A DNA stretch of 31,219 bases from a virus, in the IMG/VR virus record IMGVR_UViG_3300036820_000059, positions 1 to 31,219 of that record, one strand, 5' to 3'. Made by a program: the position numbers and the translations under genes. Below are positions 1-31,219 of this stretch, in pieces; the stretch's first letter is position 1; each line of letters starts with the position of its first letter. The notes below the pieces were generated by a model. The model worked only from the letters and a program-made list of their open reading frames with translations, did no database searches and was not told the origin of the DNA.

Positions 1-1
1 C

Positions 2-70
2 GGCTGGATCGAGGACGCGCTGGCCGAAGCGCTCGATCGCGACCGCGCCGAGCGCGAGGAGGGCGGATGA
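2..70 (+). CDS. 3' end of an unidentified gene (partial)
   Basis: An open frame enters from the left edge and stops at a TGA at 68-70. The visible C-terminus is about 22 residues, highly charged (Asp/Glu/Arg-rich) and probably helical. The stop overlaps the ATG of the next gene in an ATGA arrangement, the same translational coupling seen through the rest of this block, which is the main reason to believe the frame. Too little is visible to name a family. Confidence 0.5.
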
Positions 71-363
71 GCCCTACCAGGCCTCACGCGCGCGCGCGCG
101 AGGGCGCGGCCCCTGACGAGGAGGGCGCCCATCGCTTCGCCAAGGATCAGCTGAAAGCCTTCGTCGAGCGCATCGAGCGGCTGCAGGAAGAGCGCAAGAC
201 GATCTCCGACGACATTGCCGATGTCTATGCCGAGGCCAAGGGCAACGGCTTCGACAAGAAGGCGCTGGCCTATGTGATCCGGCTGCGCGGCCAGGACGTC
301 AACGAACGCAAGGAATTCGACGCCATCGTCGAAACCTACCTGCGCGCTTTGGGGATGGTGTGA
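67..363 (+). CDS. DUF2312 / GapR-like DNA-binding protein
   Basis: This 98-residue protein matches the DUF2312 family over residues 20-98: a long N-terminal helix around [13 protein letters not shown], then [16 protein letters not shown] and a C-terminal segment ending in YLRALGMV. Caulobacter GapR, the studied member, is a nucleoid-associated protein of about 89 residues that binds overtwisted AT-rich DNA and supports replication fork movement and segregation. The first 20 residues (Arg/Ala/Glu-rich) are an extra N-terminal tail. The start at 67 is supported by the ATGA overlap with the upstream stop. The gene sits ahead of a methyltransferase and a replication-initiator-like gene, so a role in phage DNA replication or chromatin is a reasonable inference. 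The family call is firm; the phage role is inferred. Confidence 0.88.
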
Positions 364-677
364 TGTCGCGCGCGTCCGCCTACACGGCTGCGGAACTGGC
401 GACGCTGCAGCGCATGCGGGCCGAACGCGCCTCCACCGGCGCGATCGCCAAGGCGCTCGGGCGCTCCAAATCTTCCGTGACGAACCGCATCGAGCGGCTC
501 GAGCTGCGGCCGTTTTATGCGCATATCGCCTGGAGCGGCCGCACGTTGCATGCCGATCCCCGCGCCTTGGCCGAGCGCGACCAGCGCCTGGCGGTGGCGC
601 CGCGCGACCTCACGGCCGCGCTGTGCGGCGATCCGCTGCCCGGCTATTCGGCGCTTGAGCGCCGCGGCGGCGCCTAG
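363..677 (+). CDS. GcrA/SANT-like helix-turn-helix protein
   Basis: The N-terminal 45 residues form a compact helix-turn-helix: TAAELATLQRMRAE, then a recognition segment AIAKALGRSKSSVTNRIERL. The pattern IA-x-x-LGRS-x-x-x-V-x-x-R-x-x-RL-x-L resembles the N-terminal DNA-binding region of the alphaproteobacterial cell-cycle regulator GcrA and generic Myb/SANT-like phage HTH proteins. The remaining 60 residues are Arg/Ala-rich and not recognised. The start may be the ATG at 363, used here, which overlaps the upstream TGA, or the GTG at 360 in the same frame. It lies between GapR-like and adenine methyltransferase genes, so a regulator of early phage transcription or replication is plausible. 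The HTH is visible; the GcrA link is only a resemblance. Confidence 0.7.
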   Translation: MSRASAYTAAELATLQRMRAERASTGAIAKALGRSKSSVTNRIERLELRPFYAHIAWSGRTLHADPRALAERDQRLAVAPRDLTAALCGDPLPGYSALERRGGA

Positions 678-1373
678 ATGGGCGCGCCGCTGACCATCCG
701 CGAGACGGCGATGCCCGGCGGCGGCTGGCCGTTCGGCGCGCTGGTGCCGTTTTCCTACGATCTGTTGATGGTCGATCCGCCATACCCGACCGTGCTGCGC
801 TCGCCGAAAGGCGAGGCGAAGTCATCGATGGCCAAATACGGCGCGATGCCGTGGCCGGCGATCGAGGCACTCCCGATCGGCCAGCTCGCGGCGCGCGACT
901 GCCTGCTGTGGCTGTGGTGCACCTGGCCGTTGTTGCTCGACGGCGGCGATCCGCGCGCGCATTTTGTCGGCGCCGACGCCTCGCGATCGCCGGTCGGGGC
1001 GTGCCTGAAGCGCTGGGGCTTTCGCTACGTGACCGGAGGCGCCTGGCTCAAGCGGCGTTCGCGCGGCGGTGTCTCCTTCGGCACCGGCTACCGGCTGCGC
1101 TCGGCCTGCGAGCCGTTCCTGATCGGGATCACCGGATCGCCGGTGACCTCGCGCAGCGTGCGCAACTTCGTCGACGGCCTGGCGCGCGAGCATTCGCGCA
1201 AGCCCGAGGAGGCTTATGCCGCCTGCGAGCAGCTGATGCACGGCGCGCGCTATGCCGAGCTGTTCTCGCGCACGTCGCGGCCGCGCTGGGACTGCTGGGG
1301 CCTGCAGGCCGGCATGTTTGATCCCGTCGTCAGGCTCAATGCGGTGCCGCTCGCCGACCAGGTGGCCGCATGA
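678..1373 (+). CDS. MT-A70 family adenine-N6 DNA methyltransferase
   Basis: The protein has 231 residues. The catalytic DPPY motif is at residues 33-36 within LLMVDPPYPT, as in N6-adenine methyltransferases; MT-A70 members usually carry DPPW/DPPY. Further family marks are the Trp-rich strand WLWCTWPLLL after motif IV, a KRWGF-x-Y segment, and the late motif GTGYRLRSACEPFLIG, which helps form the SAM pocket. It ends in a WDCWG-type tail typical of phage MT-A70 proteins. The expected activity is methylation of adenine in DNA, either to protect phage DNA from host restriction or to mark it for regulation; the target site cannot be read from the sequence. It starts directly after the upstream TAG, and its stop overlaps the next ATG. 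Confidence 0.9.
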   Translation: MGAPLTIRETAMPGGGWPFGALVPFSYDLLMVDPPYPTVLRSPKGEAKSSMAKYGAMPWPAIEALPIGQLAARDCLLWLWCTWPLLLDGGDPRAHFVGADASRSPVGACLKRWGFRYVTGGAWLKRRSRGGVSFGTGYRLRSACEPFLIGITGSPVTSRSVRNFVDGLAREHSRKPEEAYAACEQLMHGARYAELFSRTSRPRWDCWGLQAGMFDPVVRLNAVPLADQVAA

Positions 1374-2314
1374 GCTGGCAGGAGCAAAAACCGCCGCCGC
1401 CGCGGGCACCGCCGGAGCGCGAGCGGCCGCGGCGGTTTTTCTGGTGCAAAATTCCCAACGAGTTTCCCGATCATCCGCTGCTGCGCGCGGCCGCGCTGAA
1501 GGCACGGGTGCCGGTCCATCAAGTTGTCGCCGTTGCGTTGCGTCTCGATTGCCTCGCCAATGCCAGTGAGCCACGCGGTTCGGTCGCGGACATGAACGTC
1601 ACCGAATTCGCCGCCTCGCTTCAGCTTCGCCCCGACGCCGTGGCGCGGATCCGTGCCGCCTTCGAAGACCCGGACATTTTCTGGATCGACCAGGATTTCC
1701 TCACGGGCTTCCAGGCGCGCAATCCGGAATCCGAGGATCACACGGCGGCAGAACGGCAGCGCCGTCACCGGGCCAAGCTCAAAGCGGAGCGCCACGGCTC
1801 TACCGGCGCGACGGGACCACCGCTTATCCACAGTCACGTGACGTCACGCCGTGACAGCGTGACGGTCACGGCAAGAGAAGAGAAAAATAAAAGCTCTCTT
1901 GCTGTTAGCTCAGAGGCTGCGCGCGAGCGCGCGCGAGTCGCTGGGGATAACTCTGCGGACAAAGCGAGCGGCACCGCTGCAGGGCCGTCCGAAGACGGCG
2001 CCAGCGGCGCCACGGCCGATGCCGACAACGCTGCGGCGCTCTGGCTCGCCAGTGAAGGCACTCGCATCGTCACCGAGCAGCTGCTGGAAAATCGCGGCAA
2101 GGCGGAGCTGCTCGTCTCGCGCTGGCGCGACCAGGAGCTCGGCGGCAATGCGGCCGCGCTGGCCGAGATCATCCGCGGCGCCGAGAAGACGGGGCTGTTC
2201 GGCGCCACTTTCCTCAACCTGATCGTCGTCGGCATCCGCGACGCCAAGCGGCGCGCCATCGCGCAAGGCGAGCTGCGACTGCCGGTACTGGCCAGCGAGC
2301 GGAAAATGGGATGA
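1370..2314 (+). CDS. Replication-initiator-like protein (lambda O-like in layout)
   Basis: The protein has 314 residues. The N-terminal 120 look like a winged-helix/replication domain of the kind found in phage replication proteins: FFWCKIPNEFPDHPLL, then helices around VAVALRLDCLAN and MNVTEFAASLQL, ending with DIFWIDQDFLTGF. A charged segment follows (ERQRRHRAKLKAER), then a low-complexity Ala/Ser/Gly stretch, then a helical C-terminus. The linker part of the gene (about 1824-1950) carries a DnaA box, short iterons and an AT-rich run. This arrangement matches lambda gene O, where the origin lies inside the initiator gene. No helicase or helicase loader is recognised next to it. The call rests mainly on layout and the embedded origin-like DNA; direct homology to a named initiator was not established. 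Confidence 0.6.
   Translation: MSWQEQKPPPPRAPPERERPRRFFWCKIPNEFPDHPLLRAAALKARVPVHQVVAVALRLDCLANASEPRGSVADMNVTEFAASLQLRPDAVARIRAAFEDPDIFWIDQDFLTGFQARNPESEDHTAAERQRRHRAKLKAERHGSTGATGPPLIHSHVTSRRDSVTVTAREEKNKSSLAVSSEAARERARVAGDNSADKASGTAAGPSEDGASGATADADNAAALWLASEGTRIVTEQLLENRGKAELLVSRWRDQELGGNAAALAEIIRGAEKTGLFGATFLNLIVVGIRDAKRRAIAQGELRLPVLASERKMG
1824..1950. other. Candidate replication origin inside the initiator-like gene
   Basis: A perfect consensus DnaA box, TTATCCACA, lies at 1824-1832. Six pentamers GTCAC or its complement GTGAC follow directly, at 1833, 1838, 1843, 1851, 1859 and 1865, all within 37 bases. Next comes the purine-rich AT tract at 1873-1893, the only such stretch in this GC-rich block. 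A second, one-mismatch DnaA box in opposite orientation (TGGGGATAA) is at 1942-1950. DnaA boxes, iterons and an easily melted tract are the parts of a theta-type origin. Function is inferred. Confidence 0.6.
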
Positions 2315-2832
2315 CCGACCGGCGCTGGATGGCGGAGCGGTCGCGCAAAAGCTGGCGATCGCGCAAGCGCCGGCAGGCCGCGCTCGCCGCGGCGGGGAGC
2401 GGACAGAATTCGCCGGCGCTGGTGCCGGCAGAGGAGGGCACTATGGACAGCAGCACGGACCGCCTGGCCGACCCGGGCGACAATTTTCGGCGGGCGCCAC
2501 GATCGACAGCGCCGCGTTACGCGCCGGCGAGCGCAGCGGCCGACCGCATGCCGGCGGTCGAGCCGGGGCCGCAAGGCCCGAAGCCGGCGCAGGAGATTTG
2601 CGAGCGCTTACTGCAAGCTCGTGCGCGCTTGGCGGCCGCGACCGACCGCTTCGAGCCGGTGCTGGCCTCGATCACCGGGCGGCCGCTGCAGCGGCCGGAC
2701 GCGGACGCTCCGGCACGTGCGGCGGCAGATTTTACGCGGCTGTTCCCGGCGCTGGAGCGGCTGACGGCCGATCTCCTTGAAGAGATCGCGCGCATCGAGG
2801 ACCGGGTGCGGGAACTCGACGTCGTGCTGTGA
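2311..2832 (+). CDS. Hypothetical early-block protein with C-terminal coiled coil
   Basis: This 173-residue protein is not recognised. The N-terminus is very basic (RSRKSWRSRKRRQ), the middle is Ala/Pro-rich and probably disordered, and the last 75 residues are helical with a likely coiled coil (ALERLTADLLEEIARIEDRVREL). The start overlaps the previous stop as ATGA; an internal ATG at 2443, after a GAGGAGGG-like Shine-Dalgarno, is an alternative and would give only the C-terminal part (130 residues). It sits where lambda-type phages place a helicase loader, but no loader or ATPase motif is visible. Confidence 0.6.
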   Translation: MTDRRWMAERSRKSWRSRKRRQAALAAAGSGQNSPALVPAEEGTMDSSTDRLADPGDNFRRAPRSTAPRYAPASAAADRMPAVEPGPQGPKPAQEICERLLQARARLAAATDRFEPVLASITGRPLQRPDADAPARAAADFTRLFPALERLTADLLEEIARIEDRVRELDVVL

Positions 2833-2841
2833 CCATCGCTC

Positions 2842-2873
2842 CGCGAGAAAAGGGCTCCCAGCCTTTTCTCGCG
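2842..2873 (+). other. 12-bp perfect hairpin in a 166-base gene-free stretch
   Basis: The arms CGCGAGAAAAGG (2842-2853) and CCTTTTCTCGCG (2862-2873) pair perfectly around an 8-base loop. It lies 10 bases after a stop codon, so it may end or process the early-block mRNA, but no T-run follows. The rest of the gap (2833-2998) holds a weaker inverted repeat around 2892-2914, a T6 run at 2952-2957 and no convincing gene. Confidence 0.5.
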
Positions 2874-2998
2874 CGACTGACGTGAAACAGGTGCGGCGCG
2901 GGCTTCGACGCCGCGTGAAGCCACGCCGCTAAGACCATCAACCGCCTGTTGTTTTTTGCGTGGCGGGACTATCCTCCCTGCGTCGCCGGGAGGGCGCG

Positions 2999-3280
2999 GT
3001 GCCGAGCCTTTACCAGATGGCCAAGGCGGTCGAGGATCTGGTCGCGCTCAAACGCGACCACCTGCAGGGCTTCGAGCGCGCGAGCTACGACCGCGGCTTT
3101 GAGCCCGGCCCCGATCTGGCGTTCGCCGGCGTGCGGGTGATGATCATGGAGGGCGAGGCGGCCTACCGGCTCTTACGGCGGTTGGCGCCGCAGCAGGACG
3201 CGCTTGAGCGCTGGCTCGCGGAGCGCTCGGTCGCTGCGGTTGAACACGAGCCGGTTCCCGCAAGTCCCGGTGGGATTTAA
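2999..3280 (+). CDS. Hypothetical phage protein
   Basis: This is a protein of about 93 residues of unknown function. GTG at 2999 is chosen because a GGGAGG Shine-Dalgarno lies 5 bases upstream; a GTG at 2960 in the same frame would add 13 residues without a ribosome site. The sequence is mostly helical: MAKAVEDLVALKRDHL, then SYDRGFEPGPDL, then a helix with RLLRRLAPQQDALERWLAE. There are no membrane segments or known motifs. It follows a gene-free stretch, so it may open a new transcription unit. Confidence 0.6.
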   Translation: MPSLYQMAKAVEDLVALKRDHLQGFERASYDRGFEPGPDLAFAGVRVMIMEGEAAYRLLRRLAPQQDALERWLAERSVAAVEHEPVPASPGGI

Positions 3281-3313
3281 TCAATCTTTCAGCTGTCGCG
3301 TTATGGTTCGGCG

Positions 3314-3715
3314 ATGACGTCGATGCGCCACCACGTGACGTTTCGATTCCGGCTGCCGCCGGCATTGGCGATGCGGGCGCCGTTGGGATTCTGGCCGCGC
3401 TCGCCGCGCGGCTGCACGCTCGACGTCGGCGACCACGGCAACGTGCTGGTGTCCTCGGTCGATCACAGCGAAATCTTCGCGCGCAAGCAGGTGCTGCAAA
3501 CCGCCGGCGCCTTCCTGCGCACGACCGATCCGGTGACTCAACCCGAGACATTGCTCGGCGAACTCTCCGCGCCGTCATGTCGGGAGCGTCTTGAGGTCTA
3601 TTCGATCACGCTCGGCGCCGCTGTTTCGATCGCGCGGTCCGATCCGCACCGCGCTCCGGTGCTGACCTTCAACCGCGAGTGGCAGTTGACGCTTCTTAAC
3701 CTTGGCGCCGATTAA
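3314..3715 (+). CDS. Hypothetical protein
   Basis: This 133-residue frame contains probable beta strands (HHVTFRFRL, CTLDVGDHGNVLVSS) and a C-terminus LTFNREWQLTLLNLG. No family is recognised. No clear Shine-Dalgarno precedes ATG 3314, and the second ATG (3323) is equally possible. The amino-acid composition is ordinary, and no competing frame on either strand looks better. The frame fills the space between two better-supported genes, which is the main support. Confidence 0.5.
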   Translation: MTSMRHHVTFRFRLPPALAMRAPLGFWPRSPRGCTLDVGDHGNVLVSSVDHSEIFARKQVLQTAGAFLRTTDPVTQPETLLGELSAPSCRERLEVYSITLGAAVSIARSDPHRAPVLTFNREWQLTLLNLGAD

Positions 3716-3764
3716 ATCTTGCAGGCTGCACCGGGGCGTAACTTACTGATGGCACGACGGGGAC

Positions 3765-3965
3765 ATGCCGAGGCTGAAGGGAGTGCCGCACGCGCTGCAG
3801 CGGGCACTCGTCAATTTGCTGGCGCTCGTCTTGACGCTGCCCGATGTCGACTACGAGATCGGGCGGCGCGCGCAATGGCTGAAGTGGGGGCTGGAAGGCT
3901 ATGACCCACTGCAGCGCCGAGAGTACGAGCGAACGGCGAGAGGGCATGGGGCGTCCCGGGCGTAA
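3765..3965 (+). CDS. Small hypothetical protein
   Basis: This 66-residue protein has a hydrophobic helix (LQRALVNLLALVLTLP) near the N-terminus, too short and broken to be a sure membrane segment, followed by a charged region with YEIGRRAQWLKWGLEGYDP. A short GGGG Shine-Dalgarno-like stretch precedes the ATG. Its 3' end overlaps the next gene by 20 bases, in keeping with the tight packing here. Function unknown. Confidence 0.5.
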   Translation: MPRLKGVPHALQRALVNLLALVLTLPDVDYEIGRRAQWLKWGLEGYDPLQRREYERTARGHGASRA

Positions 3966-4653
3966 GCGGCGCGGCTTCCGGCGCGAGAAGAACGGCCGCG
4001 CGCAACGACAATCCAAAGAAGAACGCGTCGAAGAGGCCGTGCGCGTGGCGCGCAGCCAGCCGCATCGGCGCTCGCTCAAATCGAACGATCGCGTCAGCGA
4101 ACTGGCCGAGTCGCCGCTCGGGCGGCTGCTGCTGGCGCGGCGCGCGGCGCAGCGCCAATGGCGGCCGGCCGATCTCGCCGCGCTGCGCGATGAGCACAAG
4201 CCGGGCATAAGCCCGACGGAGTTCGCCGCTGGCGAACTGTTCGCCAAGACGGTCGGCCGCTATCGCGGCGTGATCGAAGGTCCGCGGCCGATGCGCTCAC
4301 TGATGCCGGAGACGACGTCGGAGCATGCCGACGAAGAGAGTGCCGGCGAGCGCTTCGCCTGTCCGTCGCGCGCGCTCGATCCGGCCGAGAAGCTTGTGCG
4401 CATCGGCAACCTCACGCTGACGACGAGGACGTGGCCCTGCCAGCTGCCGGGCGAGGTCTGCATCTGCGCCGAGCGGCGCGATCGCTACATGCGCGCTTAC
4501 GAAGCGGTGGCCAGCGCCGGCCGGCGCGCGCTGATGGCGGTGATTGCCGTCGCGGTGCGCTGCGAAGAAATCCAGCCGCAGGAACTCGTTTACCTTAAAG
4601 CCGGATTGCAGGCGGCGGCGCGGTATCTTCACTTGCGGGTCGCCGGCGACTGA
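3946..4653 (+). CDS. Conserved-looking phage protein, basic N-terminus
   Basis: This 235-residue protein begins MGRPGRKRRGFRREKNGRAQ, a very basic start like that of many phage proteins opening with a GRP-x-x-RK motif. The upstream in-frame ATG at 3901 would add 15 residues, but the 3946 start fits that pattern better. The basic N-terminus is followed by helices and a C-terminal helical domain (YMRAYEAVASAGRRALMAVIAVAV, then LVYLKAGLQAAARYL). Two cysteines, CQLPGEVCICAE, lie in a loop about two thirds along. Nucleic-acid binding is possible from the charge, but no defined DNA-binding fold is visible. It ends its transcription unit: a strong terminator follows. Confidence 0.7.
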   Translation: MGRPGRKRRGFRREKNGRAQRQSKEERVEEAVRVARSQPHRRSLKSNDRVSELAESPLGRLLLARRAAQRQWRPADLAALRDEHKPGISPTEFAAGELFAKTVGRYRGVIEGPRPMRSLMPETTSEHADEESAGERFACPSRALDPAEKLVRIGNLTLTTRTWPCQLPGEVCICAERRDRYMRAYEAVASAGRRALMAVIAVAVRCEEIQPQELVYLKAGLQAAARYLHLRVAGD

Positions 4654-4700
4654 CGCAGTGTCATTAATGCAGGTTGGCCGAGTGCACCTGAGGCGCCGGC

Positions 4701-4734
4701 GCCCCGGACCGCGAAAGCGGTCGCGGGGCTTTTT
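4701..4734 (+). terminator. Intrinsic terminator with GAAA tetraloop
   Basis: Stem arms GCCCCGGACCGC (4701-4712) and GCGGTC-G-CGGGGC (4717-4729) pair over 12 bp with one bulged G, closed by a GAAA loop and followed by five T at 4730-4734. The next gene's Shine-Dalgarno (TGGAGG, 4737-4742) starts three bases later, so termination and re-initiation are tightly packed. Confidence 0.85.
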
Positions 4735-4748
4735 GTTGGAGGCGTCAC

Positions 4749-5018
4749 GTGATCGACGTCGCCGGCGAGCTGTCGCACATCCTTGAGCTCGCGACCGCAC
4801 TCAACAACACGCCCGGCGTCGATCGCCGCGGCGGACACGGCGCCTGGTACGAAGCGCGCGACCATATCGCGCGATCGCTGGCGCGCTCGGTCGGTACAAT
4901 CCGCAAATCGCTCGGCATCACTGCCGAGCCGCAGCGCAGTTTCTGCAGCCGCCACGTCGATCTCGGCCTCGATGCCGTGCGCCAGGGCGGCCGCATCGTG
5001 CCGATCGAGCGGCGGTAG
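4749..5018 (+). CDS. Small hypothetical protein
   Basis: This 89-residue protein starts at GTG 4749, supported by a TGGAGG ribosome site six bases upstream. It is mostly helical: LSHILELATALNN, then ARDHIARSLARSVGTIRKSLGI. It ends in an Arg-rich tail. No family is recognised. Being first after a terminator, it may rely on read-through or a local promoter that could not be identified. Confidence 0.65.
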   Translation: MIDVAGELSHILELATALNNTPGVDRRGGHGAWYEARDHIARSLARSVGTIRKSLGITAEPQRSFCSRHVDLGLDAVRQGGRIVPIERR

Positions 5019-5024
5019 CCGAGC

Positions 5025-5378
5025 GTGCAGATCACGCCGAAACTGCGCCGTGCTACTGATCGCCTCTTTCATTGGTGCCCGGGCTGCGAACGGATGCACC
5101 CGTTGTTCTACGATCGGGGCTGGACCTTCGATGGCAACCTCGACAAGCCGACCTTCACACCAAGTTTCAAGCACACGGGCGGCCGCGGTCCGACTTGGGT
5201 CTGCCATTATGTGCTGATGGTCGGCGTGCTGACTTTTCAGGACGACTGCTCGCACGCGCTCAAAAAACGGGAGGTGCCGCTGCCCGATCTTCCCGCGCGT
5301 TTGCGGGATTGGGACGACGGAAACCCCGCGCCGGCGGCGTCCGATAGCTGCCCCTATCGGACATCGCACCTGACCTGA
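5025..5378 (+). CDS. DUF6527-like Cys/His phage protein
   Basis: The protein has 117 residues. It has the arrangement of the DUF6527 family of phage and prophage proteins: FHWCPGCERMH (Cys18, Cys21), the segment GWTFDGNLDKPTFTPSF, then VCHYVL (Cys60, His61), then DDCSHAL (Cys75, His77) and VPLPDLP. The paired Cys/His positions suggest a small zinc-binding fold. Some database entries of this family carry the name ammonia monooxygenase, which has no support. The role is unknown. The start is GTG 5025. The C-terminal coding region overlaps the repeats described at 5339-5387. Confidence 0.8.
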   Translation: MQITPKLRRATDRLFHWCPGCERMHPLFYDRGWTFDGNLDKPTFTPSFKHTGGRGPTWVCHYVLMVGVLTFQDDCSHALKKREVPLPDLPARLRDWDDGNPAPAASDSCPYRTSHLT

Positions 5379-5387
5379 CTATCGGAC
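5339..5387. repeat. Three copies of a 9-bp repeat before the integrase
   Basis: GTCCGATAG at 5339-5347 and its complement CTATCGGAC at 5354-5362 form a hairpin or operator-like inverted repeat with a 6-base spacer; a third copy, CTATCGGAC, is at 5379-5387. The last copy ends 21 bases before the integrase ATG. Candidates are an operator controlling the integrase, or arm-type sites for the integrase or an excision factor. Confidence 0.6.
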
Positions 5388-5407
5388 CTCCGGCCGGGAG
5401 CTCGGCG

Positions 5408-6358
5408 ATGGTCAACGAGCTCGTTCCGGCGGCCGAAAACGCCGAATTAATTGACGCCGCTCAAGCGGTTGCCAAGTTCGCGGAAAACAGCAAGGCGGCC
5501 AACACGCGGCGCGCCTACGCCGCGGACTGGCGCCACTTCACCACCTGGTGTGAGCGGATGAACCTGGTGCCGCTGCCGGCGCCGCCGGCGACGGTGGCGA
5601 TCTATCTCGGCGCACTGGCCACCAACGGCATGAAGGTCAAGACGATCGAGCGGCGCTGCACGGCGATCCGTCACTTCCACAAACAGGCCGGGCACGACAA
5701 CCCGGCGGACCATCCCGGCGTCAAGGCGACGCTCGAAGGGATTCGCCGTACGCTCGGCACCGCGCCGGCGAAAAAGGCGGCGCTGACCGCGGACCTGGTG
5801 GCGAAGGCCATCCGGAAAATTCCGACAGATCTCGCAGGTCTGCGCGATCGCGCGCTGATCCTGCTCGGCTTCGCCGCGGCGCTCCGCCGCTCCGAGCTCA
5901 TCGGGCTCGATCACAGAGACATCGCGCGACACCCGAAGGGCCTCGTGCTGACGCTGCGGCGATCCAAAACCGACCAGGCCGGCGCCGGCACGCTCAAAGC
6001 GGTGCCGCACGGTCACAAACTCAAAGCCGTCGCTGCGCTCGATGCGTGGCTCGCGGCCGCGGCGATCTCTGAAGGACCGATCTTCCGCGGCGTGCGCGCC
6101 GGCAGCGTGTTTGCGGCGCGGCTCTGCGATCACCAGGTCGCGCGCATCGTGAAGAAGCGCGCGGCGCAGGTCGGCCTCGATCCTACTTTGTTTGCCGGTC
6201 ACTCGCTGCGCTCCGGCTTCATCACCAGCGCGGCCGACGCCGGCGCCGAGCTCGCGGCGATCGCCAAGCACGCCGGCCACGCCAAGATCGACACCACGCT
6301 CGGCTATGTGCAGGTCGCCGACGCGTTCCGCGATCACTCCGGCAAGAAGTTTCTTTGA
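5408..6358 (+). CDS. int: Tyrosine recombinase / phage integrase
   Basis: The protein has 316 residues. The N-terminal SAM-like core-binding domain is at about 15-110 (NTRRAYAADWRHFTTWC), followed by the catalytic domain. All expected active-site residues are visible: Arg160 in AALRRSEL, Lys187 in RRSKTDQ, His265 and Arg268 in GHSLRSG, His291 in KHAGH, and the nucleophile Tyr300 in TTLGYVQ. It lacks the N-terminal arm-binding domain of lambda Int, so it resembles the shorter XerC/D-like or mobile-element integrases. It would join phage attP to host attB. It lies between a DUF6527-like gene and the terminase, with repeats on both sides. A GGGAG ribosome site precedes ATG 5408. Confidence 0.95.
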   Translation: MVNELVPAAENAELIDAAQAVAKFAENSKAANTRRAYAADWRHFTTWCERMNLVPLPAPPATVAIYLGALATNGMKVKTIERRCTAIRHFHKQAGHDNPADHPGVKATLEGIRRTLGTAPAKKAALTADLVAKAIRKIPTDLAGLRDRALILLGFAAALRRSELIGLDHRDIARHPKGLVLTLRRSKTDQAGAGTLKAVPHGHKLKAVAALDAWLAAAAISEGPIFRGVRAGSVFAARLCDHQVARIVKKRAAQVGLDPTLFAGHSLRSGFITSAADAGAELAAIAKHAGHAKIDTTLGYVQVADAFRDHSGKKFL

Positions 6359-6364
6359 TCCGCG

Positions 6365-6433
6365 ATGGTTGGTTACAGGCCGATCGACTCGCGATAGCGG
6401 CGCCGCGCGGATGTACCGCGGCGCCGCAACCAT
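6365..6433. repeat. Nested inverted repeats between integrase and terminase
   Basis: An outer 6-bp pair (ATGGTT 6365-6370, AACCAT 6428-6433) encloses an 11-bp perfect GC-rich stem, GCGGCGCCGCG (6397-6407) with CGCGGCGCCGC (6417-6427), around a 9-base loop. No T-run follows. The place, after int and before terS, fits an attachment site, a terminase recognition site or a structured leader; the sequence cannot decide which. Confidence 0.55.
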
Positions 6434-6446
6434 TTTGGAGGGCGCG

Positions 6447-7034
6447 ATGCCCGCGCTTAAAAATGCCAAGCACGAGGCGGTCGCGCAGGCGTTCATCGCC
6501 GACAAAGAGCGGATCGGCTGGCGCGCCTACAAACACGCGTTCCCGAAGAGCTCGCGACATGCGTCCGAGACGGCGTGGTCGCGGCTGCTGAAAACCGCGG
6601 AGTTTAAGGCGCGGATCGCCGCATTGCAGGACGCCGCGGCAGCGCGCGCCGTCGAGCTCGGGGTCATGAGCGCGCAGGAAGTGCTGCGCGAGCTCTCCAA
6701 GATCGGCCGCGCCAACGTGTCCGATTACGTCCGCGTCACCAGCGAAGGCGATCCGGCGATCGATCTCTCCAGGCTGAGCCGCGACCAGGCGGCCGGCCTG
6801 GTGTCGGTCAGCGTCGAGGATTTCACCGACGGCCGCGGCGACGACGCCCGCGACGTCAAGCGCGTCACCATTCGCCTCGGCGACAAACGCGGCGCGCTCC
6901 GCGATCTCGGCCAGCACCACAAGCTGTTCACGGAGCGCCTCGAGATCGATGACAAGAAAGGTCTCGCGGACAAGCTCGCCGCCGCGCGCCGCCGCGCCGC
7001 CGCCGTCCGCGACGGCAAAGCAAGATCCCGCTGA
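6447..7034 (+). CDS. terS: Terminase small subunit
   Basis: This 195-residue protein follows the terminase small-subunit pattern: an N-terminal HTH with AVAQAFIADKERIGWRAYKHAFPKSS and SRLLKTAEFKARIAALQ, the transition VMSAQEVLRELSKIGRAN, and the closing segment KRGALRDLGQHHKLF. It would recognise phage DNA and load the large subunit for packaging. ATG 6447 is chosen because a GGAGGG site lies just upstream, although the frame stays open back to 6192 inside the integrase. Its end overlaps the large subunit start by 86 bases. Confidence 0.88.
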   Translation: MPALKNAKHEAVAQAFIADKERIGWRAYKHAFPKSSRHASETAWSRLLKTAEFKARIAALQDAAAARAVELGVMSAQEVLRELSKIGRANVSDYVRVTSEGDPAIDLSRLSRDQAAGLVSVSVEDFTDGRGDDARDVKRVTIRLGDKRGALRDLGQHHKLFTERLEIDDKKGLADKLAAARRRAAAVRDGKARSR

Positions 7035-8517
7035 GGAGCTGTTCGAACTAGCGGCGAGCTGCGCGCGCGATCCGCTGCGCTATGTGATGCTTGCCTATCC
7101 GTGGGGCGAGAAGGGCGGTCCGCTCGAGGACTTCGACGGCCCGGACCTCTGGCAGACCGAGATCCTGCGCTACATCCGCGACCACCTCGGCACCAAAGAG
7201 CCGGTCCGCGTTGCCATCGCCGGCGGCGTTGGCCCTGGTAAGACGGCGCTCGCGGCCTGGATCGCCGATTGGGGCATGACGACGTTTCCGGATTGCCGCG
7301 GCCGCGTCACCGCCAACACGGGCAAGCAGCTCACGATGTCGAGCTGGAAGGAGATCGCGAAGTGGCACGGCATGTCGCTGTTCGCCCACTGGTTTCAGCT
7401 GCAGTCGCGCTCGCTGGTCTCGGCCGATCCGAGGCACCGGCAGAATTGGGCGTTTGACGCCTTCACCTGGGAGGAGGCCAATCCCGAGACGATCCGCGGC
7501 TTCCACAACGCCGGCAAGCGCAGCATCACCATCAATGACGAGACCTCGGCGACGCCCGACGCGGTGCTGAGCGCGGAAGAAGGCTTTCTCTCCGACGAGG
7601 GCACCGAGCGCATCTGGCTGCTGCTCGGCAACCCGACGCGGCCGACCGGCTATTTCCGGGAATGCTTCCCCGGCGGCCTTCGTCATCAGCTGTGGAAGGC
7701 TTTCAACATCGACACGCGCCAGGCGCGGATGTCGAACAAGACGCAGATCAAAGAGTGGATCGACTTCTACGGGCTCGATCACGACTTCGTCCGCGTCAAC
7801 GTGCTGTCGCAGTTTCCGCGCGCCAGCGCCACGCAGTTCATCGCTTCCGATATCGTCACCGGGGCGGCTTCGCCCGAACGCGACCCGCCGGTGACGATCT
7901 ACGACCCGCTGGTGATCGGCGTCGACATTGCGGCTTACGGCGACGATCAGACGGTGATCCGCTTTCGCCGCGGCCGCGACGCGCGGACCATCCCGGCGCA
8001 GAAATATCGCGGCCTCGACATGATGCAGATCGCCGCCCGCATCGCCGAGGCCAACGAGCGGCATCGTCCCGATGCCATCTTCATCGACCAGGGCAATATG
8101 GGGCTTGGCGTCGTCGACCGCTGCCGCCAGCTGCAGCTGCCGGTCTACGGCATCGACTTCGGCGCCGAGCCGGTCGGCGGCGATCCGACCGCGGCCTATT
8201 ACAATCGCCGCGCCGAGATGTACGGCAAACTGCGCGACTGGCTGCCGCACGGCGCGATCGACGACGATGCCGAGCTCAAGTCCAACCTGACCGCGGTGCA
8301 GTACGGCTACAAGCTGCGCAACGGCCGCGACGCCATCCTGCTCGAGCGCAAGAAGGACATGAAGGCCCGCGGCCTGGCGTCGCCCGATGATGGCGACGCG
8401 CTGGCGTTGACCTTTGCTTTACCGGTCGCGCCTAGCGATCATACCCAGCAGCTGTCGCGGCGCGGCCGCGGCCACCAGGTGGATTATGACCCTTTCGCCT
8501 CCGGTTACCGACGATGA
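6949..8517 (+). CDS. terL: Terminase large subunit (packaging ATPase/nuclease)
   Basis: The protein has 522 residues. The ATPase domain has a Walker A motif GGVGPGKT at 92-99, an acidic pair Asp197-Glu198 within ITINDETSATPD acting as Walker B and catalytic Glu, and a coupling motif LLGNPT at 225-230. The C-terminal RNase H-like nuclease has acidic residues in VIGVDIAAYGDD (Asp326), IFIDQGNMG (Asp380) and SPDDGDALALTFA (Asp481/Asp483). It drives DNA into the procapsid and cuts it. The start at 6949 lies inside terS; no later ATG or GTG precedes conserved sequence, so the overlap is accepted. The first 25 residues are Ala/Pro/Ser-rich. Confidence 0.95.
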   Translation: MTRKVSRTSSPPRAAAPPPSATAKQDPAEELFELAASCARDPLRYVMLAYPWGEKGGPLEDFDGPDLWQTEILRYIRDHLGTKEPVRVAIAGGVGPGKTALAAWIADWGMTTFPDCRGRVTANTGKQLTMSSWKEIAKWHGMSLFAHWFQLQSRSLVSADPRHRQNWAFDAFTWEEANPETIRGFHNAGKRSITINDETSATPDAVLSAEEGFLSDEGTERIWLLLGNPTRPTGYFRECFPGGLRHQLWKAFNIDTRQARMSNKTQIKEWIDFYGLDHDFVRVNVLSQFPRASATQFIASDIVTGAASPERDPPVTIYDPLVIGVDIAAYGDDQTVIRFRRGRDARTIPAQKYRGLDMMQIAARIAEANERHRPDAIFIDQGNMGLGVVDRCRQLQLPVYGIDFGAEPVGGDPTAAYYNRRAEMYGKLRDWLPHGAIDDDAELKSNLTAVQYGYKLRNGRDAILLERKKDMKARGLASPDDGDALALTFALPVAPSDHTQQLSRRGRGHQVDYDPFASGYRR

Positions 8518-8725
8518 CCCCGCGTCCGTGCTACGCGCCGCCATTGATGCAGGCGCATTCGTGGACGTCACGCACGTCTCTGAGGGGGGCGATATCACTT
8601 TTCGGTGGCCGGATCCGCGGAGCGCCGGCGCTACAATGGAAATAACGGTAACCGAGCGGCAGCTTGAGGCGATGCTCCGCCAAAAAATTCTCGACCTAAC
8701 GACAGCGCCGGAGCGGCTTTCGTGA
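8486..8725 (+). CDS. Small phage protein, first of a tandem pair
   Basis: This 79-residue protein starts at ATG 8486 after an AGGTGG ribosome site and overlaps the end of terL by 32 bases. The body reads VTDDDPASVLRAAIDAG, then VTHVSEGGDITFRWPD, then a C-terminal helix LEAMLRQKILDL. It aligns along its length with the next gene's product, so the two probably arose by duplication. Function unknown; no membrane segment, and the acidic N-terminus plus a short beta hairpin suggest a small soluble fold. Confidence 0.75.
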   Translation: MTLSPPVTDDDPASVLRAAIDAGAFVDVTHVSEGGDITFRWPDPRSAGATMEITVTERQLEAMLRQKILDLTTAPERLS

Positions 8726-8943
8726 TGCGCCCGCGTCCCGTCACTGACGACGAGAACCCCGCGGTCGCCGCGCTGCGTCGCGCGATGAGCGCCGGAATTA
8801 TCGCCACCGTGACCAGCGTGTCGATCGACGGCCTGGTGACCTTCGAATGGTGCGACAATCAAGCGCCTGGCGGCGTCGTGCGCGCCACGATGCACGAGGA
8901 GCTCGCCGACATGCTGTTCGAGGAGATCCGTTACCTGCAATGA
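8722..8943 (+). CDS. Small phage protein, second of a tandem pair
   Basis: This 73-residue protein is similar to the one upstream: VTDDENPAVAALRRAMSAG, then VTSVSIDGLVTFEW, then LADMLFEEIRYL. Shared positions include the VTDD start, the AG after the first helix, the VT-x-VS-x-x-G-x-[IV]TF-x-W strand pair and the ML...I..L helix. GTG 8722 overlaps the upstream stop (GTGA); ATG 8725 is an equal choice. Its own stop overlaps the next ATG. Function unknown. Confidence 0.75.
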   Translation: MMRPRPVTDDENPAVAALRRAMSAGIIATVTSVSIDGLVTFEWCDNQAPGGVVRATMHEELADMLFEEIRYLQ

Positions 8944-9617
8944 CCGACAAACCGACGCGCCTCACCATCCGACTCGGCGAGGATGCGCGGACCTATTTGC
9001 AGGCTGAAGCTGCGAAGCGTGGCCTCGACGAGGCCGCCTTTGCGCGCATGCTGATCTACGAGCGCATGAACGGAGCGGATCTGATAGCGGGACCGGCCTG
9101 GAGCGCATCCAGCAACTGCACCCCGCTGAGGCGAGGCGGCGGGGGCGCCCCCGCCGCCTCGCCGGTGTCCGTTCAGTCTGAGTTTGCCGACGGCGACGGA
9201 GCGCTCGACGCTCGCGCCACTGACGCGGATCTCGCCGCCGCCGGCGAACCGCGCGCCGAAGAGTTCGATATCGCGGCCGATGCCGATGGCGGCAATCCGG
9301 AAGCGATCGCCGCCGTCGACGCGCTGTTGGCGGCGGGGCCTAGCTTCCTCGACAGCCTGATTGCCGAACGCCGATCGACAGCGCCGGCGCCACAACCGCG
9401 CGTGCCGATGCGCATGCCTCAGCGTCAGATCGCGCCTGCTCCTCGGAATTACCGCGCGCAACGCCAGGGTCTCCAGCCATCCTATGGGCCGGGCTCGCTC
9501 ACGCGGCCGCTGGGCGTCAACGAGTATTCCATCGGCGAGATCCAATTCGGCGACGGCTCGCGCAATGTCGGCCGCCAGAACATGGGGCACTTCGGTGTCG
9601 GCCCGCGGCGGCGCTGA
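8940..9617 (+). CDS. Ribbon-helix-helix-like N-terminus with long disordered region
   Basis: The protein has 225 residues. Residues 5-44 (TRLTIRLGEDARTYLQAEAA, then GLDEAAFARMLIYERMNG) look like a ribbon-helix-helix DNA-binding fold: a short strand followed by two helices. The middle is Ala/Asp/Pro-rich and likely disordered. The C-terminus contains YGPGSLTRPLGVNEYSIGEIQFG and ends GHFGVGPRRR, suggesting a second conserved piece. The gene carries the 34-bp palindrome at 9130-9163. ATG 8940 overlaps the upstream stop; a longer open frame back to 8847 has no ribosome site. It could be a transcription regulator or a packaging accessory; neither is shown. Confidence 0.65.
   Translation: MTDKPTRLTIRLGEDARTYLQAEAAKRGLDEAAFARMLIYERMNGADLIAGPAWSASSNCTPLRRGGGGAPAASPVSVQSEFADGDGALDARATDADLAAAGEPRAEEFDIAADADGGNPEAIAAVDALLAAGPSFLDSLIAERRSTAPAPQPRVPMRMPQRQIAPAPRNYRAQRQGLQPSYGPGSLTRPLGVNEYSIGEIQFGDGSRNVGRQNMGHFGVGPRRR
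9130..9163. repeat. 34-bp perfect GC palindrome inside a gene
   Basis: From 9130 to 9163 every base pairs with its mirror position; the 17-base half is GGCGAGGCGGCGGGGGC. It codes for an Arg-Gly-Gly-Gly-Gly-Ala-Pro-Ala-Ala stretch in the linker of the RHH-like protein. It has no loop, so it would form a cruciform or a tight RNA hairpin. It may be an inserted repeat element. Confidence 0.9.
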
Positions 9618-9836
9618 GTGAGCGAATTCGCCGGCTACCGCGATGCGGACACGCGCGAGCGCCTGGTCGCCTTCGTCGCCGGACAACGCGGGATGAGCGC
9701 GCAGAATGCCGAGCGCGAGCTGATGCGGCTCAACCACGTCGGCCTCGCTTACTTGCACCAGGACATGGTCGGCGCCGAAGAGACGACGCAAGTCGCGAGC
9801 AGCGATTACGACCCGCTGGCGATCGGGAGGACCTGA
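9618..9836 (+). CDS. Small hypothetical protein
   Basis: The frame starts at GTG 9618, directly after the upstream TGA, and codes for 72 residues. Helical segments are DTRERLVAFVAGQRGM and AERELMRLNHVGLAYLHQDM; the C-terminus is acidic and polar. No family is recognised. It sits in a run of small genes between terminase and portal. Confidence 0.6.
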   Translation: MSEFAGYRDADTRERLVAFVAGQRGMSAQNAERELMRLNHVGLAYLHQDMVGAEETTQVASSDYDPLAIGRT

Positions 9837-10076
9837 ATGCCGCGTTTCGAGTACCGCGTCGAAAGCTTCACGCATCCTCACGGCGTCCACAATCCGACGC
9901 CTTCAGCCACTGACTATCTGGCGCGCGTGAACGAGCTCGGCGCTAAAGGCTGGATGATCGTACCCGCCAGTGGCCTGCCGCCGGGGTGTGTCCTGCTCAT
10001 GCGCGAGGCATGGGGTAGGCCGCAGGATTACGGGATGGATCCTGCGCCAGGATCGATCACTTTTGGAGACGCCTGA
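9837..10076 (+). CDS. Small protein resembling DUF4177 family
   Basis: This 79-residue protein opens with a strand (FEYRVESF) and has the helix-strand unit YLARVNELGAKGWMIVPASG, the pattern seen in DUF4177 proteins (strand, helix with NELGAEGW, strand). The ending is Gly/Pro-rich. It follows the previous stop without a gap and its stop overlaps the next ATG. The family match is a resemblance only; the role is unknown. Confidence 0.6.
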   Translation: MPRFEYRVESFTHPHGVHNPTPSATDYLARVNELGAKGWMIVPASGLPPGCVLLMREAWGRPQDYGMDPAPGSITFGDA

Positions 10077-10363
10077 TGGACCGCGCCACCTTCAAGCTGT
10101 TCATGGCGATCGGCGTGCTGCTCTATGGCGCGCTGTATCTGTGCGCTGTTGTCCTGCTCGGCCTGATCATGAGCGTCTGGCCCGCGTCGCTGCTCGCCAC
10201 CGCAGCGATGGGCGTGAGCTATCTCAGCTACATCGCGCACAGTTGGCCCGACAGCTATCGCGCTGAGGCGATCGCGCCGCTGCTTGTTTGGCTATCGATC
10301 CTGCTCGGCACCGGCGCCGGCCTGATGCTTCTGTTCGCCGAGGTGCCGTCATGGGCTTTCTGA
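10076..10363 (+). CDS. Small membrane protein with three predicted helices
   Basis: This 95-residue protein has three hydrophobic segments: about 8-34 (FMAIGVLLYGALYLCAVVLL), 38-55 (ASLLATAAMGVSYLSYIA) and 67-88 (APLLVWLSILLGTGAGLMLL). Three-helix membrane proteins of this size include class I holins, but the place between terminase and portal and the absence of an endolysin nearby give no further support, so holin is only one option. The ATG overlaps the upstream stop, and the end overlaps the next gene by 13 bases. Confidence 0.65.
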   Translation: MDRATFKLFMAIGVLLYGALYLCAVVLLGLIMSVWPASLLATAAMGVSYLSYIAHSWPDSYRAEAIAPLLVWLSILLGTGAGLMLLFAEVPSWAF

Positions 10364-10578
10364 CGCCATCGATGCCGTCGACCCCGCCACCGCCGGCGGC
10401 GCCGCCTCCGGCCGCCAATCCGCCGACCTATGCCAATGCCGGCGTGCAGGCCGTCGGTGCCGCCGCGGCCAAGCGCGCCGCCGCGGCTTCGGGCTTCGGC
10501 GCTGATGGCACGATCCTGACTTCGCCCCAAGGCGCATCGCTGGCGCCGACGGCCGGCAAGACGCTGACGGGCCAGTGA
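10351..10578 (+). CDS. Small Pro-rich phage protein upstream of portal
   Basis: This 75-residue protein starts MGFLTPSMPSTPPPPAAPPP, has an Ala-rich helix and ends with TILTSPQG...KTLTGQ. Small proteins with a MGF-start, a proline run and a C-terminal TILT-x-x-QG...KTLLG signature commonly sit beside the portal gene in podovirus-like phages. Their function is not known to me. ATG 10351 is chosen because the conserved-looking MGFL start lies there. Confidence 0.7.
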   Translation: MGFLTPSMPSTPPPPAAPPPAANPPTYANAGVQAVGAAAAKRAAAASGFGADGTILTSPQGASLAPTAGKTLTGQ

Positions 10579-10721
10579 TGTACGTGTTCGATGTTTTCCG
10601 CTCCTGGAATGGTGCCGGCTACGTTTACGTGCGCCGAAATTGTGGGATGGAGTCCCTTGAAAAGAGGCTTTTCCTGACAATGGGTGACCCGCTTTACCGC
10701 ATCCGCGTTTGGCCGAAGTAG
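10578..10721 (+). CDS. Very small hypothetical protein (47 residues)
   Basis: An ATG at 10578 overlaps the upstream TGA (TGATG), and the frame runs to TAG 10719-10721, six bases before the portal ATG. The product begins MYVFDVFRSWNGAGYVYVRR and ends LYRIRVWPK; it is aromatic- and Arg-rich, consistent with a small beta fold. It fills the gap exactly and continues the stop/start overlap pattern. The region has lower GC than its neighbours. No family is recognised. Confidence 0.55.
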   Translation: MYVFDVFRSWNGAGYVYVRRNCGMESLEKRLFLTMGDPLYRIRVWPK

Positions 10722-10727
10722 CCGGCC

Positions 10728-12587
10728 ATGCTGTTCGCCGATCGGATTGCGCGCTACGAGCGCGCCAGTCCGCTCCTGTTGGCGATGGAATCGCCGACCG
10801 CGCCGGTCGGGCTCCGCTACGAACGCGAAAACCAGGATTGGGCGCAGACCCGCGAGCATCTCGAATCGCGCATGACGATGGCGCGCTCCTGGCGCTATTC
10901 GTTCCTCGAACATTGGTCGCTGTGTGCGCTCTACACCAATCCGCGGCGCTCGCTGTGGCTGAGCCAGGGCGGCGTCGACCAGCCGGTGCCGAACGCGATG
11001 GTGCGCGGCTCGCCGGTCAACCAGGCGATCGTCGACCCGACGCCGGTCTATGCGCTGCAGGTCTGCACCGCCGGGCTGACCAACGGCTTGATGTCGTCGT
11101 CGCGGCCCTGGTTCAAGCTCAAGCCGGCGCTGTCCAACATCAAGATCGACCGCCAGGGCCAGCTCTGGTTCGAAGAGGTCGAGGACCGCGTCTACCGGGT
11201 GATGGCCGAGTCGAATTTCTACGACTGCGGCGTGCAGATGTTCAAAGACCTGATCAGCTTCGCCACCTCGCCGATGCTGATCTACGAGGACGTCGAGAAC
11301 ATCATCAACTGCCAGGTCCCTGTGGTCGGCGAATACTTTCTGTTCATCGGCTCCAACTTCCGCGTCGAGGGCTTCGCCCGGCTCTATGTGCTCACGGTGT
11401 CGCAGCTGGTCGAGGAGTTCGGGCTCGACGATTGCCCGCCGCAGGTGAGTTCGCTGTGGGAGCAGAAGGGCGCCAGCCTCGACAAGGAATTCATCGTCGC
11501 CCACATGATCGAGCCGAACTTCGCCATCCAGCGCACCGGCGAAGCCAAGCCGGTCGGGCGGCTCAAGGGCAACTATACGTTCCGCGAGCATTTCTGGATC
11601 TACGGGCTCGCTTCGGCGAAGCCGCTCTCGGTGCGCGGCTTCCACGAGCTGCCGGTCATCGCGCCGCGCTGGCAGGTCAACGGCAACGATCCCTACGGCA
11701 CCGATTGCCCGGGCATGGTCACGCTCGGCGACAACATGCAGCTGCAGATCGAGACCCGGCGCAAGGCCGAGCTGCTGGAAAAGATGGTGCGGCCGCCGCT
11801 CAACGCGCCGCCCGAGCTGAAGAACCAGCCGTCGTCGATCCTGCCCGGCCACGTCAATTACACCAACAACACCAGCAACGGCATGAAGCCGGTGTTCGAG
11901 GTCGACGCCCAGGCGCTGCCGGGCATCACCGCCGACCTCAAAGACATCCAGGCGCGCATCAAGAGCGGGTTCTTCAACGACCTGTTTTTGATGCTCGCCG
12001 AGGCCACCAAGGACATGACGGCCTACGAGGTCGCGCAGCGCCAGCAGGAAAAGCTGCAGGTGCTCGGCCCGGTGATCGAGCGGTTCCAGAACGAGGGCGC
12101 CTCGCCGGCGATCCGGCGCATCGTCTCGGTGATGGCGCGCAAGCGGCTACTGCCGCCGATGCCGCCGTCGCTCAAGGGCGTGCCGATCCATATCGAGTAC
12201 ATCTCGATGCTGGCGATGGCGCAGCGCGCGCTGAAAACCGCCGGCGCCGAGCGCATGCTCGCGGTCACCGAGAAGGTGGCGCCGATGTATCCGGACGCGC
12301 CGGGGCTGATCAACTTCGAGAAGCTGCTGCGTAACTACAACGACGATCTCGGCAATTCGCTCGAGCTGATGAACGACGACAGCGCCTTTGCCGACTGGAA
12401 GGCCATGCGCGCCAAGGCGCAGCAGGGCCAGCAGGCGCAGCAGGGCGCCACCGAAACCATCCCGGCGATGGCGGCCGCGGCGAAGGATTTAGGAACTGTT
12501 GACCTTGGCGGTGGTGTAAATGCCGCGCAGCTCATGGCCGGCGCCGCCGGCGGCAGTGGTGCTGCGCCGCCAGCCGGGGGAATGTGA
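10728..12587 (+). CDS. Portal protein (head-to-tail connector, podovirus type)
   Basis: The 619-residue product follows the pattern of the T7 gp8-like head-to-tail connecting family: an N-terminal helix with SWRYSFLEHWSLCALYTNPRR, the segment IVDPTPVYALQVCTAGLTNG followed by SSRPWFKLKP, then YRVMAESNFYDCGVQMFKDL, a VVGEYFLF strand, and YVLTVSQLVEEFGLDD. The C-terminal 70 residues are Gln/Ala/Gly-rich. It would form the twelve-subunit ring at the tail vertex through which DNA passes. It starts at ATG 10728. The portal type is the main evidence that this is a short-tailed phage. Confidence 0.92.
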   Translation: MLFADRIARYERASPLLLAMESPTAPVGLRYERENQDWAQTREHLESRMTMARSWRYSFLEHWSLCALYTNPRRSLWLSQGGVDQPVPNAMVRGSPVNQAIVDPTPVYALQVCTAGLTNGLMSSSRPWFKLKPALSNIKIDRQGQLWFEEVEDRVYRVMAESNFYDCGVQMFKDLISFATSPMLIYEDVENIINCQVPVVGEYFLFIGSNFRVEGFARLYVLTVSQLVEEFGLDDCPPQVSSLWEQKGASLDKEFIVAHMIEPNFAIQRTGEAKPVGRLKGNYTFREHFWIYGLASAKPLSVRGFHELPVIAPRWQVNGNDPYGTDCPGMVTLGDNMQLQIETRRKAELLEKMVRPPLNAPPELKNQPSSILPGHVNYTNNTSNGMKPVFEVDAQALPGITADLKDIQARIKSGFFNDLFLMLAEATKDMTAYEVAQRQQEKLQVLGPVIERFQNEGASPAIRRIVSVMARKRLLPPMPPSLKGVPIHIEYISMLAMAQRALKTAGAERMLAVTEKVAPMYPDAPGLINFEKLLRNYNDDLGNSLELMNDDSAFADWKAMRAKAQQGQQAQQGATETIPAMAAAAKDLGTVDLGGGVNAAQLMAGAAGGSGAAPPAGGM

Positions 12588-12955
12588 TGGCTCCAAGGAA
12601 ACGATCGCGACTCGCCAAGAAGGCGGCCGCCGCCTGCCTGCCGCGCGGTGTCCCGCCGCTCGACGAGAACGACGCCGCGACGCTCGGCAATCTGTTGCGG
12701 CGCGTGGTTTTTGAGGACTTCAATCGCGTGAGCGATCGGGTGTTTGATCGCATCGAGGACCGCATCGAGTCGCTCGTGCGCCTGGTCGCCAGGCGCGTCG
12801 TGCCTGATAACGTGGCGACGGCGATCGACACGGCCGTCACCAACCGCACCGCGGCGATCGAGGAAACGCTGCGGTCGCTGATGCGCGACATCGGCCGCGT
12901 GCAGCTCCAACTCGCCAAGCCGACCTTCCGTCGGGTTCGACGCGCGGGCAAATGA
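12587..12955 (+). CDS. Small basic helical protein after portal
   Basis: This protein of about 122 residues starts at ATG 12587, which overlaps the portal stop; a GGGGG ribosome site is seven bases upstream. The N-terminus is very basic (APRKRSRLAKKAA), followed by long helices (NLLRRVVFEDFNRVSDRVFD, then RIESLVRLVARRVV) and a basic tail. No cysteine motif or membrane segment is visible. Function unknown; its charge fits nucleic-acid or capsid-interior contact. Confidence 0.65.
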   Translation: MAPRKRSRLAKKAAAACLPRGVPPLDENDAATLGNLLRRVVFEDFNRVSDRVFDRIEDRIESLVRLVARRVVPDNVATAIDTAVTNRTAAIEETLRSLMRDIGRVQLQLAKPTFRRVRRAGK

Positions 12956-13065
12956 CGGCGCCGGCGGACGTCGCGGTCTATCTGACGTCCGATCAAGCCA
13001 TCGACCTGGTCGGCTTGCTGGCGCTGGCGATCGCGCTCTGCATCGGCTGCCTGGGGCACGGCTGA
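12952..13065 (+). CDS. 37-residue single-pass membrane protein
   Basis: ATG 12952 overlaps the upstream stop (ATGA) and the frame ends at TGA 13063-13065, one base before the next GTG. The product has a short soluble N-terminus (TAPADVAVYLTSDQ) and one hydrophobic helix, AIDLVGLLALAIALCIGCLG. The overlap at both ends and the clean membrane helix support a real gene. It could be a small membrane regulator; nothing more can be said. Confidence 0.6.
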   Translation: MTAPADVAVYLTSDQAIDLVGLLALAIALCIGCLGHG

Positions 13066-13066
13066 G

Positions 13067-13360
13067 GTGGGCACGGCGAGGCGACGCTATCTCGAGCGGC
13101 AGCGGCCGCGGGACACCCGCGAGGTCGTGGTGATCGAAGGTCACGAGATCGGCTGCGAGGACTTCAAGCGTCGCGCTTCGATGCCGGTGATGGCCGCGGT
13201 CGACGCGATGCCACCGGAGTGGCGCCGGCTCGTCCACGAATTCGGTGCCGAGGCGCATGAGCTGTTCGACAATTCCGTGCCGCAGTTTTCGCATCAGCGC
13301 GCGATGACGGCCGCAGAGGCGCGCAACAGATTGGAGCGATCCCTTGGCCGAGCAATCTGA
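13067..13360 (+). CDS. Small hypothetical protein
   Basis: This 97-residue protein starts at GTG 13067. A basic N-terminus (RRRYLERQRPRD) is followed by a strand REVVVIEGHEIGCEDF and a helical remainder with AMPPEWRRLVHEFGAEAHEL. Its end overlaps the next gene by 17 bases. No family is recognised. Confidence 0.6.
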   Translation: MGTARRRYLERQRPRDTREVVVIEGHEIGCEDFKRRASMPVMAAVDAMPPEWRRLVHEFGAEAHELFDNSVPQFSHQRAMTAAEARNRLERSLGRAI

Positions 13361-13853
13361 CCGCGCCGACAGTCCGGATCTCGATCCGGACTTCACGCCG
13401 CAGGAGAACATCGAGGCCGATCATCGCGGCTCGATCATGTTCGAATATGAGAGCTACGAGCGTGTGGTCGAGGGTCTCAAGCTGGCGTCCGACGGCGCGC
13501 GCAACATGGCCCGCTTCAACGAGCCGGATCTGTGGAACCCGCTGGCGCAGTTCTTCGACTCGCTGCGCAAGGCGATCGTGCAGCTCGCCGGCCTCGATCG
13601 CGGCGCCGACACGCGCGAGAGTTCACAGCAATGGGGCGGGACCGGCGTCACACGCTCCGACGCGATGTCGCGCATCAGCAACGGCCTCAAAGGCGCCGCT
13701 TCGGCCGCCAACCAGATCGCCCAGGTGCAGCGCAAGGATCCGCGCTGGCTGCGCTACGCCATCCAGATCGACCGGCTGCGCGACAAGTCGCAACAGCTGG
13801 CGCTCGCCGGCTCGCCGCTTCTGGTCGACAGCGGCTGGGCGCGCCGGCACTGA
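13344..13853 (+). CDS. Hypothetical protein with TTG start
   Basis: This 169-residue protein probably starts at TTG 13344, with GGAG seven bases upstream; the next ATG (13437) would remove 31 acidic residues. It has an acidic disordered N-terminus, then helices around YERVVEGLKLASDGARNMAR, LWNPLAQFFDSLRKAIVQLA, SRISNGLKGAASAANQIA and a final IDRLRDKSQQLALAG. Its location between portal and the scaffold block suggests a head or assembly protein. No family is recognised. Confidence 0.65.
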   Translation: MAEQSDRADSPDLDPDFTPQENIEADHRGSIMFEYESYERVVEGLKLASDGARNMARFNEPDLWNPLAQFFDSLRKAIVQLAGLDRGADTRESSQQWGGTGVTRSDAMSRISNGLKGAASAANQIAQVQRKDPRWLRYAIQIDRLRDKSQQLALAGSPLLVDSGWARRH

Positions 13854-13855
13854 GC

Positions 13856-13882
13856 TTGATTAGCTAATATTGATCAGCTGAT
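13856..13882. repeat. Imperfect 13-bp direct repeat at the Bbp19-like start codon
   Basis: TTGATTAGCTAAT (13856-13868) and TTGATCAGCTGAT (13870-13882) differ at two positions and are 14 bases apart. The second copy includes the first two bases of the ATG at 13881. The stretch is AT-rich in a GC-rich surround, has little Shine-Dalgarno, and may be an operator or a translational control site. Confidence 0.6.
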
Positions 13883-14366
13883 GAGCGAAGCCGAGACGGC
13901 AGCGCCTGAGGACGAGCGCGCCGCGGCGCGTCGCGCCGGCGAGCCCGAGAATTGGGACGGCCAGGTTCTCGGCGAGCTGATGCGCACCTCGCAAGGGCGC
14001 CGTTTCGTCGAACGGTTTCTCGATTTCACCGGCTGCGGCCAGCGCATCTATCAGGGCGACGGCGACGCGCTCGGCGCGATGTGGCGCGATGGTCTCGCCG
14101 AAGCCGGCCGGTTTTGGGAGCAGCTGCTGCTGCACCACTGCCCGGATCTCTATTTGCGCATGGTGACCGAGCGCAAAGCCGGCATCGAGCGCGCGCTCAA
14201 GCGCACTGCGCGACAAGAAGAACGCCGCAATCCCAAGGAAGCGGCGCCGCTCACGGTGACGGGCGTCGAAGAGCTCGCGGACGAGCAAAGGCGCCAGGCT
14301 GAGGTCGACGCGGAGCAAGCCGCCCGCGCCGCCAACTCTGCCAAGCGAAAATCCAAAAAGGACTGA
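13881..14366 (+). CDS. Bbp19-like phage protein
   Basis: The protein has 161 residues. Residues 30-105 carry the Bbp19-type pattern: VLGELMRTSQGRRFVERFLDF, then IYQGDGDALGAMWRDGLAEAG, then LLLHHCPDLYLRMVTERK. The usual GTPQGRRFVWRLL version is matched with SQGRRFVERFL here. The C-terminal third is a charged helix ending in a Lys-rich tail. In BPP-1-type phages this gene lies just before the scaffold and capsid genes, as here. Its precise role is not established; assembly of the head is likely. Confidence 0.82.
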   Translation: MSEAETAAPEDERAAARRAGEPENWDGQVLGELMRTSQGRRFVERFLDFTGCGQRIYQGDGDALGAMWRDGLAEAGRFWEQLLLHHCPDLYLRMVTERKAGIERALKRTARQEERRNPKEAAPLTVTGVEELADEQRRQAEVDAEQAARAANSAKRKSKKD

Positions 14367-14369
14367 TCG

Positions 14370-15377
14370 ATGACGACTGCCACGGGAACACCGGGCGCGC
14401 AGACTGCGGCGCCCGGCGGCGAAGCTATGCCGGCTGCGGCACCGGGTCCGGCGCCTGGCGCCGGGTCTGGCGCTGCCGATGGCGCGGCCGCTGCGGCGCC
14501 TCCTGCAGCGGCCGCGCCTGCAGCCGACGCGGCTCCGGCAGCAGCTGCAGCACCGGCAGCAGCCGCGGCACCGGCCGCGGGCGATGCGGCCAAGCCAGCC
14601 GCCGACGCGGCAAAGCCCGCAGCCGACGCAACGCCGGCGGCGAAGGATGCGCCGGCCGGCGCCAAGAACGAATTTCCGCCGTCGCTGCTCGATGCAGCCG
14701 CGGCGACCGACAAGAAACCGGGCGACGGCAAGACCGAGCCCGGCAAGGATGCCAAGGCGGGCGACGCAAAGCCCGGCGAAGCGAAAGCCGGCGAGGCCGT
14801 CAAGGCCGAGCCCGGCAAAGACGGCGCCCCCGGCGACACGCCACCGGCGCCGATCGAGTACGCCTTCAGCTATCCCGAAGGCGTGGATCCGGCCTCCGTC
14901 AATGCGGAGCGCATGACCCAATTCACCGGCGTTCTCAACGAAGGCCGCATGAAGCCTGAGCTCGGGCAAAAACTCCTCGACATGCACCTCTCGGAGGTGA
15001 CCGAGGCAGCCAAGAAAATCGCGCAGAACCAATGGGACGTCTTCAATCGCCAGCAGACCAGCTGGCGTGAAGAGGTGATGTCCGATCCGCAGCTCGGCGG
15101 CGCCCGGCACCAGACCGCGATCAAAGAGATCATGAGCGTGGTCGAGGCCTATGCCGGCACTGCCGATGAGCAAAAGGGTCTTCTGGACGCCTTTCGCATC
15201 ACCGGGATCGCCAACAACCCGCACTTCCTTCGGTTTCTGCACCGCGCCAGCGCCGACCTCGCACGCGAGGCCGTACCGCATCCGGCGCCACCGCCGCGCG
15301 CAGCTGCGCCGACGGGGCGCGAGCGCGGATTGAACCGCTACGCGAAAACCACGCCCGCCGCCAACGGCGGTCGCTGA
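14370..15377 (+). CDS. Scaffold-like capsid assembly protein
   Basis: The protein has 335 residues. Residues 1-160 are almost wholly Ala/Pro/Gly/Lys low-complexity (repeats of A-A-K-P-A-A-D and G-D-A-K-P-G-E), surely disordered. From about 162 a folded, helical part follows: IEYAFSYPEGVDPASVNAER, then LGQKLLDMHLSEVTEAAKKI, QWDVFNRQQTSWREEVMSDP and NNPHFLRFLHRASADLARE. It lies directly before the major capsid gene, as scaffolds do. The last residues, RGLNRYAKTTPA, resemble the RYG motif of several downstream small proteins. A start with no strong ribosome site follows the upstream stop by three bases. Scaffold is inferred from place and helical C-terminus. Confidence 0.8.
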   Translation: MTTATGTPGAQTAAPGGEAMPAAAPGPAPGAGSGAADGAAAAAPPAAAAPAADAAPAAAAAPAAAAAPAAGDAAKPAADAAKPAADATPAAKDAPAGAKNEFPPSLLDAAAATDKKPGDGKTEPGKDAKAGDAKPGEAKAGEAVKAEPGKDGAPGDTPPAPIEYAFSYPEGVDPASVNAERMTQFTGVLNEGRMKPELGQKLLDMHLSEVTEAAKKIAQNQWDVFNRQQTSWREEVMSDPQLGGARHQTAIKEIMSVVEAYAGTADEQKGLLDAFRITGIANNPHFLRFLHRASADLAREAVPHPAPPPRAAAPTGRERGLNRYAKTTPAANGGR

Positions 15378-15445
15378 TCGCGCCAGCACAACAGCAACAC
15401 GACAGAGCACGCCAGCGCTCACCCGCGGCGTGACGGAGTATCTTC

Positions 15446-16483
15446 ATGTCCTATCTCACGCTTGCCGATTGGGCGCGCCGGGTCGGTCCCGACGGTTCGA
15501 TCGACGACATCGCCGAGCTGCTCGCGCAGTGCAACGAGATCTTCGACGATCTCTTGATCCGCGAGGGCAACCAGGCGCTCGGTCACACCGGCATCGTGCG
15601 CACCGGCTTGCCGCAGGGCACCTGGCGCAACTTCTACCAGGGCGTTGCGTTCACCAAGTCGACCACCGCCCAGGTCACCGACACCATCGGTGAGCTCGTC
15701 GCCTATTCGCGCGTCGATCGCTCGCTCGCCGAGCTCGACGGCCAGGTCGCCGAGCTGCGCCTGTCGGAAGACAATGCGCACGTCGAAGGCCTGTCGCAGC
15801 AGATGGCGACCACGGCCTTCTACGGCAACGAAGCGGTGACCCAGGCCCAGTTCACCGGGCTCTCCGCGCGCTTCAACACCATCTCGACCACGAACGCGCA
15901 GAACGCGGTCAACGTGCTCAACGCCGGCGCCGCCGCCGCGGCCAACACCTCGATCTGGCTGTGCTGCTGGGGCGAGCAGACCGGCTTCGGCTTCTTCCCG
16001 AAGGCGTCGAAAGCGGGCCTGGTGTTCGAAGACAAGGGCGACATCCGCCCGGGTTTCGACGCCAACAACCACGAGTTCGAGGCCTTCACCTCGCTCTTCA
16101 TGTGGAAGATGGGGATCCACATCAAGAACTGGCAGTATTTCTGCCGCATCGCCAACATCGACACGACCACCGCGGGCCTCGCCGGCGCGACGCCGCCGGA
16201 CCTGTTCGCGCTGATGAACAAGGCGCTCTACCGCATGCCGACGGCGGGCCGTCGCATGAGCGGCATCACCAAGACCGACGCGCCGAACCAGCCGACGCCG
16301 TCGGTGCGCCCGGCCTTCTATTGGAACCGCACCAGCGCCCAATACGGGGCCATCCAGGCGATCCGCGACAAGAACGTGCTGCTCCGCCCGACCGAATACG
16401 ACGGGCAGCCGATCCTCGAATATCGCGGCGTGCCGTTGCGCGTCTGCGATGCGCTGCTCAACAGCGAAGCCACCCTCTCGTAA
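15446..16483 (+). CDS. Major capsid protein (BPP-1/GP7-like HK97 fold)
   Basis: This 345-residue protein has the hallmark sequence of the family: LTLADWARRVGPDGSIDDIA, then ELLAQCNEIFDDLLIREGNQ, then RTGLPQGTWRNFYQGVAFTK, LRLSEDNAHVEGL and FTGLSARFN. The C-terminus (VPLRVCDALLNSEATL) also fits. In BPP-1 the matching protein (Bbp17) has a permuted HK97 fold and builds the shell with the cement protein. ATG 15446 follows a GGAG site. The downstream gene encodes the cement protein, giving a capsid pair. Confidence 0.93.
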   Translation: MSYLTLADWARRVGPDGSIDDIAELLAQCNEIFDDLLIREGNQALGHTGIVRTGLPQGTWRNFYQGVAFTKSTTAQVTDTIGELVAYSRVDRSLAELDGQVAELRLSEDNAHVEGLSQQMATTAFYGNEAVTQAQFTGLSARFNTISTTNAQNAVNVLNAGAAAAANTSIWLCCWGEQTGFGFFPKASKAGLVFEDKGDIRPGFDANNHEFEAFTSLFMWKMGIHIKNWQYFCRIANIDTTTAGLAGATPPDLFALMNKALYRMPTAGRRMSGITKTDAPNQPTPSVRPAFYWNRTSAQYGAIQAIRDKNVLLRPTEYDGQPILEYRGVPLRVCDALLNSEATLS

Positions 16484-16573
16484 CCGCCGGCGCGCGACCG
16501 ACGAACGAACCGCGCGGCGCCTTAAGCGCGCTGCGCGGCTTCGGCTCCGACGTCCTCCGCCAAGGAGACCACC

Positions 16574-17176
16574 ATGCAAACTGACATCAATCTTGTTTTT
16601 ACCGGCGGCCTCACGGGCTCGGCGCAGGCGATCACCAACGCCGCCGTGCGCTCCACCGGCATCCTCGATCTCGCCACCGGTCTGATGAACACCGGCACGA
16701 CCTATGCCGCGTCGCCGCTCACCGGCGGCGCGTATTACAGCAACACCTCGCTGCTGTTCGGCGAAGATCTCGGCCCCGGCGCCATGCGGCTCCGGCTCGC
16801 CGCGATTCTCGGCGCCGCCTTCGTCGGGGGCACCTCGCTCAACCTCGCCATCCAGGGCGCGGTCGACGCGTCGGCCGGCAGCTATCCGGCCAACCTCTCC
16901 GGCCTGACCTGGAACACCTACGCGGAGACCGGTGCGATTCCCATCGCCGATCTCGGCGTTGCGCCGTCGGCCGGCGGCGACCCGTCGCAGAGCATCATCA
17001 CGCTGCCGGATTGGCCGGACCGGCTGATCAAGACGGCGATGCCGCGCTTCATCTCGCTGCTCTACACCCCGGTCGGGACGTTCTCGGCCGGCACGATCGG
17101 CTTCGCCGGCGTGCTCGCGGGCAAACCCGACTTCAACGTCGGCAAATACGCGGGCGGCTTCTCGGCCGCGTCCTAA
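16574..17176 (+). CDS. Bbp16-like capsid cement protein
   Basis: The protein has 200 residues, mainly beta with many Gly/Ala/Ser/Thr. Marks shared with Bbp16-type cement proteins are the start MQTDINLVFTGG, LAAILGAAFVGGTSLNLAIQ, GLTWNTYAETGAIPIADL and PDWPDRLIKTAMPRFISLLY. Bbp16 of BPP-1 is a jelly-roll dimer that stabilises the capsid surface. A strong AAGGAG site lies just before the ATG. A palindromic terminator follows at 17201-17227, which would close the capsid transcript. An imperfect hairpin (16510-16538) lies between capsid and cement genes. Confidence 0.87.
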   Translation: MQTDINLVFTGGLTGSAQAITNAAVRSTGILDLATGLMNTGTTYAASPLTGGAYYSNTSLLFGEDLGPGAMRLRLAAILGAAFVGGTSLNLAIQGAVDASAGSYPANLSGLTWNTYAETGAIPIADLGVAPSAGGDPSQSIITLPDWPDRLIKTAMPRFISLLYTPVGTFSAGTIGFAGVLAGKPDFNVGKYAGGFSAAS

Positions 17177-17200
17177 CAGCGCCGATCGTTCGACTGCTAC

Positions 17201-17227
17201 CGGCGCGGCGATCGCCGCGCCGTTTTC
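17201..17227 (+). terminator. Palindromic intrinsic terminator after the cement gene
   Basis: CGGCGCGGCGA at 17201-17211 and TCGCCGCGCCG at 17212-17222 make a 22-bp perfect palindrome followed by TTTT (17223-17226). It lies 25 bases after the cement stop. The next gene has its own GAGGAGGG ribosome site right after it. Confidence 0.85.
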
Positions 17228-17251
17228 GCTTCTGAAAACGAGGAGGGCCTG

Positions 17252-18004
17252 ATGGCCAATCGGAAAACCGCCGCGGCCCGCACTGCGCCTGCTGCTGCGC
17301 GCGCGCCAGAGCGCGACGTAAAAGACACCATGATCATGCAGCTGCAGAACCGGCTCGCCGACATGGAGCTGCGCATGAACACGCTCTCCGCCGGCGGCGG
17401 CATGGAATTGCTGCCGCCCGAGGAGATGCCGATCTTCGAAGTCGGGCCGGGCGGCTATTACTCGGCCGACGACTGCCTCTATCCCGAGGGCGTCATCATC
17501 GAGGACATCACCGGGCGCATGCCGCTCAACGAGCAGCTGGTGCCGCTCAATGAGCCGGCCCAGGAGCGCTTCGAGATGTATCTGCGCTCGCTGCCGCAGC
17601 ACGGCACGCCGAGCCACGAGTTCGTGCTCGAGGCGGCGTTCCGCCAGCTCGGCGATCTCGCCGGCAACACCGGCGATCGCGCCGGCTTCTTTGCCCGCGT
17701 GCTCGAGGATGCCGCGAAGCTGCGCATGACGCAGCTCGGCCTGCTGCCCGGACAGGAAGCGCCGCGCGCGGCCTCGCCGCGCACCGCGGCCGAACGCTCG
17801 CACGTGCCGATCATGTCGAACACCCGCATCCGTCACGACGCCGGCCCGCTCGGGCACGTGCCGCAAGCGCCGCTCGGCCGCGGTGCGGTGCAGACGCGCA
17901 TGCGGGCGCCGGCGGCGGCGCCGGCGCACAAGGCCGCGCCGCCGATGGGCACCGTCGCGTCGACCAATATCGGCACCGCCGGTCAGGGCGCCACCGCCGG
18001 CTGA
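17252..18004 (+). CDS. Phage structural-module protein of unknown function
   Basis: The protein has 250 residues. A basic Ala-rich N-terminus leads to a coiled-coil-like helix MIMQLQNRLADMELRMNTLS (about 26-45), then the segment MPIFEVGPGGYYSADDCLYPEGVIIEDITG and MPLNEQLVPLNEPAQERFEMYL, which look like a conserved core found in phage virion loci. The C-terminal 70 residues are Ala/Pro/Gly-rich. It starts at ATG 17252 with a GAGGAGGG site. It follows the terminator, so it leads the next late unit. Function unknown. Confidence 0.7.
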   Translation: MANRKTAAARTAPAAARAPERDVKDTMIMQLQNRLADMELRMNTLSAGGGMELLPPEEMPIFEVGPGGYYSADDCLYPEGVIIEDITGRMPLNEQLVPLNEPAQERFEMYLRSLPQHGTPSHEFVLEAAFRQLGDLAGNTGDRAGFFARVLEDAAKLRMTQLGLLPGQEAPRAASPRTAAERSHVPIMSNTRIRHDAGPLGHVPQAPLGRGAVQTRMRAPAAAPAHKAAPPMGTVASTNIGTAGQGATAG

Positions 18005-18052
18005 TCGCCGCATCGCGCCGTAACGCCATCCTTCCTGCATCGGAGACCACAG

Positions 18053-18559
18053 ATGAAAAATTTCGTTCGCACGCTGGCGATCGCGGCGTTGATGACCGTC
18101 GCCGCCGGCATCGGCTTTGCCGTCGGCCAGCAGGCCGGCCAGTACCTGATCTCGAGCCCCGCTGGCACCGAGGCAATTACGGTGCAGGCCTATCAGAGCA
18201 ACGGCCAGCCGTCGCCGGTCAACAACTACGTGCTTGAAAACACCATCCGCAACACGACCGGCTATCAGCTGAGCGCGGCGGTGAGCGGCACGGTGGTGAC
18301 GACCCTTGCAACCAACAACCTGATCTTCACTGCGGCGCTGACCGGCGCTGTGACCGCCGACGTGCCGCCGTCGCCGCCGGACGGCCAGCTGTTCAGCGTC
18401 GGTAACGGCACGAGCTCGGCCTTCACGCAGACCATCACGCTGGCCGCGACCGACGGCTCGACCTTCGCCAACGGCAATACCGCGGCGAGCCTTGCCGCGG
18501 CCGGCAGCGAGGAGTGGCAATACGTGGCTTCGACAGCCAAGTGGTATCGGCAGCGCTGA
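18053..18559 (+). CDS. Secreted beta-rich protein with Sec signal peptide
   Basis: The protein has 168 residues. Residues 1-27 (MKNFVRTLAIAALMTVAAGI, then GFAVGQQ) form a typical signal peptide or N-terminal membrane anchor: Lys, Arg, then about 18 apolar residues. The rest is beta-rich with many Thr/Ala/Ser/Gly and ends QTITLAATDGSTFANGNTAA, then EEWQYVASTAKWYRQR. That ending pattern (a Gly/Ser strand set followed by a WYR-type end) is common in phage fibre-tip or decoration domains. Its signal is shared by four later genes here. A GGAG site precedes ATG 18053. Confidence 0.75.
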   Translation: MKNFVRTLAIAALMTVAAGIGFAVGQQAGQYLISSPAGTEAITVQAYQSNGQPSPVNNYVLENTIRNTTGYQLSAAVSGTVVTTLATNNLIFTAALTGAVTADVPPSPPDGQLFSVGNGTSSAFTQTITLAATDGSTFANGNTAASLAAAGSEEWQYVASTAKWYRQR

Positions 18560-18795
18560 TGCCCTGGCCGACCGGCAAATCGTTTGCGGGTAGCCACAAC
18601 AAGAAGCTCAAGGGCGCGGCCGCTTTAAAGGCCGCGCACCAGGCGACCGCGCTGGTCGACAAGGGCATGCCGGAGGGCGAGGCGATCGCCATCGCCAACA
18701 AGACCGGCGACGAGGCGATGAGTGATGCGGACCGCATGACGCGCCGCTACGGGCGCAAGCCGGCTGCCAAGTCCGCAGCCAAGTCCTCCGCTTAA
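18559..18795 (+). CDS. Small phage protein with C-terminal RYG motif
   Basis: This 78-residue protein begins MPWPTGKSFAGSHNKKLKGA, has an Ala-rich helix and a GMPEGEAIAIANKTGD segment that looks conserved in phage proteins. Residues 59-65, RMTRRYG, are followed by a Lys/Ala-rich tail. ATG 18559 overlaps the upstream stop. The same motif recurs in the next small genes (19234, 19494 and 21013). Function unknown; a common partner such as the capsid interior is possible. Confidence 0.75.
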   Translation: MPWPTGKSFAGSHNKKLKGAAALKAAHQATALVDKGMPEGEAIAIANKTGDEAMSDADRMTRRYGRKPAAKSAAKSSA

Positions 18796-18844
18796 CCGGT
18801 TGTTGGTCCCGCGCGGGCTAAGCCGACGCCAGCGGAGGGACACC

Positions 18845-19210
18845 ATGTCAGCCAAAGACGATCTGATGAACGGCGCCGCAGCGGCGCCGGCGATTGAACC
18901 GGCCAAGCAAGCCTTCATGGCCGATCCAGGCCTGGTCGCGCTCGCCGAGCGCGTGCTCGCCGACGTCAAGAGCGGTGCGATCACCTCGATGGTTGCCGTC
19001 ATTTGCAACCGCACCGGCAACACGCAATGGCCGGCGCACGGCGTGCAGGCGACCGAGCTCTACCTCGGCGCCGGGCTGTTCCAACGCTCGATCGAGAACA
19101 TCGTCACCGGCCGGGCCCAGGGCAACGCCTCGCGCCTGCAGCGGCTGTCGCCGGCCGACCAGGCCGCGGTCGCGGCGGCGCTCAAGAACGGCCCAGCGGG
19201 CAACGGCTGA
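18845..19210 (+). CDS. Small hypothetical phage protein
   Basis: This 121-residue protein is preceded by a GGAGGG ribosome site, which fixes ATG 18845 over an upstream in-frame TTG at 18800. It is helical: LVALAERVLADVKSGAITSM, then VICNRTGNTQWPAHGVQATE, then FQRSIENIVTG and LQRLSPADQAAVAAAL. The Asn/Gln/Trp-rich middle may be a turn region. No family is recognised. It lies within the run of RYG-motif genes but lacks the motif. Confidence 0.65.
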   Translation: MSAKDDLMNGAAAAPAIEPAKQAFMADPGLVALAERVLADVKSGAITSMVAVICNRTGNTQWPAHGVQATELYLGAGLFQRSIENIVTGRAQGNASRLQRLSPADQAAVAAALKNGPAGNG

Positions 19211-19233
19211 TCTCGAACGCCGGGAGGGTTTCG

Positions 19234-19497
19234 ATGGCCACGCATTTCATCCAGAAGGCCATCAAGCACCCGGGCATCGAGAAGAAGCGCGCCGCCGAGC
19301 ACGGCATCTCGACGCACGAGCAGCTCGAGCGGGACGCCAAGTCCGACAATCCAACGCTGCGCGGCCGCGGCGAACTCGGCCTGCGCTTCGAAAAGGGCGG
19401 CGACCTGCATCACGGCAGCAAGCCCGAAAAGCCGAAGAGCAAGACCAACGCCGAGCGCGCCGCGTCGCGCTACGGCAAGAAAGGCGCGGCGCGATGA
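19234..19497 (+). CDS. Small basic phage protein with C-terminal RYG motif
   Basis: This 87-residue protein starts at ATG 19234 after a GGGAGGG site. It has the widespread phage-protein opening FIQKAIKHPGIEKKRAAEHG, then a helix and a Lys-rich C-terminus with RAASRYG at 75-81, then GKKGAAR-type basic end. It is strongly basic, so DNA contact is possible. The stop overlaps the next ATG. Function unknown. Confidence 0.72.
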   Translation: MATHFIQKAIKHPGIEKKRAAEHGISTHEQLERDAKSDNPTLRGRGELGLRFEKGGDLHHGSKPEKPKSKTNAERAASRYGKKGAAR

Positions 19498-19742
19498 GCA
19501 AGAAGAAATCCCGTTTCAAAAAGCCGAAGCCGAAGACAAAGCCGCCGGCGAAGGACAAGCAGCAACAGCAGAACGCCGCCGACCAGGCCGCCGTCGAGCA
19601 GGCGCTGTCCGGCGCCGGCGATCCCGGCAATGCCGGCGCGGCCGCGGCCGATCCGAATGCTGCCGGTTCGGCGCTGCCGCCCGCCAACGCGCCGATGACC
19701 AATACGGCGCGCATGGCCGGACGCTACGGCGCTGGTTCCTGA
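19494..19742 (+). CDS. Small Lys/Gln-rich protein with C-terminal RYG motif
   Basis: This 82-residue protein has the basic start MSKKKSRFKKPKPKTKPPAK, a Gln run, an Ala/Asp/Gly disordered centre, and the end RMAGRYG at 73-79 followed by AGS. The start overlaps the upstream stop (ATGA). Apart from the C-terminal motif it is low-complexity, so selection on the motif is a fair inference. Its end overlaps the minus-strand gene by 19 bases. Function unknown. Confidence 0.7.
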   Translation: MSKKKSRFKKPKPKTKPPAKDKQQQQNAADQAAVEQALSGAGDPGNAGAAAADPNAAGSALPPANAPMTNTARMAGRYGAGS

Positions 19743-19912
19743 ACCGCGGCCTGCCGCTTGGCGACTCGCCCCTTGATCCAGATCACGCGCTCGCCGCCGT
19801 CTTGTGCGCCGTAGAGCTTGAGCTGGACGCGATCGTCGGTGAATTGCGTCACGATCCACATGCCGCCGCACGGCGTGTCGAGGTCGATCGAGAATTCGGG
19901 AAAGCCCGCCAT
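19724..19912 (-). CDS. Small minus-strand protein
   Basis: This 62-residue protein reads in the opposite direction. A GGAGG ribosome site five bases before ATG 19912 is the best evidence; a GTG at 19918 in frame is less likely. The product reads MAGFPEFSIDLDTPCGGMWI, then VTQFTDDRVQLKLYGAQDGG and ERVIWIKGRVAKRQ, which looks like a small beta fold with strands and turns, not a shadow frame. No + strand gene fills 19743-19974. It ends 3'-to-3' with the RYG-motif gene. Function unknown. Confidence 0.6.
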   Translation of the reverse strand: MAGFPEFSIDLDTPCGGMWIVTQFTDDRVQLKLYGAQDGGERVIWIKGRVAKRQAAVQEPAP

Positions 19913-19974
19913 CTTCACCTCCGCGCGCCGACGGTGCGTGCCCGCTCAGTCTAAAACCCTAGCAGGAGTTCGCA

Positions 19975-20445
19975 ATGGCCGACAAAGTCGAGCGCGATCG
20001 CACCAAGCGTTACGAGAATTCACCGAAGGGCGCGAAGAAGCACGGCGCGGCCGAGGAGGGCGCAGCCGCTGCCGAGCACAAGGCGGCGGCGACCGCTGCG
20101 GCCGACAAGACGCCGCAACCCGACAATCCCGACAAGACCGGCAAGGTCGGCGCCGATCCCGGGCCCGACGGCGCGAAGAACGCGACCTTCGGCGAGATGG
20201 CGACGCGGCACAAGCGCGAGCACGGCGACATGACCAAGCGCCACGGCGAGGAAGCCGCCCAGATGCACGAGCGCCACACCACCGAGGGGAAGGCGATGCA
20301 CACGCGGCACGCCTCGGAAATGGAGGCGCACGTGACCAAGGCGACCGAGACCGCCGGCGCCGCGGCCAAGGCCGAGGCCAGCGCCGGCGCGCCGAAGGAG
20401 CTCGGCACCGAGAAGAGCGAAGGCAAAGCCGGCAGCAACGCCTGA
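19975..20445 (+). CDS. His-rich protein with four 11-residue repeats
   Basis: The protein has 156 residues, charged and Ala-rich, and starts MADKVERDRTKRYENSPKGA. After a Pro/Asp linker the central part (75-119) holds four tandem 11-residue units with M-x-x-R-H at fixed spacing: M75/RH78, M86/RH89, M97/RH100, M108/RH111. Eleven-residue periodicity is typical of a right-handed (hendecad) coiled coil, and the regular His rows could bind metal. The tail is Ala/Lys/Gly-rich. A GGAG site precedes the ATG. Role unknown; a capsid-internal or ejected protein is an inference from composition and place. Confidence 0.75.
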   Translation: MADKVERDRTKRYENSPKGAKKHGAAEEGAAAAEHKAAATAAADKTPQPDNPDKTGKVGADPGPDGAKNATFGEMATRHKREHGDMTKRHGEEAAQMHERHTTEGKAMHTRHASEMEAHVTKATETAGAAAKAEASAGAPKELGTEKSEGKAGSNA

Positions 20446-20488
20446 CAGGCGGTACCGGCATCACGATCAACAATCGAGGAGTTTTGTA

Positions 20489-20932
20489 ATGGCGAGTATC
20501 CGACTGATCGGTCAGCATCACACGGTGCACCACGCTGGCACGATCCTGGAAGTCACCGAGAGCGTCGCGGCCGCGGCCGCGAACCTGGCGCTGATCACGC
20601 TCGATCGCGCGCATGGGCTAGTCACCGGCGGACACGCCGAGTGGGTCGAGCATCCCAAGGGGCCGCAAGAGCTGCCGCCCGAGGATCCGACGCCGAGCGC
20701 GCCGGCGGCCGCGGCCGAGGTTCCCGACGGCGAGCCGATTTCAGGTGATGCGACCGCTTCGAGCGACGACGCCGGGGCCGATCCCGCGCCGGTAGCGGAG
20801 GCGGCGCCTGTCGACGCGCCCGCGGCCGCGGCCGAGCCCGCAGCTGAGCCGGCTGCAGCGCCGCCGACCGAGCTCGCCGCCGCGCCACAGGCGGACGCCA
20901 CCGCCCAAGCGGACACGTCCGCGCAAGCGTAA
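20489..20932 (+). CDS. Small protein with long Ala/Pro/Asp-rich tail
   Basis: The protein has 147 residues. Residues 1-60 form a short fold (MASIRLIGQHHTVHHAGTIL, then EVTESVAAAAANLALITLDR, then GHAEWVEHPKG), and everything after is acidic Ala/Pro repeat, surely disordered. The His-rich start is odd. GAGGAG lies just before the ATG at 20489. A terminator follows at 20955-20982, making it the last gene of its unit. Function unknown. Confidence 0.65.
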   Translation: MASIRLIGQHHTVHHAGTILEVTESVAAAAANLALITLDRAHGLVTGGHAEWVEHPKGPQELPPEDPTPSAPAAAAEVPDGEPISGDATASSDDAGADPAPVAEAAPVDAPAAAAEPAAEPAAAPPTELAAAPQADATAQADTSAQA

Positions 20933-20954
20933 GCGCCTTTCAATCCAGGCTGTG

Positions 20955-20982
20955 ACGGCCGCGCTCACGCGCGGCCGTTTTC
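20955..20982 (+). terminator. Intrinsic terminator before the 21013 gene
   Basis: ACGGCCGCG (20955-20963) pairs with CGCGGCCGT (20970-20978) around a 6-base loop, followed by a short T-run (TTTT at 20978-20981). Confidence 0.8.
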
Positions 20983-21012
20983 GTTTCTCACTTCGAGGGG
21001 AGATCCGCGCTC

Positions 21013-21429
21013 ATGGCTCATTTCGCCAAATTCGTTTCGCTCGCCCGCACGCCCGACGAGCTCAAGGCCGACGCCGAGAAGATGGGCATCGGCGGCGCTT
21101 CGCCGGCGAAGTTCGAGCAGCCGGTCTACCCCTACGGTCTCTGCATCAATCTCGATGAGGAGACGATCAAGAAGCTCAAGCTCGACACCGACGACTGCGA
21201 GGTCGGCTCGACCATCCACATCTGCTGCATGGCGACCGTGACCGACTTCGGTCAGCGCAAGATGAATGACGGCGTCAATCGCCGCATCGAGCTGCAGATC
21301 ACCGACCTCGCGCTCGAGAACGAGGACGAGGAGAACGCCCCGGCCTTCAGCAATCACAAGCGCATGAAGCAGCGCTACGGCATCAAAGCCGGCGAGGGCG
21401 GCGGTGATGACGAGGAGGAGGACGAGTGA
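21013..21429 (+). CDS. Conserved phage head-associated protein with RYG motif
   Basis: The protein has 138 residues with a core KFEQPVYPYGLCINLDEETI, then STIHICCMATVTDFGQ and RRIELQITDLALENED. The YPYGL-x-I-x-LD and LQITDL signatures recur in phage proteins, some annotated, as far as I recall, as capsid staple proteins; this was not checked. After the fold, RMKQRYG at 117-123 is followed by an acidic tail. It carries the motif seen in the small genes upstream. GAGGGGAG lies upstream of ATG 21013. Capsid association is likely but inferred. Confidence 0.72.
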   Translation: MAHFAKFVSLARTPDELKADAEKMGIGGASPAKFEQPVYPYGLCINLDEETIKKLKLDTDDCEVGSTIHICCMATVTDFGQRKMNDGVNRRIELQITDLALENEDEENAPAFSNHKRMKQRYGIKAGEGGGDDEEEDE

Positions 21430-21860
21430 TGTCCGTGTGCAAGCTTCGTCGCCTTCTCCTCGCCGGCGCGGTCGCGCTCGCCGCGACGTTCGCGCCGGCG
21501 CTGCCGGCTTTGCCGGCGCAGCTTTACCAGTCGCAGATGCTCGGCTGCAATCAGGAGGCGCCGTTCACGGCTTCCTCGGTCGCGCAGCTCGTCGCCGCGA
21601 TCGCCAACCAGCAGATCTACATCTGCGGCTTTACCTTCAACGCCGGCGCCTCCGCGGCCAATATCGAGCTGGAATACGGCACCGGCACCAATTGCGGTAC
21701 CGGCACGATGGCGCTGACGCCGGACTTTGCGCTCGGCGCCAATGGCGTGCTGTCCGACCACTCGCCGTTCTTCAACGGCCTGACCGTGCCGCTTGGCAAT
21801 AATCTCTGCGTGCTGCCGAGCGCGGCCGCGGTCGGCCTCGTCTATTACCAGCAGTTCTGA
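21429..21860 (+). CDS. Secreted protein with Sec signal peptide
   Basis: This protein of about 143 residues has a clear signal peptide: CKLRR followed by LLLAGAVALAATFAPALPAL, with cleavage likely after LPA at about residue 30. The mature part has four cysteines (GCNQE, YICGF, NCGTG and LCVLP), so two disulfides are possible in the periplasm, and a beta-rich make-up. ATG 21429 overlaps the upstream stop; GTG 21426 is an alternative start. Function unknown; a virion decoration or host-surface protein is possible. Confidence 0.72.
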   Translation: MSVCKLRRLLLAGAVALAATFAPALPALPAQLYQSQMLGCNQEAPFTASSVAQLVAAIANQQIYICGFTFNAGASAANIELEYGTGTNCGTGTMALTPDFALGANGVLSDHSPFFNGLTVPLGNNLCVLPSAAAVGLVYYQQF

Positions 21861-21875
21861 GCGCGAGGAGCCACC

Positions 21876-22205
21876 ATGGCCGAGCCCCTCGTCAGGCTCA
21901 ATCAGATCGTCCCGAACAGCTCGCCGCTGTGGACGGACGCCAGCGTCAATTCGACCGGCACGCCGCCGACGGTGATCGCCGCCAACCAGACGCGCCGCGG
22001 GTTGATGTTCGCTAACCCCGGCAACGTGACGATCTATGTTGCTCCCGCTAACGGCAATCCGCTGGCGATCGGCCACGGCATCCCCGTCCTGCCGCAGGGC
22101 GCTCCGCTATTCATCGCGCAGGGCGATTTTCAGGTGAACTGCGCCTGGCAAGCGATCGCGGCGAGCGGCAGCGGAAATGTTCTCACTATCCTGGAGTTTG
22201 TCTGA
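21876..22205 (+). CDS. Small beta-rich phage protein
   Basis: This 109-residue protein has strands separated by Gly/Asn/Pro turns: VRLNQIVPNSSPLWTDASVN, then RRGLMFANPGNVTIYVAPAN, and a closing VLTILEFV. It has a GAGGAG ribosome site and no signal peptide, unlike its neighbours. Its stop overlaps the next ATG, coupling it to the long fibre-like gene. The small virion beta-sandwich look suggests a tail or decoration part. Confidence 0.7.
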   Translation: MAEPLVRLNQIVPNSSPLWTDASVNSTGTPPTVIAANQTRRGLMFANPGNVTIYVAPANGNPLAIGHGIPVLPQGAPLFIAQGDFQVNCAWQAIAASGSGNVLTILEFV

Positions 22206-23989
22206 TGCGGCGGCTCGCGCCGGTCCGGGCGATCGCGGCGCTCCTCGCGCTCGCGCTTCTAAGCGTACCGGCACTCGCGCAGGGGATCCCGAGCCCGCTT
22301 TCGTATCTCTATTGGTATTCCTCGACGCAGTGGTTGCCCGTCAGCCAGAGCAACCCGCTTCCGGTATCCGGCACCTTTTCGGCGAGTCTCGGCGGTTTCC
22401 AGCCGTCGAGCTCCGGTGCGCGCGGCACGCCCTTCACCGTCAACACGACGGACTCGAGCGAGTCCGCACCGAGCGGCGCCGTCGTCGTGGTGTCGAACGC
22501 CGGCGCGACCAACCCGATGTTCTGCAATGCCAGCGGCATTGCAGCGACCGCGGCGGACGAGCCCATCTCGCCGAATTACGGCTGGTTCGCGTTCACGATG
22601 CCGAGCGGCGTCACGGTCATCCATTGCATCGCGACCGGCGGCTCGACGACGGCAAACATGGTGGGCGGCTCTGGGCTGCCGACCGGCACCGGCGGCGGCT
22701 CGAGCGGCGGTGGCAGCGGTGGCGACGTTAACATCGCGGAAATTCTCGGCGCGGCGCCGAGTGCGACCAATCCGCTGTGGGTTTCTCCAGCGACCGGCGC
22801 GACCTTCCCGGTCAGCGCGACGTTCTGGCCTTATACGCTCGGCCAGCAGCTCGCAGCCGCATCCGTCCCGGTCGTTCTGACGGCGGTGCAGATCTCCACG
22901 CTGACGCCGCCGGCGGCGATCACAAACTACGCCGAGGAGACCGGCGGCAATCTCGCTTCGCTTGTCACCGCCTCCGGCGCGCCTGGCGCCGTCGCGTGTT
23001 CGACCGATACCGCCTCGTGCAGCCAGAACCAGCAGATGCAGCGGCTGGCGCAGCGGCTGACGTCGATCGTCACTGCGCTCGGCTCTCCCTTCCAAGCGGG
23101 CGGCGCCCTCGGTGCAGGCAGCGCGATCATCGGCAAGGTCGGCATCGATCAGACGACGCCGGGCACGACCAACGGCGTTCAGGTCAACGCGGCGTTGCCC
23201 GCCGGAACCAACAAGATCGGCACCTTTGATCCGGCGACGATATCGACGTGGGGTCTAGGCGCTGCCGGCGCGGCAGCTCCCACGAACACCCAGCAAATCG
23301 GCGGCTCTGACGGCACGGACTTGCGTGCATGGCTGATGTCCGGTACCGGGCAGGGCCACGTCATCTGCGACAGCGGTTGCGGCGGCTCCGGCGGAACGTC
23401 TTCTAATTTTAGCTCGGCGTTCCCGACTGTCGGCACAGCGGCAGGGCAATCGAACGGCACCAACATGGTGCCGTTCCTGGCGGACGGCAGCGGCTACACC
23501 GAGGTCAACGTCAAGACGGCGACCGGGCTCGCCATCGGTTCAACCACATCGGGTCAGACCGGCTCGATGGTCATGGGCGCGGCGACGACTTACGCGCCGA
23601 CCACGACGACGGCCGACACTTGGCCGCTCAGTCTCGACGCCGTTGGCAATGCGCGCGTCGTGCAGCAAGCCAGCGGCAGCAAAGTCACCGGCACCGCGAA
23701 TGTCACGGGCACCAGTTCAACATCGCTGATCGGCGCGGTGACCAGCGAGCGCATTTACGTGCAGGCGGTCTCCTGCTCGAATTCCGGCGCGACCTCCAGC
23801 ATTATTTCGTTCCAGGACGGTTCTGGCGGCACCGCGTTGTGGACCGCGATCTGCCCGGCCGGTGGCGGCAATAATCTGTCGAGCGGTGCTCCGCTGTTTT
23901 GGACCACGGCCGGCAATGCACTTTATTTTGCATCCGGATCGTCCAGTTCGACCATCTATGTTTCCGCAGCAGGCTACGCGGGTAACTGA
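22205..23989 (+). CDS. Large secreted fibre-like protein with Sec signal peptide
   Basis: The protein has 594 residues. Signal peptide 1-25 has Arg2/Arg3, then a run of Leu/Ala ending in PALA before Gln26. The mature part is Ser/Thr/Gly/Ala-rich beta sequence in segments joined by Gly-rich linkers (residues about 155-172, and SGCGGSGGTSS near 395). It contains motifs of phage structural proteins such as IIGKVGIDQTTPGTTNGVQV and the closing VSAAGYAGN. Cys pairs lie near CSTDTASC, CDSGC and SCSNS. A signal peptide on so long a fibre-like protein is unusual. It may be a tail fibre variant or a secreted adhesin-like factor. Start overlaps the upstream stop. Confidence 0.75.
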   Translation: MRRLAPVRAIAALLALALLSVPALAQGIPSPLSYLYWYSSTQWLPVSQSNPLPVSGTFSASLGGFQPSSSGARGTPFTVNTTDSSESAPSGAVVVVSNAGATNPMFCNASGIAATAADEPISPNYGWFAFTMPSGVTVIHCIATGGSTTANMVGGSGLPTGTGGGSSGGGSGGDVNIAEILGAAPSATNPLWVSPATGATFPVSATFWPYTLGQQLAAASVPVVLTAVQISTLTPPAAITNYAEETGGNLASLVTASGAPGAVACSTDTASCSQNQQMQRLAQRLTSIVTALGSPFQAGGALGAGSAIIGKVGIDQTTPGTTNGVQVNAALPAGTNKIGTFDPATISTWGLGAAGAAAPTNTQQIGGSDGTDLRAWLMSGTGQGHVICDSGCGGSGGTSSNFSSAFPTVGTAAGQSNGTNMVPFLADGSGYTEVNVKTATGLAIGSTTSGQTGSMVMGAATTYAPTTTTADTWPLSLDAVGNARVVQQASGSKVTGTANVTGTSSTSLIGAVTSERIYVQAVSCSNSGATSSIISFQDGSGGTALWTAICPAGGGNNLSSGAPLFWTTAGNALYFASGSSSSTIYVSAAGYAGN

Positions 23990-24726
23990 TGCGCGCATTC
24001 TTTATCGCCGCCGCATTTTGGCTCGCATGTCTTGTGCCTGCATCGGCAGGTTACGGCACGCCAACCACGATCTATGTTAGTACAGGCGCGCCGTTTAATT
24101 CGGGCACGGCGGTTGGCCCGACAACCGCCGACGCACCGATCGGTTCACTAGTATGGCTAGAGCCAAGTTCTTTCACAACCAACGGCGTGTCTGTCACTTC
24201 GGTTACCGATACCGCTGGTAACTCGTACAGCATTATCCAATCAGTCGCGACCGAGCTAACGCTCTCGTTTGCCTACTCAATAACGACGAACGATCTGCCG
24301 ATCGGCAGCACGTTCACCGTCACCATGTCGGACGGTAGTCAGTACGGCTTGAACTTCAATGTCTATTCCGTCAGCGGCGTCGCGTCTCTCGACGTATCAA
24401 CGGCCTTCACTTCGACTAGCGGGGGAACGAGTGTCTCGTTGTCCAGCGGTACGTTGGGTACCAGCAGCGATCTGCTCATTGGCTCCGTGATCTGCAACGG
24501 CGCGTCTTGCGGCACCGTAACGGAGAGTTCAGGTTTTACCAATCTCACCGGCGCTGGCGCCTTATCGTTTGGCAGCATTGGCACGGATCAGCCGGCCAGC
24601 ACGACCAGCGCGACCTATCATCCGTCGTGGACCTCTTCGCATGGTTACAGCGCGGTGCTCGTCGCGTTCAAGCCGCTTGCCACTACGCCATGCTCGCTCA
24701 CTTTGGTTGGAGTCGGCAAGTGTTGA
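23989..24726 (+). CDS. Secreted beta-rich protein with Sec signal peptide
   Basis: This 245-residue protein has a signal peptide, MRAFFIAAAFWLACLVPASA, with cleavage after ASA at 20. The mature part is Ser/Thr-rich beta sequence (SLVWLEPSSFTTNGVSVTSV, then SFAYSITTNDLPIGSTFTVT), with SATYHPSWTSSHGYSAVLVA near the end and Cys pairs CNGASC and C-x11-C in the tail. This pattern resembles beta-sandwich domains of fibre or adhesion proteins. GC is lower than in the neighbouring head genes. ATG overlaps the upstream stop. Function unknown. Confidence 0.72.
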   Translation: MRAFFIAAAFWLACLVPASAGYGTPTTIYVSTGAPFNSGTAVGPTTADAPIGSLVWLEPSSFTTNGVSVTSVTDTAGNSYSIIQSVATELTLSFAYSITTNDLPIGSTFTVTMSDGSQYGLNFNVYSVSGVASLDVSTAFTSTSGGTSVSLSSGTLGTSSDLLIGSVICNGASCGTVTESSGFTNLTGAGALSFGSIGTDQPASTTSATYHPSWTSSHGYSAVLVAFKPLATTPCSLTLVGVGKC

Positions 24727-25595
24727 TGCGCGTGGCACTTATTCTTTTTGCCATCGGGCTTGGCTGTTTGGCGCAAGCGCAGACGGTTCGGTTCTCCGGC
24801 AAGCTTCCGGCCTGCACGGCGACGCCGCCGAGTCAGGCGACGGCGGCTGGCTACCACACGCTCGTCATGTGTAACGCCATGACGGATAATTCTCAGGTTG
24901 ACAGGAATGCCACGACCAATCCGTGGTTCCAGTGGTACGCAACCGGCTTTGGCTATGCGATGTCGTCTGGGGTGTTCTCCAACGACGGCACTGGGATGTC
25001 GATCAGCACCAGTCCGGGCAATGGTGGTGGTCCCTATACGGTTGATATCAATTCGGCCGGTAATATCGTCAGCGGCAATTACGTTACAGGTGGTTATTAC
25101 GCTGAGATCACAGCAACGTTTAATCCGGCGACCTGTCAGCAGGCTCCAAATTCATGGCCCGCTGCGGTTTGGGCAGCTTCACCAGCAAGTTTTATTGCCG
25201 GCGCGGGAGGCTCTGAGTTCGTTGAGATCGACAGTTTTGAGTGGCTTAACTGTCAATCGGTTGCAGCAGTCCACGACTGGAGTGGCAGCGGTGTACTGAA
25301 TTGTACCAACTCGGATGCTGTCCTCACGTACACGCCCGATTCCAATCCGCATGTCTACGGAATGCTCTTTATTACGACCACGTCGGGCGGAGGCACCGGC
25401 ACGATCAGTCACTACATCGACAACGTGTTGCAAAACACCCTGACCTACACGACTTCGGGGAAGCCTGATCCCGCGGGAACGTGCGGCAATGGAGCGTTCT
25501 CGACTGCCGATACCCAACAGTGGGCCTTCGCGCTGCAGGCCGGCACCGGCGTTCCGGTCAAATATTCCGGCTTTCACGTCTGGCAGGCGCCGTGA
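24726..25595 (+). CDS. Secreted GH16-like glycoside hydrolase
   Basis: The protein has 289 residues. A signal peptide, MRVALILFAIGLGCLAQA (cleaved after 18), leads to a beta-jelly-roll-like protein with the GH16 catalytic signature: EIDSFE at 167-172 (nucleophile Glu167, Asp169, acid/base Glu172 by family rule). The flanks also fit GH16: GGYYAEITATFNP before, NSWPAAVWA as the usual WPA-x-W strand, AVHDW after, PHVYGMLF (HVY at 209-211), and ISHYIDNVLQNTL as the YIDG-type strand. GH16 enzymes cleave beta-1,3/1,4 glucans and galactans. A role in degrading host capsule or exopolysaccharide would fit. ATG 24726 overlaps the upstream stop; the open frame continuing back to 24507 is ignored. Confidence 0.75.
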   Translation: MRVALILFAIGLGCLAQAQTVRFSGKLPACTATPPSQATAAGYHTLVMCNAMTDNSQVDRNATTNPWFQWYATGFGYAMSSGVFSNDGTGMSISTSPGNGGGPYTVDINSAGNIVSGNYVTGGYYAEITATFNPATCQQAPNSWPAAVWAASPASFIAGAGGSEFVEIDSFEWLNCQSVAAVHDWSGSGVLNCTNSDAVLTYTPDSNPHVYGMLFITTTSGGGTGTISHYIDNVLQNTLTYTTSGKPDPAGTCGNGAFSTADTQQWAFALQAGTGVPVKYSGFHVWQAP

Positions 25596-26458
25596 TCCGT
25601 CGACCTGATTATTGTCGCGTGGCAGTCCGCCCAGAAATCGCGATCGGACCAAAAGATGCTTCGTGCGCCGGCGCTGCGTTGCTCCTCAGCCACCTCGAAT
25701 GTCCGTGTGATTTCCTCGAAGCTCTGCCACCGGCCCGGCAGCGCGTCACCGAACGGACCCGAGCTGCCGTAGGGGAACGTCCATCGCCCATTTGTACGCG
25801 CCAGATCGGCTTGACGCTGGAAGCGTTTTCGCAGCCCCAGCTTTCTTGCGATCCGCAATGCCGGATTTTTGCCATGCAGCCGCCCGACCGCGCGCTCGGG
25901 GTCTAACTGTTCTTTGCTCGCCGGATATTCGACCGGCAACAGGCTGTGCTGTCCGATAAGCTTGGAGCCGTTGTACCCGAGCTCGTGCAGCACGCTTAGC
26001 GCGCGGTGGAAGTCGCCGCTCTCCTCTTTTTCAAATGATACAAACCTCGGAAGATCGGACGGCCTCAGGTCCTGTAGGCAGAAAATGTCGTTGCTCTCGA
26101 TGTCGATTTTTGCGTAATGAGGTGTTCCGAACTGCTCGAGGACCGAGCAAAACGTTCGGCACGGCACGGGGATCGTTTGTCGCGGAAATTCGGCGAGAAA
26201 GGCATCCGGCTCGTGGAAGGTGCTGTACTGCGGGTGGGTGGTGAAAGCCCAGAATGGCAGCACACCTTCTGCATCTGAGATCCCGACATTGAGCAGTGTC
26301 ATCTTGCCGCTGGCAATCTCGCGTTCCAGCCGTACCCGACATTTCTCGGCCATGACGGGATTGGCCTCGATCCCAATCACGTTGTAGCCAAGGCTCAGAT
26401 AGTAGGCAGAGTCATCTCCGTTGAGCATGCCTACGTCGTAGATCAAATTGTCCCGCAT
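25574..26458 (-). CDS. FkbM-type SAM methyltransferase
   Basis: The protein has 294 residues on the minus strand. The N-terminal half is a class I methyltransferase: NLIYDVGMLNGDDSAYY (SAM motif I, residues 4-20), NVIGIEANP (motif II, Glu at 31), TLLNVGISDAEG, and AKIDIESNDIFCLQDL (117-131), where FkbM proteins have KIDIEG-x-E. The C-terminal 120 residues (IARKLGLRKRFQRQ, WTFPYGSSGPFGDALPG, FWSDRDFWADC) form an extension not part of the core fold. FkbM proteins O-methylate sugars and polyketides. It converges on the GH16-like gene, overlapping it by 22 bases. GGGAG precedes the ATG. Phage surface-glycan modification is a plausible inference. Confidence 0.82.
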   Translation of the reverse strand: MRDNLIYDVGMLNGDDSAYYLSLGYNVIGIEANPVMAEKCRVRLEREIASGKMTLLNVGISDAEGVLPFWAFTTHPQYSTFHEPDAFLAEFPRQTIPVPCRTFCSVLEQFGTPHYAKIDIESNDIFCLQDLRPSDLPRFVSFEKEESGDFHRALSVLHELGYNGSKLIGQHSLLPVEYPASKEQLDPERAVGRLHGKNPALRIARKLGLRKRFQRQADLARTNGRWTFPYGSSGPFGDALPGRWQSFEEITRTFEVAEEQRSAGARSIFWSDRDFWADCHATIIRSTDHGACQT

Positions 26459-26553
26459 TCAGCGCTCCCAACAATGGCCCTTTTTGCTCCTGGGCGAGCC
26501 TCGCCAACTGCGCCGGGCAATCGCAATGGCTCGACCGCTTGAAGCGGCGGCCG

Positions 26554-26775
26554 TCACGGCAAGATTGTGTCTCCGAGGTATCTCGCCTCTTCATCGGCCG
26601 TGAGCTTGCTAAACTGGTAATTGCCGGTGGGCATCAGGCGCCACCAGCACCGCCCAGCCATGGTCACGCACGGGATTGGCTGCCACTCGCCCAACCTCGG
26701 CCCGAAATACCTGGCTCGCCATAGGCGCAGCCGGTTGAGGACCAGCATCCTGGGGGCGGGGCTACAGACGTCCAT
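26554..26775 (-). CDS. Small minus-strand hypothetical protein
   Basis: This 73-residue frame lies upstream of the methyltransferase on the same strand. It is Trp/Arg-rich (RLRLWRARYFGPRLGEWQPI, then CWWRLMPTGNYQFSKLTADE) and looks like a real small fold, with a WRLMP-x-G-x-Y segment followed by an LTADEEA helix. The start may be 26775 or 26748; neither has a good ribosome site. The 95 bases between it and the methyltransferase (26459-26553) hold no gene, and 26776-26876 is an intergenic region facing the tail genes. Confidence 0.5.
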   Translation of the reverse strand: MDVCSPAPRMLVLNRLRLWRARYFGPRLGEWQPIPCVTMAGRCWWRLMPTGNYQFSKLTADEEARYLGDTILP

Positions 26776-26876
26776 CGCCGACCGTCGCGCACTCGACCGG
26801 CGATTGCAATAGGCCGGGCTCGCAGACCCACAGAAGAGTATCTTTCGGAGAGCCCTAACCGGCCGGGAGCGCGCGC

Positions 26877-27689
26877 ATGACCTCGTCGCTCGGCCCGGTC
26901 GATCTATGCAACCAGGCGCTCGCCATGATCGCGGCGCGCGCCAACATCACCTCGATCGCGCCGAGCGACGGTACCGTCGCCGGCGACGCCTGCGCGCTGC
27001 TGTATCAGAGCACCGTCGACGCCTTTGCGCGCGCGGCACACTGGAATTGCCTGCGCTTCACGGCGCAGCTGTCGCTTCTCAAGGCGGCCAAGGGCACGCC
27101 GGAGAATATCAGCGGCACGACGCTGCCGCCGGCGCCGCCGCCGTGGCTCTATGAGTATGCGCTGCCGCCCGATTGCCTCAAGGCCCGTTTCCTGGTGCCG
27201 CTATTGCCGCAGCAGGGCACATCGCCGCCGCTGACCACCGGCACGTCGCTGCTCACCCCGATCCGGGCCGGCGTGACCGCGCTGCCGTTCACGCCGGCGG
27301 TCGATCTCGATCAGGAGGGAAATGAGATCGCGGTACTGCTGACCAATCTCGGCGCGTTCTCCGGACCGCCGTCGCTGGTCTACACCCGGCGCCTCCTCAA
27401 TATCGGACTGTGGGACGCGCAGTTCTTCATGGGCGCCAAGGCCGCGCTCGGCAGCTGGCTCGTCATGCCGGTGAACGCGTCGGCGTCGATGCTCGGGCAG
27501 GCGATGGGCATCGCCAAGGCGACGCTCGACGCGGCGCGGCTTTCGGACGCCAACGAGGGGCCGCAGTCGCAGGATCACGAGGCCGAATGGATCGCCGGGC
27601 GCTATGGCCGCCGCGGCGTCGGCCGCGCCGCCGGCCCGTTCGTCGCGCCCTGGGACAGCTTCGGCTTCCCGAACGGCGTCTTCTACTAA
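26877..27689 (+). CDS. Tail adaptor protein, T7 gp11-like
   Basis: The 270-residue product follows the gp11/tail tubular A pattern: VDLCNQALAMIAARANITSI, ACALLYQSTVDAFARAAHWN (the helix ending with W-N as in podoviral gp11), FTAQLSLL, WLYEYALPPDCLKARFLVPL, and RLLNIGLWDAQFFMGAKAAL. It would bridge portal and nozzle. About 240 residues in, EWIAGRYGRRGVG carries an RYG, possibly by chance. ATG 26877 has a GGGAG site. Confidence 0.82.
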   Translation: MTSSLGPVDLCNQALAMIAARANITSIAPSDGTVAGDACALLYQSTVDAFARAAHWNCLRFTAQLSLLKAAKGTPENISGTTLPPAPPPWLYEYALPPDCLKARFLVPLLPQQGTSPPLTTGTSLLTPIRAGVTALPFTPAVDLDQEGNEIAVLLTNLGAFSGPPSLVYTRRLLNIGLWDAQFFMGAKAALGSWLVMPVNASASMLGQAMGIAKATLDAARLSDANEGPQSQDHEAEWIAGRYGRRGVGRAAGPFVAPWDSFGFPNGVFY

Positions 27690-27702
27690 GCGCTAGCCCG
27701 CC

Positions 27703-30700
27703 ATGCCGATCACCCTCGCCAAGACGGCCTTCGGGTCGGGCGAGATCTCGCCGGCTTTGTGGGCCCATGTCGACCTCGCCAAATACCTGGTCGGCGCCGC
27801 GACGCTGCGCAACTGCTTCGTGTCGGTGCGCGGAGGCGCCTATTCGCGGGCGGGTACGCTGTTCTGCGGCCAGGCCAGCCAACCGGCCTCGGCGGCGTCG
27901 ACGGCGCCGCGCATCGTGCCGTTCCAGTTCCAGATCAGCCAGTCCTACATCATCGAGCTCGGCGACGGTTATGCACGCTTCCTCGCCAACGGCGCCTACA
28001 TCACCGAGACACCGCTCACGGTCACCGCCGCGAGCAACGCCAATCCCTGCGCGTTGACGGTGCCCGGCAACGACTTTGCGGTCGGCGATTGGCTCGCCTG
28101 CGCCGATTTCACCGGCCTGACCGAGCTCAACGGCGAAACCGTCGTGGTCAGCGGGTTGAGCGGCTCTTCCTTCACCATCGCCGACGCCTTCGGCAATCCG
28201 ATCAATTCGCTGGCCTATGGCACCTACATGGGCGCCGGCATGGTGGCGCGCCTCTACACGGTGACGATGCCCTATGCGGCGATCGATCTGCCGTATCTGA
28301 AGTGGGCGCAGTCGGCCGACGTCATGTCGCTGACGCTGGTCAATACCGCGACACTGACCGAATACCAGCCGGCCGATCTCGAGCGGCTGGCGAGCAACGA
28401 TTGGACGCTCCTCGACACCACGTTCGCCACCGCGATCGCGGCGCCGGCGACCTGCAGCGCGACGCCGTCGACCACGCTGTCGTCGCTGTCGTCGACGGCC
28501 AACGCGCCGGCGGCGCAATATGCCTATGTCGCGACCGCGGTCGACGGCAACGGCGAGGAGAGCGTCGCCTCGCCGGTCGCCTACACGCCGGCGAGCAATA
28601 CCGCCGGCTCGGTCGACATCTCGGTGACGGCCGGTTCGGTCACGGTGACCTGCGCGGCGGTCGCCGGTGCGGTGAGCTACAACTTCTATCGGGCGCCGGC
28701 CGCGATCTGGAACACCGGTCCGAGCAGCGCCAACACGCCGGCGCTGGTGCCGATCTCATCGTCGTTCGGCTTTGCCGGCTCCTCGGCCGGCCCGCAGTTC
28801 GTCGACAACAATATCGTTCCCGACTATTCGACCACGCCGCCGCTGCATCTCGATCCGTTCGCGCGCGGGCAGATCCTCATCCTCGGCACCATCGCCGCGA
28901 CCGGCACTTTCGCGCAGAGCACGACCACCGCAACGATCGTAAGCGCCACCGGCTCAGGCGGCGTGGTGCTGCCCGTCGTGGTCGGGGGCACAGTCGTCGC
29001 CGGCATCGTGCAAAACCCGGGCGGCGGCTATGAGGCCGGCGACAAGGTCACCTTCGCCGACGCGACCAACGGCGGCACCGGCAGCGCGCCGCTCAACATC
29101 GGGCCGCAGAGCGGCACCTATCCCGGGGTGGTGTCGTATTTCCAGGAACGGCGCGCCTATGCCGACAGCCTCAACAATCCGGACAGCTACTGGCTGACGC
29201 AGCCCGGCGCCTACACCAACATGGACGCGGCCAATCCGCCCGTCGACGACGATGCCGTCACCGGCAATCCCTGGGCGCAGCAGGTCAACGGCATCCAGTG
29301 GCTGCTCAACATGCCGACCGGGCTTCTGGTCGGCACCGGGCTCGACGCCTGGCTGCTCGAAGGCGCCGGCGGCCCGTACACCGCGGTGACGCCGGCGAGC
29401 CAGGACGCCATCGCGCAGGAATCGAACGGCTTCTCGCCCACCGTGCCGCCGGTCAAGGTCAACTATCAGGCGCTGTTCGTGCAGGCGCTCGGCTCGATCG
29501 TGCGGGCGCTGAACTACAACTATTTCACCAACACCTATGCCGGCGAGGACCTCACCGTTCTCGCCAATCACCTGTTCGAGGGCCGCCAGATCCTGCAATG
29601 GGGCTGGGCGCGCGAGCCGTCCAAGGTGATGTGGCTGGTGCGCGACGACGGCATTCTGCTGTCGCTCACCTACCTCAAGGAACAGGACGTCATCGCCTGG
29701 GCGCGCCACGACACCAACGGCCAGGTGGTCAGCGTCGCGGTCGCTTCCGAGCCGCCGGTTGATGCCGTCTACATCGTGGTCAAGCGCTACATCGCCGGCA
29801 AACAGGCTTATGGCTATTACGTCGAGCGCTTCGACAACCGGCTGTGGTTCAACGCCGAGAGCTGCTGGTGCGTCGATGCCGGGCTGTCGCTGCCGCTGGC
29901 GATGCCGGCGGCCGCGCTGTCGCCGGCTGCCGCAAGCGGCAACGGCGTCGCCTTCGAAGCCTCGGCCGCCATCTTCGACGGCGTCACCGTCGGCGCCCCG
30001 GGCCAGGTCATCCGGGTCGGCGGCGGCAAGGCCACGGTGACGGAATTCGTCTCGCCAACACAGGTCGTGGTCGACATCACGATGGCGATCACCGCGACGG
30101 TGCCGAACGATCCCAACGCAATGCCGGCGACGGCGGCCGCGGGGAATTGGAGCATCGGCACGCCGGCCACCAGCGTCTCCGGCCTCGGCCACCTTGAGGG
30201 CATGCAGGTGACCGGACTGGCCGACGGCCAGGTCATCCCGCCGACCACGGTGGTCAACGGCACCATCGCGCTGCCAGCGGCCGCCACCGCGGTGACGGTC
30301 GGCTTGGGCTTCCAGGTGCAGGTGCAGTCGCTGCCCTTGGAGATCCCGGGCGGCGGCAGCGTGCAGGGCAAGCGCAAGAAGACCCCAACCGTCACGGTGC
30401 GGCTCGAAATGTCGCGCGGCGTCAAACTCGGCTCCGATCAGCTCAACGCCTCGGAGCTCGAGAATTACGCCACCGCGGCCTGGGGGCAACGGCCCTACGG
30501 CAAGATGATCGAGACCAAGCAGAGCCAGGCGCAGCTCGGGCCCGGCAGCTATCTGCCGCTGTTCACCGGCGACATCTTCACGCCGATCGACAGCGACTGG
30601 AACCGGCCCGGCTGGGCGGCGGCGCCGTGCATGGTCGCGGCGCAGCAGGATTATCCGCTGCCGATGAATATTCTCGGCTTCTTCCCGAACGTCGTCGTCG

Positions 30701-30732
30701 GCGACTCGCACAACAAAGGCGATCCGTCGTGA
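27703..30732 (+). CDS. Tail nozzle / tail tubular B-like protein
   Basis: This 1009-residue product opens with the family start ITLAKTAFGSGEISPALWAH, RNCFVSVRGGAYSRAGTLFC and RIVPFQFQISQSYIIELGDG. An inserted beta domain (about 106-190: LTVTAASNANPCALTVPGND to SLAYGTYMGAGM) is of the FCCH type often seen in phage nozzle proteins, and a fibronectin-like domain lies at about 246-340 (YAYVATAVDGNGEESVASPV). A Gly-rich insert near 415-470 and a second FCCH-like unit at about 745-825 follow. The end has PLPMNILGFFPNVVVGD, typical of this family. It forms the tail nozzle through which DNA leaves. Only 13 bases separate it from the adaptor gene. Confidence 0.88.
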   Translation: MPITLAKTAFGSGEISPALWAHVDLAKYLVGAATLRNCFVSVRGGAYSRAGTLFCGQASQPASAASTAPRIVPFQFQISQSYIIELGDGYARFLANGAYITETPLTVTAASNANPCALTVPGNDFAVGDWLACADFTGLTELNGETVVVSGLSGSSFTIADAFGNPINSLAYGTYMGAGMVARLYTVTMPYAAIDLPYLKWAQSADVMSLTLVNTATLTEYQPADLERLASNDWTLLDTTFATAIAAPATCSATPSTTLSSLSSTANAPAAQYAYVATAVDGNGEESVASPVAYTPASNTAGSVDISVTAGSVTVTCAAVAGAVSYNFYRAPAAIWNTGPSSANTPALVPISSSFGFAGSSAGPQFVDNNIVPDYSTTPPLHLDPFARGQILILGTIAATGTFAQSTTTATIVSATGSGGVVLPVVVGGTVVAGIVQNPGGGYEAGDKVTFADATNGGTGSAPLNIGPQSGTYPGVVSYFQERRAYADSLNNPDSYWLTQPGAYTNMDAANPPVDDDAVTGNPWAQQVNGIQWLLNMPTGLLVGTGLDAWLLEGAGGPYTAVTPASQDAIAQESNGFSPTVPPVKVNYQALFVQALGSIVRALNYNYFTNTYAGEDLTVLANHLFEGRQILQWGWAREPSKVMWLVRDDGILLSLTYLKEQDVIAWARHDTNGQVVSVAVASEPPVDAVYIVVKRYIAGKQAYGYYVERFDNRLWFNAESCWCVDAGLSLPLAMPAAALSPAAASGNGVAFEASAAIFDGVTVGAPGQVIRVGGGKATVTEFVSPTQVVVDITMAITATVPNDPNAMPATAAAGNWSIGTPATSVSGLGHLEGMQVTGLADGQVIPPTTVVNGTIALPAAATAVTVGLGFQVQVQSLPLEIPGGGSVQGKRKKTPTVTVRLEMSRGVKLGSDQLNASELENYATAAWGQRPYGKMIETKQSQAQLGPGSYLPLFTGDIFTPIDSDWNRPGWAAAPCMVAAQQDYPLPMNILGFFPNVVVGDSHNKGDPS

Positions 30733-31219
30733 CGGCTGCCGAGGCGATGGCGGCCAAGACGCGGCCGGCTGCCAACCGACTCCGAATGGTCACGGCGCGC
30801 ATGGCGCACGTGTATCGTTTGGCTGCCAATTTGCGCGACGAGGACTTGGCGATGGCAGCCAAGCTCGGCCGCGATGCGCGGCTGGCGCTGCGGCTGTCCT
30901 ACAAATCCTCGACGTTTTATCGCTGCGCCATCACCGACGGCGACGACGTGCTGGTGATGTGGGGCCTGTCCGGCGACGCGCTCAGCGATCACGGCTATCC
31001 GTGGATGATCACCTCGAAGGACGCCGCGCGGCTGCGGCTGCGGCTCCTGAAATTCGGCCGCCGCGAGCTGCGCCGCATGATGCGGCTGCGCCGTGTGCTG
31101 GTCGATTACGTCGCGCCCGACGATGCGCGCGCGGCGCGCTTTCTGGTCTTCCTCGGCTTTGTCCGCACCGACGACGGCCCGCGGCCGATGATCGGCGACG
31201 TCGCCTGGCACCGCTACGA
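30729..31219 (+). CDS. Internal virion protein, T7 gp13-like (partial)
   Basis: This gene is cut by the right edge of the window; at least 163 residues are visible. GTG 30729 overlaps the upstream stop. The product is helical and beta mixed: HVYRLAANLRDEDLAMAAKL, LRLSYKSSTFYRCAITDGDD, VLVMWGLSGDALSDHGYPWM and FLVFLGFVRTDD. The succession of an Asn-Leu-Arg-x-x-D helix, a small acetyltransferase-like beta fold and a LGF near the end resembles gp13/internal virion protein A of T7-like phages. In this order, after nozzle, such a gene is expected. Confidence 0.7.
   Translation, partial: MTAAEAMAAKTRPAANRLRMVTARMAHVYRLAANLRDEDLAMAAKLGRDARLALRLSYKSSTFYRCAITDGDDVLVMWGLSGDALSDHGYPWMITSKDAARLRLRLLKFGRRELRRMMRLRRVLVDYVAPDDARAARFLVFLGFVRTDDGPRPMIGDVAWHRY

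Follow-up and report, generated by a model that had tools for sequence, protein, structure and literature searches.

Positions 1824-1950 of the viral DNA analysed here (the window, a record of 31,219 bases taken at its full length) very likely form a cis element that is bound by an initiator protein, and an origin of replication is the most likely function of this element. Judged from its sequence and by analogy to characterized phages, it is probable that the element is a theta-type origin inside the initiator gene, where the phage initiator would bind, a tract would melt and host DnaA would help. The corresponding features are compiled in Table 1.

Table 1. Features of the candidate origin, of the gene that contains it and of the gene upstream.
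Feature	Position	Strand	Remarks
MT-A70-type adenine methyltransferase gene	678..1373	+	directly 5' of the initiator gene
Initiator-like gene, 314 aa, containing the candidate origin	1370..2314	+	PHROG matches of homologues; own match weak
N-terminal winged-helix-like DNA-binding domain, residues 36-117	1475..1720	+	AlphaFold pLDDT mostly 84-95
Linker, residues 147-213, predicted to be disordered, holds the array	1808..2008	+	pLDDT mostly under 50
DnaA box 1, TTATCCACA	1824-1832	+	only perfect copy in the window
Six GTCAC/GTGAC pentamers, 37 bp	1833-1869	both	1833+, 1838-, 1843+, 1851-, 1859-, 1865+
AT-rich, AGA-rich tract, candidate DNA unwinding element	1873..1908	.	AT maximum of the gene
DnaA box 2, TTATCCCCA, one mismatch	1942-1950	-	counterparts in L004, L407 and L413
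C-terminal helical domain, residues 211-299	2000..2266	+	confident in the AlphaFold model

The original prediction had described a perfect DnaA box joined to six GTCAC/GTGAC pentamers in 37 bases, and this arrangement was confirmed at 1824-1869. The AT-rich tract and the one-mismatch box on the opposite strand, which were said to follow, were likewise found (1873-1908 and 1942-1950). The tract is the 36-bp AT maximum of the gene (67% AT versus 33% gene-wide) and begins 3 bp past the array. When the whole window was simulated 900 times with Markov models of orders 1-3, the maximum was four pentamers per 37 bp, which occurred once, and the observed pentamer clustering was reached in none of 1000 synonymous-codon shuffles of gene 1370-2314. 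The DnaA boxes by themselves are unremarkable in a single sequence, as 34 of 100 shuffles contained two or more sites with no more than one mismatch; they are significant because they adjoin the array and are placed alike in homologues. The GC skew of the record has no turning point near 1.9 kb.

The array occupies approximately codons 155-167 and lies within the disordered linker between two folded domains. Its proposed location in the linker of an initiator-like gene, which is the layout of lambda O, is supported by composition and by structure prediction (an AlphaFold model built from a 12-sequence alignment). Residues 28-113 align to winged-helix regulators with Z values of about 5-6. A PDB fold search with the whole model yielded generic winged-helix matches for the N-terminal domain and nothing convincing for the C-terminal domain; by analogy with lambda O, the latter is possibly a recruiter of a helicase or a loader. 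Among the weak matches in a viral fold library, the second was "Replication initiation and membrane attachment" (E 0.018) and the fourth "Primosomal protein 1" (E 0.038). The homologues L234 (8.3e-6) and L236 (2.6e-5) from Afipia prophages match phrog_3729, "replication initiation protein", by means of their N-terminal domain and over profile positions 4-123. The window protein has no match to the phrog_3729 profile; its own PHROG match is to phrog_21423 only and is weak (E 0.001), and the homologue L094 matches phrog_21423 together with phrog_3729, again with the N-terminal domain. The putative assignment of gene 1370-2314 to the initiators is supported by the homologues that match phrog_3729 and additionally by the weak viral fold match. 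No sequence match of the window protein to O-like PHROGs was found. By analogy it would work like lambda O, yet it is not classified as an O homologue.

Searches of phages, viral contigs and genome contigs with the single protein P0001 yielded no relatives; these surfaced once a scan for a box plus pentamers had led to L043. The homologues that served for the conservation check were found by protein similarity alone, and for the comparison of linkers they were located by the N-terminal domain alone or, for L004, by the portal gene. Conservation of the iterons and of the box in relatives had been named as a point on which the original prediction would stand or fall, and both are conserved at the DNA level. 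In about a dozen homologues, the DNA is kept and not the peptide. As in the window, the pentamer clustering exceeds that of all synonymous shuffles in five homologues. The same box followed by the same pentamers is present in L043, with a 5-bp difference in spacing, after which the frame is restored; box 1 is read as Leu-Ile-His (LIH) in the window and as Leu-Ser-Thr (LST) in L043. In L060, whose N-terminal domain is 88% identical to that of the window protein, a compensated 1-bp shift has the effect that the last pentamer is read as Thr-Ser-His and not as Thr-Val-Thr (VTSHA versus VTVTA in the window). Furthermore, the iteron type is switched in all or nearly all copies to GTGGC/GCCAC in L069 and to GTGAG/CTCAC in L004, and GTAAC/GTTAC is mixed into the arrays of L070, L405 and L407. 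The iteron-switched homologues retain the box and the AGA/AT tract. In 11 of the 13 array-bearing genes, the AT content peaks 2-19 bp 3' of the array; in L071 the peak is not beside the array. For the 45 bp 3' of the array in 13 homologous genes, AT and AGA contents are above those of all 500 synonymous shuffles. Separately, the distant initiators L396, L398, L402 and L395 contain CAGATA/CAGA repeats just after the start of the linker. These read DTDTDT in some of the proteins, several are preceded by a few GTAAC/GTGAC sites, and they may be a sequence-specific element for melting or single-strand binding.

In most homologues the array is flanked by boxes of the type TTRTCCACA. Across 13 non-redundant genes, the array regions contain ten of them, compared to 0.17 expected from 500 synonymous shuffles, in which the maximum was two. 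At nearly the place of box 1, most homologues contain the sequence YTNTCCRCA. In the window and in nine homologues box 1 faces the array, with its end 0-10 bp 5' of it; the copies in L060, L062 and L070 have two mismatches to TTATCCACA. In L071 and L094 no good box was found directly 5' of the array. Counterparts of box 2 are TGTGGATAA in L004, which is perfect, and TGTGGACAA in L407 and L413. They are on the opposite strand, 33-44 bp past the array compared to 72 bp in the window, and the reading frame of box 2 is constant, encoding a (V/G)DN motif. Both boxes are present in L004; in L405 two boxes are arranged head to head. The assumption that the second box is a chance occurrence, to which the lack of a good copy in the near homologue L060 had given rise, was dropped after L004, L407 and L413 were found. 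A direct box scan of six whole records gave nothing further. Putative DnaA boxes beside the iterons therefore recur as a conserved trait, though they are absent from some homologues. That DnaA takes part in this origin is slightly favoured by these sequence comparisons.

The homologues L072 and L417 have neither a linker nor an array. In the sequences that encode them (L384 and L426), an array of five GTSAC pentamers followed by a CAGA/AT tract was found in intergenic DNA, at a distance from the linker-less initiator of about 3 kb for L072 and about 2 kb for L417. In none of 1500 simulations of L384 did an array of five arise, and 1.18 Mb of unrelated contigs contained one such locus. Simulations and background together give a probability far below 2% that 18 kb would contain an array of this kind. 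Because of the matching design and the nearness, we infer that the intergenic arrays serve the initiators of L072 and L417.

In the proposed mechanism, the winged-helix domain of the 1370-2314 product would bind the GTCAC/GTGAC pentamers, probably as a dimer, since these occur in mixed orientation. The nucleoprotein complex on the array would melt the neighbouring AGA/AT-rich tract 1873-1908, whereupon the C-terminal domain of the initiator would recruit the host helicase or helicase loader. Host DnaA, bound to the two inverted boxes around the array and the melting tract, would aid opening or helicase loading. The binding, melting and replication start of this scheme are drawn by analogy from lambda (PMC7466680, PMC3985674) and SPP1 (PMC6316719). 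A more far-reaching reading, which we put forward tentatively, is that of a portable module with two keys: inverted DnaA boxes would enclose pentamers and a melting tract, the module would reside in the linker of the initiator in most phages and in intergenic DNA in others, the iterons would switch together with the initiator, and GTGAC would recur in unrelated families of phage initiators.

A scan of IMG/VR for four closely spaced GTSAC pentamers identified at least 119 stretches, of which 80 were returned as loci. For family matching, the 46 non-tandem arrays contained in an open frame of 110 codons or more were kept. In these random IMG/VR contigs, the frames with known relatives match overwhelmingly PHROGs for replication initiation, O-like, primosomal and DnaD-like proteins, whereas 50 control frames with GASTC or CASTG arrays matched mostly head and other families and one or two initiators; the comparison shows a contrast and gives no rate, because only the 25 commonest families of each set were compared and one protein may match several. 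The presence of a box as a general trait was rejected: none of the 80 GTSAC arrays, which had been found without using the box, has a perfect box within 60 bp. GTSAC as a universal iteron was rejected as well, because nearly all of 30 chromosomal HTH_36 proteins are without it. Six annotated O-type phages were sampled via the winged-helix domain, disregarding repeats. In at least five of the six, the corresponding linker contains repeats, mostly of a different sequence. The iterons are GGGTGCA, AGGGTGACA, CCTAGGTC and GTCAAAA; Mesorhizobium phage vB_MseS-P1 has GTGAC repeats. No DnaA box was found beside the iterons in these six phages. Since at least five of the six sampled phages have them, iterons in the linker seem to be the general rule, with GTSAC as one recurrent type. 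Flanking DnaA boxes are a trait of this initiator family and not of phage origins generally. The box-pentamer arrangement also occurs in the HTH_36-type initiators L015, L021, L029 and L048, but these were selected for having one. Further GTSAC arrays, many with a purine-rich tract after them, were seen in the unrelated initiators L108, L111, L097, L123, L132, L142 and L151 (HTH_36, replisome organiser, phrog_2509 and others) and are candidate origins.

Four other explanations were weighed against an origin that uses both the initiator and DnaA. The strongest of them, which we regard as possible if doubtful, is an origin for which the initiator and the pentamers suffice, the DnaA-box-like 9-mers being a leftover or protein-coding (LST, VDN). 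It would account for the degenerate boxes of several homologues, for the lack of a box in most other phages with GTSAC arrays and for the invariant frame of box 2 with its (V/G)DN motif. It is at odds with the excess of TTRTCCACA boxes over synonymous shuffles (ten versus 0.17), with the two reading frames in which box 1 is found and with the box pairs of L004 (both) and L405 (head-to-head). That the sequence is merely low-complexity coding DNA for VT repeats, without a role of the DNA, is hardly credible any more: the array does lie in a predicted disordered linker, but the synonymous shuffles, the frame-shifted conservation, the concerted switching of iterons and the intergenic copies already contradict this explanation.

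Two alternatives accept a role of the DNA and assign it a different function. As an operator, the pentamers would allow the initiator or another winged-helix regulator to repress its own operon, and both the regulator-like fold of the winged-helix domain and the inverted pentamers, which fit dimer binding, are compatible with this. The position of the array in the middle of the gene and away from a promoter (no sigma-70-like match was found in 600-3400), the AGA/AT tract that follows even intergenic arrays, and the occurrence of such arrays in initiator genes of unrelated families make an operator unlikely. Sites for partition, packaging or recombination are also clusters of short repeats, so that the array could resemble one of these; such a function is very improbable, however, given that the array is always linked to an initiator gene and an AGA/AT tract and that the genes with GTSAC arrays elsewhere are replication initiators.

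Origins within initiator genes are already known. In iteron plasmids of the P1, pSC101 and RK2 type, iterons of about 17-22 bp, an AT-rich region and DnaA boxes form a unit, which is usually located beside the rep gene. The window unites the same three elements; the difference is that its candidate origin is within the initiator gene. In lambda, ori consists of iterons and an AT-rich tract mid-way in the initiator gene O (PMC7466680). Common to lambda and the window are repeats inside the initiator gene between the DNA-binding and C-terminal domains, an adjoining AT-rich tract, and repeated sites for initiator dimers, which are presumed for the window. Lambda has four 19-bp iterons, whereas the window has a 5-bp core in both orientations with a spacing of mostly 5-8 bp and DnaA boxes that directly flank the array; no sequence relation was found between the window protein and O. 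DnaA at a phage origin has a precedent, because in vitro it footprints DnaA-box-like sites near lambda ori, downstream of pO (PMC3985674). In PMC6316719, oriL of SPP1 is described as repeats in the initiator gene (gp38) plus an AT-rich unwinding element, as in the window; DnaA boxes, present in the window, are not mentioned in that description. SPP1 further differs in its host phylum and in its known loader gp39 and helicase gp40; in the window, nothing recognisable as a gene for a helicase or a loader was found downstream of the initiator gene. In the open-access literature, which largely excludes subscription journals, the pentamer class, the flanking pair of DnaA boxes, the concerted switching and the in-gene and moved-out versions were not found. 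To our knowledge, in most temperate phages the origin is unmapped. Across several unrelated families, origins are predicted from sequence by a short signature: GTSAC pentamers and then an AGA/AT tract, located in the linker of a gene for a winged-helix protein. Phages with the origin in the gene, paired with those in which it has moved out, offer a natural experiment on the reasons for keeping an origin within the initiator gene, and the specificity of initiators for their DNA can be tested on the iterons that switched in concert.

The relatives of the portal gene include epsilon15-type podoviruses, and Afipia genomes carry homologues of gene 1370-2314, which makes a Rhizobiales host likely. 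The record is best read as a temperate, epsilon15-like phage whose hosts are of the Rhizobiales type. The ORF next after the initiator gene (2311-2832) has no match in Pfam, PHROG or NCBIfam. Positions 1386-1440, where the initiator gene begins, contain an inverted repeat with 18-nt arms that are 94% complementary; the RNA forms a stable, attenuator-like hairpin with a UUUUU end (z -2.1). The corresponding stretches in L060, L043 and L061 fold no better than shuffles. In 24000-25500 the GC content is 57%, compared to 62-70% elsewhere in the record, and these genes were possibly acquired. Most proteins of L005, a 24-kb contig, are 94-100% identical to those of the window; in orfs 8847-9617, 9837-10076 and 10076-10363 the identity is only about 76-82%, possibly because of a recent swap of a stretch between the terminase and portal genes. 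The MT-A70-type gene is the upstream neighbour at five homologous loci as well (L127, L385, L386, L115 and L004), and its product might mark the origin or the genome.
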